Of a stretch of 64,000 nt of DNA, positions 1-64,000 are shown piece after piece. Position numbers and translations under genes: made by a program. Within the stretch, counting starts at the first letter, position 1; each line of letters opens with the position of its first letter. Under the pieces are notes generated by a model. It did no database searches and was not told the origin of the DNA. It saw only the letters and a list, made by a program, of their open reading frames with translations. Source of the DNA: Stygiolobus caldivivus (GTDB taxonomy: Archaea; Thermoproteota; Thermoprotei_A; Sulfolobales; Sulfolobaceae); assembly GCF_019704315.1 (NCBI RefSeq), contig NZ_AP024597.1, forward strand, positions 1,240,001 through 1,304,000, read 5' to 3'.

Positions 1-14
1 TTGAGAGGCCCAGA

Positions 15-38
15 GAACCCCCTTTCAGGGGCGGGTTC
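15..38. repeat. Hairpin at left edge, possible IS200/IS605-type end
   Basis: The outer arms GAACCC (15-20) and GGGTTC (33-38) are exactly complementary and enclose a smaller CCC/GGG pairing around TTTCA. Hairpins of this kind are typical of the ends of IS200/IS605-family elements. The rest of any such element would lie outside the window, so this assignment is an inference. It could equally be a transcription terminator for a gene to the left. Confidence 0.3.
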
Positions 39-49
39 CTAACCTACTT

Positions 50-439
50 CTATAAGTCCAATGTGAAATTACAAGGGTCTATTCTTTCTTTGAAGTCCTT
101 ATCTGCTGATATTATCTTAGCGTTATATTTCTTCGAAATTACATAATGTAACGAATCATAAGGCGAGAGTGAGAGGTCTCTTGTAGCCTCTATTACGTCT
201 TCTTGCTTAAAATCTATCACCCTTATAGGTAACGATAGTATTGCCAAGACCTCGTCTTGTATGTCCCTAACTCCCAATTTCCTCAACGCATTTGCTACTT
301 CCAGTAGGATTACATTATCTATAATCACTTCGACCTCCTTTTCATAAATTTTCTTTATTATATTTTGGCAACAAATACCATACTTTTTATCATTTATTTT
401 AGCGTAAACGAAAACGTTACTATCTACAAAATAGTTCAT
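50..439 (-). CDS. vapC: VapC-type PIN-domain toxin (RNase)
   Basis: A 129-residue single PIN domain. PIN toxins of VapBC modules cut RNA with a Mg-bound acidic cluster. Visible acidic positions are the N-terminal FVDSN (D6), an LLEVANAL glutamate near residue 47, and the C-terminal SADKDF aspartates; SPYDSLHYVIS is the usual PIN motif before the last strand. It lies downstream of the AbrB-type antitoxin gene and overlaps it by 4 nt (ATGA), so the two are co-translated. The length is normal for VapC. The target RNA cannot be told from sequence. Confidence 0.9.
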   Translation of the reverse strand: MNYFVDSNVFVYAKINDKKYGICCQNIIKKIYEKEVEVIIDNVILLEVANALRKLGVRDIQDEVLAILSLPIRVIDFKQEDVIEATRDLSLSPYDSLHYVISKKYNAKIISADKDFKERIDPCNFTLDL

Positions 440-663
440 TCCTCACCTAACTCGTCTATTTTCTCTGGCGGGATTTCTTCTTTCATTTCCCCCTTACCGA
501 TAAGGACTTCCAATGGGTCCTTTACCCTTTTAACCTTCCTCCTCAATAGGATCTCGTTGTCGTTTAGCGCGATAACTTCAAATTCTTCATTAGGCTTTAA
601 ATTAATCTTCTCCCTAACATCTTTCGGTATAGTCACTTGGAATTTCTCTGTTACCTTAACCAT
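436..663 (-). CDS. vapB: VapB-type antitoxin, AbrB/SpoVT fold
   Basis: A 75-residue protein. Residues 1-45 form a swapped-hairpin AbrB DNA-binding domain (VKVTEKFQVTIPKDVREKINL, with the typical QVTIPK core). The acidic C-terminal tail (about residues 46-75) would wrap around the PIN toxin. It is the first gene of the pair. A TATA-like TTTAAATA (686-693, read on minus) sits about 27 nt before the ATG, so the mRNA is probably leaderless. A perfect palindrome lies between the TATA box and the start, as expected for autorepression. Confidence 0.9.
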   Translation of the reverse strand: MVKVTEKFQVTIPKDVREKINLKPNEEFEVIALNDNEILLRRKVKRVKDPLEVLIGKGEMKEEIPPEKIDELGEE

Positions 664-669
664 GAAAGG

Positions 670-681
670 GTATACGTATAC
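670..681. promoter_or_regulatory. Palindromic operator candidate of the first vapBC
   Basis: GTATACGTATAC is a perfect 12-bp palindrome lying between the TATA-like box (686-693) and the vapB start codon (663). A dimeric AbrB-type antitoxin bound here would block RNA polymerase recruitment. Function is inferred from position and symmetry. Confidence 0.45.
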
Positions 682-693
682 GTAATATTTAAA

Positions 694-1093
694 CCTTCCG
701 TATAAGTACCGTCTTTATGGGGTATTGTTGTAAACCTACATAAATATGCCCACTTACGCTAGTATCTCGAGTAAATCTACATCATAACATAGGAGTGAAA
801 ATTCAAATTTTCTCGTGTGTTTTTCTTTTGGGTATTTTTCTTTCCACTTAAACGTAAATTTATTCAATTTTTTTGCACTTAAGGCACTCTCTATAGCCCC
901 CTAACAATATGGTTAAACCCTTGTCTGATCTTGAAATTACTTTTGTTCGCGTGTTTGCGTTTTTTCGTTTTACCGCAAACGACGAGGTCAACCATATATA
1001 GTCTACATATCACTATATAGTCTATAACACGAACTATAGTACTGTATAAAATATTTACGTCATTTTTTTAAGAGATAAGCAAAATTGTATCAT
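694..1093. promoter_or_regulatory. Intergenic region with MFS promoter and direct repeats
   Basis: No gene is seen. The decamer ATATAGTCTA occurs twice (996-1005 and 1015-1024) as a direct repeat with a 19-nt period, just upstream of a TATA-like GTATAAAATATTT (about 1044-1056) that precedes the MFS gene. The repeats are well placed for an activator or repressor site. Confidence 0.4.
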
Positions 1094-2470
1094 ATGAATT
1101 TAAAAGATGTATTTAAACCCTTAGACCAGAGGAGTTTTGACGTATGGCACGTAAAGTCTCTGATAACGACGGGGATGGGCGTATTCACCGACGGGTACGA
1201 CTTGTCATCTATCGGGTTGGTGTTGACGACAGTGCTAGCGTATTTCGGGATAAGCAGTAGTTCCCCTGACTATAAACTTTGGGACTCCCTCCTAGCAGGG
1301 TCTGCACTGGCAGGGGCCGCTATAGGTGCTTTGATCTTCGGCTACTTGGCCAATAAGGGAAGGAAAAAGTTCTACGGCGTCGACGTGACCCTTATGACAA
1401 TAGGTGCCCTGTTACAAGCCGTAGTGACATCTCCCTTACAGTTAGTACTGGTAAGGGGGCTCCTAGGGCTAGGAGTGGGTGCCGACTACGTTTTATCGCC
1501 CATGATAATGGCGGAGCACTCGAACGCTAAGGACAGGGGGAAATTAATAGCCTTCGGCTTCGGTATGATGTGGGGGTTCGGTTACGTAGTAGCGTCTGTA
1601 TTAGACTTAGCACTGACGAGCTTAGGTGTGAGCCCCGACATAGTGTGGAGGGTAGTCCTCGCAGCAGGTGCGATACCAGCAGTAGCCGTAGTATACCTGA
1701 GGAGGAAGATACCTGAAACCCCGAGGTACTTACTCAGGATACAAGGGGACACCAATACGTTCCGAAAAGTAGTACAGACGTTAGCTAAGACCGACGTTAA
1801 CGTCGACGGCCAATACAAGGACGTTAATACTTTCAGGGACTACTTTATGAAGTTCTACAAAGTGTTCATAACAGCAGCCGTCCTATGGTTCCTGTTCGAT
1901 ATAGTGGCTTACTCGGGGATTTTGTTCGGGCCCTCAAAGATAGCCCCTGCTGTTGGTATCACAAACGGTGCGATATTTAACCTACTAATAGAGTTCGTTT
2001 TCGTGTTCCCCGGAGGGATAGTGGCAATTATGCTTATAGACAGAGTAGGGAGAAAACCACTCCAAGTAGCGGGCTTCTTAGGTATGTTTGCCAGCTTAAT
2101 GCTGTTCTCGACCTTAAGGCCGGTCATCCCGGTAATAGGGGCCTTTATACTCTACGGTCTAATGAACTTCTTCCAGCAAGCAGGGCCAGGTTCAATAAGT
2201 GCTTCGGGCATGCTGGGAGTCGAACTAGCACCGACTAAAGTTAGGGGTACAGTACAGTCTATCACCGTAGCTGCAGGGAGGACGGGTGCTACCCTCACTT
2301 CTTTTCTATTCCCGTTCTTACCGCTAGACGTAGCCATAGGGATACTGAGCGTATTATCACTAGTAGCAGCGATACTGACATACTTCGGTATACCGGAGAC
2401 TAAGGGTAAACCTCTAGAGGAGAGCTCCGGAGAAATTAAAGTAACGGAAGAAGTAGAAGAAAAGAGTTAA
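1094..2470 (+). CDS. MFS transporter (sugar/phosphate:H+ symporter-like)
   Basis: A 458-residue membrane protein with about 12 hydrophobic segments. Family marks are GYDLSSIGL in the first helix, the loop signature [20 protein letters not shown] (about residues 75-95, D/G-R-K-R type), [23 protein letters not shown] in helices 4-5, [10 protein letters not shown] after helix 6, and [12 protein letters not shown] in the second half. This resembles the PHS/sugar-porter branch of the major facilitator superfamily. The substrate is unknown. An in-frame TTG lies at 1085, but the ATG at 1094 was preferred. It is monocistronic, with direct repeats upstream. Confidence 0.85.
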
Positions 2471-2901
2471 AGACATTTTTTCCTCCCTTTTCTCTTAGCC
2501 CTACACAGCCCTCAAAACGGTATTTTTACCCTGAGTAAAAACGGTTGCTCAGCAAACGTGAAAGACCTTTAAACCTTTTTATACTTTTTCAGGGACTAAA
2601 GGGTAAAGCCTCATTCTCCTGTTTAGCAAATTTTTACCCTTACACTGACTGCATAGCTGCCATTTATTACCTCCTTGGTATAAACTATGTTGTTTTTCCC
2701 CAAAGTCAGTCCTCTTTCGCACCTTAGTTTATACATTACATAAGTTAACACCATCTTGGGAAAAAGGGCTGTCCAAAACCCCCGCCTTGAAGTTACGGCT
2801 TTTTGCTCACTACCCAGACGATCTAAACGGCAACCCCTAGGCGACGTGTCCGATAGGTATTCCCGGGGAGCTAATGGAGTTTTATACCCGGGTTAATAAG
2901 G
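2471..2901. other. Intergenic, no gene seen
   Basis: A short open frame at 2545-2727 has no coding-like composition, start context or recognisable motif. Nothing else is supported here. Confidence 0.5.
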
Positions 2902-3942
2902 ATGTTTATGGACAAGCGGGTAACAGTTATAATAGCTCTTTTACTAGTCGTCTCGGCACTAGCCTTCATCTACTCTAAGCAAGGCGTGTTCCACAACAGC
3001 GACCAGACCGCCCCACCCACGGCACCTTTCACTACCTCTACTGCTCTTAATAGCCCCGCGGTGCGTGACAACACTGGGGTCGACTTGATGGGCTTTAACA
3101 CTTCCTTCAGCCTGATAGGAGAAAGGGGACCAACTCTTTCTTACCCCATAGCAGAAGTCTACGGCCCTGAAAATTCCCTGTTGACATCGACGTTCCTGTG
3201 GAACATGAAGAGTTCTAACGGGGTCGTGAATATGACCTTCTACCGCGGTCTCCTCAACGTGTCTGTAAATTTATCCAGCTTTGAAAAAATACAGACCGGT
3301 ATCCCGGTCGACGGTTACCCCGGTCTCATGTACGGGAAGGAGTGCTGGTTCCCGTTTTACGGCTCCACGCTGACACTCCCACAGCTCCCCCTACCCCAAA
3401 AAATTACTTCCTTACCCGATTTCTACTCTCGGGTAGATTTCAGGCTATACCAATTAAACGGTAGTATAGACGACTTTTCATATGACATATGGTTAAGCCA
3501 AGATCCCAACGTCACCGTACTACACTACCCTTGCATCGAAGTAATGGTGTGGATGTACCATGAAGAGGACATAACCAGTCAGTATTTCCTCAAAGAGGGC
3601 TCCGTGACAGTCACAGCCGTAATTAACGGTAGCGTAGAGAACGAAAGTTTTACCGTATATGTCTTACCGCACACGGGTTCAGCGGGCGGTTGGGTAGGCG
3701 TATATTACGTGTCCCAAAACGAGCTGGAAGGAAACGTCTCACTGCCCCTCTCTTATTTCATAAAGCAGTCGGTCTATTTCGCAGGTAAGGTGTTCCCTAC
3801 CCTATCCCCGGCACAGTACTACTTAGACGCGATACAAGTAGGCATGGAGTTTAACAACACCCCTCAGGGAATAGCCAAGCTAGGTTACACGCTTTACGGT
3901 TGGTGGTTATATTTCAACTCCACTACTGCAACCTCTTCGTGA
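2902..3942 (+). CDS. Secreted or membrane-anchored protein of unknown function
   Basis: A 346-residue protein. Residues 7-24 (VTVIIALLLVVSALAFIY) form one N-terminal hydrophobic helix after a KR pair, so it is a signal peptide or signal anchor. A Pro/Thr linker (about residues 35-50) and an Asn-glycosylation-rich, beta-type extracytoplasmic part follow. There is no C-terminal anchor. I recognise no domain. ATG at 2902 is used; a second ATG at 2908 is equally possible. A transport role with the MFS gene on the same strand is possible, but the roughly 430-bp gap argues against an operon. Confidence 0.7.
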   Translation: MFMDKRVTVIIALLLVVSALAFIYSKQGVFHNSDQTAPPTAPFTTSTALNSPAVRDNTGVDLMGFNTSFSLIGERGPTLSYPIAEVYGPENSLLTSTFLWNMKSSNGVVNMTFYRGLLNVSVNLSSFEKIQTGIPVDGYPGLMYGKECWFPFYGSTLTLPQLPLPQKITSLPDFYSRVDFRLYQLNGSIDDFSYDIWLSQDPNVTVLHYPCIEVMVWMYHEEDITSQYFLKEGSVTVTAVINGSVENESFTVYVLPHTGSAGGWVGVYYVSQNELEGNVSLPLSYFIKQSVYFAGKVFPTLSPAQYYLDAIQVGMEFNNTPQGIAKLGYTLYGWWLYFNSTTATSS

Positions 3943-4202
3943 GGCCCTTATGACCCCCTTCAGGACATATAACCGCTCCCTAACTGCTCAGCCTTATACT
4001 TAGCCGTACTGTATAGTGTGAGTCCCTGTCGCCTATTCGCTAATATGTACGCCCTTACAAAAGATAGAAGACCTAGCTTTTTAAGACGAGGCGATGAGTA
4101 GTCAAATATGTCTTTTTCCTAACGGTATTTCGATAGCAGGGGAAAACCCGTTCAGGGGATAGTCCCTATTGAGTCCTGTTTACCCGAGTCCGGATACTAA
4201 CT
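3943..4202. other. Intergenic, no gene seen
   Basis: No open frame or RNA gene is supported between the secreted protein and the second vapBC promoter. Confidence 0.5.
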
Positions 4203-4216
4203 CGTTACGCGTAACG
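4203..4216. promoter_or_regulatory. Palindromic operator candidate of the second vapBC
   Basis: CGTTACGCGTAACG is a perfect 14-bp palindrome directly abutting a TATA-like GTTTATATTTA (about 4215-4225), which lies about 25 nt before the vapB ATG at 4247. Its position over the BRE/TATA region fits autorepression by the antitoxin. Confidence 0.45.
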
Positions 4217-4246
4217 TTTATATTTACCGTATACTTATAATATAAT

Positions 4247-4468
4247 ATGAAGACCGTATATAGTTTCAGGATAGACAAGGAATTACGAGAAGAAATGGAG
4301 AGGTATAACATTAAGTGGAATGAGGAGATAGAGAATTTTATAAGAGAAAGGGTTAAAGAGTTGAAAAAGGAAGAGGTGCTGAAGAAAATAAACGAAACCC
4401 TCTCCACAATTCCAGAGACCTCATCGAGCAGTGCAGAAATGGTGAGGCAGGATAGGGACAGTAATTGA
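4247..4468 (+). CDS. vapB: VapB-type antitoxin, ribbon-helix-helix-like
   Basis: A 73-residue protein. The N-terminal strand KTVYSFRIDKELREEMERY and the following helix with IENFIRERVKEL resemble a ribbon-helix-helix DNA-binding fold. The C-terminal tail ends in MVRQDRDSN, close to the IREDRDSR tail of the VapB at 43634, so the two belong to one family. It precedes a PIN gene whose start codon is missing. A leaderless promoter with a palindrome lies immediately upstream. Confidence 0.8.
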   Translation: MKTVYSFRIDKELREEMERYNIKWNEEIENFIRERVKELKKEEVLKKINETLSTIPETSSSSAEMVRQDRDSN

Positions 4469-4850
4469 CGCGTCGGTTATAGCTAAATACATAACTAAGG
4501 AGAAGGGTTGGGAAAAAATAGCAGAGGTATTAAAAGATGGAGAGACCTTAGACCTGGCACTCCTCGAGGTCTCAAATGTAGTGTGGAAGAAAGTCGCGCT
4601 TACAAAGGAACTCACTGAAAAGGACGCAGTCAAACTAGTCGCTGTAGTTAAGGACTACCTACCGCAATTATTGACAGTCGACAAGAGCCTAGACTTAATG
4701 GAGAGGGCAATGGAGATCTCTATTAAGGAAAAAATCCCGGTTTACGACTCACTTTACATCGCTTTAGCTGAGAAAAAGGGGAGGCTAGTGACAGGGGATA
4801 AGAAACAGTATGAGGTAGCAATAAAGTATGTTACTGCAGAACTAGTTTGA
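4446..4850 (+). pseudogene. vapC: VapC-type PIN toxin without a usable start codon
   Basis: The PIN reading frame runs from a TGA at 4443 to the stop at 4848-4850 and encodes VIDASVIAKYITKEK onward, with the first catalytic aspartate in VIDAS (codon 4467). The C-terminal half has YDSLYIALAEKKG and VTGDKK, so the PIN core is complete. No ATG, GTG or TTG occurs in frame between 4446 and the GTG at 4581, and starting there would remove the first catalytic strand. The homologous junction at 43852 has an ATGA overlap with ATGAGTTACGTC, and about that many bases are missing here. It could be a dead toxin, be read by +1 frameshift from vapB, or start at a non-standard codon. Confidence 0.7.
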
Positions 4851-5160
4851 TCAATACAGTACTTTAAGGGCCTTTGTCTTTAACCCTACAAGTGTTTGAC
4901 CCTCATGTCTATGATAAGGGTGGTAGCTGAGATTTCCAATGGCCGACAAGTCGAAGTCCGTCAAACGTCGTTTACGTTAGACCATGTACCTTTTGACGGG
5001 TCTGTCTCGTTTCACGTGCCTAATTAACCCTCGATGTGCGGGCTTTTCTCTAAAGCTGTTGTTTTTACCTGACTTTCTTATTTTATTTGTTTTGTTGTTG
5101 TTTTTATCTCGCCCTATTTTTTACACAAAAAACGAGGTCACCGTGCCTACGTCAAGGAGG
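4851..5160. other. Intergenic, no gene seen
   Basis: A weak open frame (4984-5187) gives a hydrophobic, low-complexity translation that runs into the convergent gene. I do not accept it as a gene. Confidence 0.45.
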
Positions 5161-5919
5161 TCAGATATGGAACCAGAATTTTATTGAGTTAAAAGCCCTG
5201 AGCTTGACAGCCTCTACTTCGTGGTAGGTCTTTCCCGAGTTTTCCCTTATTACCACGATATCAGGCGGGTACTCCACGTTTACCGACTTTATTACCCTTT
5301 TACCCCCATTAGTTAGGTAAGTCTTTGCGTTAAACGATATGACGTGATTGAACGGTTCTACGATAAAGTAGTCCTTGGGAGGGAAGTATTTAAGGTAAAA
5401 CTCGTATCGGTAAACGTAAGTGTCCCCCGGCTTAATTTCGAAGTCACTATCGAAGTGGAACACGTAATATTTATCGGTACTCTCCTGTAAGAACACTTGT
5501 CTGTGTTCTTTTCCCTCAAACGAGAGTGGTTTGTCCAAGCACACGTCGCCGAAGACCTTGATGATGACACCCTTGCAGAGTAACTTGGAGTTGTTGTAAA
5601 GCTTGGACTTGACCTCATGCCTCATTATGACGTATTTATCGTTAACCTCTACCACCTCACTCACGACACTCTGCTCTAGGATAATTACGTAAACAGGTAA
5701 GACTATGTAGCCGTTTTCTCCTAACCCCAACTCACTGCACTCAGCTATTATACCTAGGCTTTTACCCTTTTTCAGTATATTTGTGAGGACTTGCTGGTGG
5801 AGGTTGGTTTCCTTTTTTATATCCGAAAAGGTAACACACAAGCTACCTTTATTGTAAATAGACTTCATAACCGCCTTTATTAGCTTCTCGAACTCTCCGT
5901 CACCGCCCGGCGAGCCCAT
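5161..5919 (-). CDS. Unknown protein with N-terminal winged-helix-like region
   Basis: A 252-residue soluble protein. Residues about 8-62 (EKLIKAVMKSIYNKG... FSDIKKETNLHQQVLTNILKKGKSLGII) have the helical spacing of a winged helix-turn-helix. The remaining roughly 190 residues are predicted beta-rich (for example YVFHFDSDFEIKPGDTYVYRYEF), with no motif I can name. There is no signal peptide or membrane helix. It could be a transcription regulator with a ligand-binding beta domain. Its place 600 bp upstream of the mer genes and on the opposite strand is suggestive, but it does not look like the small ArsR-type MerR of Sulfolobus. Confidence 0.6.
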   Translation of the reverse strand: MGSPGGDGEFEKLIKAVMKSIYNKGSLCVTFSDIKKETNLHQQVLTNILKKGKSLGIIAECSELGLGENGYIVLPVYVIILEQSVVSEVVEVNDKYVIMRHEVKSKLYNNSKLLCKGVIIKVFGDVCLDKPLSFEGKEHRQVFLQESTDKYYVFHFDSDFEIKPGDTYVYRYEFYLKYFPPKDYFIVEPFNHVISFNAKTYLTNGGKRVIKSVNVEYPPDIVVIRENSGKTYHEVEAVKLRAFNSIKFWFHI

Positions 5920-6453
5920 AAATATTTTTTATAAGAAGATAATTTTAATTTTTCCCCCATTATTGTTATTTTTCTATTCATCAATTGGTCACGATGTAAT
6001 GAGACTTACCTCCGTTATAATGATAAACGTGGTCACAAGGGGTATAATCTGAGTACGGTCTCATAGCCTTTTCCGTTAAGTACAGCCCTCACAGCCCTAT
6101 TCGTCCAAATGTGGTGATGTCTCTACACTATTTATGTACTTTATAACAATATTAATACATGACACCGTATAGGACCGTATAATGTTTAGGCTAATGACTT
6201 ATTTATCTAATGACCTTACTCATACCGTATTATACGTCCGCTAATTATACTAATTTATAAGAGGATACTACACTTCATAAAGGTCATATGAAAGACCTAA
6301 TATTTAACAGACGTCCGTTATTTATACGTAGGGTTGTATTGACTGGAGAGAATGTTTCAATATGTGACCGATACCTCCAAAGTAGGGCTTGTCACTTACC
6401 TTATCGTTAGACCGGCACAGCCTACTGACAAGGTTTACCGCAACACCCAACGA
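5920..6453. other. Intergenic upstream of the mer operon
   Basis: AT-rich, no gene recognised. A promoter for the minus-strand gene ending the preceding region must lie in its first about 50 bases (AT-rich run at 5925-5955). Confidence 0.4.
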
Positions 6454-6469
6454 ATGAACATTTGTTCAT
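6454..6469. promoter_or_regulatory. mer operator candidate (ArsR-type inverted repeat)
   Basis: ATGAACA and TGTTCAT are perfect 7-bp inverted arms separated by TT. The site sits just upstream of a TATA-like ACTTAAATG (about 6480-6488), which is about 26 nt before the merH ATG at 6510. TGAACA-N2-TGTTCA is the symmetry typical of ArsR/SmtB-family metal sensors, and the Sulfolobus MerR is an ArsR-like winged-helix protein. No such regulator gene is in the window. Confidence 0.5.
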
Positions 6470-6509
6470 ATATTGAAAAACTTAAATGCTAAGGATACAT
6501 GTATATCTT

Positions 6510-6662
6510 ATGAAGTTCCGAATAAATAAAGGAGAGCTCAAGTGCGAGCACTGCGGGGCACCCCTTTCAGAGGAAGACATATACGTCAGGGAAATAAAGG
6601 GAGAAAAACACTACTTCTGTTGCTCCCATTGTGCAGACGCCTATGAGGCAGGACTTAAATGA
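6510..6662 (+). CDS. merH: MerH, small TRASH/YHS-like metal-binding protein
   Basis: A 50-residue protein. Cysteines are paired as CEHC (C12, C15) and FCCSHC (C37, C38, C41), the treble-clef pattern of the TRASH domain. In Sulfolobus solfataricus merH precedes merA and its product helps handle mercury for MerA and the regulator. Here its TGA overlaps the merA ATG (ATGA), giving tight translational coupling. The promoter is leaderless with a perfect inverted repeat upstream. Identification rests on cysteine spacing and gene order. Confidence 0.85.
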   Translation: MKFRINKGELKCEHCGAPLSEEDIYVREIKGEKHYFCCSHCADAYEAGLK

Positions 6663-8008
6663 AGGACTTCGTGATAATAGGCTACGGTGCTGCCGGGTTC
6701 GCGGCCCTTATAGAAGCTAACAAGTTGGGCATAAAGCCCACTGTGATAGGTTACGGCCCTTTAGGCGGCACTTGTGTTAACGTAGGGTGCATACCCTCAA
6801 AGAGGGCTTTAAGGATAGGTGAGCTCTACTGGAGCATGAGTAAACTCAAGGAAAAGTACGGGATAAGGCCCGACTTTGACTCAGCCTTTGAAGACGTCAG
6901 GCGGTTGGTGGAGGAGTTAAGGAAGAGGAAATACGAAGACGTGCTGGACAGCTATGACGTTGAACTCATACAAGGTAAGGCCCATTTCATTTCCCCTAAC
7001 GCGGTAAAGGTAAACGGCCAAGTGATAGAAGGTAAAAAGTTTTTAATCGCGACCGGGTCTTCCCCCTTTATCCCCGATATCAAGGGGCTCAAGGAAGCGG
7101 GTTACTGGACTAACGTGGAAGCCTTATACCCGCCGAAGAGGGTGGACTCGATCGCGATAATAGGGGGTAGGGCCCAAGCTTTAGAGTTCTCCCAGATGTA
7201 TAAGAGGCTCGGTGTGGACGTAGTAGTGCTGGAGAGGAGTAAGGTCATAATACCCGACTGGGAACCCGAGGTCTCCTTGGAGGCCCAGAAGTTCCTGGAG
7301 GCTGAGGGGGTATATGTAGTCACAGACGTAAAAGTTAAAGAAATAAAGAAAAACGAAGGGGGAAATAAGACTGTGGTCACGGACAGGGGGGAGGTCGAGG
7401 TAGACGAGGTGTTGTTGGCTACGGGCAGGAGGCCTAATGTGGACTTAAACCTCGAGTCCGCTAACGTGTACTTGAACGAGAGGGGTGGGGTAAGGGTTGA
7501 CGAAGAACTGCGGACTACTAACCCCAACATATACGCTGCCGGTGACGTGATCGGAGACCTGATGTTAGAGCCCCTAGCCGGGTATGAAGGCACTGTAGCT
7601 ACCAAGAACGCGTTGTCGAACTCACACAAAAAGGTGGACAAGAGGAGCGTACCTCAGGTGATCTTCACCCAACCTAATATAGCCAGAGTAGGGTGGGTAG
7701 AAAAAGGTGTGGAGACTGAAAGTAGGGTAGTCAAGCTGGACGAACTGCCTAAGTCTGCAATACTGGGAGACCCGTACGGCTTGATAAAGATGGTAGTGGA
7801 GAGGGGGAGTAAAAGGGTATTGTCCGTCCAAATGGTGGGTAATGATGCTGGTGAAGTGATACATGAGGCAGTGCTGGCTGTTAAATACGGGTTAACGGTA
7901 GACGACCTGATAGACACCGTCCACGCGTTCCCCACGATGTCTGAGGCCATGAGGTGGGTTTCTCTAGCGTTTTACACCGACGTAAGTAAACTGAGCTGTT
8001 GCGTATAA
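6659..8008 (+). CDS. merA: Mercuric reductase MerA
   Basis: A 449-residue FAD/NAD(P)-disulfide oxidoreductase that reduces Hg(II) to volatile Hg(0) in the cytosol. The N-terminal IGYGAAGFAA binds FAD, GGTCVNVGCIPSK carries the redox pair C39/C44, GGRAQALE is the pyridine-nucleotide loop, and AAGDVIGD is the second FAD motif. The C-terminal dimerisation domain has HAFPTMSEA and ends SCCV, so C447-C448 form the vicinal pair that hands Hg to the active site, which separates MerA from lipoamide dehydrogenase. There is no N-terminal heavy-metal domain, as usual in Sulfolobales. It is the second gene of the merHA operon. Confidence 0.93.
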   Translation: MKDFVIIGYGAAGFAALIEANKLGIKPTVIGYGPLGGTCVNVGCIPSKRALRIGELYWSMSKLKEKYGIRPDFDSAFEDVRRLVEELRKRKYEDVLDSYDVELIQGKAHFISPNAVKVNGQVIEGKKFLIATGSSPFIPDIKGLKEAGYWTNVEALYPPKRVDSIAIIGGRAQALEFSQMYKRLGVDVVVLERSKVIIPDWEPEVSLEAQKFLEAEGVYVVTDVKVKEIKKNEGGNKTVVTDRGEVEVDEVLLATGRRPNVDLNLESANVYLNERGGVRVDEELRTTNPNIYAAGDVIGDLMLEPLAGYEGTVATKNALSNSHKKVDKRSVPQVIFTQPNIARVGWVEKGVETESRVVKLDELPKSAILGDPYGLIKMVVERGSKRVLSVQMVGNDAGEVIHEAVLAVKYGLTVDDLIDTVHAFPTMSEAMRWVSLAFYTDVSKLSCCV

Positions 8009-8636
8009 AACACGCTTTTATTTCTACGTTATAGTAGCTAAGGTCACTGCCCGTGACAGGCTGAGGCGGTGCAGGAGAATCGTATCGGTCATACAATAGA
8101 AAATTATGGGTATCCCACTAAGTAAAAACTTTGGGCCCCGTTTCACAACTCGTGGCTGACCTACTAACAGCCACGATTTAGTAACTGGATTTTTATCGCT
8201 GAGGTACCTATTACAAACCGTGACGTCCTCCCGTGAATTGATACAAAAACTTTTCAGCGGTGATCGATACCGGAGTTTCTGTGGGGCTGTCAGGAGGAAA
8301 GTGAGCACCACAAAAAGGTCAAAGAGTCACTAGAGGGGCCGTTAAATCCCTCCCAGCCCGCGACAATAAACGGTGCGGTAACGTAAATACTGTTTTTTAT
8401 CGTAGCCGGGACAGCGGTCAACGATTTTATTTGTTTGCGATCTAAAATTAGCTTAAACCCAGTCCCTATTAGGCACTTTTGTCATACAATTATTAAAAAA
8501 TTCAAGTTAAGACTAAAATTGTAACACCTTGAGTCATAGGGCCGCAGACCTACTCGTAAACTGGGGCTAAGTCCACAATGACGTAACCGGTTATTCGTTA
8601 AATAATTTGTCCACACACCTCCATCTCACAGTTAAG
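8009..8636. other. Intergenic with a 9-bp stem-loop
   Basis: No gene recognised. TCGTGGCTG (8150-8158) and CAGCCACGA (8168-8176) are perfect inverted arms around a 9-nt loop, about 140 nt after merA. It could be a processing or termination structure or part of an unannotated RNA. Confidence 0.4.
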
Positions 8637-8642
8637 TTTAAA
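8637..8642 (+). promoter_or_regulatory. TATA box of malA
   Basis: TTTAAA within AAGTTTAAATC ends 24 nt before the malA ATG, which fits a leaderless archaeal transcript. Confidence 0.5.
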
Positions 8643-8665
8643 TCTACAGTTAAGGATTTCTCTAC

Positions 8666-10726
8666 ATGCGTATAGAGGTCGAAGAGAAAGAGGGTATATA
8701 TAAGGTCACGATAAACGAGCCCTTCCCTCCGCTAGACTTACAGTTCAACGGGAATAAGTCTCAAAAGTCCTTAGCCGATTTAGGGCTGGACGTAACCACA
8801 GAGGGGGGCTACCTCGTTATCGAAAAAGAACTACACCTGAAAGAGCACGTCCTAGGCCTCGGAGAAAAAGCCGTGGAACTGGACAGGCGGAGAAGGAGGT
8901 ACGTCATGAACAACACCGACCCCGGTATATACCAGAAATTCCACGACCCGTTATATATCAACATCCCGTTTATGATATCAGTAGTGGAAGGAAAGGCTAC
9001 GGGATACTTCGTTAATTCAGCCTCACTCCTCGTCTTCGATATAGGGTTTGAGGACTACGGTAAGGTCAGGGTCAAAGTCCCCGAGGAAGGGGTAGAGCTG
9101 TACATCCTTGAAGGGCCCACGATAGAGAAAGTCCTAGAGAGGTATTCCTTACTCGTGGGTAAGCCCTTCCTCCCCCCTAAGTGGGCTTTCGGTTACATGA
9201 TCTCTAGGTACAGCTACTACCCGCAGGACAAGATAGTGGAGTTAATAGACCTGCTTAAGGGGGACGGGTTCCCGGTAGAGGCGGTGTTCTTAGACATAGA
9301 CTTTATGGACTCCTTCAAGCTCTTCACGTGGCACAAAAAGAGGTTTTACGACCCTGCGAAATTTTTAAACGATGTCCACTCCCGCGGTGTAAAGGTGGTC
9401 ACAATAGTTGACCACAGCGTCAGGGCAGACCAGAACTACGAAGTGTTCGCCTCCGGTCTGGGGAAATACTGCGAACTGGACACGGGGGAGCTGTTCGTGG
9501 GGAGGCTGTGGCCGGGTAACTGTGTATACCCGGACTTCTTCAGGCAGGACACGAGGGAGTGGTGGAGTAAGCTCATCGCCGACTGGTTGTCCCAAGGGGT
9601 GGACGGTATATGGTTAGACATGAACGAGCCCACAGACTTCAGCAGGATAGACGCTATAAACCAAGTGTTTAGAGGTACGCCTATCCAAGTCAAGGACCTC
9701 AGGGAGTACGGTAGGTTCCCCGAAAACGTAGTCCACTACTTTAAGGGGAAGAAAGTACCCCACAACCGAGTGAGGAACGCCTACCCTTACTACCAAGCTA
9801 TGGCGACTTTCGACGGGTTTAAGAGTGCAGGTAAAGGGGAAGTGTTCATATTATCTAGGAGCGGGTTCGCGGGTATACAGAAGTACGCCTTCGTCTGGAC
9901 CGGGGACAGTACGTCTTCTTGGGACCAACTGCGGTTACAGATCCAGATGGTCTTGGGGCTCTCCATCTCGGGTGTGCCTTATGTCGGGATAGACATAGGT
10001 GGGTTCCAGGGAAGGAACCAAAAGGAAATAGACAACTCACCTGAGATGCTCATGAGGCAGTTCCAGATCGCCATGTTCTTCCCGTTCTTCAGGACCCATA
10101 AGGCCCCGGACGGGGTAGACACTGAGCCCATCTACCTACCGTCGTACTACAAAGAAAAAGTAAAGAAAGTAATCGAGACGAGGTATAGATTCTTACCCTA
10201 CATGTACTGCCTAGCAGAGGAAGCACATGAGACCGGGCACCCCATAGTCAGGCCTTTGTTCTATGAGTTCCAGGAAGACGAGGACACGTATAGGGTAGAC
10301 GACGAGTATATGTTGGGGAGTTGGGTACTTTACGCCCCGGTCATTTACCCGCAAATGGAGGTGAGGAAGTCGTATTTACCGGTAAAGGCAAAGTGGGCGG
10401 ACTTCTGGACGGGGGAAGTCCTGCAGGGGTGGGTGGACTCGAGGAATGACCTACCGGTATACATCAGGGAAGGGTCAGTAATACCGCTGTCTGAGGGGGA
10501 CTTCATAGTATATGGAGAGGGCAGTATAACTGTTGAAGGAGTTAGTGTCAGGAGTAGCGGTAAAAAGGTGACGTTCTCAAAGCCTTACCGGCTCGGGAAG
10601 TTGTTGGTATACGGGCTTGGGCCTGAGAGGGCCAGAGCGGACGGGAAAGAAGTAGAGGTCGTGAGGGAGGGGAAGGTCACCGTGGTCAGAGTGGACGGCA
10701 CAGTGAAAGAGGTAGAGATGGAGTAA
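8666..10726 (+). CDS. malA: Alpha-glucosidase, GH31 (MalA type)
   Basis: A 686-residue GH31 enzyme that releases glucose from maltose and malto-oligosaccharides. The nucleophile is D318 in WLDMNEPTDF and the general acid D414 in WTGDSTSSWDQL. These match D320 and D416 of S. solfataricus MalA with a constant offset of two, and the length is close to its 693 residues. There is no signal peptide, so it is cytosolic. Alpha-xylosidase XylS is a GH31 relative, but it is longer and less likely. The gene stands alone with a leaderless promoter. An orphan transposon 3' end starts 5 nt after the stop and points toward it. Confidence 0.93.
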   Translation: MRIEVEEKEGIYKVTINEPFPPLDLQFNGNKSQKSLADLGLDVTTEGGYLVIEKELHLKEHVLGLGEKAVELDRRRRRYVMNNTDPGIYQKFHDPLYINIPFMISVVEGKATGYFVNSASLLVFDIGFEDYGKVRVKVPEEGVELYILEGPTIEKVLERYSLLVGKPFLPPKWAFGYMISRYSYYPQDKIVELIDLLKGDGFPVEAVFLDIDFMDSFKLFTWHKKRFYDPAKFLNDVHSRGVKVVTIVDHSVRADQNYEVFASGLGKYCELDTGELFVGRLWPGNCVYPDFFRQDTREWWSKLIADWLSQGVDGIWLDMNEPTDFSRIDAINQVFRGTPIQVKDLREYGRFPENVVHYFKGKKVPHNRVRNAYPYYQAMATFDGFKSAGKGEVFILSRSGFAGIQKYAFVWTGDSTSSWDQLRLQIQMVLGLSISGVPYVGIDIGGFQGRNQKEIDNSPEMLMRQFQIAMFFPFFRTHKAPDGVDTEPIYLPSYYKEKVKKVIETRYRFLPYMYCLAEEAHETGHPIVRPLFYEFQEDEDTYRVDDEYMLGSWVLYAPVIYPQMEVRKSYLPVKAKWADFWTGEVLQGWVDSRNDLPVYIREGSVIPLSEGDFIVYGEGSITVEGVSVRSSGKKVTFSKPYRLGKLLVYGLGPERARADGKEVEVVREGKVTVVRVDGTVKEVEME

Positions 10727-10731
10727 CTATT

Positions 10732-10903
10732 CACCGTTTGTCCCTACACTTTCATTTCGTCCGTCCACTTTCAACGTGACCGGGTGTAGGGACTTAGTCC
10801 TCGACCACCTACCCGACTGTAGTGGATCATGGGACTCCTTTGAGCCCAACGGCATTGCCCACATTTATGCTATCACCTTTTCGGGCATAGCCTACACCAG
10901 CAC
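10732..10903 (-). mobile_element. Orphan TnpB-element 3' end / omega-RNA-like remnant (copy B)
   Basis: Read on the minus strand, this is homologous to the last about 160 bp of the IS607 element at 38747-40667. It encodes PLGSKESHDP...GRWSRTKSLHP, matching PLGSKEPHDP...GRWLRAKPLHS of that TnpB, and then ends GTGTAGGGACAAACGG, identical to the element's right end. A stem GTCCCTACAC/GTGTAGGGAC (10 bp) encloses a loop of different sequence from the intact copy, so the structure is kept while the loop drifts. There is no transposase or rest of tnpB. Its end abuts the malA stop, so a transcript would run antisense into malA. Confidence 0.75.
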
Positions 10904-10915
10904 GGGGGGGGGGGG
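10904..10915. repeat. Homopolymer of 12 G
   Basis: Twelve consecutive G at the outer border of the orphan IS remnant. A second tract of exactly 12 G is at 23981-23992. It may be a slippage-prone site or an assembly-error position. Confidence 0.7.
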
Positions 10916-11240
10916 ATAATTATCAAAATAATGTATAAAATATAATGAATATAAACGAAAAGACTTCTACGGGTCGAAAAAGGGGTTTCAGCCCACCACG
11001 AGCACTCTTTAATAAACGCGGTCGTCTGTGACGCGGTGTAGTGACGTAACTTGTTAACCGCGATTAGGTCGTCCCTTTCACCCCCTCATAACCGACACGG
11101 AAAGCGGATCTGATCCCCGTCATGAAAAACGAGTATACGCAAATCGTTACCGTTACTGGTCGGGTGACACTTACGTGTCAGCGTACCTCCCGCCTCAACT
11201 GCGAGGTGTCCACGACTAGCCTTTTCTGACATGTGTGAGT
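10916..11240. other. Intergenic, no gene seen
   Basis: No open frame or RNA gene is supported. Confidence 0.5.
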
Positions 11241-11615
11241 TTAACCTACATCGCGGACACAGCTTATATTGTATTTCTCACACAACCCGAGGTCATCTCT
11301 CAGGACGACACCGCTACCCCTAACGTCCCACGTGATGGGGTTGCCCTTCTCTAGTGCCTTGTGGAACTCCTCCTCTGTTAATGGTATTACCTCGAAGTTT
11401 GGGGGGAAGTCTAGTCCTAACAGCCTTTCTAAAGGGTTACCCATGAAGTCCCCTATTAAGAGGACGTCAATATCACTCCATACGTTGAAGTCCCCCCTAG
11501 CATAAGACCCGATCAGGAAAGCCGAATATCTCCCTTTTAAGGAGTTAACGTAAGCCCTAGCCTTTTCTATTACTTCCCTCCTCTTTCTTTCTCTCTCTGC
11601 AATAATGTCCTCCAA
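11241..11615 (-). CDS. MNT-type nucleotidyltransferase (antitoxin of a HEPN/MNT pair)
   Basis: A 124-residue minimal nucleotidyltransferase. GSYARGDFNVWSDIDVLLIG (about residues 36-55) holds the GS...D-x-D metal motif. MNT proteins of HEPN/MNT modules neutralise the HEPN RNase, in characterised cases by AMPylating it. The start overlaps the end of the upstream HEPN gene by about 46 nt, so they form one operon on the minus strand. ATG at 11615 is open to revision. Confidence 0.85.
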   Translation of the reverse strand: MEDIIAERERKRREVIEKARAYVNSLKGRYSAFLIGSYARGDFNVWSDIDVLLIGDFMGNPLERLLGLDFPPNFEVIPLTEEEFHKALEKGNPITWDVRGSGVVLRDDLGLCEKYNISCVRDVG

Positions 11616-11989
11616 AGCCCCTCTATATAATTTATTATCTCCTCCGCGTATTTAATCGCTTCTTCAGCCTCACCCTTAGTGTAATAGTACTGGGGGGTCT
11701 CACTCTGCCACGCGTCCGGGTACCTAGTGGGGATGTATAGCTTGTCCAAGTATTTAGCCTTGTCGACCAAGTCTTGAGGGACGTTAAGTAAGGACAGTAA
11801 GTAGGACACCGTATGGCCCGTCTTGGGCTGCCCTATACCGTAAAAGTAGGCCTTTACAGCGAGCTCGGCGGACTGCTGTGCTTTAAAGCAAGCCCAGTTA
11901 TAGAACCCCCCTCCGAGGTCGTGTCTGGCGCTCTCTAAGGTAAGTTTTCCGGACTTAAACCACCGGTCGAACTCACCAGTGTCGAGCAT
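11570..11989 (-). CDS. HEPN-domain protein (toxin of a HEPN/MNT pair)
   Basis: A 139-residue all-helical protein. Typical HEPN features are FDRWFKSGKLTLESARHD, then the NWACFKAQQSAELAVKAYFYGIG helix, GHTVSYLL, and a C-terminal YPDAWQSETPQYYYTKGEAEEAIKYAEEIINYIE. The pattern matches the broken HEPN at 38301. HEPN proteins of this class act as RNases or ligand-binding partners of MNT. It is the first gene of the pair. Confidence 0.85.
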   Translation of the reverse strand: MLDTGEFDRWFKSGKLTLESARHDLGGGFYNWACFKAQQSAELAVKAYFYGIGQPKTGHTVSYLLSLLNVPQDLVDKAKYLDKLYIPTRYPDAWQSETPQYYYTKGEAEEAIKYAEEIINYIEGLWRTLLQREKERGGK

Positions 11990-12471
11990 CGGGGAAAAAT
12001 ACGAGTTTCAAAATTAAAGCCTTGTCCCGAGCGTTGCGACGGCGACCTTAGCGTCGTCACTGAGCTATAAAGTCTATCTACCTGAGGCACGTCAAGTCCT
12101 TATCATACGCTCTGTGGCTCCGGGAAAGTCCCCCCATGCGAAGTTCATAACCCAATAATGACACTATGACTACGACAACATATTTTGTCGTAGTGAGCAA
12201 AACTGCTTTGTAGCACCTACGTGAGGGTTACTGACGGGCGGTGATCAAGGTACTTGTTTACGGTGTTTAAGGGCAAAAACCTTTTTTATGAAGACTTTAC
12301 TGGGGGCAAGACCTTTACCTATTATGCCCTACTTGTCCTCATGGGATGTCGTGAAGTCGATCTGGCTTCTCCCTGCCCTAAGGGACGAGGCTTTCAACCT
12401 ATTGTGACAAGTTAGGGGACCTCTAAGGGTGGGCTCACCACCTCCGTAGGCTTTAACAATGAGAGACCGAC
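11990..12471. other. Intergenic, no gene seen
   Basis: Nothing is recognised between the HEPN gene and the TPR gene promoter (CTTAAATATT about 12472-12481). Confidence 0.5.
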
Positions 12472-12499
12472 TTAAATATTAATAACGCGATATAAAGTT

Positions 12500-12979
12500 A
12501 TGGCTAATAACATAGAGGAGCTAATAAAAAAAGGGTATGAAGAACCAGACGAAAGGATTGAGGAATACTTTAAAGGGCTCTACGAAAGATACGGCGATGA
12601 TCCACGGGTTATTTACGAATATGCGAGCGTTTTAGACTACTTAGGAAAAGAGAGAGAAGCAATACCTCTGTATAGGCGTTCACTGGAAAAGGGGCTGGAA
12701 GGGGTACGTAAGGACATGTGCCTCATTCAGCTGGCGAGTTCGTTGAGGGTAGTGGGAGAACTAAAGGAGAGCCATACAATACTTGATGAAGTATATAGGA
12801 GGACAAAAGACCCGGCGTCCCTGCTCTTCCTAGCCTTGACCCTCAGAGACTTGGGTATGGAAAACAAAGCGTTTTGTATGCTGGCCTCTTACATCTTGGG
12901 AGAGGGTAAGGGCCTCATGCCGAACTATGAAAGGGCCCTAAAGCAGTATTATGCAGACCTTTGCGGTGAAACTAGTTAA
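12500..12979 (+). CDS. Tetratricopeptide-repeat protein
   Basis: A 159-residue all-helical protein. Residues about 35-135 hold three TPR-like helix pairs (RVIYEYASVLDYLGKEREAIPLYRRSLEKG, KDMCLIQLASSLRVVGELKESHTILDEVYRRT, PASLLFLALTLRDLGMENKAFCMLASYIL). The closest general match is the bacterial tetratrico-peptide-repeat family whose members end soon after the third repeat. It is a probable protein-protein adaptor with unknown partner. The promoter is leaderless, with a TATA-like CTTAAATATT 19-28 nt before the ATG. Confidence 0.75.
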   Translation: MANNIEELIKKGYEEPDERIEEYFKGLYERYGDDPRVIYEYASVLDYLGKEREAIPLYRRSLEKGLEGVRKDMCLIQLASSLRVVGELKESHTILDEVYRRTKDPASLLFLALTLRDLGMENKAFCMLASYILGEGKGLMPNYERALKQYYADLCGETS

Positions 12980-13494
12980 AGTGTATACCTCAGGTGTAAA
13001 GGGCAATACCTCATCCTTTAGCCCAGTACATCACTTTATATGGAGGCCTTTGCCCTTTATTAAATGACCGAATATAAGATATAAAATGAAACCGTGGCAA
13101 CAAACGAGAAACTAAAGGTGGGGATGATAACATAAGTAGGATTTGTCGAAAAATAGTCGGAGCCGAGTATTCCCCTGAATACTTACGTAAATACTTATAC
13201 TCTATTTTACGTTAAATACTCAAGAACCCTCAACTCTTAATCACATAGTACGTAATAGTCCGACCTAATTAGTAAAAACGTGTCGACACAAGGATTTTAG
13301 GTAAAACGCTACACAAGGGTTAAGTTATGTACTCAATGTACGCACATGCATAAGACCTTTTCGACCATTATAAATACACAACCGAGACGGTTTAAAAGGA
13401 AAACGACGAAAGTTTTACAAAAGGTTTAAAGCCCACACCCTTTTTAAGTCAAAGATTAAAACATTTAAGTAACACTTTTTCTAACGATAATTCA
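12980..13494. other. Intergenic, no gene seen
   Basis: AT-rich sequence with no supported gene, ending at the tnpB remnant. Confidence 0.45.
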
Positions 13495-13786
13495 ATGGTT
13501 AAAAGGAGGGAAACCCAATCAGGGCCACAGTTTCAATGAAGGTCGGTCTATCAGACTCCCTCCTAGTCCTTATTAATAACTATGTGAAAGCATTAAGGTA
13601 TGCCTTGTTTTGATTAAGAGAGAACGTAAAAGACCCTAGTGTGGACAGAGTACTAGGAAAAGTCCATGAGGAGTCATACTACAAGTTAATGAGTGAATAC
13701 GACCTCCTTTGAAGGTAGCTGAGGGCTGTTATCGTGGTGCACTCTCAGTATATAAGGGCTGGTATAATGACCCAAGAACGTGTTAA
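13495..13786 (+). pseudogene. tnpB: Decayed tnpB (transposon-encoded nuclease), N-terminal remnant
   Basis: From 13521 the translation [20 protein letters not shown]...[10 protein letters not shown] is typical of the N-terminus of Sulfolobales IS200/IS605-type TnpB. It is broken by an in-frame TGA (where LF-W-LRENVK is expected). It then continues LRENVKDPSVDRVLGKVHEE and, after a one-base frameshift near 13707, PLKVAEGCYRGALSVYKGWYND. The frame ends at TAA 13784-13786, with only the first about 90 codons left. An ATG at 13495 (MVKRRETQS) is probably the original start, out of frame by a further shift. It is unrelated in sequence to the IS607 tnpB N-terminus at 39420. Confidence 0.75.
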
Positions 13787-13803
13787 CTTAAGGTGTTTAG
13801 GGC

Positions 13804-15558
13804 TTAACTCACCACCGCTTTTACCAGCCCTTGCGGGGTGTCTATGGGTAACCCCCTCTTAACTCCGAGTTTGTAAGCCATTAACTGTAGCGGGACGACA
13901 TTAGCTATGGGGCTTAGGTCCCTTGAAGTCTCTACACTTTTAACGCTACCCTCGGGTGATACGCTGATTATAGGGCTCCCCCTATCAGAGAGGGACTTCA
14001 CGACCTTATTGTAGAGGTCAAAAGCCTGCTCCTCAGAAGGCTTGATAATAATTATCGGGTAACCCTTATTTGTGAGGGCTATAGGCCCGTGGAGGAGTTC
14101 TCCTAATTGGATCCCCTCAGCGTGTGCTAAGGCAGCTTCTTTAAACTTTAACGCTCCCTCTAAGGCTACCGGGAAATTTATACCGCTACTCGTTATGTAA
14201 AGGCTGTCTTTTTCTACCTTCGAAATAGCATCTTCAGCCTGCTTTTCTATCTGAGGTAGGGATGTGTATATCTGCTTTGACAACTCCTCTAAGTCTTTCT
14301 CAAATGCTTCTAAATCCTTTCTGTCTTTTTTGCCTGAATTTAACCCGGTATAGAGCGATAGGGTCCTCAGCACTACTAGGGTCGACGTAAAAGTCTTTGT
14401 AGCGGGGACGGCTAACTCCGGTCCCGCGGTAATCGGTAGGTAGATGTTTGACTCCAAGGCGAGCCTTGACCCCACGGAGTTGGTAACACCTACAATAACC
14501 GCTCCCCTCTGCTTAGCCATTTTTATACTCCTTATCACGTCCGAGGTCTCTCCGCTCTGGCTAATCGCGATGATGACAGACCCCGTAGAGATGTTTTGTA
14601 AAGCGTAATAGGGGAATTCAGCAGCACTCACCACGTTAGCGTTTATCCCGACTTCGGAGAAGTAATAATATGAAATCAGCCCGGCGTGGAGGCTAGTCCC
14701 GTTCCCTATTACGTATATGTTCTTAGCCCCGTAAACTATCATCGCGGCGAGGCTGAGGTATTTCTCCATAAGGGAAGTATACGAATTAACTAGACATGAA
14801 GGTATATCATAGACCTCTTTTAACATGTAATGGGGGAAGCCGCCTTTATCTACGATCTCCTCCTTATACTTTACCCTCTTTATCTGGGGGCTCAGCACGT
14901 TAATGTTTATGTCATACACCTTTACACCCTCCGGTGTAACTTCAGCCACTGAGTTCTCAGGTAATATCACAGCGTTCTCCGCAAAACCTGTCAGTGAAGG
15001 TAAGTCACTTGAGATATATTTACAGTCACCTAACCCGATCATTATAGGCTGTCCGGCCGAAGCTACGAAGGCCTTGTCCATCCCTTCCACTATGAAGGCA
15101 AAGGAGTAAATCCCTCTTACTCTCGATATAATATCTATCGCGGACTTAAGGTAGTCCCGAGACCCTTCCAAAAGGTGGGGGATGACTTCAGCGTCGGTAG
15201 TCGAGGTGAACTTATGCCCCTGCTTTACCAACCTCTCCCTTATCTCCTCGTAGTCGTCAATTATCCCGTCCATTACGACTGCTATCTTTTTATTGCAGTC
15301 TAAGAGGGGGTGCGTGTTTTCTAATGTGGGCCAGCCCCTGCTCGCATACCTAGTATGACCGAGTGCTACCTTCGACTTACCGTTTACTTTCAGGGGAGTC
15401 TTGGAGACGTCCCCCAAGGCTTTTGTGACCTCAAGGCTGTCGTTAAGCCACGTCATGCCCGCACCGTCGTAACCCCGGTAAATAAGCCTACTCAAACCGA
15501 CGTTCACCGTGGAAAGGTCTCTCGGTTCCCTGCATACAAAGCCGAAAATGCCTCCCAT
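13804..15558 (-). CDS. GlmS-like aminosugar isomerase with inactive glutaminase domain
   Basis: A 584-residue protein with the layout of GlmS (glucosamine-6-phosphate synthase): N-terminal Ntn glutaminase domain (1-about 220) and two SIS domains. It starts MGGIFGFV, so the catalytic Cys of MCGIFG is Gly (GGA codon). The oxyanion Asn is Asp (VMDGII for VVHNGII), and the W-T-H of RWATHG is Y-S-R. The sugar domain is intact: [28 protein letters not shown] and the C-terminal Lys in GLVKAVVS. It therefore cannot use glutamine as known GlmS does, and may work with free ammonia or in reverse as a glucosamine-6-phosphate deaminase. Divergent nagA supports the catabolic reading. Confidence 0.88.
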
Positions 15559-15591
15559 ATCTTTTTAACCTCGCCCAAGTTCTTAAGTGTT
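15559..15591. promoter_or_regulatory. Overlapping divergent promoters, glmS-like and nagA
   Basis: Only 33 bp separate the two start codons. CTTTTTAACC (15561-15570) is a TATA-like box for nagA, and CTTAAGAA read on minus (about 15582-15589) is one for the GlmS-like gene. Each lies about 25-30 nt from its start. The promoters interlock, so one bound regulator would control both. Confidence 0.5.
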
Positions 15592-16698
15592 GTGAAAATT
15601 ACAAATGTAAAAATAGTTACTCCCTACAAAGAGTTTACCGGGACTATAGAGGTAGAAAGTGGTAAAATTAAGAGGGTATACGAGGGCAAAGACCGAGGGG
15701 AAGACATGGAGGGGCTAATCGCAGTCCCGGGCTTTGTGGACGTCCACACCCACGGTATAGGGGGTTATGATTTTACCTCATGGAGATCCGTAGACGAGTT
15801 TCTGGGTAATTTGCTGAAGATGAGGGAAATATACGTAAAGTACGGGGTCACAACTTTTTTACCTACCACCGTCACCCTCCCTAAGGAAGACTTAGCAGAA
15901 GCTTGCAAGGCTGTAGGGGAAATTGAAGACCCGTCAATAGCGGGCTTGCATCTGGAGGGCCCCTTCATAAGTGAAAAGCATGCCGGGGCCCAAGATGTCA
16001 GGTATATAAGGAGTCCCGATATGACTGAAGTGAGACGGTGTGTCGAGCTTAGCAAAAACAAGTTGAGGACGGTAACAGTAGCGCCAGAGAAGGGATTGGA
16101 ATTCGTCTCGGCGTTAGTAGGTATGGGTATACACGTATCCATCGGCCATACCGATGCGGACTACGAGACGGCTACAAAAGCGTTCCTGCTCGGGGCGGAT
16201 AGGACGACCCATATTTTTAACGCTATGAGGCCTTTTCACCATAGAGACCCGGGGGTAATACTGGCCAGTATAAACTACTCTCCTTACATAGAAATAATCC
16301 CGGACTTTATTCACGTAGACAAGGAGTTGGTAAAATTCCTGGTCAAAAGTGTAGGTAGGGAAAGAGTTGTCGGGGTCACCGATTCCATTATGGCCGCGGG
16401 GCTGTCCGACGGGGAATATACACTGGGAAAGGTGGAGATTACGGTAAAGGAAGGGAGGGCTCTCACCAAAGAAGGTAAGTTGGCTGGTAGCACTCTGACG
16501 ATGGACAAGGCATTTGCTAACTTGGCTAAGCTCACCGGTCTCTATGACGCGGTCATGATGACCTCTTATAACCCTGCCAAAGCTTTAGGGCTTACGGATA
16601 GGGGCGCGTTATTACCCGGGAAAAACGCTGATATAGTGCTATTGGATGACAAATTGAGGGTAGTTAAAGTATATAAAAATGGTGAAGAAATAGGTTGA
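15592..16698 (+). CDS. nagA: N-acetylglucosamine-6-phosphate deacetylase NagA
   Basis: A 368-residue amidohydrolase-fold enzyme that removes acetate from GlcNAc-6-phosphate. Motifs in order are [16 protein letters not shown] (metal site), [41 protein letters not shown] and [15 protein letters not shown] (catalytic Asp). The frame is open upstream to 15355, but that extension lies antisense inside the GlmS-like gene, so GTG at 15592 (VKITNVKIV) is chosen. It is divergent from the GlmS-like gene with interlocked promoters. The two could form a GlcNAc-6-P to GlcN-6-P to Fru-6-P route. No GlcNAc kinase is in the window. Confidence 0.92.
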
Positions 16699-16904
16699 GC
16701 TATTACACACCACCCGTTAAAAGTTTAGTTTTTTCCGGGTATTAGATGCGAGTATCTGGGTAGTGTTCAGCTTTACGGTTTTTTGGTATATATGAAAGAC
16801 TCGTTGAAAGAAAAGAGCCACACAAAAACAAGATAATGATAACAATTTTTTAAAAAAGAAACACACTTATTATTTATAGAAAATTTCTTTAGAAGGGAAG
16901 GTGC
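16699..16904. other. Short convergent intergenic region
   Basis: AT-rich, between two convergent genes. No hairpin with a long stem was found. Confidence 0.4.
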
Positions 16905-18737
16905 TTAATAGACTACTGAGTAGAACAGTCTCAGGTCATATACCATTCCGTATGCGTTATAAGTCCCCGGTCCGGTTACAAAGTTCCAACCGTAATATGC
17001 AGGAAGCGGGTTGTTACCAGACGTTATAGGTATCCATGCAGGCATCCCTATGGCAAATCCTTTAGGCGTTATTATAAACCCTAGATACGATATGTGATAA
17101 AGTATGGTGTTTAAGTCTCCCAGCTTTAATCCGGTAAGTGCTACCATAGCTGCTGTCATAGGGGCTGCCCCGCTAGTCCCATACCATACATACAGTTGAC
17201 CGTCAAATATTAGCGGTAACCCGAAACCGTATTCTACAATGTTATAACCTCCGGCTGATACAAACGCTATATCGGGGTATGTCCTCTGGAAGAACGGTGT
17301 GAAAGGTATCAATGACGTCAGCTCGAAGTTCTGTACTGGGAATACTACGCTTATCCCTCCTGTGCTGTAATCCCAACCGGAGATCGATTGCACCTGACCA
17401 GTAGACGTCGCGTTTACGAAAATACCGCCTACCGCTGAAACGTACGGGTCACTTTCGGGATACCATATTGTATTAAAGATACCTATGTTGAAGTTTGGTG
17501 GTGGGTTATCGCTCTCAAATCCCCAGTCCCCAGAAGCAGCTAATACGGATATCCCTTCGTCTACAGCCTGCATCATTATGTTGTGGATCATCCATAGCAT
17601 TGCCGGGTAATAAGCGGCTAAAAATGACTCCGGTAGAGTTACGGAAATTGAGATGACATTAGGGTCTATGTAATTCACCATGTAATAGTACTCGTAGTAG
17701 TAATTTAGCGAATTGCCCACTAAAGCCGGTCCGCCCACATATCCGTTACTGAAGACTATGTATACGTCAGATGCAGGTGCAAACACACCGGACCACTCCG
17801 CATCGAGTTCGTTTTCACTCGACTGTCCTGATATGGTGTAGTAGCCTAGATATACTACGTGTAGTCCTCCGGTCCTTGGTACTATGTCAAATTCTTTCCA
17901 AAACTGGTAAATATCGCTTGTCTCTACATAAGATTCTGGGACCCCTTCAATAGCTATCTTAGTCCCTTGTCCTAGATAACCTTGGCTATACAGTTCAGTG
18001 AAACCGAAGTACTGGGCTATAGCTTTTGGTGTTACCAGGACGCTCGACACTAATGACGGGTCACTGCTTTTGATGGTATGCATTTCTAATGTCCACGCAC
18101 TCCTAATTACCGGGTATACCTTAGGGTCAACACTATCTATCCCTACTATTCCGACTATATATTTACCCACTTTATACGGTAAAGACGGTGTTACGTTGTT
18201 AGTGAAGTAATAGAAAGGTCCTATATTTTCTATACCTAATAACCCGAACCAGTCTAAGTTCTGGTTGGGATAGTAGTAGCAATTTATGTATGTGTGGAAT
18301 GCCTTTTCTATTTCACCTACAGTCCCTTGGAATGTTAGGATCAACCCGTAATCGCCGGTAAAACTTATTCCGTAGGACTCCAGGTACTTTATAAGGCTTT
18401 CTTTGTATGACTGGGAAGGATAGAACTCACTCCTGAACTGAGATGGGGACAAGTATTTGGCTTCGTGGTTCGATATCTCGTTAGTTATGGAGAGTAAAGT
18501 CTGGTAGTTGGTGAAATTAAGCAGGACAGCAAAAGGTATCTCGTAGTTTGAGGGTAGCTGTTGGACGTATATTGACCCGGGTAACACGGAGTATTGAGGA
18601 GAGTTATTGTAAATATAGTACATCGTAGTCCCGCTATCCGCTGTACTTAACATATTCACTGTAGTAAACACTGGCATAACCAATAAGACTAGTATTAAGG
18701 AAGATAGTAGATATTTCCCTTTAATAGACTTGTTCAT
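16905..18737 (-). CDS. Secreted sedolisin/kumamolisin-type serine-carboxyl peptidase (S53)
   Basis: A 610-residue acid endopeptidase active outside the cell. Residues 8-27 form a signal peptide. A pro-domain (about 45-200, with the FHTYINCYYYP element of pro-kumamolisin) precedes the catalytic part. The triad is E308 and D312 in SSENELDAEW and S522 in GTSGAAPMTAA, and D404 in ASGDWG is the oxyanion residue. S53 peptidases work at low pH, which fits an acidophile. There is no C-terminal anchor, so it is probably released. Monocistronic. Confidence 0.9.
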   Translation of the reverse strand: MNKSIKGKYLLSSLILVLLVMPVFTTVNMLSTADSGTTMYYIYNNSPQYSVLPGSIYVQQLPSNYEIPFAVLLNFTNYQTLLSITNEISNHEAKYLSPSQFRSEFYPSQSYKESLIKYLESYGISFTGDYGLILTFQGTVGEIEKAFHTYINCYYYPNQNLDWFGLLGIENIGPFYYFTNNVTPSLPYKVGKYIVGIVGIDSVDPKVYPVIRSAWTLEMHTIKSSDPSLVSSVLVTPKAIAQYFGFTELYSQGYLGQGTKIAIEGVPESYVETSDIYQFWKEFDIVPRTGGLHVVYLGYYTISGQSSENELDAEWSGVFAPASDVYIVFSNGYVGGPALVGNSLNYYYEYYYMVNYIDPNVISISVTLPESFLAAYYPAMLWMIHNIMMQAVDEGISVLAASGDWGFESDNPPPNFNIGIFNTIWYPESDPYVSAVGGIFVNATSTGQVQSISGWDYSTGGISVVFPVQNFELTSLIPFTPFFQRTYPDIAFVSAGGYNIVEYGFGLPLIFDGQLYVWYGTSGAAPMTAAMVALTGLKLGDLNTILYHISYLGFIITPKGFAIGMPAWIPITSGNNPLPAYYGWNFVTGPGTYNAYGMVYDLRLFYSVVY

Positions 18738-19256
18738 TTTTAATCAAAAATGTATCGTGTTGCTTTTCTTTAATACTTTACGGATCTATTATTATTCTTA
18801 GACTTCGGTACATTTAGTCGATAATGAAGAAAAATTTATGATAAAATCAAAGAATAGTTCAAAAATTTTTACATTTGTTAATAAAATTCTCGGCAAAGAA
18901 CCCGTTTTTTATGTAAATAATACCTTAAATTAAGTTTATAATTGCATGCAGAGAGGTCTTAAGGTTTACGGTTTATAATTGCAAAGACACCGAGTAACTC
19001 CTACCCTTACAAAATGGTATTACGATTTTACACTCTTAAGCTGACCTTTTCTATCCGACTTGATAACGACAATACAGTTAGCATTTGTTGAAAAACGGAG
19101 CCAGAGAGCTAGCCTGGACTGCCTCAATACTTGCCTTGTTTTACTTTAAACGCCTAAGGCTCCAGAGCCCTTAATGGGAAAGTCTTAACACCTTACACCC
19201 GGTTGACGCAAAAAAGTGGACGCAAAGGTTTTAGACAAAATGTTGGTTCTGCCTCC
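18738..19256. other. Intergenic, promoter side of the protease gene
   Basis: No gene seen. The first 60 bases contain AT-rich TATA-like sequence for the protease gene on the minus strand. Confidence 0.4.
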
Positions 19257-22136
19257 TCACCCCTCTAACTTTATAGTAATTATTTCATAATTACGGTAAT
19301 TAAATCTCACCTTATTTCCGTTTAGCTGGACACGGCCGCTAATAGGGTTCTCAAGCACGTTCACCCGCTCTACCTTATTGGGGTTAAACCACAATTCGAC
19401 CTCGCCCTCGCCTCTGTTATTTTGGACGTTATACAACCTGACGACTATACCTCTTTTGTCTTCTGACCCCTTTATGGCTTCTACGACTAAATTGTCCGGT
19501 CTTACCCTTACGAAACTCCCCTCTCCACCCTTTCCCCTAACTACCTTCAAGGGGTAATTGAGCTCATAAGCCCTCTGATATACTTTAGCCTCTTTCCAGT
19601 CGCCTTTATGGGGGTAAACGGAGTATGTAAAGCTGTTGGCCTCTGCATCCGTAGTGTAATCGGGGTAGATAGGGGTCTTAGCTAAGGAAAGGCCCACGGC
19701 GTTCCCCTCAACTGCCACCCCGTATTTACCGTCGTTTAAGACCGCCACCCCGTAGTCGTCCTCAGATAGATCCAGCCACTTCCCCATCGGTACCTCAAAC
19801 TTAGCCTTTTCCCAACTTGTGTTCCTTGTGGTCTGCCTCTTCAGTACCCCGTAAGGCACTTCGAAGGTCGCCTCTGGGGTATTTAAATCGAAGTAAAACC
19901 ACGATTTCAGTAACAGCTCCCTGTCAGGCATTGAGATAGTAGTCTTGAAGTCTATCCTCCTACTCTTTGCGTATAAGCACACGTCTTGTAAGACTTTTGA
20001 GTTCCTGAACGTATAATAGAACCTGACGCAAGCCCTGAAGGGGCCCGTCTCCTTTATTTCGTACTTTTCAGCCTTGAGTTCAAACTTTTTGTCCTCATAA
20101 GAAGGTTCAATGTCCCAAGCGTCAGCCCAGCCCGGTATGTTCTCGTAGACTACGAGTTTATTAGAAGGGGAACTCAGGGCTTCCCTCCCAGTTTCCTTGT
20201 CGTATAGCGAAGCCAGCGTCCCGTCCCCGTTTAGTTTTACTTTAAGGTATTCGTTCTCCATTATAAGCCCTTCTAACCTCACCGGGTTTACCCTGAGGGG
20301 TTTAAGTTCGGTATAACCTAAGGGAGGGGCCCTGACCCTGACGAGGTAACCCTCTTCAGTCCTTTGTCCCCCCTCTACCTCCTCTCCTAAAACCACATAG
20401 TCCTCCCTGTCCCACGACAAAGAGTTAAAGACCATCAATTTATCTCCCTCCCCTGCTATTCTCTTGATAGAGTCTAAAGCGACTTTATCGGCTTCCTTAA
20501 TTACGTTCTCCAGCTCCGGGTAGACCGTCTCATACACTTCCTTTATGGCAGAACCCGGCAATACGTCATGGAACTCGTCCTTGAGTAATGTCTTCCACAA
20601 TACCTTCAGCCTCTTTTCGTCATAGCTCCTCGCGATAGTAGACCATATCTCTGCCTCCCTTAAGGCTACCTCAGTCCTCCTGTGCAAGTATTTCATTCTG
20701 GAGTGAGAAGTGTAGACCCCCCTGTGAGTCTCTACGTAGAGTTCGCCGTTCCAGTTTTCCTTCGCCTCGTAGTTATGGGCTCCGCTTAATTCCACTGATG
20801 GCGTTGAAGGGAGTTGGTCTATGGCTTTCGCAGCGACCAGCATGTCTTCTGTAGGGCCCCCGCCTCCGTCCCCGTGCCCGTACGCGTACAATAAGGGTTG
20901 GTCTTTGTCCTTCCAATTATCCCATTGTTCTAATACACTCTCGACACTGAAATCTGAGTTATACCCTCCCCTACCGTTCCCGAAAGCTACAGCCGTGACT
21001 CTGGACCCGTCTATACCTATCCAGTTAAAGACCGAGTAGGGGAACTTATTGGTATCGCTCCAGAACAGTTTATGGGTAGCGAAGAGGTTTATCTCAGCCA
21101 ACCTCATGATCTGCGGTAATTGAGCGGAGAACCCGAAGGTGTCTGGGAGCCAGAGGACTTCAGCTTTCTTCCCGAAGTTCTCTTCATAAAACTGTTGGGA
21201 ATAAAGCAACTGCCTTACAAGGGACTCACCCGCCGGTAGGTTCGCGTCAAATTCCACCCACCCCGCACCCAAGACCCACCTACCTTCCTTTACTTTCTCC
21301 TTGATCTTGTTGAACAACGCGGGGTAGTCTTCCTTTACCCATTCGTAATATATTGCCATGCTTTGGATAAACGTGAAGTCGTACCTTTCCATGAGGTTAA
21401 GGACTGTAGAAAAAGTCCTCGCTACCTTCCTCCTCGTCTCGTCGAAGTTCCACAGCCACGCAGTGTCTATATGCGCGTGGGCAACGGCGTTCATTTTACC
21501 GGGCTTTCCGAAGAGCTCCCTGAGCCCCCTCACCCCTTCGGATAGGGCTTTCAGTGCTTCCTCATAACTCCCGCTGTGTTCAGGGTAATTCATGCCTTGT
21601 GTAAAGTCGAGTAAATGTCTGGGGAAGTCCCTCCAGTAGTGTGAGGCGAGGACAAGTTGATCCCTAGAGACCGAGGCAAAAGGGGCTAAAGATAGCGACT
21701 CGGTAAGTACTTGTAACAGTTTTTCCTTCAGGTACCCCTGAGCTAACTTAGCCAATTGCAGGGTCGTGTTAGCGTATACCCAGAAATTATAAGCGGACGG
21801 GTTCCGTTTAAAGGTCACCGGGGTCCCGGGCCTTATCTCAGTCCTCTGTCCGAACGCCTTAAACGGGGAGAAATCCGCTTCTATTTTTACCTTGCCCTTA
21901 GGTAACGGGAAGGTATTGTGGTAATCGTCTAACGCAAAATACGGCTCAGAGTTCACCTTAATTAACGCTGAACCGTGATAATCCAATACCATTAAGTACT
22001 TGTTGTCATCTCCGTTTTCAAGCCCCAGCGTGTAAGTAGTACCGCTAAGGGGGGCCCATTCTGTGTACCTTATATCGTAAAAGGAGTTTGCCAGCACAAA
22101 AGAAATACGCGTAAATATTTCGTTTTCCCTTCTCAT
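19257..22136 (-). CDS. Alpha-mannosidase, GH38
   Basis: An about 959-residue retaining glycoside hydrolase acting on alpha-mannosides. HAHIDTAWLWNFDETRRK (HxD at 223-225, Zn ligands) and WLPDTFGFSAQLPQI (nucleophile D333) are diagnostic GH38 motifs. DEFHDVLPGSAI carries another conserved His/Asp pair, and the C-terminal about 350 residues are the beta-domains. There is no signal peptide, so it is cytosolic. GTG at 22139 is followed at once by ATG at 22136, which I prefer. It is last in a minus-strand run after the permease and a 168-residue unknown, linking it to imported oligosaccharides. Confidence 0.93.
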   Translation of the reverse strand: MRRENEIFTRISFVLANSFYDIRYTEWAPLSGTTYTLGLENGDDNKYLMVLDYHGSALIKVNSEPYFALDDYHNTFPLPKGKVKIEADFSPFKAFGQRTEIRPGTPVTFKRNPSAYNFWVYANTTLQLAKLAQGYLKEKLLQVLTESLSLAPFASVSRDQLVLASHYWRDFPRHLLDFTQGMNYPEHSGSYEEALKALSEGVRGLRELFGKPGKMNAVAHAHIDTAWLWNFDETRRKVARTFSTVLNLMERYDFTFIQSMAIYYEWVKEDYPALFNKIKEKVKEGRWVLGAGWVEFDANLPAGESLVRQLLYSQQFYEENFGKKAEVLWLPDTFGFSAQLPQIMRLAEINLFATHKLFWSDTNKFPYSVFNWIGIDGSRVTAVAFGNGRGGYNSDFSVESVLEQWDNWKDKDQPLLYAYGHGDGGGGPTEDMLVAAKAIDQLPSTPSVELSGAHNYEAKENWNGELYVETHRGVYTSHSRMKYLHRRTEVALREAEIWSTIARSYDEKRLKVLWKTLLKDEFHDVLPGSAIKEVYETVYPELENVIKEADKVALDSIKRIAGEGDKLMVFNSLSWDREDYVVLGEEVEGGQRTEEGYLVRVRAPPLGYTELKPLRVNPVRLEGLIMENEYLKVKLNGDGTLASLYDKETGREALSSPSNKLVVYENIPGWADAWDIEPSYEDKKFELKAEKYEIKETGPFRACVRFYYTFRNSKVLQDVCLYAKSRRIDFKTTISMPDRELLLKSWFYFDLNTPEATFEVPYGVLKRQTTRNTSWEKAKFEVPMGKWLDLSEDDYGVAVLNDGKYGVAVEGNAVGLSLAKTPIYPDYTTDAEANSFTYSVYPHKGDWKEAKVYQRAYELNYPLKVVRGKGGEGSFVRVRPDNLVVEAIKGSEDKRGIVVRLYNVQNNRGEGEVELWFNPNKVERVNVLENPISGRVQLNGNKVRFNYRNYEIITIKLEG

Positions 22137-22158
22137 CACTATGAAATAACTTTGACAG

Positions 22159-22665
22159 TTAATAAGGCTTGCCTTGTTTTGTTAACCTATCAACTTCCTC
22201 CCTGAACCGGTTGTCGTTCAAATACAGCCTCGTATATACCTTGTCCGCTTCGCCGTCAAATAGTAATTCCGTACCTCTTACGGAAATGTCGTGCCAAGTG
22301 AGGTCGTATTTCGGGCTGTCTTTAAGGATCGAGAGTAACTTGGAATACAAGTCCCTAAAGATTTTCTTCATAGTTTTTTCCATTATCTCTCTCTCCCTGT
22401 TCCTCATATAAACGGACTGGTTATAAAATATAGATTCCAATATTTCTGATAATCTGAGGGACGTATGTTGGGCCTCTTCAGTAGCCCTGAACCCCTCTTC
22501 TATATACAATATAACTAAATTATAGGGTATGGGTCCTATCTCCCCTGAAGGTAATCCTTGCTTTCCCTTTTTGACTAATAATACCCTGTCCTCACTGTGG
22601 GTGAGCTTGTCGAGGAAGTAGGCGTCTATCATTATATTTTCTACTATATAAAAAGGTATTAGCAA
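22159..22665 (-). CDS. Unknown 168-residue protein in the mannoside operon
   Basis: No family recognised. It is predicted soluble and mixed alpha/beta: VLLVKKGKQGLPSGEIGPIPYNLVILYIEEG, then a long charged helix (NREREIMEKTMKKIFRDLYSKLLSILK) and YDLTWHDISVRGTELLFDG. The first 11 codons before MIDAYFLDKL could be untranslated; ATG at 22632 is an alternative start. It lies 1 nt after the upstream permease stop and about 20 nt before the mannosidase, so it is surely co-transcribed. A regulatory or accessory role in mannoside use is inference only. Confidence 0.65.
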   Translation of the reverse strand: MLIPFYIVENIMIDAYFLDKLTHSEDRVLLVKKGKQGLPSGEIGPIPYNLVILYIEEGFRATEEAQHTSLRLSEILESIFYNQSVYMRNREREIMEKTMKKIFRDLYSKLLSILKDSPKYDLTWHDISVRGTELLFDGEADKVYTRLYLNDNRFREEVDRLTKQGKPY

Positions 22666-22666
22666 G

Positions 22667-23545
22667 TCAGACCCTCCTGAGCCTCGGGTTTGAGATCTCG
22701 TCTATTCCGTAGCTCAACATTATCAGCCCGAACATGAACATGACTACAAAGAACGAGGGCCAAAATAAGTACCAGAAGGCCTGGTTACCGTAAATCCCCC
22801 CGTCCTGCAATGCCTCATTTATCATTACACCCCAGTTGTACTGGCTCACGGGTAGGATCCCTAAGAAATAGAGGCCTACGGAAGCGTACAGTGCCCCCTC
22901 TACGTTAAATATGAAGTGTATCGCTATGTAGGACGCAATTGTGGGCATGATCTCCCTGAATATAATGTGAAAACTCCCTAACCCTAATATCCTTGAGACC
23001 TCGACGTAAGGTAGGTTTTTCATGAGGAGGATCTGAGACCTGATGGCCCTGGCCAGCCCCGTCCAACCACTAATACTCAATATACCGGCCAGGATAAACG
23101 GGTTCGTCGTCTTCAAGGACGTGGCGAGGATGAGTATAAGGATCAGGCTCGGCATAGTCATCACTATATCGTTAATCGACATGAGCACGTTATCCACTAT
23201 ACCCCCGATATACCCAGCTACCATCCCCACCGTGATCCCTATTAGAGTAGTGAATAGCCCTGCTAAGAAACTCACTTCGAGGATGAACGGGGCCCCCCAG
23301 ACTATGTCCCCTAAAATACTACACCCCAACGGCCCCGTCCCTAGGATATATTCGGGGCTCAGCATGGGCGGCCTGAATATCATGTTGGGGTTAATATTAA
23401 CGACTACGGGTTTGGGGACTATTAACGGGCCTACAGTACCCAACAGTATGAAAAACACTGTTATTATTAACCCGGCTTTCCCCTTGTTGTTCCTCCAAAT
23501 AAGCTTAAGGTAATCGACGAGTTTCATGTAAATAAAAATCCGCAT
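22667..23545 (-). CDS. ABC transporter permease, DppC-like
   Basis: A 292-residue inner permease of a peptide/opine/nickel-type importer, which in Sulfolobales often carries oligosaccharides. There is a long N-terminal helix (GKAGLIITVFFILLGTVGPLI), a DppC-type periplasmic loop with RPPMLSPEYILGTGPLGCSILGDIVWGA, and the EAA loop EVSRILGLGSFHIIFREIMPTIASY, which docks to the ATPases. About six membrane helices. ATG AAA (MKLVDYLKL) seven codons in is an alternative start. It is separated from dppB/D/F-like genes by a 550-bp gap and a small gene. Confidence 0.88.
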   Translation of the reverse strand: MRIFIYMKLVDYLKLIWRNNKGKAGLIITVFFILLGTVGPLIVPKPVVVNINPNMIFRPPMLSPEYILGTGPLGCSILGDIVWGAPFILEVSFLAGLFTTLIGITVGMVAGYIGGIVDNVLMSINDIVMTMPSLILILILATSLKTTNPFILAGILSISGWTGLARAIRSQILLMKNLPYVEVSRILGLGSFHIIFREIMPTIASYIAIHFIFNVEGALYASVGLYFLGILPVSQYNWGVMINEALQDGGIYGNQAFWYLFWPSFFVVMFMFGLIMLSYGIDEISNPRLRRV

Positions 23546-24094
23546 TGCAAGTTAAAAACTTAATACTAGGTCGCCGTAGTACCCAGGTAGGGTTTGCGTT
23601 TTACCGCTGTACAAACTTTTAAGGGTTTTGTCCCTCACTGCCTTGCTGACTAAACCGCAAAAAGCCCGATCAAAGCATAAATTTTAAGGCCTCAGGAGCG
23701 GGACTTCAAGCTTTGAGGAATTAAGGGTTCGCTTAGGCATTTACCGCGAATTGAAATGTTTCCTCTCCAATTGTATGGCCCACGGAGCAAATAAATGGTG
23801 TACGAAGTCGTTCTGGTTAAACTAAATTGTAAATACTCGCCTTATGCTTTTACGCGGTATTACGTATTAACGTTGATAAGCTTGTGTTTGATAATTAGGT
23901 ATAATCAATAACGCGATCAAAAATCGCAAAACAAACTGGTTAGCCAGAGTCGATGCAGGCCCTCCGAGTACTTTCGTGACGGGGGGGGGGGGACTCCTTA
24001 ATTTAAAACTGTATGAGAACGATTATAATGCCGTATCTGTATACAAGTTCATTGACGGGAAAATTTAATTCTCGCTAACGGCAGATATTTATTT
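23546..24094. other. Intergenic region with a 12-G tract
   Basis: No gene recognised. 23981-23992 is a run of 12 G, the same length as at 10904. The sequence interrupts the otherwise minus-strand transport cluster. Confidence 0.4.
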
Positions 24095-24280
24095 ATGACC
24101 GACTATAGGGGCTTATTAGCTTTCGGTTACATTTTTCTATTCCTGTCCATTTTCTCACTGATATTCGATTATAAAATTTTATACTTGGACGCGGTTATCT
24201 CGTTCACGTTAATTATCTCGGTCTTCGCAATAGTTTACTCTATTTATAAGATTAGGAAGGAAGCCAGAGAGGGGCTCTAA
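24095..24280 (+). CDS. Small two-helix membrane protein
   Basis: A 61-residue protein with two hydrophobic helices (LLAFGYIFLFLSIFSLIF and LDAVISFTLIISVFAIVYSIY) and a basic C-terminus KIRKEAREGL. No family recognised. It is on the plus strand inside a minus-strand transport cluster, and its stop touches the stop of the convergent 24281 gene. Evidence is the membrane-protein pattern and tight convergent packing. Confidence 0.55.
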   Translation: MTDYRGLLAFGYIFLFLSIFSLIFDYKILYLDAVISFTLIISVFAIVYSIYKIRKEAREGL

Positions 24281-24775
24281 CTACTTCCTTTTCTTACGTT
24301 GACCCCTCTTTACACTTTCCTGTTTTGATAAAGCGCGGTTGTAGGCTAGCAGTACTAGCCCTAAACCTATCAGTACCCCTGAAATCGTATAGCCTGTTTG
24401 CGAGAAGTCCGTGTTATAGACTAAAATTTCAGCCGTGACATTAGACGGGTAATTCCCCCCTTCTATTAAGAGCTCCCTAAACGGCATTACGTAAAAAGTC
24501 TTTGAAAAATTTCCCTTGAGCTCCCCTAAATAATCCCCTGCATAAGGTGGGTTTTCCTGCAAGACGAGTACTGGGTAAGTGGAGTACCCTTTTATTTTAG
24601 CCAGGTCACCGGGACTACCGCCAAACGATATTGTATAACCGCTTTTCTCCCCTACGAAAAGGTGGAACGATTTTTCATAGACCACACTATTTGAGTAGTA
24701 GAGTGTAAAGGGCACCATGATTACCCCAAAAAATAGCAACAGTAAGGAGATGGTCAAGAGCACTTTCATCTCCAT
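24281..24775 (-). CDS. Membrane-anchored protein of the sugar ABC operon
   Basis: A 164-residue protein. The N-terminal helix (VLLTISLLLLFFGVIMVPFTLYY) is followed by an about 100-residue external beta-type domain (EKSFHLFVGEKSGYTISFGG...), then a C-terminal helix (GYTISGVLIGLGLVLLAYN) and a very basic tail KRGQRKKRK. ATG at 24775 overlaps the upstream ATPase stop as TGATG, which fixes the start; a TTG 18 nt earlier is less likely. Small proteins of this layout occur in Sulfolobales transport operons, but I cannot name a function. Confidence 0.7.
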   Translation of the reverse strand: MEMKVLLTISLLLLFFGVIMVPFTLYYSNSVVYEKSFHLFVGEKSGYTISFGGSPGDLAKIKGYSTYPVLVLQENPPYAGDYLGELKGNFSKTFYVMPFRELLIEGGNYPSNVTAEILVYNTDFSQTGYTISGVLIGLGLVLLAYNRALSKQESVKRGQRKKRK

Positions 24776-25734
24776 CAACCGTAAAGGTAACAAGCTACTT
24801 TCCTGTCCCTGTTAACAGTATAGTTGGGGAAACCTTTCTTACACTTGTCTACGGCGTATGGGCATTTAACGCTAAAAGGACACCCTTGGTTGGGTATTAC
24901 AGCCTCTTTAGGTTCTTGTACACCACGGTCTTCCGCCTCAGCAGCCTCATAATTTATGTCGATGTAAGAGCCCACCAGAAACTTAGAATAAGGGTGCAGA
25001 GGGTTCTGTATTATATCGTCTATCTTTCCTTCCTCTACGACTCTACCCCCGTAAATCACGACTCCCTTAACCCCTTCCGACTTGTAGTTCAAGTATTTAG
25101 CTATCGCTAAGTCGTGAGTTATTAATACCAAGGTCATATCCATTTCTTTCTTAAGTTTCACGAGGAGGTCTATTATACCCACCCTGTAGGAAGCGTCTAA
25201 CATCGTTACGGGCTCATCGGCTATTAAGACCTTGGGGTTTACAGATATAGCCCTAGCTATGTTTACCCTCTGTAACTGTCCCCCGGATAACTGGTTAGGG
25301 TACCTGTCGACCAGCGAAGGGTCTAAACCTACAGCTTTAACCAATTCCACTACTTTACCGTATAACTCGTCCCCCTTTAATTTTAGGTGTTTTTTTACCG
25401 GGTAGGAAATCGACTCCCTTATCGTCTTTGACGGGTTTAAGGCGCTAATGGGGTCTTGATAGATGTATTGCACTTCCCTCCTGACTTCCTTTCTAGCCCC
25501 CTTGTCTTTCCACACGTCCTTGTCCTTATACAGATAAGTGCCTCCGGTAGGCTTTTCCAACGCCACCAATACCCTAGCTAATGTAGTCTTACCCGCCCCG
25601 CTTTCCCCTATTACGGAGACAGTCTCCCCGCTGTTAATTTCCAAGTCTACGCCTTTTAAAGCGTATATGACTTTCTTGTTAAACCTACCCTGCGTATACC
25701 TGACCGTGAGGTCATCCAGCTTTATTAGTGCCAT
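24775..25734 (-). CDS. ABC transporter ATP-binding protein, DppF-like
   Basis: A 319-residue ATPase. Walker A GESGAGKTT, Q-loop YIYQDPISALNP, signature LSGGQLQRVNIARA, Walker B VLIADEPVTMLD and H-loop ITHDL. The C-terminal oligopeptide-transporter extension has the four cysteines typical of the family (GCPFSVKCPYAVDKC...VACYLYG), which may bind an Fe-S cluster. It overlaps the DppD-like gene by 23 nt and pairs with it to power the importer. Confidence 0.93.
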   Translation of the reverse strand: MALIKLDDLTVRYTQGRFNKKVIYALKGVDLEINSGETVSVIGESGAGKTTLARVLVALEKPTGGTYLYKDKDVWKDKGARKEVRREVQYIYQDPISALNPSKTIRESISYPVKKHLKLKGDELYGKVVELVKAVGLDPSLVDRYPNQLSGGQLQRVNIARAISVNPKVLIADEPVTMLDASYRVGIIDLLVKLKKEMDMTLVLITHDLAIAKYLNYKSEGVKGVVIYGGRVVEEGKIDDIIQNPLHPYSKFLVGSYIDINYEAAEAEDRGVQEPKEAVIPNQGCPFSVKCPYAVDKCKKGFPNYTVNRDRKVACYLYG

Positions 25735-26680
25735 AAAGGAAACACCTCACTCTCCTACCGTTAAAAGCGGATATACCGGGGTGTTGGGTTTTACAGCTCT
25801 CCATTACCCTATCACACCTGGTGCTGAACAAACAACCTTCAGTAGAAGGCAACCCCTCCCTTATGGGCCTCACCCTATCGAGGTCACCCTTGATGGAAGG
25901 CACGGAGCTCATAAGGGCGTTCGAGTAAGGGTGTAAGGGTTTTTTAATAATTTCTTCCGTCCTACCTTCCTCGACTATCTCCCCGGCGTACATGACGATC
26001 ATTTTAGTGGATATGAAAGCAGCTACGGGGATATCGTGAGTTATAAAAATAATAGAAGTGCCCATGTCTTTATTAATGTCCTTTATTATTTCCAATAAGT
26101 ATTTTTGGGTCGCTACGTCTAAAGAGCTCACGGCTTCGTCCATTATGACCAACTCCGGGTTAAGGAGTAAACTCAGGGCTATTAGCACCCTCTGCTTCAT
26201 GCCCCCGCTCAGTTGAAAGGGGTAAGCCTTCGCGACCCTTTCAGGGTCCAGCCTTACTGTCCTGAGTAGGTTCAACGCCCTTTCAGTAGCTTCCTCCCTG
26301 CTCAGCCCGTGAGAATACGCGGTGTCATAGAAGTGGTCTATGACCCTCATAGTGTTGTTAAGGGAGTTCTGGGACGCCTGAGGTACGTACGATATTAATT
26401 TCCACAGTACTTCTCGCCTAAACTCTGACTCTTTCATCGCTAAAAGGTCTTTCCCTTTAAAGAATATCTTTGACTGGGGCCCTATCCTACCGGGAGGCCT
26501 TATCGCCCTGAGGATCGCTTTAGCTAACGTGGACTTCCCCGACCCGCTCTCCCCTATTATCCCCAAGACCTCCCCTTTTTCCATGGAAAAACTTTCATCC
26601 CTCACAGCCCTTATTTCAGAGCTACCCACACGGTACCAGACCGAAAGGTCTCTAACGTCCAGGAAACCGGAGACCGACAT
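25712..26680 (-). CDS. ABC transporter ATP-binding protein, DppD-like
   Basis: A 322-residue ATPase, first of the pair. Walker A GESGSGKST, Q-loop YVPQASQNSLN, signature LSGGMKQRVLIALS, Walker B LVIMDEAVSSLD, H-loop ITHDI. The C-terminal extension again carries paired cysteines (GCLFSTRCDRVMESCKT...VRCFLYG). It lies 7 nt downstream of the DppB-like permease and overlaps the DppF-like gene, so translation is coupled. Confidence 0.93.
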   Translation of the reverse strand: MSVSGFLDVRDLSVWYRVGSSEIRAVRDESFSMEKGEVLGIIGESGSGKSTLAKAILRAIRPPGRIGPQSKIFFKGKDLLAMKESEFRREVLWKLISYVPQASQNSLNNTMRVIDHFYDTAYSHGLSREEATERALNLLRTVRLDPERVAKAYPFQLSGGMKQRVLIALSLLLNPELVIMDEAVSSLDVATQKYLLEIIKDINKDMGTSIIFITHDIPVAAFISTKMIVMYAGEIVEEGRTEEIIKKPLHPYSNALMSSVPSIKGDLDRVRPIREGLPSTEGCLFSTRCDRVMESCKTQHPGISAFNGRRVRCFLYGTNKAG

Positions 26681-26687
26681 GTGCCTT

Positions 26688-27689
26688 TCACTCGTTCCTT
26701 ACCCTAGGGTCGATCAGCGAGTACGTGAGGTCGGCTAACAGTACGCCCACCACCACAGCAGTAATTATTATAATGAATATCCCCATTTCTAACGTATAGT
26801 CGTTGTTCGTAATCGCGTAATAAAGTAGGTTACCTACACCGGGGTAACTGAAAATTTCCTCTACAAACACCGAACCACCAAAGGAGAACCCTATCGAAAT
26901 TATAAGGCTCGTATATAAGGGGAGTAGAGCGTTCCTCCCTACGTATTTAGTCTCAATTAATTTGTCCCTGACCCCCCTTATTTCCGCAAAACTCACATAG
27001 TCCTCTCCTAAGGTGTAAATAGTATTCGCCCTCATGTGCAGTGCCCAACCCGCTAAGTTGGCCAAAGTGAGGGTACTTATAGGGAGAATAGCGTGGTATA
27101 GGACGCTCACTATAAAGGGCAAGCTCAGGCCCGGTGTTATGCTGGCAGAGTAAGCCCCACCGGTGGGGAACCAATGTAACTCAAACCCTAAAATAAACAG
27201 GAATAGTGCCCCGCTTATGTATAGGGGTATAGAGCGTAACAAGGTGAAAAAGGTGGTCAGGGAAGAATCGACTTTGCTACCCCTCTTATAGCCCATCTTC
27301 TGGCCTACCCTTATACCCAAGAAGAAGCTTATGAGCAAAGAAGTGGACACTATGAAGATCGTCCACGGTAAAGACGTAGCTATGATCGTAGTTACGGGCT
27401 CTTCAGAGATCACGTCCAGCCCCAAATTCCCGTGCAGTACTTGCCAAATATAGTTGAAAGCCTCTATCACGGGGTTACCGTGGGGCACTAAGTCGTTATA
27501 AAACTGTAACTCGGACGCGTATATTTGGGCAAACTTAGGGTTACTCGCCTCCGTTACCCTCAAGTTTGTGAGGAGCGCATTAGCCGGGCTGTTCGGGGAA
27601 TACTCTATCAAGACCCAACTTATTATAATGGTAATAATAATTGTGAGAAATGCCATGGCAACTCTTCTTATAAGCCAAGCTTTGTTCAT
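26688..27689 (-). CDS. ABC transporter permease, DppB-like
   Basis: A 333-residue permease. The N-terminal helix MNKAWLIRRVAMAFLTIIITIIISWVLIE and a DppB-type large first loop (about 30-95) are followed by five more helices and the ATPase-docking loop SFAEIRGVRDKLIETKYVGRNALLPLYTSL. A Shine-Dalgarno-like GAGGTG lies about 10 nt before the ATG, unusual among the mostly leaderless genes here. It heads the operon dppB-dppD-dppF-24281. With the SBP at 30528 it makes a full importer. Confidence 0.9.
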   Translation of the reverse strand: MNKAWLIRRVAMAFLTIIITIIISWVLIEYSPNSPANALLTNLRVTEASNPKFAQIYASELQFYNDLVPHGNPVIEAFNYIWQVLHGNLGLDVISEEPVTTIIATSLPWTIFIVSTSLLISFFLGIRVGQKMGYKRGSKVDSSLTTFFTLLRSIPLYISGALFLFILGFELHWFPTGGAYSASITPGLSLPFIVSVLYHAILPISTLTLANLAGWALHMRANTIYTLGEDYVSFAEIRGVRDKLIETKYVGRNALLPLYTSLIISIGFSFGGSVFVEEIFSYPGVGNLLYYAITNNDYTLEMGIFIIIITAVVVGVLLADLTYSLIDPRVRNE

Positions 27690-28473
27690 AATTCACTTCA
27701 CCTCTTAATACTTTTTAAGCTTTTCAGGTTTATTACTGTATACATATACTCGGAGTGGGTAAATAATCGGGTAAGTCAACTCCTTTTTCCATAATAAGTG
27801 CCAATTCATAATAAGTGCTTATGGGGACTACGTTATACCGGCGGAGTGAGCAATACGCGCCTCTTGAAACTCGGGCTTGTAACCGTGGGAGTCATACGGC
27901 CTTAACTCGTTCGCCTCCACAAGGTCGGGCCTTTCGACGATATTACGAGACTATCGTACTCCTTCGGGCCCTGAAGGACAAGTCCCGTGTCATGTCCCGC
28001 ATCATATCCACGGCGAATACATACCTTTAAAAGGCCCTTGTAAACCGACCCGGTATGGGGGCCCTGATACCTGATGGGGAGGAAAAAAGGACTACACCCG
28101 GTTGGGTTAGGGTAGTAAAGAGATTTACCCTCCGGTCATACGGGCTCGGCAGGTTAGGCGGATAATTTGCATTATATTAATAAATTTGTTAAGATTTATT
28201 TATTAAAAATTTCTATTAAAGTTTAGAATCATTCGCAAAATAGACGTTTAACACTACACAAATTGTAAACACCGTCTGTGATGACTTGATGTTATTTATT
28301 CATATAAGAGTTATCATTTGTTCAGAATAACGGCATTAATACAACCCTCGTCACTATAAACTGTTTATACTCAGCCATCACGTAAAAGGCGACCGTGCCC
28401 CCCACGGTTATACGCAAATAGTATACCGTGGGACTTTGTACAGGGAAAGGGGGCAGGGAGAGGGCGATGGGCT
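27690..28473. other. Intergenic, no gene seen
   Basis: Holds the promoter of the ABC operon near its left end. Open frames here (for example 27815-28030) look random, and nothing else is supported. Confidence 0.45.
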
Positions 28474-29508
28474 TCATTTCATCTCTACGGGGACAAGCTT
28501 TATCGGCATCCTCTCTCCTAAGTACTCCAAAAGGTCCATGTCCTCCGGTAATACCTCCCCTATTACGTTAAACCTCCTATCAGCTTCTACCTCTCTCTTA
28601 AATATCCACACTTCAATTACGTCCGGTCTCCCGTTCATCACCGTGACCGCCCCCCTAAACCTCCTCGTTATATTCCTGGGCTTAATGTCGTTCTTAGCAA
28701 GCGTATTTAGAGCAACGGAATACTCCTTAATCCTTACATCGTAAAACTTCACACTAAAGACTTTGTTCTCCTCCTCCGTTAGGCCCGGGTAAACTAATAC
28801 CCTGACCTTAGTGTATTCTCTAGCTTCCACTAATTCCGATAGTTCCTCGTCGGTCGGAAAGGGGTCTCCTAGTATCACCCTATCAATGACCCCGGTGTTA
28901 AACGCGATGGAAGCGGACTTTCCTACGTCCTTCCCCCTGAAGACCTCTACCGTAGTGCGACCTTCCACTTCCCTCGGTGAAGGTATAAATAAGGCTACGG
29001 GGATGCCCCTCTCTTTAAACTCCTTTGACTTTTTCACCGTGTCCTCTAACGATAGTGCAGTATACTTAATGGGGTAAAAGTCGTGGCTGGCTTTTAAGAG
29101 TTCAATATCCCTTACCTTGCTTATCACGTAGTCCAACTTATCCGTGGGGAATATACTGGCGTTAAGTTCTATTACAAGCCCTAAATCGTTATTAGCCATC
29201 TTTATTATCTCTTCCACGCTGAAGCCGTAATCAGCCCTAAGCCCCTTAACTTTTAGGTCTTTAAAGACCTGGAGGTTAGAGGGAGACGCGCCAAAACCCT
29301 TCAATATGTCAGGGTTTATGTCCACAAAAAAATACATATTATATTTCTCCGCTACGTTAGCGATCTCCCTTACCCCCTCAACGTATTGGGGGTCTACCCC
29401 TGACCAAACCTCGGTATACCCAAGCCTCCCGGCCTTTTCTGCGACCTCCTTTAATTGGTTTATCTTTTCCTTCCTCCACGCTTGTGAAAGTATTCCAATA
29501 GACCTCAT
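28474..29508 (-). CDS. DUF871/MupG-like TIM-barrel glycosidase-type protein
   Basis: A 344-residue protein. The N-terminal part is a TIM barrel beginning RSIGILSQAW...EKAGRLGYTEVWSG, with VIELNASIFP and PIKYTALSLEDT inside. The C-terminal about 110 residues form the small cyclophilin-like domain, with RNITRRFRGAVTVMNG and FNVIGEVLPEDMDLLEYLGE, as in DUF871. Bacterial members (MupG) are 6-phospho-N-acetylmuramidases. Archaea lack muramic acid, so the substrate must differ, perhaps another phosphorylated amino-sugar ether or glycoside. It lies between the ABC operon and the SBP gene. Family placement is by memory of motif layout. Confidence 0.7.
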   Translation of the reverse strand: MRSIGILSQAWRKEKINQLKEVAEKAGRLGYTEVWSGVDPQYVEGVREIANVAEKYNMYFFVDINPDILKGFGASPSNLQVFKDLKVKGLRADYGFSVEEIIKMANNDLGLVIELNASIFPTDKLDYVISKVRDIELLKASHDFYPIKYTALSLEDTVKKSKEFKERGIPVALFIPSPREVEGRTTVEVFRGKDVGKSASIAFNTGVIDRVILGDPFPTDEELSELVEAREYTKVRVLVYPGLTEEENKVFSVKFYDVRIKEYSVALNTLAKNDIKPRNITRRFRGAVTVMNGRPDVIEVWIFKREVEADRRFNVIGEVLPEDMDLLEYLGERMPIKLVPVEMK

Positions 29509-30512
29509 TATGTTTTAGTGGTGCTGGGGAATTTAAAGTGCTAGTGCCGGGTTTTGTCCCGTTTGTACAGACTCTCAGTTCGATCTTTCTTTTTTTATCT
29601 TCCCGTCTATGATCGAGTATGGGGGCTTAACCCTCAATTACCTCCCTACATATACAGCCTTCTGAGAGCTGACAACGGTTTCACTAATTTGCAGTTTATT
29701 AAAAATTACCTTAAACCCAGGGTCATTAGCTGACCCATCGCGTTTTCCATTTGTCTTATTTGGAGTGGTGTTTTAACTGTTAATTACACGTCAAGTAAAA
29801 ATAATATTAAAACGCTGGTAGGACGGATAACGAGGGGGTTAGAGCCTCTCACGTGTCCTATGTGAATTGTAATATCCCTCCTTGAATTAGTATAATTCAA
29901 TTACATACGATTCAATTACATGTAATTCAATATACGTAATATAATTCTGCATAAACTTAATTATAAACCTGTCACTTTACGCTTTTGTTTGGTATCATGT
30001 GTTAGTATTAGTCAGTGTATATATATAATGGTTATAACCACACTCTACTTAGATAAATAGAAATCGCAAAGGAGAGTTGAAAGACCCGAGGTCATGAATC
30101 TAATTAGATAGGACGTTTAGCACACCTCCGGTTATTTACACATACATTATACTAATTTAACGAGATAATTTCAACCTACAATGGAGACGTGAGCGACCCA
30201 CCCCAAAACTAACGGACTTATTTCATCATTTCCCCTTCGGTGTCTGTTTAGAACCGTGTAATACATGACCTCTTTATTACTTAGTCTATATCGAGCCCCT
30301 ACTCATAAAGGCTAAAATACTACGAGGTACTAACGCCTCTAACGAACTGGTCTTTAACCGTGGAAGGTGAAGGGTAACTTGTAGCCTGCTAACTAGTTGT
30401 TTAGAATATTGCTCAAACTTTTAAATCGAGACATGAGGGTTAAAACATTTGAAATAAATTAACTGAGAGATTTGAAAAAAGTTAAAAGTTTAAATATAAT
30501 AGAGGTAAGATT
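29509..30512. promoter_or_regulatory. Long intergenic region with nested AT-rich palindromes
   Basis: No gene seen. TTGAATTA (29882-29889) and TAATTCAA (29893-29900) are perfect inverted arms with a GTA spacer. ATTCAATTACAT then occurs at 29895-29906 and 29910-29921 with a 15-nt period, and a third AATTCAAT follows at about 29924. This looks like a cluster of regulator sites, though it is about 600 bp from either gene start. The substrate-binding-protein promoter (TTTAAATATA, 30489-30498) is at the right end. Confidence 0.4.
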
Positions 30513-30527
30513 TTGATCAGAAATGGT

Positions 30528-32486
30528 ATGAATACACATAAACTGTCAAAGTATTTAACTTTAGGAATAGTAATGGTACTCCTAATACCTTTAGCGTCTT
30601 CTCTAATGGTGTCGGCACAAATGAACTCTTCAACGTTATACATAGGGTGGGTGACGTCACACCCATACCAGAGCTTGTCCACTTATAACCCCAACTTGTT
30701 CGACGGGGGGTTAGGCGGGTCATTTTACGGCTTGGTCTACGCCTATACGGCCCTACTTAACGTCTCGAATAACGGTATAATACCGTGTCTAATAGAGAAC
30801 TGGAGCTTTTCTCCTTCTAACTGGGAGCAGGTGTGGCAGAACGAGACGGTAAACGTCACAATAACTTTAAGGCACTCCGGCTGGGCTAACGGTGCACCTG
30901 TCACGGCTTACGACATAGAGGCTACTTGCCTCATTTTAGATATACTTGGCGCACCTCCTTACCCCAACTACACCGTAGTGAACAACTACACTATAATAAT
31001 TTCACACCCTCCGGATACACTTTCACCTTACCTACTGGCGTTTACCGAAATATGTGCGATAGGGCTGGGGGAGGTAGCGTTAATTTCCAGTTACTCACAG
31101 TATAAGCCCCTAGTACAGCAGATCCATGCTGACTGGACCCAGTTACAACACGACAACACAACATTAATAAAGAAGCTGAGGAGCGAACTCCACAGTTACT
31201 TACCGCCGGGGCCTTTACCCGCTAATTATAACGGGCCGTATTACGTAGCCCAGATAACCCCGAACGAGATCGTCTTGGACAAGAACCCCTACTATTTCGC
31301 GGCTAATAACATAAAGTTTAACCAAGTAGTCATCTACCAGTTCTCCTCTATATCTTCAGCCGAAGCCGCAGTGCTTAAGGGGCAGGTGTCCATCGAATAC
31401 AGCGCGTTCATGTCACTGCCTTCGACCTTAATCTCCAGCCTACCGTCGTATTATGAGGTAGTAAACATACCCGATCCCGGCGGTTATGCCTTATACTTTA
31501 ACTTCAAGAACCCGTGGCTGGCGCAACTCCCGGTTAGGCAAGCCATAGCCTATGTCCTCAACAGGACGTCAATAGCACTTGCAGGTGGGTCAAAGTATTC
31601 CCCCGTCCCCATACCTAACGGGATCCCCAACTTCACCTACTATAAGCAGTATATCACCCCGGCAGTCCAGAACCTCAACCCCTATAGTACCAACTTACAG
31701 AAGGCCACGCAGTTACTTGAGAGTGCAGGGTTTACCATGAAGAACGGACAGTGGTATACCCCCAACGGGACTCCGTTTACGTTAACCATTATCGTCCCTA
31801 CTTCACCCGGCCCAGGCTTAACGAATATGCTGAACGTCATAAAGGACGAGCTGACGTCTTTCGGCATACCTACGTCTTACTACATAGAGACGGTAAGTAG
31901 TGTTTTAATAAAGGACTGGCAGACGGGCCAAAACTACGACTTGGCCGTACAAGGGTGGGGAGGGTATTACCCGGTAACGGTGGACTGGTATTTGGAGACC
32001 CAGTATTTCGCCGGGATACCCTATAACGTGACCCAGTGGGACGGGGTAGTGACGCTCCCCAACGGTACTCAGGTGAACGTGATCAAGCTGTACAGTGCTA
32101 CAGTGGCACCTAACTCCTCCGCAGAACTAACTTCCGCAAATGACGAGATGGCTTACGCGCTCAACTATTACTTACCCGCACTACCATTAGTATATGAAGC
32201 CCAACAGGTAATCATAAACACCCACGACTTAGTAGCACCTCCGCCCAGCTCTTGGTTCTGGCAGGAATACTTCTACGGGATCGGAGGGACAGCGATAAAC
32301 CAGTTAGGGTTATCTTCCGATTACCTGCAGCCGGTTAGCATAGTTACCACCACGTCGACGAGCACCGCACCACCCGTGACCACGAGTACGACCACCTCGG
32401 TAAGCCCGTTAGAGGTCGCAGGGATAGTCGTAGTAGTTATCGTGATCATAGCCGTCGCTTTAATAGCACTTAGGAGGAGGAAGTAA
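30528..32486 (+). CDS. ABC transporter substrate-binding protein, family 5 (sugar-type, membrane-anchored)
   Basis: An about 652-residue extracytoplasmic binding protein. Residues about 8-30 form a class III-like or Sec signal. The body has the SBP_bac_5 order: VTITLRHSGWANGAPVTAYDIEAT, NYNGPYYVAQITPNEIVLDKNPYY, and PVRQAIAYVLNRTSIA. The C-terminus is a Thr/Ser/Pro linker plus one helix (LEVAGIVVVVIVIIAVALIAL) and RRRK, anchoring it as in Sulfolobus sugar-binding proteins. TTG at 30513 is in frame, but ATG at 30528 is preferred with the TATA box at 30489. It is probably the partner of the Dpp-like permeases and ATPases. Genes around it point to mannosides or amino sugars. Confidence 0.9.
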   Translation: MNTHKLSKYLTLGIVMVLLIPLASSLMVSAQMNSSTLYIGWVTSHPYQSLSTYNPNLFDGGLGGSFYGLVYAYTALLNVSNNGIIPCLIENWSFSPSNWEQVWQNETVNVTITLRHSGWANGAPVTAYDIEATCLILDILGAPPYPNYTVVNNYTIIISHPPDTLSPYLLAFTEICAIGLGEVALISSYSQYKPLVQQIHADWTQLQHDNTTLIKKLRSELHSYLPPGPLPANYNGPYYVAQITPNEIVLDKNPYYFAANNIKFNQVVIYQFSSISSAEAAVLKGQVSIEYSAFMSLPSTLISSLPSYYEVVNIPDPGGYALYFNFKNPWLAQLPVRQAIAYVLNRTSIALAGGSKYSPVPIPNGIPNFTYYKQYITPAVQNLNPYSTNLQKATQLLESAGFTMKNGQWYTPNGTPFTLTIIVPTSPGPGLTNMLNVIKDELTSFGIPTSYYIETVSSVLIKDWQTGQNYDLAVQGWGGYYPVTVDWYLETQYFAGIPYNVTQWDGVVTLPNGTQVNVIKLYSATVAPNSSAELTSANDEMAYALNYYLPALPLVYEAQQVIINTHDLVAPPPSSWFWQEYFYGIGGTAINQLGLSSDYLQPVSIVTTTSTSTAPPVTTSTTTSVSPLEVAGIVVVVIVIIAVALIALRRRK

Positions 32487-32548
32487 AGCCCTTCTCATGA
32501 AAGCCTGGAAAAGTCCTTCCTTTCTTTTTCTCCCCACTGTCTCTCCAG

Positions 32549-32715
32549 TTCGCCCCTACACCTCCATTTTATTTTAGCTTCAACATCAATGTAGGGGCTT
32601 AAACTCTCAAATACCTAGCTGTAGGCGGGTCACGGGACTCCTTTGAGCCCAACGGCATTGCCCACATTTCCGCGGTCACCCTTTTGGGCATTGCCCACAC
32701 CCGCATGAGGGGTCA
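32549..32715 (-). mobile_element. Orphan TnpB-element 3' end / omega-RNA-like remnant (copy C)
   Basis: On the minus strand it reads GTGGGCAATGCCGTTGGGCTC and on through codons for PLGSKESRDPPT, then CCCCTACA...TGTAGGGG, the same layout as copy B (10732-10903) and as the right end of the IS607 element. It is closer to copy B than to the intact IS: both share a second GGGCAATGCCC-type block upstream. The terminal stem is kept (CCCCTACA/TGTAGGGG) with a different loop. It ends about 60 bp after the substrate-binding-protein gene and points toward it. No protein-coding part remains. Confidence 0.7.
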
Positions 32716-33085
32716 TCCTCGTTATAGAAATCTAACATAAACAGATATAAAAGATTACTATTAGCGTGAAAAAGGATTCAGCCCTCTCTTGACCTTGATT
32801 AACACCGTATAAACAATTACCCCAGCCTTATTCAGGTGGAATACACTTTCAGGCACCGGAGGTCAAGTACAGACCTCAGGGCAGATATGACACGTCTAAC
32901 TCTGTAAAACAGCATAAACCGAAAGCCCAGACAACGTCGTTATAGTACCTTGACGTTTAAGGCTTAACCAAGTGTAAAACTAACCTTTAAAAGACCTATA
33001 CCTAAATTTTTCTATGGTGAAACCACTAACTTGCTAAATTATGAACAATAAATTTCTTTTCTTTTTTTAAAAAAACAAGCTTGAC
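32716..33085. other. Intergenic, no gene seen
   Basis: No supported feature. Confidence 0.45.
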
Positions 33086-33574
33086 TTAACTACTATTACT
33101 CGAGGAAAATATGAGTATTTCATACAACTTAATAAATTCTAAGAACGCAAAGTCCTCATTGACCTTAGCATATTTCCCTAGCGCTACATATGCTCTATCG
33201 CATCCCAATATTTCAGCGTATTTCAAAGCCTGCCTTTCAGCGAGGTACAGGTTCTGTTGCCACCTCCTCTTATTCCCTACACTTTTTATTTCACCCGGAT
33301 AGACACTGTTAATCATGAAATCTGGGACTCCGATCCCACCGTTACCGTAAATCTTCCTACCTTTGCTGATGACATTACCCAGTTCGCTAACCATTATATT
33401 GAATATCGACTTCTCTAATGTTTTACTAGATCTATGTATATTTGAAGCAATACCTAACTGGGCAGTTACCGCAGTAGGTGGCAGCGGCTTTAGCTCCTTA
33501 GTTTCGAACTTTACGACTTTATACACATTTATTCTACATATTTCACGGCATAATGTTACTGACGATATTATCAT
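33086..33574 (-). CDS. Possible PD-(D/E)XK nuclease
   Basis: A 162-residue protein. Residues about 100-145 read GIGVPDFMINSVYPGEIKSVGNKRRWQQNLYLAERQALKYAEILGC. This fits the nuclease order D-x(n)-E-x-K followed by a Q-rich helix, as in RecB/Cas4 and phage-type enzymes. Cysteines at the N-terminus (LCREIC) and one at LGCD are present, but the Cas4 three-Cys cluster is not, so I do not call it Cas4. A strong Shine-Dalgarno GGAGGTG sits 8 nt before the ATG, rare in this window and suggestive of a mobile or viral gene. It lies 1 kb from the left CRISPR array. Confidence 0.5.
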   Translation of the reverse strand: MIISSVTLCREICRINVYKVVKFETKELKPLPPTAVTAQLGIASNIHRSSKTLEKSIFNIMVSELGNVISKGRKIYGNGGIGVPDFMINSVYPGEIKSVGNKRRWQQNLYLAERQALKYAEILGCDRAYVALGKYAKVNEDFAFLEFIKLYEILIFSSSNSS

Positions 33575-34593
33575 ATTATATCACCTCCTTTTTTGAGATA
33601 TTGAAAGTCGTTAGAGAGTTCTGTAGTTTCGTCCTCGTTAATGTTGTTGTAAGTAAAGTACGAGTATTACCGATTATGGCGTTTAGTCGTACCGTGCCGC
33701 TATATTACTACATAAATTCGTCGTAAAGTAGTCCGGTTCTTAATCGTCTCATTAAATAGTAAATAAGCTTATATTTAAAATTTTCTCTTACATTTATCGC
33801 TAGTATTGCACTTAATAAAGAAGGGGTTATAGGAGGGTTACTATATACTCATTAAATTGAGGAATATCCGTGAAATTATATTAAGATATCACTGACATAT
33901 TTAGCGGTCTTTAATAGGCCTCATTCCAAGGTGCTTGTCAGACAAGATTAACAGTAAAATTAACAGTAAACGGCATACATAACTACACATTTTAACTCCT
34001 CTTGGTTAAAGTCCATACGAGTATAGAGGGTAAACCTTAATTACCTCTTTTTCTGTCGCTCTTTTCCACACTAGTCATTACACTATTGTCGCTCACGTCG
34101 CAGGCCGAATACTTTGGTAAGGGTATATTCACCGACCTTGACTCCACGAGTGTTACCTTACCCACTAATAGGGTTGCCATAGCTGTCACCACCTCTTACC
34201 TGACCCGACTTAATGAGCCCGTCACAGCGTGTTATACCTTACCTACCCTCACGATAACGTAGGGTTAAACTCTTCAAAGTAACCCTTAAGCGTTGACCGA
34301 TAAAACAACCGCCCGGTTAATAAAGGGTAACAGTACCCTTAGTACGGGGCGTAAAAATTATACTGAACGAGGGAATAAGGCCTTGCCCTTTAGTCCCCGA
34401 CTAAGGACATTATCAAGTTACTTATTGCAACCAACGCCTCGGTGCAGTTGGTTAGGACATCGTCCCTTAAACTATCTTTTTCAGTAAAATGGAATCGTAG
34501 CTAGCTCAGTGGTTGTAGAGAAAATATGACTTTTATCCCTTTTGGTATTCTACACGAAATTCATAATGTACCTGCTAACACGTTTAAGCATGT
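33575..34593. other. Long AT-rich intergenic region before the left CRISPR array
   Basis: No gene is supported. A stretch around 34498-34530 resembles a tRNA D-arm (GTAGCTAGCTCAGTGG), but no acceptor stem, anticodon arm or T-loop pairs with it. Confidence 0.4.
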
Positions 34594-34685
34594 CTTTCAA
34601 TCCGTGAGGGGATTTAATCCTCGAATTTCTCGAGGGTTATTCATTATTGTCTTTTCTTAACTTTCAATCCCTTTGGGGATTTAAC
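34594..34685 (-). CRISPR. Left mini CRISPR array (2 repeats, 1 spacer)
   Basis: Two 25-nt repeats at 34594-34618 and 34661-34685 (CTTTCAATCC...GGGGATTTAA on plus, so GTTAAATCCCC...GGATTGAAAG on minus) flank one 42-nt spacer. The leader-distal copy differs at several inner positions (CCGTGAGG for CCCTTTGG). An 81-nt leader follows on the right, so transcription would run leftward. The repeat is the same family as in the right array. Confidence 0.8.
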
Positions 34686-34765
34686 TGATTGGTTTATATA
34701 CTACTTGATGTGTGAATTCGCTTTTCCTACTTATAACTTTATAAGTCCCTCGTCATCCTCTCACG
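34686..34765 (-). promoter_or_regulatory. CRISPR leader of the left array
   Basis: By my count it is identical to the right leader in 76 of 81 positions (with 34685), in inverted orientation. An AT-rich TTTATATA lies about 10-17 nt from the first repeat, as the TATA-like element does in the right leader. Confidence 0.7.
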
Positions 34766-35744
34766 TGACCGTTTTTCCTAGTATTTTTCTTGTCGTTTTT
34801 CGGTCGCATGGTCTACGCGTAAAATTTAAAGGATTTTTTTATTTATGAACGTTTGCCCATCGTTACAAACTCCGTACCGGTCGCACCGGTTTGGCTAATT
34901 TTACGTTTTTAAGCTTGACTAGGGAGTCGTATTTCCCCTGTCGTAAAGTCGTATTTTACCTTACGTAGATTAGTACCGTCTCCATATAAATTATACGACT
35001 CTTTCCCTAAAAGACACTACGTCGTTAAACTACACGGGACAGAAACCCTTATTACTCCTCTTTTAACCCACGACAACTCCCTAAAAGACACTACGTCGTT
35101 AAACTAAACAATGTTTACACCTAGGCTTTAGGGTTAACCTCACGTAATGTTTTCGGGAAAAGGCCCGACGAGTCGTCGACTTTATCTGTTTGGTCAGCGT
35201 TCCTCTCAGGACACCTAGCCGGGTGTGTCGTTGTCCAGAACCCAAAGGGTACGTAACCTAAATAAAGTACATGCTTAAGTAGGAGTGAGATTCAGGGTAA
35301 AATACTCTACTGGTACGTTTTTCAACAAACGTCGGACTAACAAGTCCGAAGCTAGTGTACTGGCGAGGGAAGAGCGGTGGGCATTACACACCAGTTTCTG
35401 GCCCGGTACCGTGACACGGAGCTTAGCCGGTAAAACCACCTAACACTAGGTCGACGTCAAGATCGAGTCCTATTTTACTTACCGCCCTCCCCCAACATTA
35501 CTGGCCCCCCTTCGCTGACTCATCTGCAGTAACTCAAGTAGGGGCACTCACTGCTACACTTCTTTGCCAGCCTGGGAAAAGACTAGTTACCTAACCCTAA
35601 CTGACAAGTCAGGGCAGTAATAAGTGTGGTTAAAACCCGGTTTTTCTTAGCCTAGCTATTTTATGTTGCAATAAAATAATAATCTCTCGTCACTCCGAGA
35701 AGTTTAATTCACATTTATTTAGTATTAAAATAGTGTTGTTTCTA
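34766..35744. other. Intergenic between leader and CARF-PIN gene, with a 29-nt direct repeat
   Basis: No reading frame above noise on either strand. A perfect 29-nt direct repeat (TCCCTAAAAGACACTACGTC and nine more bases) is at 35004-35032 and 35078-35106, a 74-nt period. No third copy was found and it does not resemble the CRISPR repeat. Confidence 0.5.
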
Positions 35745-37103
35745 TCATACTGTATTTTTTGAATTTTTTGCAGTCGGGTCTCTCTCGTGAGGCGAGACAC
35801 ATGTACCTCCCTTCCAGCACACTTCTACACCTTCAACGCCCATTAAGCCCAATATCGCGGCTAGGTTAAAGATCACGGCACTGACGTTCACCTTGCCACT
35901 CCTCTCTTTTTCTCCTACCCTCACCCTGAATATGTCAGTATATGAGTTTACAGCTAACTTTTTCCATCTGTTAAAGGTAAAGTTGTCCCCCGTAAGTATT
36001 ACTGACCCCTTTATTAAGTCAGGTTCTATTTTGGGGATTGCCACGTCGCATATTGTAGACTCGCTTGGTATCATTCTCGCCCTTTCCCTCAACGCCTCGT
36101 ATACGTAGAACACTGCGTTACTGAACTTTGTCTTAGTGTTGACGTTCCATAAGACCTCGTTGTGTACACAGTACGGTATTACCAAGTTCCTCACTTCGTG
36201 GGTGTGGATGCCGAAATACACCAAGTTCGTGTCTATTATCACGTTCCTCCCGTAAGATACTTCCTCTACGGTACTGATATGTGGTGGGGCATTACTGCCG
36301 GTGGGGGAGCCTTTGTCCTCTTCTTTTTGTCTACTCTCGTGGAGCTCGCCCCGGAGGTCTACTTCAATTTCGTATGCCCCCGCCAAGGAGAGGATCGTTT
36401 TCGACGGGTCTCTGTATTTTTCAGTACTGATCAGCGAAGAGTCTTTTGCCGTTAGCTCGCTCAATATATTTTTAACATCACGGTAACTGGACGAAGCAGT
36501 GCTTAGCACCGGTTCTTCGTTAATTTTAAGCACTAAGTCTTCTTCACCCTCCTTGTCTAGTGCCTTGTTTAGCTTTATAGCCATAGCTTGTACTGTCTTG
36601 GTAAAAAGGGTGTCACTTAGGTAACCGTCCAAGTTTAAGTCCAGTTTCACGTTGGTGGGTGTACTGTCTCCTAAGACCATTACCTTTTCCATACTCCTCG
36701 GCACGAACGGGTAATAGAACGAAGTCCAAGGGCCAAAGCGGAATATGAAATTCACAAGCGGGTACTTCTCCTGAGCGTGGAGGAGGGCTAAATAGACGGC
36801 TATTATATTAGCCCCTGAGGTGGGTACCAGGTAGACCTTTTCACATCCCTTGACCTCCTCCTTTATCATCCCCTTAAATTCGTCAAAACTCTGGTCGTGT
36901 ATCTCCTTAGTCACCACGTTCACCCCTTTTTTACGTAATTCACTCAATAAGTCTGACAGCCTCTGTAGGTGAACCTTGTTGAAATTGGCGTAGAGTATTA
37001 CCAACTTATGGGGCCTGAAGATTTCGTAACTCCTGACTATCGACGAGAAGGAACTCTCAAACACAAAGTCCGACCTGTTTATAGGGACTACGACGCACCT
37101 CAT
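35745..37103 (-). CDS. CARF-PIN fusion: candidate cyclic-oligoadenylate-gated RNase
   Basis: A 452-residue two-domain protein. Residues 1-145 fit a CARF Rossmann-like domain: MRCVVVPINRSDF, then a helix, HKLVILYAN, and VYLVPTSGANIIAVYLALLHA, whose T95-S96-G97 loop matches the CARF ligand motif. A linker with charged and Ser-rich stretches (about 185-285) leads to a PIN nuclease domain: NVIIDTNLVYFG (D291), VHNEVLWN (E316) and SVILTGDNF (D373). CARF domains bind cyclic oligoadenylates made by Cas10, and PIN domains cut RNA. So this is a likely ancillary effector of type III CRISPR immunity. It sits alone between two divergent CRISPR leaders, with no cas10 in the window. Domain calls are from motifs. 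Confidence 0.78.
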   Translation of the reverse strand: MRCVVVPINRSDFVFESSFSSIVRSYEIFRPHKLVILYANFNKVHLQRLSDLLSELRKKGVNVVTKEIHDQSFDEFKGMIKEEVKGCEKVYLVPTSGANIIAVYLALLHAQEKYPLVNFIFRFGPWTSFYYPFVPRSMEKVMVLGDSTPTNVKLDLNLDGYLSDTLFTKTVQAMAIKLNKALDKEGEEDLVLKINEEPVLSTASSSYRDVKNILSELTAKDSSLISTEKYRDPSKTILSLAGAYEIEVDLRGELHESRQKEEDKGSPTGSNAPPHISTVEEVSYGRNVIIDTNLVYFGIHTHEVRNLVIPYCVHNEVLWNVNTKTKFSNAVFYVYEALRERARMIPSESTICDVAIPKIEPDLIKGSVILTGDNFTFNRWKKLAVNSYTDIFRVRVGEKERSGKVNVSAVIFNLAAILGLMGVEGVEVCWKGGTCVSPHERDPTAKNSKNTV

Positions 37104-37461
37104 AATATAAAGGGGGTTAAGGGGATATAAATGTGTTATATAGTACCCTCCTAAACGCGTACTACTAACCGCAAAAGAGGTAGACGATACAGTCGCGTCT
37201 TGTACCGCAACAAAAGGTTACGTGACGATACGCCGTTTAAGTGGCACAGCCCTAACTCCGCTGAGGCCCATTATGACGCCTTCCCACATGTCTTTGAAAT
37301 AGCAGTTGATTTCCTTAAATAAATACAGTAGACCGTGTCGCAAGCCATTCGTGATAAACATTGTAGGGCAAAGCCTAGTCCTCCTGCCAAGCGGCAAGTC
37401 CCTTGTGCCACAACGGTATTGTCCCAACCCCCACCTCGATTTACGTTTTACTCTTACCCTC
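37104..37461. other. Intergenic between CARF-PIN promoter and right leader
   Basis: No gene seen. The first about 35 bases are the promoter of the CARF-PIN gene (TATAAAG-like, minus strand). Confidence 0.4.
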
Positions 37462-37542
37462 CGTGAGAGGATGAAGAGGGACTTATAATGTTATGAGTAG
37501 GAAAAGCGAATTCACAAATCAAGTAGTATTTAAACCAATCAG
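37462..37542 (+). promoter_or_regulatory. CRISPR leader of the right array
   Basis: An inverted copy of the left leader with five mismatches in 81. TATTTAAA (37527-37534) is a TATA-like element just before the first repeat. Confidence 0.7.
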
Positions 37543-37754
37543 GTTAAATTATCAAAGGGATTGAAAGGTAGTAGGTATGCTAATCGGGAAGTTTTCCGTA
37601 GTCACGTGTTAAATCCTAAAAAGGATTGAAAGTCGTCAAACACGAAGAAGGGTTTTTCCCCGCACCGTTAAATCCCAAAAGGGATTGAAAGGTAAAATGA
37701 TACTTCCCGATGACAGTCTTCTCGTCCAGGTTAAATCCCAAAAGGGATTGAAAG
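37543..37754 (+). CRISPR. Right mini CRISPR array (4 repeats, 3 spacers)
   Basis: Repeats of 25 nt at 37543-37567, 37608-37632, 37667-37691 and 37730-37754. The last two are identical (GTTAAATCCC...GGGATTGAAAG). The leader-proximal first repeat differs at several positions, and the second has compensating changes that keep the inner palindrome. Spacers are 40, 34 and 38 nt. Such short leader-distal-conserved arrays suggest loss of repeats rather than growth. Confidence 0.92.
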
Positions 37755-37922
37755 ATAGGTACCTTAACGATCCAGTGAAAAAAGCGAGAGAAATTCCGGG
37801 GATGGAGAGCAGGAAATAGTGGGAGTACTAACGACCTCGACCTCCGTTGACCCCCTCCAAGTCCCAACTGTTGGAATGACTGCAGTGTCTACCATACTAA
37901 CTGGTCGTCTTTGTCCTCCACC

Positions 37923-38183
37923 TCACCGCTTATGGCTATTCCTCTGGTTAAACACAGCTTCTGTTGCCGGTAGGACAAGTACGAAGGACCCCCTTGTCTA
38001 ACCTCCGGACAGTCCTTATACCTGCCACCACGCCTTTAAGCCTCGCCGAGTTCAGGTCACCAATGAACACGCTGTTCTAAACCCTCATTAAGCCTTTCTT
38101 CTCGAGTAGGTCTGCGACCTTGTCCCTTCAGTCCGTCGTCTGTTATATCGTGGAAGACTATGTGGAGCACGTCATTTCGCCAT
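37923..38183 (-). pseudogene. cas2: Decayed cas2 (CRISPR adaptation nuclease)
   Basis: Cas2 signatures appear in order on the minus strand but in different frames. VLHIVFHDITDD comes after ATGGCGAAA at 38183. A frameshift leads to VADLLEKKGLMRV, an in-frame TAG where Gln or similar is expected, then NSVFIGDLNSARLKGVVAGIRTV. After another shift FVLVLPATEAVFNQ runs to a TGA at 37925-37923. These match the YDITDD...VAEFLKKKGL...QxSVFxGDLNS...LIVPITE order of Sulfolobales Cas2. At least two frameshifts and one stop rule out an intact product. The gene is only about 170 bp from the right array. No cas1 or cas4 partner is seen nearby. Confidence 0.8.
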
Positions 38184-38300
38184 GTAAGGTTTATATTCCG
38201 CGCCGTGCAAGATAGCGTCAGTGAGTCTCCAAGCCTGGGTGTAGGTCGGCCCCTCGTCCTAAGCATAAATATTTATCAATAATAAGTGATATTAGTCATA

Positions 38301-38690
38301 ATGCAGAGGTACAACGACTGGCTGAGGCAGGCTGAGAGGAACTTAAAGTCCGCCGAGGTCAACATGCAATACGGGCTTTACGAAGAGGCGTGTTATGAGT
38401 CGCAACAAGCTGCAGAGAAGGCAGTAAAAGCACTGTTAAACTTTTACCACCTCTAGGTTAGGCGTTACTCCGTCACCATACTCCTCCGAGACGTGGACGT
38501 CCAGGTACCTAAAGAAATAGAGGAGTGCGGGCAGGAGCTGGATAAGCATTACCTCCCCTCCAGGTACCCGGACGTCTATGACGCGGGTGCCCCCGCCGAT
38601 TATTATAACGAAAATACGGCGAAGAGGTGTTTTGATTGCGGTAAAAAGGTCCTCGGGTGGGTGGAGGGCGTTGTTAGAGGGACTGTGTAA
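38301..38690 (+). pseudogene. HEPN-domain gene with an in-frame amber codon
   Basis: Codons 1-51 give MQRYNDWLRQAERNLKSAEV...KALLNFYHL, then TAG at 38454-38456. The same frame then continues VRRYSVTILLRDVDVQVPKEI...LPSRYPDVYDAGAPADYYNENTAKRCFDCGKKVLGWVEG to the stop at 38688-38690. The two halves join into a normal about 129-residue HEPN protein, in which the TAG replaces a residue that is Glu in relatives (one base change from GAG). No other lesion is visible. It is the toxin-side partner of the split MNT gene that follows. Confidence 0.82.
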
Positions 38691-38746
38691 AAAGTACTCA
38701 AAGTTTGACCCGAAGGTGGTCATACTCTTCGGGTCTTACGCGAGGG
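38671..38746 (+). pseudogene. MNT nucleotidyltransferase, 5' fragment
   Basis: From TTG 38671 the frame encodes LEGLCKKYSKFDPKVVILFGSYAR and is cut by the IS607 element in the GSYARG-DYTNESDID catalytic motif. The 3' part resumes at 40668. Joining 38746 to 40668 restores one frame of about 124 codons with the full GS...DID motif, so the insertion site is exact to a base or two (both sides are G). Confidence 0.85.
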
Positions 38747-38806
38747 CTGAATCCTTTTTTATGTTAATAGAAATCTTTTTATGTTCATTTATTTCTAACT
38801 AAATTT

Positions 38807-39448
38807 GTGGAGAGACTACTGAGACCTAAGGAGGCTTGCCAACTGTTAGGAATTTCATACTCAACACTCTTGAGGTGGATAAGGGAAGGCAAGATAAGGG
38901 TGGTAACAACTGAGGGTGGGAAGTATAGGATACCTTACAGCGAGGTTAAGAAATACCTAGAGAGGAGGGAGGAGAGTAGGGCAGTAATTTATGCTAGGGT
39001 GTCATCAGCTGACCAAAAGGAGGACTTGGAGAGGCAAATAAACTACTTAACAAACTACGCAACGGCAAAGGGATATAAGGTAGTTGAAGTGTTGAAGGAC
39101 ATTGCTAGTGGGTTAAATACGCAGAGGAAGGGACTGCTAAAGCTGTTCAAATTGGTAGAGAGCAGAAGTATAGACGTCGTGTTAATAACATACAAGGACA
39201 GACTTACTAGGTTCGGGTTCGAATACTTGGAGGAGTTCTTCTCAGCAATGGGGGTAAGAATTGAGGTAGTTTTTGGTGAAGAGCCTAAGGACGCAACACA
39301 GGAACTCGTAGAAGACCTGATCTCTATCATAACCTCATTTGCAGGAAAAATTTACGGAATGAGAAGCCATAAGAAGACACTGTTTATTCAGGGCGTAAAA
39401 AAGGTCATCGGTGAGTTAAATGCAGAGGACGGTAAAGCTGAGGGTTAA
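38807..39448 (+). CDS. tnpA: IS607 serine recombinase TnpA
   Basis: A 213-residue transposase. Residues 1-50 form a MerR-like helix-turn-helix (RPKEACQLLGISYSTLLRWIREGKI... KYRIPYSEVKKYL), placed before the catalytic domain as in IS607 rather than after it. The recombinase part starts AVIYARVSSADQKEDLERQ, with nucleophile S66 and the conserved R-x-S-S-x-D-Q frame, followed by YKDRLTRFGFEYLEEFF. GTG start at 38807. It overlaps tnpB by 29 nt. The length is normal and the protein looks intact. Confidence 0.93.
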   Translation: MERLLRPKEACQLLGISYSTLLRWIREGKIRVVTTEGGKYRIPYSEVKKYLERREESRAVIYARVSSADQKEDLERQINYLTNYATAKGYKVVEVLKDIASGLNTQRKGLLKLFKLVESRSIDVVLITYKDRLTRFGFEYLEEFFSAMGVRIEVVFGEEPKDATQELVEDLISIITSFAGKIYGMRSHKKTLFIQGVKKVIGELNAEDGKAEG

Positions 39449-40658
39449 AGTGAGTTACGAGACCTACAAGAAGCTGAAAGAGGTTGAGGAGGAGTACACG
39501 GAGATATTAGGTGATGCGATAGAGTACGGGTTGTGGAACAACACTACCTCGTTCACTAAGATCAAAGCGGGTATATACAAAGCGGAGAGGGAGAGACATA
39601 AGGGCTTACCGTCACATTACATCTACACGGCTTGTGAAGACGCCAGTGAAAGGTTGGACAGCTTTGAGAAAATGAAAAAGAGGGGTAGGGCTTATACCGA
39701 TAAGCCGACGATAAGGAGGGTCACAGTACACTTAGATGACCACGTGTGGAAGTTCAGCCTTGATAAAATAACGATAGTTACAAAACACGGTAGGGTTTCC
39801 CTATCCCCGCTCTTCCCTAAAATATTCTGGAGGTACTACAATAGTGGTTGGAGTGTTGCAAGTGAGGCTAGGTTTAAGCTCTTAAAGGGTAACGTAATAG
39901 AACTCTACATCGTCTTTAAGAAGGATGAACCAAAGCCATACACTCCTCAGGGCTACATTCCAGTGGACTTAAATGAAAACGCTATATCACTCCTAGTTCA
40001 CGGGAAACCAGTACTTTTAGAGACTATGACGAAGAAGACCACTCTCGGTTATGAGTATAGGAGGAGGAAAATTACTACTGGTAAGTCTACTAAGGACAGG
40101 GAAACTAGGAGGAAGTTAAGGAAGTTAAGGGAGAGGGATAAGAAGGTGGACGTCAGGAGGAAGTTGGCTAGGCTGGTCGTTATGGAGGCTTTTGAAAGCA
40201 GGAGTGTTATAATCTTGGAGGACTTACCTAAGAGAGCTCCAGAGCACATGGTTAAGGACGTGAGGGACTCTCAACTTAGGTTGAGAATTTACCGTTCCGC
40301 ATTTTCTTCCATGAAGAACGCTATTATCGAGAAGGCTAGGGAGTTCGGTGTTCCAGTGATTTTGGTCAACCCAGCATATACTTCTTCCACATGCCCAGTA
40401 CACGGCTGTAATGTTCTCTACCCACCCAATGGGAGCACTGCTCTAAGGGTGGGTAGGTGTGAGAAAGGAGGTGAGCTGTGGCACAGGGACGTAGTAGCTC
40501 TGTATAACCTCTTGAAGAGAGCTGGACATGTGAGCCCCGTGCCGTTGGGCTCGAAGGAGCCCCATGACCCGCCTACCGTAAAATTAGGTAGGTGGCTGAG
40601 GGCTAAGCCCCTACACTCGATCATGAATGAAGATAAAATGATTGAAATGAGAGTGTAG
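39420..40658 (+). CDS. tnpB: TnpB RNA-guided nuclease of IS607
   Basis: A 412-residue protein. RuvC-like residues are D183 (IPVDLNENAIS), E267 (IILEDLPKR) and D357 (HRDVVALYNLL). The zinc-finger insert has C325 and C330 (TCPVHGC) and C347, but the fourth position reads CEKGGE where CEKCGE is usual, so one zinc ligand seems lost. TnpB is guided by an RNA made from the 3' end of its own element and cuts DNA next to a short motif, favouring element retention. The 3' part of the gene doubles as the guide-RNA region. Confidence 0.92.
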   Translation: MQRTVKLRVKVSYETYKKLKEVEEEYTEILGDAIEYGLWNNTTSFTKIKAGIYKAERERHKGLPSHYIYTACEDASERLDSFEKMKKRGRAYTDKPTIRRVTVHLDDHVWKFSLDKITIVTKHGRVSLSPLFPKIFWRYYNSGWSVASEARFKLLKGNVIELYIVFKKDEPKPYTPQGYIPVDLNENAISLLVHGKPVLLETMTKKTTLGYEYRRRKITTGKSTKDRETRRKLRKLRERDKKVDVRRKLARLVVMEAFESRSVIILEDLPKRAPEHMVKDVRDSQLRLRIYRSAFSSMKNAIIEKAREFGVPVILVNPAYTSSTCPVHGCNVLYPPNGSTALRVGRCEKGGELWHRDVVALYNLLKRAGHVSPVPLGSKEPHDPPTVKLGRWLRAKPLHSIMNEDKMIEMRV

Positions 40659-40667
40659 GGACAAACG
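40500..40667 (+). ncRNA. Candidate omega (reRNA) of the IS607 element
   Basis: TnpB guide RNAs come from the element's right end, overlap the tnpB 3' end, and take their guide from the flanking DNA. Here the last about 170 bases include a 10-bp terminal stem (CCCTACACTC/GAGTGTAGGG). The same stem with a different loop is present in the two orphan copies (10732-10903 and 32549-32715). The 5' limit is a guess. Confidence 0.55.
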
Positions 40668-40966
40668 GTGACTACACTAATGAGAGCGACATTGACGTAC
40701 TGGTGGTGTCGGACGCCTTCCCTAAAGACCCGAGGGAGGGCTTCGCGATGGCTTTCGACCCGAATGACCCTAAGGTCATGCCCGTAGCCATGAACACCGA
40801 AGTGTTCCTGAAGAAACTGAGGGAGGGCTCTACTTTCGTCCTCGAAGCCATAGAGGACGGGAAAATACTGTGCGGTGACGGACATTTTATCGAAGAGGTG
40901 AGGGAGACCTTCAGCCAAGTGAGGAAGAGGTTTAAGAGGGTGGGGAAAGTGTGGAAGTGGGACTAG
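40668..40966 (+). pseudogene. MNT nucleotidyltransferase, 3' fragment
   Basis: Continues the gene cut at 38746: GDYTNESDIDVLVVSDAFPKDPREG...HFIEEVRETFSQVRKRFKRVGKVWKWD. The D-x-D half of the catalytic motif is here, separated from GSYAR by the IS607 element. A start at 40703 inside the fragment would lack the active site. Confidence 0.85.
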
Positions 40967-41246
40967 GTGACGAGTGGGGTGGGGTAATGGAGTTCTACGC
41001 CCTATGAATTTTAATTGTCTCCCTTAAATTATTACGATTCGCGGACAAATAATACGTGTACAAGGATCATTCTGTATAAACCAGCTCATTAACACGTCGC
41101 TTTACGCCCTTACACTTACTAGGTATTAATACCGCGGAGTATATTTGATGGGACACCTCATCACTGTTATGGCTACAAAGGAGACGTGAACGGCCCTGAA
41201 AATCGTACAGCCTAACCTTATTAACTCGTGGGGGGATCATAATTAC

Positions 41247-41615
41247 GTGGAGTTCCTTAAGAGAAACGCCTTAGACTTTTTGGACTATGCCAAGCTACTC
41301 CTGAATGACGGGAAATACAACTTAGCTATGTTTTCGTTAGAGCAAGCTTTGCAGCTGGGCCTGAAGTACTACTTGTCTAGCCTTACCGGCTCGTTCCCTA
41401 AGACCCATGACGTCGTAGAACTGTTGAAAAAGGTGGTGGAGCTCACGAATAACGCTAAGCTCTCCCAAGTCCTTTCTTCAGAGATCCCTACACTAGACCT
41501 CTTAAAACAAGCGTACATCGCGTCTAGGTACCTCCCCGTCGATTACGATAAGGGGGCCGTAGAAAGGGCTTTGAAACTGGTCGAGGCGGTGTTAGGTGAG
41601 CTGGGAATACCTTAA
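41247..41615 (+). CDS. HEPN-domain protein (toxin of a HEPN/MNT pair)
   Basis: A 122-residue helical protein. FLDYAKLLLNDGKYNLAMFSLEQALQLGLKYYLSSLTGSFPKTHDVVELLKKV has the HEPN layout of an amphipathic helix, a bundle helix and a KTHDV segment. The C-terminal YIASRYLPVDYDKGAVERALKLVEAVL matches the common tail. GTG start at 41247. It overlaps the MNT gene by 20 nt. It is different in sequence from the broken HEPN at 38301, so it belongs to another subfamily. Confidence 0.82.
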   Translation: MEFLKRNALDFLDYAKLLLNDGKYNLAMFSLEQALQLGLKYYLSSLTGSFPKTHDVVELLKKVVELTNNAKLSQVLSSEIPTLDLLKQAYIASRYLPVDYDKGAVERALKLVEAVLGELGIP

Positions 41616-41940
41616 GAAGAAATGGGAGGAGAGGAAGGGGTACTTAAAGGACGCAAGGCGTTATGTAAGGCTTATTAAGGAAGTCTGTGTCGAGAAAGTC
41701 GACCCGGAGTGTAGGGTGATCCTCTTCGGCTCTGTGGCTAGGGGCGATTACAGGGACGACAGCGACATCGACGTGTTGGTGGTCACGGACAAGGCCGTTA
41801 CTGTGTGGGACAAGGTGAACATCCAAGTAGTGATAGAGGGTGAGTTAAACATAGGTAGCCCCTTTGAGTTCCACATAGTGACTAGAAAAGAGTTTGAGGG
41901 GTGGTATAAGAGGTTTATCGACGTTTACGAGGAGTTCTGA
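41596..41940 (+). CDS. MNT-type nucleotidyltransferase (antitoxin of a HEPN/MNT pair)
   Basis: A 114-residue minimal nucleotidyltransferase with the intact motif VILFGSVARGDYRDDSDIDVLVV (about residues 41-63). The C-terminal part FEFHIVTRKEFEGWYKRFI is the usual end of the family. GTG start at 41596 overlaps the HEPN gene, so the pair is co-translated. It lies 280 bp downstream of the MNT fragment and may have been acquired in series with it. Confidence 0.87.
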   Translation: MSWEYLKKKWEERKGYLKDARRYVRLIKEVCVEKVDPECRVILFGSVARGDYRDDSDIDVLVVTDKAVTVWDKVNIQVVIEGELNIGSPFEFHIVTRKEFEGWYKRFIDVYEEF

Positions 41941-43134
41941 GGGGGGTTTAGGGAAAACGTTAAGACAAACTGACAGGTTTCACCCCGTCGGGGGTTTAGC
42001 CGGTAAAGCGACCCGTCGGGGTGCGTAAAGCGTGGCTGTTAAGGAGCAGAGGGCTAGTTTCAGCCCACGACGCTAAGGTTTTTAGATGTAAAAGTGCTTG
42101 TTCTCCACCTTATGTCGTCTATGGAGTAACGTTTTGCGTTAAGCATGCATTCACTTCCCCCTAATTGGTCACGGCCTTTACGTTTTTGCGGTCATAGTAT
42201 AGGCCCTAGAGCGCTCGACCTGAGACGGAGTTTAGTGTAACGTTTTACGTAAAACCCTTGTGTATGATATATTTTTACTAATTACATGAGTACTATTACA
42301 TACTTCTCAATCAAAAACCAGTAGTTTTTGGCCATTTACATAAGTATATGTATAAGTATTACTATAAATGTTTAGGATAATTACCCAGCAGCCACGATTT
42401 TCAGTATTTACTACAACGTACTTACCCAGGTATTTGGGGCCTTTATCCATGAGCTTTTCCGTCATAATACGTATAATACCTCCAGAAGGAACACATAAGT
42501 GTGGGAGGGGCTCTTAGAGGAGTTAACGCCAATGGGGAGACGTAAGGAATTACCCAAGGGTGGGATATTGGTCAACGGTCTCCCTTTACTGTCCTTAAGG
42601 GGTCCTCCAGGTCTGAGAGGGTTTTAAGAAACGTCAATTTGCACTAACTATCGGGAAATAAAAATGGGATTATACGTCCGTGACCTTAAAGATATGCCTT
42701 ATTTACTAGCGTCAAAAACTTGAGTTGAATTTTTTCTTTACTAACGTTAACTCGGACATAGGGGTCTATGACCCTCGGTATTATAATTTCTCTACCGTCA
42801 TAAGTTATAACACGCCAGTCCCCCGAAAGTGACGGGGCCCGAGTCGGTGTTTGTACCCATTACTTCTCGTTTAACGTTAATGACGTCTGTCCTACTTATT
42901 TCATCCCGGTAGGCTACTGGTTCTTCCCAAAAGGTTAAAGGACGACATGTCCCGCAATACCACCGACAACGCTAAGGCTAGATAAAAGAAAAAATACCAA
43001 CACCATTATTAAGGGGGACTCGCGGAACGAGAGAAACGGGACTATGGAGTGTCTAGTAGAAGTTTTGTAGTAACTAAATACAAGCGTACCAATAATTTAT
43101 GGCTAATACGAAGACACTAACGTATTTTATTAAC
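41941..43134. other. Long intergenic region
   Basis: No gene supported. 41981-41992 and 42012-42023 form a GC-rich inverted repeat (CACCCCGTCGGG/CCCGTCGGGGTG, one mismatch) just after the MNT stop, a possible terminator-like structure. The remainder is AT-rich with no recognisable remnant. Confidence 0.4.
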
Positions 43135-43314
43135 TTAATAATTATCACCTTGTACCGATATGACCTCATCGCTGTTAACCACCTTGTAAACACCACCAGT
43201 TGAGGCAGCGTACATAGTATATGGTGATCCTGGAGCTGACGTCCTCGTATGGTCTATTGAGAAATTAAGTAACGTCGCCTCCTCCCTGTTAAGATTTCTA
43301 GTATAGTTCGGCAT
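43135..43314 (-). CDS. Possible small protein, 59 residues
   Basis: An open frame from ATG 43314 to TAA 43135 reads MPNYTRNLNREEATLLNFSI... and ends VISVQGDNY. It is balanced and hydrophilic, with coding-like codons (AGG, GAG, ACG). No family is recognised, and no Shine-Dalgarno is seen. An AT-rich CATAATAAACAT lies about 10-25 nt upstream on the minus strand. It could be chance, but its translation reads as a globular protein, unlike shadow frames nearby. Confidence 0.35.
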   Translation of the reverse strand: MPNYTRNLNREEATLLNFSIDHTRTSAPGSPYTMYAASTGGVYKVVNSDEVISVQGDNY

Positions 43315-43602
43315 ATGTTATGTTTATTATGAATAATGTAAGTAGGTGCGATATACCTCATGTCTGTTACCTTCCCTTCCGGCATGTCGTCGCTCCCCCT
43401 CAGGAGTCTTTGTCGTGTCCGTGTTATACCCCTTTAAGTGGCCCCACGTGTCATTGACATGTCAAGTAGCATGACGCTGAGACCCTCTTTTTCACGGGGT
43501 CAGAACATACCGTTTTACTTCGTTTAGGTAACCTAAATTCGACTTAACTTAGAGTATGAAAGTCTTACTAGTACTCACCGAAGCCCTGTTTACAATAAGT
43601 AA
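43315..43602. other. Intergenic before the third vapBC
   Basis: No gene seen. A TATA-like ACTATTTA at 43603-43610 lies 24-31 nt before the vapB start. Confidence 0.4.
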
Positions 43603-43633
43603 ACTATTTATTCCCTCGGGGATAGTATAACTT

Positions 43634-43855
43634 ATGGGTAAAACTGTAATAATCTCAGTAAGGGTCCCCGAGGAGTTAAAAAGGGAGCTCGAAAAGTATA
43701 ACATAGACGAAGCTGAAGTGGTAAGGAAGGCTTTAATAAACGAGGTAAAAAAGGCAAAGGCTAGAGAGTTGGAAAAACGTTTAGACGACGTAGTAAAGAA
43801 GATAAGTGTGGACGACGTAGTAAAGAGTATAAGAGAGGACAGAGACAGCAGATGA
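43634..43855 (+). CDS. vapB: VapB-type antitoxin, ribbon-helix-helix
   Basis: A 73-residue protein. KTVIISVRVPEELKRELEKYNIDEAEVVRKALINEV is a clear ribbon-helix-helix. The tail with two DDVVK motifs ends SIREDRDSR and contacts the toxin. It is the same length and tail type as the antitoxin at 4247. Its stop overlaps the vapC ATG (ATGA). A leaderless promoter is directly upstream. Confidence 0.9.
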   Translation: MGKTVIISVRVPEELKRELEKYNIDEAEVVRKALINEVKKAKARELEKRLDDVVKKISVDDVVKSIREDRDSR

Positions 43856-44244
43856 GTTACGTCTTTGACGCTTCCTCAATAATTAGACTAATTAGCGAGA
43901 AAAGAGTAGGAGTATTAGGAGGTAATTATACAGTCCCCTTAGCTAAGTTTGAACTGGGGAATACGGTCTGGAAGTATGTAATATTACACAAGACACTTTC
44001 GGAAGACGAGGGGTTAAGACTGATAAACATAATATCGGAAGTCCTAACGACTATGGACGTCATTGACGTAGACGAAGTCGAGGTGGAAAAGGTAGCGTTA
44101 ACTTATAAATTATCCTTTTATGACGCCTCATATGTCCAACTCGCAATAGGCTTATCACTGCCTTTAGTTACAGAAGATAAGAAGCTCAAGGAAAAAGTTA
44201 GGGGTAAAATTAACGTGACCTCTGCTGACGAAGTTACGCCCTAA
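43852..44244 (+). CDS. vapC: VapC-type PIN-domain toxin
   Basis: A 130-residue PIN RNase. Acidic residues are in YVFDASSI (D6), PLAKFELGNTVWKYV (Glu about residue 38), FYDASYVQLA (Asp about 95) and VTEDKKLKEK (Asp about 112). All positions of the PIN core are present, unlike the related toxin at 4446, which lacks a start. It is coupled to vapB by an ATGA overlap. Confidence 0.92.
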   Translation: MSYVFDASSIIRLISEKRVGVLGGNYTVPLAKFELGNTVWKYVILHKTLSEDEGLRLINIISEVLTTMDVIDVDEVEVEKVALTYKLSFYDASYVQLAIGLSLPLVTEDKKLKEKVRGKINVTSADEVTP

Positions 44245-45397
44245 TTATTAAGAGTAGACATACAACGTCCTCCTTCCCCCTACTGGCTGTAATATATAGG
44301 GGTAAATACGGTTAGTGTTGAAAAGTTACCACACTGAAGAGTTAGCTAGTAAGGATAGTGAGCCGGGTGTCGGAGGGGACAAGTCCTGTGCCGTAACATA
44401 ATTGTTCTTGTGGAGTGTGCTCTAAAACAGTCATCAATTCGATAAGTGTTTGTACATTATGTCAAATAAACATCGATATGTTTAACCGCCCTTAAACGGA
44501 CCTAATTAAGGGATGTCTTCTGATCGAGGACACGCGACGATTAATGACAGTGCTCCTTTGGGTGACCGAATAAATAAGTTATAAACCCTTGCACATAAGT
44601 GTTTCTAAAGTAATGTTTGCCTTTATACTTCTAGCTCTTTCCCGCGCGTAGTAATAGAAAGGACGGTTTTTATAAATACCGCGATATTTTTACAAACTCT
44701 CACCAAATTTTATGGCTGGTTAAGAGCATTCCCAAATGCTGTCACGTATGAGGTGCCAGTAGCGTCTGCTATGCCTCGTGCCCTCGTCCCACCTATTATC
44801 GGGCCTACGAGCAGTTTTTCAAGGTATCTTCCCTTATCCTAGGTAACCCGTTCTTGGTGACGGTCTCTATTGTCAGTCGTGTGCCCCTATCTTTTTCGGT
44901 GTCACTGAGGTGGTTTTTGTTAGTGCCGGATTTTATAGTGCATAGTTTAAAAGGTTTTTAAGGCCTCGTAATACCCCGCCCACGGTTTTTCAATAAACGC
45001 TAACTGAGTATAAATCGGAGCAGTCCCCTTACCTACCAGCTTTTCCCTTTACCCTTGAATAGGGTCTGAGGTTAAATATGTCGTCTACCGCGACCGCTTC
45101 TGCCCGACTATTACTCTACGTAGAGTTCAAATGTCCTTTTATGCACCGCCCGGGTTAAGGCCCTTAACGAGCCCGCAGTCCGACCCAGTGGCCGTCCCCT
45201 GACCCTGGCTTTCCCTCCGACTCTAGCCGTGAGCACTAAACTTTGTGTCACCTTCATACTCAGCCCCTCTGCCCTCTGTATTCCGACTGGGAGGTTGAAG
45301 GGGTTACAGCCCCGCCCCGCGATATTTAATCTCTCTCACACGCAGCGTTTTTCTGCAGGCCGTGCTAGCGCCCCCGTAGGCGACCCTGAAGGCTTTA
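44245..45397. other. Long intergenic region, GC-rich at its right end
   Basis: No gene supported. An open frame at 45229-45516 overlaps the glycosyltransferase on the other strand and has no motif. The 45050-45400 stretch is visibly richer in GC than other intergenic DNA here. Confidence 0.4.
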
Positions 45398-46546
45398 CTA
45401 CCGTGGGAGAGTGGGTTTCGCTGTCACTGCCCTATAAACACTGTACACAAGTCCCGCGGGTTGTAGTACGGACAAGTAAAACGTGGAATAAGCGAATAAC
45501 CCTAGGACGTCCTTGATAGTCCGGTCGTCGTATATGTCATACTTCTTCTTCATCAATTTCAATAACGAGTAATAATAAACCGGGGTGACCGCCAAAATAA
45601 GCGGGTTTATATAAGCGAGTAAGCCTATGAAAGGCACGTAAATCATTGCCTCTTTTACCCTGTTAGTTTTCGGCCAACTGTAAGACCTTTTAGAAAATAT
45701 AGAAGATAATAAGAGGAGAGAGAAGAGGAACCCCAGTTTGTCACTGATAAAAGACAGCAATAAAAATTCAGAAGCAAAATAATAGGAAAAGTTATTCGGG
45801 TTTTTCAGTACCTCTTTCCAATACCTCTTTAATAGCCTCCACTTCCCGTATTCCCATTTTAGTCTCTGCCTGAACCACCCCTTAAAGCCCTTTTCCATCT
45901 CCGCTAATAAAAACAGCCCGTCTGAGAAAACGACCTCCTTACCGAGCCCGTAACTAATTAAACTGGTCTCCAGATCGTCCCCCTCGTGTACCTTGGAGTG
46001 TAAGTCATATATTTCTAGGAAATCTTTAGACCTCCACAAAGACCCCGTACCGTTTATGAACAAGCCGTGATTTAACAGCCTCCTGACGTAGTATGTGGAG
46101 ACTATGTGCTCTAAATCTTGGAGTTTTGTCAAAACGTTTTCGCCTCTGTTCCTAGCCCCTACCGGGTATACTATACACGAACCATCACTAAGCAAGTTTA
46201 TTTCCCTTTTTTCTATTATAGTGTCAAGGCTCCCCCACTCATCGCCTATTAGCGGGTTTACTTTTATTGTCACGTCGTCGTCTATAAAAAACGGGTAGGT
46301 TATGTCCCCCTCCCTCACCCCAGTCGCGAGGGCCTCAATCTTACCCTTGTTCCCCTCGAGGTGGATGACTTCAATCTGTTTATGACTTTCCAGTTTTCTT
46401 AGGTATTCAACGGTCTCTGTCCTCTTAGAGCCGTCGTCCACTATGTAAATCGGTAAAGAGGTCTGCCCGTACAGACCCTTTACAGTCCTTTCTAAGACCC
46501 CTTGCCTCGTATTATGTACGGGGATTACGAAACCCGTATAGGCCAT
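45398..46546 (-). CDS. Glycosyltransferase family 2, membrane-associated
   Basis: An about 382-residue GT-A enzyme. FVIPVHN...YIVDDGSKRTETVEYL at the N-terminus, FFIDDDVTIK (D-x-D), HEGDDLETSLI (acceptor-side Asp) and RQRLKWEYGKW (QxxRW-like) are the GT2 marks. Three to four hydrophobic segments in the last 130 residues would tether it to the membrane. GTG at 46558 is in frame, but ATG at 46546 (MAYTGFVIPVHN) leaves the catalytic strand close to the start and is preferred. It probably builds a cell-surface or lipid-linked glycan with its neighbours. Confidence 0.87.
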   Translation of the reverse strand: MAYTGFVIPVHNTRQGVLERTVKGLYGQTSLPIYIVDDGSKRTETVEYLRKLESHKQIEVIHLEGNKGKIEALATGVREGDITYPFFIDDDVTIKVNPLIGDEWGSLDTIIEKREINLLSDGSCIVYPVGARNRGENVLTKLQDLEHIVSTYYVRRLLNHGLFINGTGSLWRSKDFLEIYDLHSKVHEGDDLETSLISYGLGKEVVFSDGLFLLAEMEKGFKGWFRQRLKWEYGKWRLLKRYWKEVLKNPNNFSYYFASEFLLLSFISDKLGFLFSLLLLSSIFSKRSYSWPKTNRVKEAMIYVPFIGLLAYINPLILAVTPVYYYSLLKLMKKKYDIYDDRTIKDVLGLFAYSTFYLSVLQPAGLVYSVYRAVTAKPTLPR

Positions 46547-46558
46547 CCGGACGTTCAC

Positions 46559-46806
46559 AACTGTTTGTTTTCTCTCTAAATAAAATTTACTTGCTCACCT
46601 ACGAGTGTGCAGCCGTTACGTATTATTTATAGGTGAGGGTCCGGGATCGGGCTGCCCCTTTCGTGACAGCCACTAAGTTGTTGAGTACAAACCCCGTATA
46701 AAGGTCGAAGTGACATCTTCCTTGCAGGTCTTACTTATCGTCACCTCTCTGGTTCCCACGCGGTCACATTATTTGATAAACAGATGCTGATAGGGGGTAT
46801 TTTAAT
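46559..46806. other. Intergenic, no gene seen
   Basis: No supported feature between two minus-strand glycosyltransferases. Confidence 0.4.
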
Positions 46807-48165
46807 TTATAATGGGTACTTAACTACCTTTCCAGCTTTACTTCTTAGTTTAAAATATTCTCTCAGCCCAACAAAATACGGTATTAATGAGAGGTGACGC
46901 TCTATGTAATACCTCGGGAAATTTTTAATGAAATAAAGCCTTTTATTATTAAAATATTTTTTATAATTTCTATAGCCAATCGAGGTAAGGATTAAATAAG
47001 CGCTAAAATCTAATATTGGCCACATCAAATAACTCATCTGTTTAGTTATTATCCCCTCTGCCAAGGCATAGTTCAATACCGCTTCATAATAAGGTAAAGT
47101 AAAATATGCACCGATCTGTAACTTATGTAACGTTGTCATGTTCTTTTCTATATTCTTATCTTTTAATGCATAGTCTAATAATACGTACCAAGCACCCTTA
47201 AACCATCTACCACTTTGTTTTAGAAATCCTTTAAAATCTACTTCTTCTTGAGAATATGCCATTGCTTCGGGTACGAAAATAATTTTGTACCCTTTAGATT
47301 GTAATATCACTGTGTGTAGCATGTCTTCCGCAGCGTTCTCTTTCATGTCCTCCGGGACGGGGTATTTCTTAAGTACACTGGTCTTGTACAAGATGTTGGA
47401 ACCGGACATAGTCCAGTGAGACCTGGGATTCATCACATTTCTATATATAGGTAATAAAAAATTATATTCAAACCTCCTTATATCAACAAAGCTACCGTAA
47501 CTCTTCTCTTCCCATATTTGAACCCAACCGTATGTTGCTACAACGTTAGGGTTCCTGTGGTACTTCAAACTGTTTTTTATCCAGTCCTTGTCTAACTTCG
47601 TGTCAGCATCTATAGTGGCGGTCAACTCGTATTCGCCCTCATCGACCATACTTACCATTTGGTTTAACGACCTCTGTTTGCCCAAGTTCTCCTCAGTGTG
47701 CTTAATGAGTATAAAATCCGGGTCACCATCTTTCTTGTTATTGGCTGTGCATATCTCTTTGTTTTCAGACACCTTTTCACAAGTCACTCCTCCAAAGTAG
47801 TCTTTAGCGAACCTCAATATCTCGTCCAGAGACCCGTCAGTGCTGTAATCGTCAGTGACGATTATTTTAGACGGCTTATAACTCTGGTTCAACACGGACT
47901 CCAAGACCTCATATACTGTGTCCCTCTTGTTCCTGCAAGGTATGACTACTGCTACCCTTGGTTTATAGTTAGGGTCATCAACGTAGTTTTTTCGGTCTCT
48001 CTTAGACTGTAAGTAACCTAGCGGGAAAAATAACCAATATGCAAACAAATAGGGTACAGTAACTTTCAGAACCTCCATGGCTAAAGAAAACTTGCTCTTA
48101 ATACTCTCTCTCATTAACCATTCTCTAACTAAATTAACGCTTAACTCATATATATTTATCCTCAA
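46807..48165 (-). CDS. Processive-type GT2 glycosyltransferase, copy 1
   Basis: A 452-residue protein. There is an N-terminal membrane helix (VPYLFAYWLFFPLGYL), then GT-A domain VVIPCRNKRDTVYEVLES...VTDDYSTDGS, TIDADTKLDKDW (D-x-D), ENAAEDMLH (ED) and QSGRWFKG (QxxRW), and C-terminal hydrophobic segments. The set resembles hyaluronan/cellulose-synthase-like GT2. TTG start at 48165 is shared with the paralogue at 51148. Codons 1 to about 213 are almost identical to that paralogue, and the rest is clearly diverged, so the halves have different histories. Confidence 0.88.
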   Translation of the reverse strand: MRINIYELSVNLVREWLMRESIKSKFSLAMEVLKVTVPYLFAYWLFFPLGYLQSKRDRKNYVDDPNYKPRVAVVIPCRNKRDTVYEVLESVLNQSYKPSKIIVTDDYSTDGSLDEILRFAKDYFGGVTCEKVSENKEICTANNKKDGDPDFILIKHTEENLGKQRSLNQMVSMVDEGEYELTATIDADTKLDKDWIKNSLKYHRNPNVVATYGWVQIWEEKSYGSFVDIRRFEYNFLLPIYRNVMNPRSHWTMSGSNILYKTSVLKKYPVPEDMKENAAEDMLHTVILQSKGYKIIFVPEAMAYSQEEVDFKGFLKQSGRWFKGAWYVLLDYALKDKNIEKNMTTLHKLQIGAYFTLPYYEAVLNYALAEGIITKQMSYLMWPILDFSAYLILTSIGYRNYKKYFNNKRLYFIKNFPRYYIERHLSLIPYFVGLREYFKLRSKAGKVVKYPL

Positions 48166-48173
48166 TTTAGCCC
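47527..48173 (-). repeat. Inverted repeat arm, left (5' half of GT2 copy 1)
   Basis: About 650 bp nearly identical to 51136-51784 in opposite orientation. It starts about 8-13 bp upstream of the TTG start (CTCAATTTAGCCC on plus) and stops abruptly at codon about 213 (near ACATACGG). Only a handful of substitutions are seen. Confidence 0.85.
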
Positions 48174-48177
48174 TCTC

Positions 48178-48824
48178 ATCGTAAGCCGATGAATAAGATA
48201 AGTTTTCTCAACACTTTCCGTTACGAAGTTTCTCGGCCGTCCGTACTACTTAGGACCGAACGCGTTAAATGGCCTAGCAATTATAATCGGTAGTCTATAA
48301 GTTTTGAAATAAGAATACGCTAGTCTATCTGCGGCTAGTTTACTTACAGAGTACGGGTGCGTAGGATTTAACGGATGTTTTCATCTATTGGCGTATAAAC
48401 TGGGTCTCCATACACTTCCGAGGAGGACTGTATTATTACTTTCTCTACTGAGGGAGATTCTAAACAAGCTTCTAAAACATTAATTGTACCATTTATATTT
48501 ATGTCAAATGTTTCTTATATTTATGTCAAATGTTTCCCTCGGGTCTATTATTGACATATCCGGATTTGGCTGTGCTGCTAAATGATATACGATATCTATG
48601 TCTTTGACGATCGCCCTTACTTCTTTATAATCCCTTATATCCACCTTTGCAAATCTAATTCTCCCCCCATATTTTTTAAATAAGTAATAAATGGTTTCTT
48701 TCGTCGTGCTCCCATCCGGTCTAGATAATAACACTACTTTACTATTTTTCTCGTTTTCTAGTATATACTCTGTCAGATGTCCTCCTATAAACCCAGTACC
48801 TCCAGTAATTAATACTCTCGTCAT
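48178..48824 (-). pseudogene. NAD-dependent nucleotide-sugar epimerase/dehydratase, broken
   Basis: The N-terminal TRVLITGGTGFIGGHL is a Rossmann NAD motif. The intact frame ends at codon 106 because a 22-nt block (TATATTTATGTCAAATGTTTC and one more base, 48494-48515) is tandemly repeated to 48536. Removing one copy continues INGTINVLEACLESPSVEKVIIQSSSEVYGDPVYTPIDEN. A missing base then shifts the frame near 48375, after which HPLNPTHPYSVSKLAADRLAYSYF holds the YxxxK catalytic pair. PIIIARPFNAFGPK meets a TAG, and the remnant stops at the edge of the glycosyltransferase repeat arm. About one third of the usual length is missing. Confidence 0.88.
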
Positions 48825-48844
48825 AATCCCACTTTCACTATAAT

Positions 48845-49453
48845 TTAAAATACCTCCCTATATTTTATTATTTCAAAGCCTTCAGCGTAGTCAACATTAT
48901 TTATATATCCAAAGTATTTATTTATCCCTGCTATAACTTCTCTTTTCAAATAGTCCCTATGTCCTTGTGATTTATATTTTTCCAATACTTTTAATTTCTC
49001 TTCGAATACGTCGGATATATCTATAAAATAGTTTGGGCTGAAGTTGTTATATAACAACGGTGCCCAAAAAGACAGTACCTGTGGTACCCTCCTCCCCGCT
49101 ATTTTTACCGCTTCCGCTACAGTCCTGTGGTCTTGGTGGGAGTCGTTTAGGCTGTGCGTATATAACCTGTCGGGGTCGAAGTCCTTTATAATAGTTTCTA
49201 ACTCGTCCTTTATTTCATTGAATTTAGTATTTAGTAGCGTGTCGTGGAAACTGAATAGTTTATAGTCCTTTATACCTAGATAGCTTATTATCTCTAATAC
49301 CTCCTTTTCTCTTTCTTTCGGTTCCCCTCCCTTTTCCCCCTTAGACAGGATCACATAAAGTACCTGATCCCCCTTCCTGACATGTTTTAGCAAAGTCCCC
49401 CCGGCCCCGAGTTCTATATCGTCGGGGTGAGCACCTATAAACATCACTCTCAT
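48845..49453 (-). CDS. PIG-L/LmbE-family de-N-acetylase
   Basis: A 202-residue zinc deacetylase. IGAHPDDIELGAGG (AHPDDxE, catalytic Asp and zinc ligands) and the third ligand in YTHSLNDSHQDHRTVAEA are diagnostic. Relatives remove acetyl from GlcNAc on lipid or nucleotide carriers, so here it probably acts on a glycan precursor. ATG start. It is 9 nt downstream of the HAD gene and in one minus-strand run with the ATP-grasp gene and the broken epimerase. Confidence 0.9.
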   Translation of the reverse strand: MRVMFIGAHPDDIELGAGGTLLKHVRKGDQVLYVILSKGEKGGEPKEREKEVLEIISYLGIKDYKLFSFHDTLLNTKFNEIKDELETIIKDFDPDRLYTHSLNDSHQDHRTVAEAVKIAGRRVPQVLSFWAPLLYNNFSPNYFIDISDVFEEKLKVLEKYKSQGHRDYLKREVIAGINKYFGYINNVDYAEGFEIIKYREVF

Positions 49454-49462
49454 TATAAATTT

Positions 49463-50092
49463 TTAGAGTATTAAGCAATTTAAATTCCTTACTGTGATTT
49501 TTGGTCTGTAACTCTCCTCCACAACAGTATTCGGTATACCCCTATATAGGCCGGTCAAGACCCTTATTGTCACAATTTTCAGCTTGTTAGGGATAAAGAA
49601 GTCCCTGAACACGTCGTCCCCTATATACACGGCGGGCGAATACTCTTTAAATATCCTCACGTTTTCCTCATTCAATTTGTCCTCCACGACTATGTAATTC
49701 AACTTTAGGCCGTATTTTTCCTCAATACTCTTTATCTTAACCCCCTGGAACTCCTTCCTCCCCTCGGTGTAAACGACCACGTCACCCCTCTTTAACAGAT
49801 CCACGGCGTTTTTGTACAAGGTGACCCCCTTATTTTTGAAGTATTCTATTGACAATTCCCTGTATGACTTAACGAGGTCTTTCGGGTCTATATCTAGCCT
49901 CATGTCCTCTACCAGCGAGTCAAAGACCGGGTAGTGCATGGTCTTCGCCCTCACTGTCCTCACCAAATACTCGTATACTACACGTGAGTTTGTCCCGCAT
50001 TTCCTTTGGACGGCTTTCGCTATCTTCCTGAACACGGGCTTTAAATACTGTTCTTGGTTGTATAACGTGTTGTCTAAGTCTATGAATATCAT
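49463..50092 (-). CDS. HAD-superfamily hydrolase
   Basis: An about 209-residue phosphatase-type HAD. Motif I IFIDLDNTLYN is at the very N-terminus, motif II is in VVYTEGRKE, and motif III/IV is in ...AVYIGDDVFRDFFIPNKL. The cap sits after motif I (about residues 15-90). TTG at 50098 is in frame, but ATG 50092 overlaps the upstream stop as ATGA and begins motif I properly. It could dephosphorylate a sugar phosphate feeding the glycan pathway. Confidence 0.85.
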   Translation of the reverse strand: MIFIDLDNTLYNQEQYLKPVFRKIAKAVQRKCGTNSRVVYEYLVRTVRAKTMHYPVFDSLVEDMRLDIDPKDLVKSYRELSIEYFKNKGVTLYKNAVDLLKRGDVVVYTEGRKEFQGVKIKSIEEKYGLKLNYIVVEDKLNEENVRIFKEYSPAVYIGDDVFRDFFIPNKLKIVTIRVLTGLYRGIPNTVVEESYRPKITVRNLNCLIL

Positions 50093-50994
50093 TTCCAATA
50101 ATAAACTTGGGGTACCCTCACATATATACCTTCGTTAACCTTAAACCCACCTACTTTATTGCCCTCCCATATGTCTATTACTAACTTCGGTAAATTTACC
50201 CCCGCGGCGTCCGTTATGTCTAACCCGCCTGAGAACCTTATGTTTATCTCTTGTAATTTCGGGTTACCGTAGAGGTCTTCCCTGAACTGGACGTTAAACC
50301 CCCCGGTGAACTTTAAGTAAGACGTGACCTTTTTGACATACCCTAATATCTTTTCGTCCACCTTCACCCTCCCCACCACAGTTACCCCGGATCTAGTCTT
50401 TAACCTCACCCTGGGGACTGCTACGACCAGTTTACCATCCTTATCAGCTACTGCGTCCACAGTCCACTCAGTCCCGGGGAGGTACTCTACGTAAAAATAC
50501 CCCTCTTCCCTTTTAAACTCCTCCCTGTCACCCGTGTACACCCCCCTACTCCCCCTACCTTTTACAGGCTTTTTTACGACCTTTTCCGACCTCATTGCCC
50601 TCGGGTCTTCAGAGTATTCCGGGACCAATTCCGGTACTTTATCCTCAAAATGCTTGTAAGTCTTTAACTTGTCCAAACAGACTTTTACTGTCTCTTTCGG
50701 GTGCAGGATAAACTTCTCCCTATACTTTAAACCCCTCTCCGCCATGACTTCGATCTCCTCGTCGACAGTAGGGATGACAAAGTCTATGTTTTCTTTCTCT
50801 ATAACCTCCTCCAACGTCTGAATAAATTTTTCCATTTCATAAGCGGGCGGTATGACATAGTAACTGTCCGATAGGACGAACCCCTCGGAATATTCGTTAA
50901 TGTCTGTAGAAACTATGTAGTACCCGTACTCCTTCAGCAACTTTATTACGTTTATCCCAGCCGGTCCACCCGCACCAGTAACTAGTATCCTCAC
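50089..50994 (-). CDS. ATP-grasp carboxylate-amine ligase-like protein
   Basis: A 301-residue protein. The N-terminal Rossmann-like part RILVTGAGGPAGINVIKLLKEYGYYIVSTDIN is followed by ATP-grasp segments: VVKKPVKGRGSRGVYTG (ATP lysine and Gly loop), YFYVEYLPGTEWTVDAVAD and FNVQFREDLYGNPKLQEINIRFSGG (metal-binding E-x-N). It resembles the carbamoyl-phosphate-synthase-large-subunit-like ligases found in surface-polysaccharide clusters. The ligation partner is unknown. It is first of the minus-strand run and coupled to the HAD gene. Confidence 0.85.
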   Translation of the reverse strand: MRILVTGAGGPAGINVIKLLKEYGYYIVSTDINEYSEGFVLSDSYYVIPPAYEMEKFIQTLEEVIEKENIDFVIPTVDEEIEVMAERGLKYREKFILHPKETVKVCLDKLKTYKHFEDKVPELVPEYSEDPRAMRSEKVVKKPVKGRGSRGVYTGDREEFKREEGYFYVEYLPGTEWTVDAVADKDGKLVVAVPRVRLKTRSGVTVVGRVKVDEKILGYVKKVTSYLKFTGGFNVQFREDLYGNPKLQEINIRFSGGLDITDAAGVNLPKLVIDIWEGNKVGGFKVNEGIYVRVPQVYYWK

Positions 50995-51135
50995 AGTTTT
51001 AAATCACTAATTTGTCTTTAAATCTGTTTCTGGTAGGGGCTAAGTGTAAACCACTCCCTTACCAGTAATATGAACTGCTGAGAAAGCCTAGTAGTGGGAA
51101 ATACGAAGGACTGTGGAGAAAACGTATCTTGTCCT

Positions 51136-51784
51136 TAGGGGGCTAAATTGAGGATAAATATATATGAGTTAAGCGTTAATTTAGTTAGAGAATGGTTAAT
51201 GAGAGAGAGTATTAAGAGCAAGTTTTCTTTAGCCATGGAGGTTCTGAAAGTTACTGTACCCTATTTGTTTGCATATTGGTTATTTTTCCCGCTAGGTTAC
51301 TTACAGTCTAAGAGGGACAGGAGGAATTATGTTGATGACCCTAACTATAAACCAAGGGTAGCAGTAGTCATACCTTGCAGGAACAAGAGGGACACAGTAT
51401 ATGAGGTCTTGGAGTCCGTGTTGAACCAGAGTTATAAGCCGTCTAAAATAATCGTCACTGACGATTACAGCACTGACGGGTCTCTGGACGAGATATTGAG
51501 GTTCGCTAAAGACTACTTTGGAGGAGTGACTTGTGAAAAGGTGTCTGAAAACAAAGAGATATGCACAGCTAATAACAAGAAAGATGGTGACCCGGATTTT
51601 ATACTCATTAAGCACACTAAGGAGAACTTGGGCAAACAGAGGTCATTAAACCAAATGATAAGTATGGTCGATGAGGGCGAATACGAGTTGACCGCCACTA
51701 TAGATGCTGACACGAAGTTAGACAAGGACTGGATAAGGAACAGTTTGAAGTACCACAGGAACCCTAACGTTGTAGCAACATACG
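51136..51784 (+). repeat. Inverted repeat arm, right (5' half of GT2 copy 2)
   Basis: Mirror copy of 47527-48173. It begins GGGCTAAATTGAG just before the TTG start and ends near ACATACGG at codon about 213. Together the two arms flank about 2.96 kb that holds the broken epimerase, PIG-L, HAD and ATP-grasp genes. Confidence 0.85.
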
Positions 51785-52509
51785 GGTGGACACAGCTCTG
51801 GGAGGAGAAGAGTTATGGTAACTTCATAAACATAAGGAGGTTCGATTATAATTTCTTTTTGCCCGTATATAGGAGTTTATCAAATCCTAGGTCTAACTGG
51901 ACTATATGCGGTTCTAACGTCTTGTATAAAACCAGTATACTTAAGAAATACCCCATCCCAGAACATATGAAGGAGAACGCTGCGGAAGACATGCTACACG
52001 CCGTAATACTACTGTCCAAGGGGTATAAGATAATTTTCGTCCCGGAATCGATAGCTTTCCCCAAAGAAGAGGTCGACTTTAAGGGTTTTCTGAAGCAGAG
52101 TGTTAGGTGGTTCAAGGGTACTTGGTACGTAATATTCGACGTAATATTCAAGAATAAAGAGATAAACAATAACTTAACGAGGCTGTATAAGCTACAGATA
52201 GGGTCGTTATTCACTTTACCGTATTACATAACCCTCGTAGACGCTTCTTTAATTTTCGGGCTGTTAACTCATGACATATACTCCCTTATATGGCCTGTCA
52301 TAGACTACACCGTCTATTTTTTTATCACCTTAATAAGTTATTATAAACGCAGAGGGTATTTCAAAAACTTCAATATCCCAAGTCTAGTCAAAAACTACAC
52401 CGTCTTTTATTTACAAAGGAACTTAATGCTGATCCCTTACTTTTTAGGACTAAAAGAATATACCTCGAGATTAAAAAACACTGAGGTGTGGGAGGCAAAG
52501 AACAAGTAG
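51148..52509 (+). CDS. Processive-type GT2 glycosyltransferase, copy 2
   Basis: A 453-residue paralogue of the 46807-48165 gene, with the same TTG start and N-terminal half (few substitutions: RDRRNY for RDRKNY, HTKENL for HTEENL, QMISM for QMVSM). From GWTQLWEEKSYGNF on it has diverged, still keeping ENAAEDMLH and the SVRWFKG of the QxxRW motif. The C-terminal membrane segments differ, which is where acceptor or export specificity would lie. Transcribed away from the middle of the island, divergent to copy 1. Confidence 0.88.
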   Translation: MRINIYELSVNLVREWLMRESIKSKFSLAMEVLKVTVPYLFAYWLFFPLGYLQSKRDRRNYVDDPNYKPRVAVVIPCRNKRDTVYEVLESVLNQSYKPSKIIVTDDYSTDGSLDEILRFAKDYFGGVTCEKVSENKEICTANNKKDGDPDFILIKHTKENLGKQRSLNQMISMVDEGEYELTATIDADTKLDKDWIRNSLKYHRNPNVVATYGWTQLWEEKSYGNFINIRRFDYNFFLPVYRSLSNPRSNWTICGSNVLYKTSILKKYPIPEHMKENAAEDMLHAVILLSKGYKIIFVPESIAFPKEEVDFKGFLKQSVRWFKGTWYVIFDVIFKNKEINNNLTRLYKLQIGSLFTLPYYITLVDASLIFGLLTHDIYSLIWPVIDYTVYFFITLISYYKRRGYFKNFNIPSLVKNYTVFYLQRNLMLIPYFLGLKEYTSRLKNTEVWEAKNK

Positions 52510-52689
52510 GCGTTGGGGCAAGTAATTCCTTATAATAAATTTTGCTTTAGAGCCAGTGCGTTAAGTGATAACAAAAAAGGCGTTAAGTTGAAACTTCCAA
52601 ATTTTCCCTTACGAGCTTATCGTAGACAGAGTGACGATTTATGTATGTTCTAAAAATGGTTACGTGTAGAGCTCATACTCTTAAAAAAC
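52510..52689. other. Convergent intergenic region
   Basis: No gene seen between the convergent glycosyltransferase and surface-protein genes. Confidence 0.4.
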
Positions 52690-55600
52690 TTATTTCCTTT
52701 TCCTCATCATCGCTAGGACTATAACTAAAGCTACAACAAGAACCGTAAGTATGACTATTGGAATATAATTGGTGGGCTGTTGAGTATTAGCTGGAACTAT
52801 CCCACCAACTCCTCCCGCGTTAGCCGGTTGCGGAAATGTCTCGGTTACATTCTGTACTACTACTGTCTCTGTCACGTTGGTATTGGTTATAGTGTATTCG
52901 CCCGGCAGAAGGCCTACTACCGGTAACCTACCGTTGGAAATCCACAAGAATGAAAAGTTATTTGCTCCTTTAACTTCTAATAGACCGCTCTCGTTAATTT
53001 CGACACTGCTGTTAAACTCGAGTAAACTCAGATTCGATAATTTGAGCACTTCAGCAGTATATGGCTGTAGAACAATAGGGGCTATGCTTTCATTATCATA
53101 TGTTACATCTATTGTTAAGGTCTCGTTCGACTCGAAGCCCAAGTACGTCACGTTACCAGCGGGTACTAAAACTTCTATACTATTATTAGTCCTTGAAACG
53201 AGAATGTACGGGTTATTCGTTAATACGTGAGTTCCGTTTATTATTATCTTTGTGGAGTTTATATTTAATACCGCTAATGGTGGGTCGCTTGCTATTTGAA
53301 GTATTAAGAGACCAGTAGTAGGTAGTAAAAGGGGGTTTAAATATGAATTAGTAAGCAGAAGGTAAATAAGGGTGTGGATAGCGTAATTCTTAATATCTTC
53401 ATATGTGGAGTTACTAAACGTTACGGGAGGTGTGATATTTCCTAGACTTATTGGTCTAGAATCTTCACTTATAGTCGAATTAGCACTTTCAGCAAGAGAA
53501 ACCAACATACCTAAACTCGTATTTACTTCTTCAAAGTCTATTTGTGATGCTTCATACGCTATTTGAACTGATTTAGGATTCGAGACACCTAAAAATGTAA
53601 TAAACACCTCGCCTATTATGTTAGTATATGTGAATTTTTCTATTAAATATATCTGATACCATATATTAAACCAGATATATTTATTTAATGTAATACTCGA
53701 ATATAATTCACTCGCAAGCGTGAGATTTATATTACTAGAAGTCTGAAATTCTGTGATTAACGTGTTCAGCCCAGAGTAACTTTCATTAGCTAAGTACATA
53801 AAGCTCAAGAGTTCAGAATATAAAATACTATTTGGTAAATTCCATGCTTTTTCAATTATGTTAGCCAGTGAAATTAGGAAGAATCCAGCTAATGCTTCAG
53901 GAGATAGCAGTGAGTCTACAAGAGTATCAGCTAGGCCTGACTCAAAATTATCCAATATGGCTGAACCTAAAGCCCGATTTAACCCTACTTCAGTAATGCT
54001 CTCATACAAACTTTCACTAAAGCTAACTACGAAAATAGAGGCTAATTTCTCGCCTAACGAATCTATGACTATTTGCGTGATTTTAGCATCTTCGTTAGGT
54101 AATTCAGAGCCGTATATGATCGCATATAACTCTTTTATAAAGCTTTGCTGTTGTACCGGGGAGAGTTCTTCAAATTTTTCCACAGTTGCTATAAAATTCG
54201 AAGTGGTTAGCCCATATTGCCCAAACAGCGTTTTAATTTCACTAGCCTTTTGTTGTCCGAATACCTGGCTTAATTTACCAGTATATACTAGGATAAAGAC
54301 TTTGAATGATAGGAGGGTCGCATCCTTTATCAGTTTTATTGTAGAAGACGGAATCTGAAGACCGCTTAATATACTGAACACCAAAAGTATGTAGTTAAGC
54401 ACCTCGCTTATCCAGTTTGCTAATGTTATTGTGTATGGCGTAACAGGGTTGAGCGCTCCTTCTAAACCCTCATATCCCTCAGATTGGTAGCTATAATATT
54501 GCACTATGTTTTTAAAATTCTCTTGCAAATATATCCATAAGTAAAGATAAGTAAGAATCGTCTCTTCAGTTGTAATATTCGTAACCGGGGTACCGTTAGT
54601 GAATGTTAGCTGATAGAACTTAATTAAACGAGGAGATTCCCAGATGCTAATGAATTGGCTAGGAGTTAACTCACCGTATATCCCCGGGGACTCCCAGTAA
54701 ACGTAATAAGTGTTACCTTCAAAACATACGGGAATGTAGAAGTAGCTCGGTGACACAGTATAATTATACTGGTCAGTGGCTACGGGTTCTCCCCAGTACT
54801 GGTATAACCACGAGTAAGCGACTACATAGATATAGGAGGGCTCGCTTTGTGGAGATATGGTCAAGGAGAAGTTGTTAAGACCTTGAAGGAAATACGTAAT
54901 CCCTATCAAATAGGACTTTTCTAAACCGGACTGCGAGTAAACGTCAACTAACACTCTACCATCTATAGTGAGGTCCAGAGGGTTATCTATTACTACGTTC
55001 ACCTTATAAGAACCGTTATATAAAGGCTGTAAGTTAACGTCGTATATCCACGGTGTGTCCCTAGTAAAGTTAAGTATTATAGTCTGACCATAATTAACGC
55101 TTACCGATACATTACCCCAGTACTCTGTCTCATTTAGACCTATATTGGGATAATGATAAATGTCTACGACATAGTTACCGGGTGGGACATTGTTAAAGAC
55201 CAGCTGTGACTTAGAATTCATATAGGATGTCTCAATGATCTGCACTTCATTATTTAATAGAAAACCATACACCACTCCGGGAACACCGGAGGCCGGTTTC
55301 CCGTTCACGTTAAACACGTTTATAACTATCTTATCGGTGGTGTTAGTCACGTAGGTAGTGTTTACGAGGCTTATCAAATCCGGTAAAATACCTTCTATCT
55401 CCTCATAATTAGGAGGGTTGGCGTTCAAACCTATGGAGTAAACATATTGGGCTGATCGATCAGGGAACAGAGTTATAGCAGCGTGCTGTATGTCCAAGAA
55501 GGAATAATCTACAGTAGCCTGACCGACCCGCAACCCTACTGTTACCACTTGGATCTGGGGTGTAGATGACATGTTGTTTATTATGTCTATCGTTACGTTC

Positions 55601-57900
55601 CAACCTTCTTGGTCGTTCACCATTGATATAGGACCTACCGGTAGTACTTGGTATAAACCGAAGGAGTTCAGTTGCCCCACATAGCTCTCGTTAATATAGA
55701 CTGAGGTATTACCATCAAGGTAATAGGATTGGTTAATAAGTCCTTGAGAGGAATTAACATATGGATTGTAATCGCTGGGCCAAATACCGAAGCCCGCTCC
55801 GTCATTCCCTTTATGTATATGGCTCCAGTACTGGTTAAGTTGAAGTGGGACTGGGGCTAAATTGCGGTAATATATTAACGCAATTATCTGCTTGCCGTTA
55901 TAAGCTATTATTAACGTCTTCTGTAATTTATAACTGTAATTAACCACGGTGCCATTTGCGTATGTGGGTAGTGCTACATAGGTGAAACCGTAAATATGCC
56001 AACCGTCAATTGTAGTATTAACTATGAAGGGTCCGGCCACCTTGTATGTGAAGTAGCTCTGATTATTAGCATCAAACACCCCTGGAATAGAAAGGTTACC
56101 GAACATCACACCACGTAGCATTACCCCTAGTTCGGCCTTAGTGTAATTAACGTATATTAATCCCTCAGCTGATGAGTTGTAGAAATAAGGAATTATATTA
56201 GTAGCCTCTACTTGACTACCACTGTTAAAGGTCAGTTCGGCTTCGTCTGTAGTTATAGGAGTGCCGTAATAGTTATTTATATATGCGGATAACACGACAT
56301 AAACGTAAGAAGTAGTTGTGGGTACTCCTAAGTTAAAGTAATTAAAACCGGGGTGTATGTATTCTTGATATGAGGCGGGAACTGAATAAGAGGAAACGTA
56401 GAAATAAACTGTTCCTTCAACAGAATAGCTCAGCGGGTTATAAACTACCAAGGTGATGTTGTCCGTGTTATTAACGGTAGTATAGTTCAGATTAACAATC
56501 ACCGGAGTGTCCCTAAAGAAGTTGACCACAGACGATGAAGCCACGTTTACGGTTATATTTCCCCAATACTCGGTGACGTTTAACCCTGAACCAGGGTAAT
56601 GATAGACCTCGACCACATATTCGCCCGGGGTAATATTGTTAAATATTACTTGAGAGTTTCCGTTCATGTAAGCTTTACTTACCATCTGGTTTGTCGAGGC
56701 GTTAATTAATAACGCGTAAGTCTCCCCTCCTAGTGAAGACGCCGTGTTACCGTTGTAATTATAAACGTTAATTATTAGTTGTGCAGTAGAGCTCTGTACC
56801 CTTTGAGTCCCGATGACGTAAAGCTCCACGTCATAATTAGGTAAAACGTCGGCTTCGTAAATGTAACCGTTACTGTACAACATGAATACGGGTACTCCGG
56901 GCGTCGTAATATTACCTATTATTGAATTGAACTCCGGGTCTAGTGCATATGTGAAGTTCCTACCACCTACGTAAACGTAATTGTCCCCTTGGTCAAACGC
57001 CAACCCGTATACGATATTATCTGTGGGTATTTCTGCCACGACGTCCGTTGAAGATATGACCCCCACGTAACTACCGTTGACAACGTACAAGTAACCGTCC
57101 TGTTGGTCATAAACCATTTGCGGGTACGTTACGGACATGAACAAGTTGGGGCTGTCTTTAATTTCAGCTATAACGGAATCCGCTGTAGGGTTAATGACGT
57201 ATATTTGAGAACCCCCCAACGCGTATATATACCCGTCCGAAGGGTCGTAAAGTAGCATGTAGACCGAACCGTTAACGTTTAACTTACTTACTAAGTTTAA
57301 GGAAGGCGTCAGTACGGTTATGTAGTCAAGCGACGCGACGTAGATTTCCCCGTTAGAAGGGTCTACTAGCATATAAGTCACCCCATAACTTATATTGGTC
57401 TCCCCGCTTATCGTATCACTAACAGTATTCACGGCATAGAGATCGGACGCTGTGGCCGCGTATATCATACCGTTCTGTGGGTCGTAAACTATACTGTAAA
57501 TATACCCGTTGAGCGATATGTTATGTATTATCTGAGTCCCGTATATCACGCCTATAGAACTAGCCAGATTAACGTATACGTAGCCCGTAGAATTGTCGTA
57601 GTACATAATAGGTAACGTTTCTCCAGGGAAGGGTGTATTTACCGGGATCACACCTACTATGGATTCCCCGGAAATTACATAGATCCCGTCCAAGTCTGCG
57701 AAGTATACGTAGCCGTCCTGGGGGTTATAAAGCATGTACCCAGGGTAAGTCTGGCCTAAGTTTACGGACTTTACCACACTCCCTATCGGGGACATGGAAA
57801 GCACCACTAAGGTCCAGTGGGTCAAAGGAGCGGAAATCATAAATAACGAGAGTATTGTTACCGATAATACCCTCCTCATAGTACTGAACTTTCCTGGCAT
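52690..57900 (-). CDS. Giant secreted, anchored surface protein with N-terminal beta-propeller
   Basis: A 1,736-residue protein. Signal peptide about 8-30. Residues about 35-370 carry repeated blocks such as VYDPQNGMIYAATASDLYAVN and LYDPSDGYIYALGGSQIYVIN, a YVTN/NHL-like propeller. Two copies of an about 75-residue beta-sandwich module (VNVYNYNGNTASSLGG...GEYVVEVYHYPGSGLNVTEYWGNITV and VFNVNGKPASGVPG...GNYVVDIYHYPNIGLNETEYWGNVSV) follow at about 370-450 and 865-945. A helical region with many N-glycosylation sequons lies at about 1150-1550. The C-terminus has one helix (YIPIVILTVLVVALVIVLAMM) and MRKRK. An external adhesion or binding role is likely. No catalytic motif recognised. Confidence 0.85.
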   Translation of the reverse strand: MPGKFSTMRRVLSVTILSLFMISAPLTHWTLVVLSMSPIGSVVKSVNLGQTYPGYMLYNPQDGYVYFADLDGIYVISGESIVGVIPVNTPFPGETLPIMYYDNSTGYVYVNLASSIGVIYGTQIIHNISLNGYIYSIVYDPQNGMIYAATASDLYAVNTVSDTISGETNISYGVTYMLVDPSNGEIYVASLDYITVLTPSLNLVSKLNVNGSVYMLLYDPSDGYIYALGGSQIYVINPTADSVIAEIKDSPNLFMSVTYPQMVYDQQDGYLYVVNGSYVGVISSTDVVAEIPTDNIVYGLAFDQGDNYVYVGGRNFTYALDPEFNSIIGNITTPGVPVFMLYSNGYIYEADVLPNYDVELYVIGTQRVQSSTAQLIINVYNYNGNTASSLGGETYALLINASTNQMVSKAYMNGNSQVIFNNITPGEYVVEVYHYPGSGLNVTEYWGNITVNVASSSVVNFFRDTPVIVNLNYTTVNNTDNITLVVYNPLSYSVEGTVYFYVSSYSVPASYQEYIHPGFNYFNLGVPTTTSYVYVVLSAYINNYYGTPITTDEAELTFNSGSQVEATNIIPYFYNSSAEGLIYVNYTKAELGVMLRGVMFGNLSIPGVFDANNQSYFTYKVAGPFIVNTTIDGWHIYGFTYVALPTYANGTVVNYSYKLQKTLIIAYNGKQIIALIYYRNLAPVPLQLNQYWSHIHKGNDGAGFGIWPSDYNPYVNSSQGLINQSYYLDGNTSVYINESYVGQLNSFGLYQVLPVGPISMVNDQEGWNVTIDIINNMSSTPQIQVVTVGLRVGQATVDYSFLDIQHAAITLFPDRSAQYVYSIGLNANPPNYEEIEGILPDLISLVNTTYVTNTTDKIVINVFNVNGKPASGVPGVVYGFLLNNEVQIIETSYMNSKSQLVFNNVPPGNYVVDIYHYPNIGLNETEYWGNVSVSVNYGQTIILNFTRDTPWIYDVNLQPLYNGSYKVNVVIDNPLDLTIDGRVLVDVYSQSGLEKSYLIGITYFLQGLNNFSLTISPQSEPSYIYVVAYSWLYQYWGEPVATDQYNYTVSPSYFYIPVCFEGNTYYVYWESPGIYGELTPSQFISIWESPRLIKFYQLTFTNGTPVTNITTEETILTYLYLWIYLQENFKNIVQYYSYQSEGYEGLEGALNPVTPYTITLANWISEVLNYILLVFSILSGLQIPSSTIKLIKDATLLSFKVFILVYTGKLSQVFGQQKASEIKTLFGQYGLTTSNFIATVEKFEELSPVQQQSFIKELYAIIYGSELPNEDAKITQIVIDSLGEKLASIFVVSFSESLYESITEVGLNRALGSAILDNFESGLADTLVDSLLSPEALAGFFLISLANIIEKAWNLPNSILYSELLSFMYLANESYSGLNTLITEFQTSSNINLTLASELYSSITLNKYIWFNIWYQIYLIEKFTYTNIIGEVFITFLGVSNPKSVQIAYEASQIDFEEVNTSLGMLVSLAESANSTISEDSRPISLGNITPPVTFSNSTYEDIKNYAIHTLIYLLLTNSYLNPLLLPTTGLLILQIASDPPLAVLNINSTKIIINGTHVLTNNPYILVSRTNNSIEVLVPAGNVTYLGFESNETLTIDVTYDNESIAPIVLQPYTAEVLKLSNLSLLEFNSSVEINESGLLEVKGANNFSFLWISNGRLPVVGLLPGEYTITNTNVTETVVVQNVTETFPQPANAGGVGGIVPANTQQPTNYIPIVILTVLVVALVIVLAMMRKRK

Positions 57901-57950
57901 TGATCTAAACTATAACAAAGGGATATATAAGTATATAGGGGGTTAAGTCG

Positions 57951-58109
57951 TTAAACGAACTTGTACCTGCACATCTCACAGTAGACAGCGTCCACGGGGT
58001 TTAAGTGGCCGCACACCTTGCAGACCTTACCGGGAAACCTGTACCTGCACATCTCACAGTAGACAGCGTCGTCCTTATTCAGGTGACCGCAACTGGGACA
58101 GCGCTTCAT
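57951..58109 (-). CDS. Double zinc-ribbon protein, 52 residues
   Basis: Reads [20 protein letters not shown] and continues through a second ribbon to [10 protein letters not shown]. The cysteine pairs CPSC/CEMC and CKVC/CEMC make two zinc ribbons. A 30-nt block coding [10 protein letters not shown] is repeated exactly (57963-57992 and 58041-58070), so the second ribbon arose by recent or conserved duplication. ATG at 58109. No membrane segment, so it is cytosolic. Partner unknown. It lies between two giant secreted-protein genes on the same strand, with short gaps. Confidence 0.75.
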
Positions 58110-58165
58110 AGCGACACTGATAAAGATGTTGTGGTAATTCGCTTTTATTTTTTACTCTAAAAAAA

Positions 58166-61100
58166 CTACCTCCTCTTCAGTAGTGTCAAGACGACGACCA
58201 GAGCTACGACCAACACTACTATCACGGCTATCTGCAGTAACGGTAGGCCTTGGTTAGAGGTGATTATAGGCGAGGCAGTGACCATTTGGTGTGGCGTTAA
58301 TCTCACGCTTATTACCTCGTCGGAGCTACTGACACTGACGGTACTGTTTATCACACCCTGCGGTGTCTGTGCTTGTATCGTGTATTGCCCGGTAGGTACT
58401 CCTACTACTTGTAACTGTGTCAGGTTGTTGAGTAGGAACACGTAAGAGGCTACGGGTGACTTGATAGCTAATTCCGAAATGTTTGACTGGGAGTTCAACT
58501 CTACCTTAGCTTGCGTCGCGTACCCCACATAGGAGTCGTTAAGCTTTAAGAACGCTATTGACCTTTGTAGAGTGCCGCTGAAGCTCAGGTTATAAGGTAT
58601 CTTAAGCAGTGATAAGTTAACTCTCTGCGGTGAACCGGCTACTAGGTAACTCTCTGAGACGTTGGGGATTATAAAGTACAAGTTATTTAAGCTCTTTACG
58701 TACTCTGCTCCCTTCACTTCGCTCGCGACATAATTATACATTACCACCAAGGGGCTGGTATTTAAGTACAGTTGTGCTATGCTGAGGGGCGTAGAATTTA
58801 ACGTTATCTTGACGAAAGGTATTTTTACGGCCGTGGGTGTCAAGTTGACTTCCGTAGTCAGGGCCTCCCCTACGAAGTGCTGGAAGAAGTAGTCGTAGTC
58901 GCTGAGGTTTAACAAACTTATGACCTTATAGTGGTCTAAGACCTGAGTAAACACGGGGTCTACTACAGTAGCGTTGACGAACAGTACCTTATACCCGACT
59001 ATCCTAGAATACGGGGCGGTAAGGTTCAAAGGTACTTGGACACTGCCTATCGGGACGTAAGTCTTCTGCGTCGTTAAGTTGTAGTATAAGTCAGTCACGG
59101 GGATGGAGTAGAACTGCTGTACTTGTGCGACGCCGTTAAAGGAATAGTAGGGCGGTACGTAAAGCTCGGCCACTAAACTCTCGTCCCTTATGCTCGCGTT
59201 AAGCACCGTGGGGAACCAATAGACGGTCGTCATGTTAAGTACGGCCGGGCTCTTCAGCATAAACGCAGTGGCGTTAAACACCGCTATTAAGGAGTTCCTG
59301 AAGGCCAAGTAGGGTATTAAGGTCTGTACATCGGACGGACTTAACAGGGATTGCCCTGCTATTTCGCCGTAATTGTTCTTGTTTAGCAGTGTCATCAAGT
59401 CCGTGAGGTCTGCAGACACTGCGCTCTTGACCTCAGTATAAGCCCTGAAATTGCCTTGTGAGAGTGCCTCGTCCTCTTCGTCTAACATCTGCGTCAGCTT
59501 GGAAGTGTTAAAGGAGAGTAACGGGGAAATGTTGTTTATAAAAGGCCCTACGTTGACCGCCCCGGTATAATATGGTAATACCGGGTTGTTGACCACCATC
59601 TGTAAATAGGAGTAGAATTGCGGTGACCCGTTAAATAGTTTGTAACTGTCGTTCATTAAAAGCGCGTAGTAGTAGATAGACTGGGCATAGTTAGTAGTGA
59701 AGTTTTCCCAGTAGCCTTTAGTCATGACGTAATCCGTGACGTTAAATACCGGGGTCACGAGGTTTAAGCAAGAGAGGATGGGCTTGAAGTAGTCCGTGAA
59801 GTTCAACGTAATTAGTTGGCTGTTCACTTCACCTCGGAAGACGGTGACCGTCAGGTTATTAAACGTCAGGAGCCCTGCAGTATAGTTCACTCCCGGCTTT
59901 AAGGCTATAGTCATAGACGGTGAAGAAGTGGTGTAAGTCTGTCCCGAAACGTTGACGAACCAGTAGGTGTCTGTTAACCCTATAGCCTCAAAGGTCACGT
60001 TTATTTGTGTCCTAAACACAGCCGTCACCACCGTGTTACCCATTACGTTGACCGTCAGCGGGTTTTCAGTGTAGGTAGAACCGTTTACCGCCCAGTACTG
60101 GAAGGTCGAGTTACTGTAAGGAGTCGCGTATAAAGTAATGGTACCGGGGAACACCTTTATAGACGTGTTTGTAGTTGTAGTGTAACTCTGCCCTTTATAA
60201 GTCACTTGGACTACCCCGCTATATGGCGGTACCTCACTTATGTTTACCGTGACCGGTGTTATTATCCTGCCGTTGCTTATTGTAGCGTTAACTCCGACGG
60301 GTATACCGTAAAGGTATTCCGATGTAGACAGGAAGACTACCTCGTTATACGGGTCCATTATTAACGGGAAGTTTTGCCCCCCGTTGATCCCTACACCTAA
60401 CTGTGCTAACGGGTAAACCCCTTGCCCTATCTCCTTAACTTCGGCAACTAGTTGCCCCCCACTGTTAAACTCAAGTAAGTCCCAGTTAGTCCCGCTACCG
60501 TTGAGCACCGCTATGACCTGGCCGTTTAAGGAGCTGGTTATCGCCCTGACGTCAGTTATACTCTTACTCCACACGACTTGGCCCGTTAGGTCTACATCGT
60601 ATAATGTCCCGTTAACGTAGGCTACGACACCGTTAGAGGAGGGGGTGACTAAGGGAGGTCTAGTGCTTAAGGGTAGCCGCACCGCAAAAGAGCCTTCCTT
60701 CGTAAGCCCTATGAGGAAAGTGGTCGCGGCAGCTGGAGTGGAGCTTTTTGGCGAGAACGTAAAGGTGACGTTCTTTATCCCTACGAACACGTTCCCCTTT
60801 TCGTCCACGGTAAACGTTGAGTTAGGTACGGAGATTGATAGTAACGAGGCTATATCGGTAAGGTTATACTTTAGGTTCAGGCTTAAGTTAGGTATCGTGA
60901 AAACTTGTAAATAGCAAGAGGGATAAGATAAGTTAGCGTAGAGCGCGTAAATAGTGTCGTTATAAGTTACGGCAAAGCTACGGGATATCCCTCTTATACC
61001 TACTGTGGGGTTAAGCCCGACATACGCGGACAGTACGGGGCAAGCTATATGTGAGGTCGGGGAGATGTTGGCGTAAACTATTTCGAAGGGAAAAGTAGGT

Positions 61101-61927
61101 AAAGTAGCGTAAACCTTATCACTGGATACAGCTATGGAGAACACGTAAGGTATGCTCTCATACGGGCTAGAGTTTTCGTTAGGGGAAGGTATAGGTGGGG
61201 GGTTGGAACTAGGTATCCAGCAATAGTAGTCCAAGAGACAACCGTGATGCTGAACGATCACGGTTTGGTTTACCACAGTTATCAACGACCCGTTATCGGT
61301 GTAAAACGCGTATATTTTTGTAGAACCGTTAAAGTACACTGCGGCTGCAGTGTAGTCTTTGGTGATGGCTACCGCGGTTATTTTCCCGACAAAGCCCTTA
61401 TACCCCCACGCAACCACAAAGCTGGAATTATGGTAGAAGTATTTAGCTACAACTAGCTCTGAAGTGTTTGTGCCTAAGACTACGTAATCACAAGGTCCCG
61501 CGTAGTACGCGTTTATTGCTGTCACATAATCTATCGGGAAAGAGGCTATCTTAGGGGTGCTCTTAACGTGTTGAGTAAACTGTGGCTCGTATACCTCGTA
61601 AAGCCTTATACCCCCTAAAGGTACTAATACATAGCCTGATTGGGGGAAAATTTTCACATTACTGTTCAGCGGTAACGCATAAAAGTAGTACATTCCCTCC
61701 GGTAGGTTTAAATACGTAGTTGGACCGATGACTTTCTTAAACACTAAGGACTGAGTATTGACGCTGTATATGGTGAGCAGAATTTTTGCTTTTCCCCCGG
61801 TCACCGTGACCTTTAAGTCGTAGGTAGGGTTAGCGTTTGTGCTGGTAGAAGCAACTACCGGGACTGAAGGGAGTAACATTAAAAGGAGGAGTAAAATAGA
61901 GACCAGAGTCTGGACTGTCCTCTTCAT
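58166..61927 (-). CDS. Giant secreted, anchored surface protein, InlB-like repeat module
   Basis: A 1,253-residue protein. Signal peptide about 5-27 (TLVSILLLLLMLLPSVPVVAS). Residues about 120-540 hold blade-like repeats with an internal segment VFVGIKNVTFTFSPK. Around 575-650 YKGQSYTTTTNTSIKVFPGTITLYATPYSNSTFQYWAVNGST...TVTAVF is a bacterial-type InlB B-like repeat. About 690-1000 is helical, and the C-terminal beta domain ends in one helix (LLQIAVIVVLVVALVVVLTLL) and KRR. Dense NxS/T sequons. It shares anchor style and strand with the two neighbours. It resembles no enzyme; a cell-surface binding role is inference. Confidence 0.83.
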   Translation of the reverse strand: MKRTVQTLVSILLLLLMLLPSVPVVASTSTNANPTYDLKVTVTGGKAKILLTIYSVNTQSLVFKKVIGPTTYLNLPEGMYYFYALPLNSNVKIFPQSGYVLVPLGGIRLYEVYEPQFTQHVKSTPKIASFPIDYVTAINAYYAGPCDYVVLGTNTSELVVAKYFYHNSSFVVAWGYKGFVGKITAVAITKDYTAAAVYFNGSTKIYAFYTDNGSLITVVNQTVIVQHHGCLLDYYCWIPSSNPPPIPSPNENSSPYESIPYVFSIAVSSDKVYATLPTFPFEIVYANISPTSHIACPVLSAYVGLNPTVGIRGISRSFAVTYNDTIYALYANLSYPSCYLQVFTIPNLSLNLKYNLTDIASLLSISVPNSTFTVDEKGNVFVGIKNVTFTFSPKSSTPAAATTFLIGLTKEGSFAVRLPLSTRPPLVTPSSNGVVAYVNGTLYDVDLTGQVVWSKSITDVRAITSSLNGQVIAVLNGSGTNWDLLEFNSGGQLVAEVKEIGQGVYPLAQLGVGINGGQNFPLIMDPYNEVVFLSTSEYLYGIPVGVNATISNGRIITPVTVNISEVPPYSGVVQVTYKGQSYTTTTNTSIKVFPGTITLYATPYSNSTFQYWAVNGSTYTENPLTVNVMGNTVVTAVFRTQINVTFEAIGLTDTYWFVNVSGQTYTTSSPSMTIALKPGVNYTAGLLTFNNLTVTVFRGEVNSQLITLNFTDYFKPILSCLNLVTPVFNVTDYVMTKGYWENFTTNYAQSIYYYALLMNDSYKLFNGSPQFYSYLQMVVNNPVLPYYTGAVNVGPFINNISPLLSFNTSKLTQMLDEEDEALSQGNFRAYTEVKSAVSADLTDLMTLLNKNNYGEIAGQSLLSPSDVQTLIPYLAFRNSLIAVFNATAFMLKSPAVLNMTTVYWFPTVLNASIRDESLVAELYVPPYYSFNGVAQVQQFYSIPVTDLYYNLTTQKTYVPIGSVQVPLNLTAPYSRIVGYKVLFVNATVVDPVFTQVLDHYKVISLLNLSDYDYFFQHFVGEALTTEVNLTPTAVKIPFVKITLNSTPLSIAQLYLNTSPLVVMYNYVASEVKGAEYVKSLNNLYFIIPNVSESYLVAGSPQRVNLSLLKIPYNLSFSGTLQRSIAFLKLNDSYVGYATQAKVELNSQSNISELAIKSPVASYVFLLNNLTQLQVVGVPTGQYTIQAQTPQGVINSTVSVSSSDEVISVRLTPHQMVTASPIITSNQGLPLLQIAVIVVLVVALVVVLTLLKRR

Positions 61928-61997
61928 TTAGTGTTTTTGTGACTATTCGGATAAAAAAGCTTTACTCTCAGACAAACAAGTTTCCTTTCTGAAACCC

Positions 61998-63890
61998 TTA
62001 CTTCTTCCTCCGGTATGCGTAAATACCTATTATTGAGGCGTAACCTATCACTATTAACACAACTTCTTCAATGTTGGCACTTGGGGTAGTACTTGGTGGT
62101 GGGGCCACACCACCAGAAGGTGGGGCGGAGGGAATCGACTGCTGGACACTTGAGGGGGATGTAGTGCTGGTCTGAGTAACAGCCTTGTTAGAAGTAGTTG
62201 ACGTCTCAGAGGAACTGGTGGTAGTACTAGGTGCAATAGAAGTCTGAGTAGCGGTCTTATTGGTGGGCGGAGTAGTGCTAGGCGGTACGTAAGAGGTGAC
62301 CTTGACGGAAGTCCCGGTAAGGTCTAGTCTTGACGAGAGCAGTTCAGACCCGTTTTGGTAGGTGAGCGTATAATTACCGTTAAGGTCATAGACACCGTCC
62401 GGTAAGATTAAAGAAACGTTACTCTTGGTCAGGGTTATGTCGACTAAACCACGGGTGATGTGGATAGGCCCGGTAATGTTTACGATACACACTAAAGTCC
62501 CGTTGGTTTGGTTATATATGACCCCCTTATAGTAATAGAAACCTTGGAACTCGTAAGTAGTGTTACTGTAGTAAGACAAGGCCTCAAACTTGTTACCGCT
62601 ACTCAGGTTTAAAACGCAGAAAGAAGTGAGCCCGCTCTCTACACCCGTTTGGAAAGCCAATAGGGCGTTTCCCAGAAATATAGGTTGTTCAGTAACTATA
62701 ACTCCGCTGGGAGGGGAGAAACTTTTGCTATTGTTTTCTTCAAGGACGCAAACATTTGTAAACGACTCATTCCCTTCAAGGGTTAAGTACTCTACGACCA
62801 CAACTCCGTTTACATAATACGTTACGGAATGGGACATGGCTTCAGTGACGTTGAACCTCTGGTCTAGTATAGTTGTGTTACCGTTACCGTAGAGTACGAA
62901 CTTTCCAGTGACGTTATATATCGCAGTGGCAATTTGGCCGTTAAGCACCTTCAAAGGCTTTAACTGGTTATTTAACTCATAGATACACGTCATAGCCTTA
63001 TTCCCGTTATAACCCGAGACTATTATTAACCTACTAAGGTAGAGCACGTCCGTCACTTTGACTTTTAGTTGATAGAGCACACGTACTGTGTTACTACTCG
63101 CGGAAGTCTGCGTGATCGATATAGAGCCCCCGCCTGTTTTGTTCGTGGTCTGGTTTAAGGCCTCCTCCTCTATGCTATTTGACGTGAAGTTGTAAAATAT
63201 TACCTCCCCGTTAAACTCATAAGGGAACCCCAGCTCCCCTTTTAGTGTCTGTCCCTTAAACTGTCCGCTTGGGCCGAGGTCGGTACACAAAAGTGAAGTA
63301 TTGTTGGACAAATCGATCAATAAGGCTTGTCCGTACTCATAAAACGAGGTGGCGGCGGGGTCCTTAAACTCTACGGGGTACCCGCCAGGTGTAAATAGTA
63401 TGTGCTCGTCACTGCTCTCATTCACTTGTATTGTCGTCACGTTAATTAGGGTCGCTCTTAGGCCTGTGGAGACGACCTCATAACCGTAAACATACCCCAC
63501 TTCACTCCCCTTGGACACCTCATAGCTAACGTTAGACGGGCCTCCGTTTGAAAACGTTATTTTTATCAGGCTATTTCCAGAATAAACATATACTATACTG
63601 GTGTTTGAGACTGTATATATCGTAAGCTTATCCGAACTAACGGGTATTGTATATTTTTTCCCTGTAACAAGGTTCTGTATCCCCAGTTCCTCGCCCTTTA
63701 GTGTAAACTTGTAAATATAGTAAGTAAAAGTGTTAGAAGTCGCGTTTAAGCACGTCTCCCCGGTTTTAGGCTCTGGGGAGCGGATCAAAGGGTTGTACGC
63801 CACATAAGAGGAAGAGGAAATCAGGGCGGAAATTGAGACTAGTATCAAAGTTAAAAAGATAAGTGTAAGAAAATTTTTACCGTTTACCAC
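61998..63890 (-). CDS. Secreted, anchored surface protein with Ser/Thr-rich stalk
   Basis: About 630 residues from GTG 63890 (VVNGKNFLTLIFLTLILVSISALISSSSYVAY...), which puts a proper signal helix at the N-terminus. The frame runs further upstream to an ATG at 63968, and that longer start is less likely. The body (about 30-500) is beta-rich with repeated strands and sequons (LKVLNGQIATAIYNVTG, YVNGVVVVEYLTLEGN). A Thr/Ser/Pro stalk (about 530-610) leads to VVLIVIGYASIIGIYAYRRKK. It looks like the third member of a surface-protein set. No domain recognised. Confidence 0.8.
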   Translation of the reverse strand: MVNGKNFLTLIFLTLILVSISALISSSSYVAYNPLIRSPEPKTGETCLNATSNTFTYYIYKFTLKGEELGIQNLVTGKKYTIPVSSDKLTIYTVSNTSIVYVYSGNSLIKITFSNGGPSNVSYEVSKGSEVGYVYGYEVVSTGLRATLINVTTIQVNESSDEHILFTPGGYPVEFKDPAATSFYEYGQALLIDLSNNTSLLCTDLGPSGQFKGQTLKGELGFPYEFNGEVIFYNFTSNSIEEEALNQTTNKTGGGSISITQTSASSNTVRVLYQLKVKVTDVLYLSRLIIVSGYNGNKAMTCIYELNNQLKPLKVLNGQIATAIYNVTGKFVLYGNGNTTILDQRFNVTEAMSHSVTYYVNGVVVVEYLTLEGNESFTNVCVLEENNSKSFSPPSGVIVTEQPIFLGNALLAFQTGVESGLTSFCVLNLSSGNKFEALSYYSNTTYEFQGFYYYKGVIYNQTNGTLVCIVNITGPIHITRGLVDITLTKSNVSLILPDGVYDLNGNYTLTYQNGSELLSSRLDLTGTSVKVTSYVPPSTTPPTNKTATQTSIAPSTTTSSSETSTTSNKAVTQTSTTSPSSVQQSIPSAPPSGGVAPPPSTTPSANIEEVVLIVIGYASIIGIYAYRRKK

Positions 63891-64000
63891 CCCGTACCAC
63901 CTGTTACGACGGTACGTAGTTGAGTACTTGCAGGACGCTGGAAGCACTGAAAGCGGGGTTACCTGCACCTCCGGAAACTATTATAATTACTACTTGGTCT

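Follow-up and report, generated by a model that had tools for sequence, protein, structure and literature searches.

The region analysed here, referred to below as the window, is a stretch of 64,000 nucleotides from the genome of Stygiolobus caldivivus, which is complete and consists of a single contig of 2.96 Mb. Its minus strand carries a stop-free open reading frame of 584 amino acids, which runs from an ATG at 15558 down to 13804 and whose product starts with MGGIFGFV. This protein has the two-domain architecture of GlmS, with an Ntn (glutaminase) half and a SIS (sugar isomerase) half, as well as the SIS catalytic residues. It scores 445.9 bits against the TIGR01135 glmS model (cut-off 418.05) and also passes the PRK00331 cut-off; thus, automatic annotation would call it glmS. 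A Pfam search matches PF01380 (SIS) with E=4.5e-35 and does not match PF01182 (Glucosamine_iso domain), and the models for the deaminases NagB-II and GlmD are not reached (132.9 versus 430 bits for NF046059 and 71.3 versus 580 bits for NF041128, respectively). As the initial annotation had pointed out, a divergent nagA lies beside this gene; it starts with GTG, scores 267.9 bits against TIGR00221 (cut-off 225.65), and only 33 bp separate the two start codons. The features of the locus are collected in Table 1.

Table 1. Features at and next to the glmS-like gene (positions in the window)
Feature	Position	Strand	Basis
Paralog of GlmS whose glutaminase (Ntn) domain is inactivated; proposed glucosamine-6-phosphate deaminase	13804..15558	-	ORF, residues, TIGR01135 score
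Pseudo-glutaminase domain, aa 1-232 (boundary approximate)	14863..15558	-	residues, pocket conservation, purifying selection
Two SIS (sugar isomerase) domains that keep their catalytic residues	13807..14862	-	PF01380, alignment, Foldseek
Divergent intergenic region, 33 bp, presumably back-to-back promoters	15559..15591	.	sequence
nagA	15592..16698	+	TIGR00221

Several other genes of the window are also of note. Within 17 kb of nagA there are a MalA alpha-glucosidase, a GH38 alpha-mannosidase, an oligopeptide-type ABC transporter set and an SBP_bac_5 binding protein (8666-10726, 19257-22139, 22159-27689 and 30513-32486), and the region is possibly devoted to the scavenging of glycans or glycoproteins. 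A protein of the MupG family (6-phospho-N-acetylmuramidase, PF19200) is encoded at 28474-29508 on the minus strand, in an archaeon, that is, an organism without murein. Members of this family are found near nagA or the paralog in five genomes (the window, L069:10698-11684, L064:13000-14013, L066:5657-6721 and L078:1512-2612), and they may be 6-phospho-amino-sugar glycosidases of the same pathway. Finally, overlapping nucleotidyltransferase (PF01909) and HEPN (PF05168) genes at 11241-11989 on the minus strand form a typical MNT/HEPN toxin-antitoxin-like pair.

Catalytic residues and the second GlmS of the genome

Residues are numbered here as in E. coli GlmS, with a reference sequence that agrees with the aligned E. 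coli GlmS chain from the PDB. In the glutaminase half, the alignment shows the changes C1G, W74Y, T76S, H77R and N98D, while R26, R73, G78, H86, G99 and D123 are kept. The replacement of the nucleophile Cys1, the presence of Asp in place of the oxyanion Asn98 and the changes in nearby residues, all of which had been noticed in the initial annotation, are thus borne out, as is its statement that the isomerase residues are intact: every SIS catalytic residue compared is kept (T302, S303, S347, Q348, S349, T352, E481, K485, E488, H504 and K603), and the changes in this half are Y304L, A400P, R599Q, N600G and A602V. In the absence of Cys1, glutamine-dependent synthesis by this protein is very unlikely. 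The Lys, Glu, His and terminal Lys that are catalytic in SIS-type deaminases are present as the equivalents of K485, E488, H504 and K603. Nevertheless, sequence alone does not fix the direction of the reaction, because synthases and deaminases share the SIS catalytic residues.

The same genome encodes a second, cysteine-bearing GlmS, for which the initial annotation had suggested a search. It lies at 578049-579803, starts with MCGIIG, has all the catalytic residues and is 37% identical to the window protein, which is referred to here as the paralog and cannot be the only GlmS of the genome. At 2652425 there is one more match, distant and short, which is restricted to the glutaminase part (31%) and probably corresponds to PurF.

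Distribution and origin of the paralog

Among the 31 genomes of the family, canonical GlmS is found in all (in G021 it is split across two contigs) and the paralog in 13. In a survey of 157 genomes of the order, with a completeness of at least 80%, the paralog is present in 68, forming two groups by score, and canonical GlmS accompanies it in nearly all carriers. Named records of the paralog include Sulfolobales archaeon HS-7, together with Desulfurococcales, Acidilobaceae and Sulfolobaceae MAGs, and a search of 397 genomes retrieved it from further orders of the phylum. The dead-glutaminase paralog thus spans several orders and is not local to one genome. No description of such a family was found in a search of the open-access literature.

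The residues that distinguish the window protein are practically invariant in a set of 81 paralogs, drawn from several orders within a single archaeal phylum. At position 1, all 80 sequences that have an N-terminus (one of the 81 does not) carry Gly, position 98 is Asp in 80 of 81 and Glu in the other, Trp74 occurs in none and position 400 is always Pro, while R73, G99, D123, K485, E488 and H504 are kept throughout. By contrast, 46 canonical GlmS sequences have Cys1, Asn98, Trp74 and Ala400. The Cys-to-Gly change was to be sought in orthologues according to the initial annotation, and its presence in every one with an N-terminus, as part of an N-terminal Gly-Gly, excludes a sequencing error or a wrongly chosen start. 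A substitute nucleophile was also considered at E. coli position 8 and rejected as a general one, since this residue is Cys in 45 of 50 clade A sequences but Ser in 26 of 29 in clade B. In a FastTree phylogeny all 81 paralogs fall in one clade with a support of 1.0 (the root is a single E. coli sequence, and the rooting is weak); a single ancient loss is therefore the simplest history. In effect, the dead-glutaminase paralog is an ancient second copy that stands beside a normal GlmS in many heat-loving archaea.

Two genomes, G119 (97% complete) and G120 (86%), show the dead paralog with no canonical GlmS seen, a pattern that may reflect sequence gaps or a paralog that there also performs synthesis. 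These genomes are relevant to an alternative function, namely that of an ammonia-dependent GlcN-6-P synthase that uses free NH3 when ammonium is plentiful and backs up canonical GlmS. The complete GlmS SIS active site, the apparent occurrence of the dead paralog alone in G119 and G120, and the precedent of carbamoyl-phosphate synthetase I (see below) are all in its favor. However, nearly all carriers also have canonical GlmS, the strong link of the paralog to nagA and PTS uptake is not needed by a biosynthetic enzyme, and the paralog is exchanged for stand-alone SIS proteins beside nagA, so that this alternative is considered unlikely.

Linkage to nagA and amino-sugar catabolism

Across the order, nagA is present in 57 of the 157 genomes. 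It co-occurs with the paralog in 46 of them, while 22 genomes have only the paralog, 11 only nagA and 78 neither (p=8e-13); counted by genera, the corresponding numbers are 19, 3, 3 and 37 (Fisher p=4e-10), in both cases with a test that ignores phylogeny. Within the family, exactly 15 genomes have nagA proper, namely the 13 paralog carriers plus G012 and G016. These two belong to six genomes that have nagA and, in place of the paralog, a stand-alone SIS protein (G012, G016 and G031-G034); in G016 it is encoded on the same strand as nagA, with which it overlaps. The other four, which are the nagA-bearing genomes of f2, likewise have short SIS proteins. The association is not absolute, as nagA is not detectable in the 22 genomes with only the paralog (all sampled members of genera g18, g34 and g53), and five genomes (G037, G121 and G134-G136) have nagA but lack both the paralog and a stand-alone SIS protein. 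Outside the order, nagA is found in 10 of the 10 genomes tested. In a genus of another order, g100, it is immediately upstream of the paralog on the same strand in six of six genomes, and the pair lies in a locus for sugar uptake by a phosphotransferase system (PTS). Adjacent pairs may be divergent, convergent or co-directional across lineages from several families, and these varied orientations argue for repeated selection for closeness. In addition, the initial annotation had envisaged a GlcNAc route without NagB, and it is in line with this that NagB (PF01182) was found in 0 of the 157 genomes of the order, in a search whose control matched in nine named genomes.

The genes around nagA and the paralog provide further context. 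Genes for a PTS of the mannose/AGA type surround one or both of them at L235, L236, L237, L238, L240 and L241 (another order). The EIIB, EIIC-D, HPr and EI components were confirmed by Pfam at L235 and L237, and EIIA at L237, the other loci being assigned by similarity. Such a system would import and phosphorylate the sugar ahead of NagA. A DUF7916 protein is also encoded inside the PTS/nagA locus L240 (2671-3555). In genus g7, the neighbors of nagA are the operon of an ABC transporter and a GH116-like gene (L079:10620-12572, L080:7309-9294 and L075:4262-8670, assigned through their similarity to L074, itself a match to GH116 Pfam models). The GH116 family includes beta-N-acetylglucosaminidases (PMC10167657), and the g7 genes are a possible source of free GlcNAc. 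A gene for a kinase of the BadF/ROK type adjoins the paralog in G237, and the genome of the window has one BadF-family kinase. Neighboring genes for a tRNA synthetase, a 5-FTHF ligase and a PEP-synthase-like protein were judged uninformative.

The type of PTS raises the question of the substrate. The paralog might act, as an AgaS-like deaminase/isomerase, on a different amino-sugar phosphate, for instance galactosamine-6-phosphate, in which case NagA would be a GalNAc-6-P deacetylase. The neighboring PTS is in fact of the mannose/sorbose/AGA type, a match to TIGR00221 is no proof of specificity for GlcNAc, and the Y304L and A400P changes are close to SIS motifs. Nevertheless, GlmS and NagB-II models match the SIS half, and agaS_fam is absent among the matches listed for the window protein, although it does weakly match the stand-alone SIS proteins. 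This substrate is thus deemed improbable, to about the same degree as ammonia-dependent synthesis.

The pseudo-glutaminase domain and the proposed reaction

The loss of its catalytic residues has not led to decay of the glutaminase half. In pairwise comparisons of close pairs, its dN/dS is 0.08-0.17, and the residues of the former glutamine pocket have a mean conservation of 0.95 versus 0.57 in the rest of the dead domain in clade A, and of 0.90 versus 0.54 in clade B, values matched by none of 20,000 random draws in either clade. A decaying pseudogene is ruled out by these observations. The balance between the two halves is nonetheless reversed with respect to canonical GlmS, where identity is 0.66-0.75 in the glutaminase half versus 0.55-0.71 in the SIS half; in the paralog the corresponding values are 0.56-0.72 and 0.68-0.85. 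An AlphaFold model of the window protein has a mean pLDDT of 81 and a pTM of 0.62, and is unreliable in domain orientation, residues 228-244 and the C-tail. With this model, Foldseek retrieves GlmS/GFAT overall, and GlmS isomerase domains mostly at a TM of 0.8-0.9 on the target.

It is known from structures of human GFAT-1 that the equivalents of R73, W74, T76, H77, H86 and G99 surround a bound glutamate, and that the R-, Q- and C-loops connect the glutaminase and isomerase sites (PMC7000685). PDB entry 3OOJ is a C1A mutant of E. coli GlmS with glutamate bound; therefore, a site without Cys can still bind a ligand. From its residues, the pseudo-glutaminase domain probably still binds one too, and it has probably been kept as a regulatory module, a role indirectly backed by the conservation of the pocket far above the rest of the domain. 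A function as a sensor is the simplest account of the preserved pocket, although the domain may also have a structural role. It is hardly credible, by contrast, that the whole protein is a non-catalytic pseudo-subunit that hetero-oligomerizes with canonical GlmS and adjusts it: a dead Ntn site with a preserved pocket would fit, but the catalytic residues of its SIS half do not vary within the clade, this half is the most conserved part, and the paralog is linked to nagA rather than to canonical glmS.

Taken together, and in agreement with the initial annotation, the paralog is most likely a GlmS-derived glucosamine-6-phosphate deaminase that keeps its pseudo-glutaminase as a ligand-binding and probably regulatory module; we infer its direction, ligand and regulation. 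In the proposed pathway, NagA would convert GlcNAc-6-P to GlcN-6-P, and the SIS half of the paralog would then open the ring and free the amino group as ammonia, yielding Fru-6-P and NH3 (the NagB reaction). Without Cys1, the oxyanion Asn98 and the gate residue Trp74, glutamine would no longer be hydrolyzed, so that it could not drive the enzyme backwards and no internal source of ammonia would push synthesis. An uncoupled ammonia channel would also fit the missing Trp gate and the changes in the C-tail. The pocket with Arg73, Gly99 and Asp123 probably still has an amino acid as its ligand (glutamine, glutamate or the like), and this ligand would adjust the activity of the SIS half by way of the R-, Q- and C-loops.

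A broader proposal is more tentative, and we lean slightly against it: that in a phylum-wide archaeal family a biosynthetic amidotransferase became a catabolic deaminase, with the dead domain as an amino-acid sensor (Arg73/Asp123/Asp98 binding glutamine, glutamate or the like) that switches amino-sugar breakdown by nitrogen status. The proposed deaminase would in itself fill the missing GlcN-6-P deaminase step of amino-sugar catabolism in archaea that have NagA and lack NagB. A systematic annotation error is also corrected, as the paralog passes a curated glmS cut-off and databases wrongly label it as the biosynthetic enzyme. Moreover, this natural, long-preserved pseudo-glutaminase offers a direct test case for how a sensor may evolve out of a catalytic site that has died.

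The paralog resembles several known systems in part. With GlmS/GFAT (EC 2.6.1.16; TIGR01135, E. coli 2J6H) it shares the full two-domain architecture, the SIS catalytic residues, the fold and a score above the cut-off, but it lacks Cys1, Asn98 and Trp74, is linked to nagA, forms its own clade and coexists with canonical GlmS. NagB-II/GlmD (NF046059, NF041128) share with it the proposed reaction, the SIS fold, the catalytic lysine, glutamate and histidine and the place beside nagA; these are, however, single-part SIS proteins of ~325 aa, whereas the paralog has an extra 232-aa pseudo-glutaminase and scores far below their cut-offs. NagB (PF01182) would have the same reaction and position in the pathway after NagA, yet it belongs to an unrelated family that is absent from all genomes surveyed in the order. 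Finally, in carbamoyl-phosphate synthetase I the glutaminase has lost its Cys but has been kept, and the enzyme works with free ammonia. It is thus another glutamine amidotransferase that retains a Cys-less glutaminase, although the enzyme and the class of glutaminase are different, and carbamoyl-phosphate synthetase I still synthesizes, while the reaction of the paralog is probably reversed.
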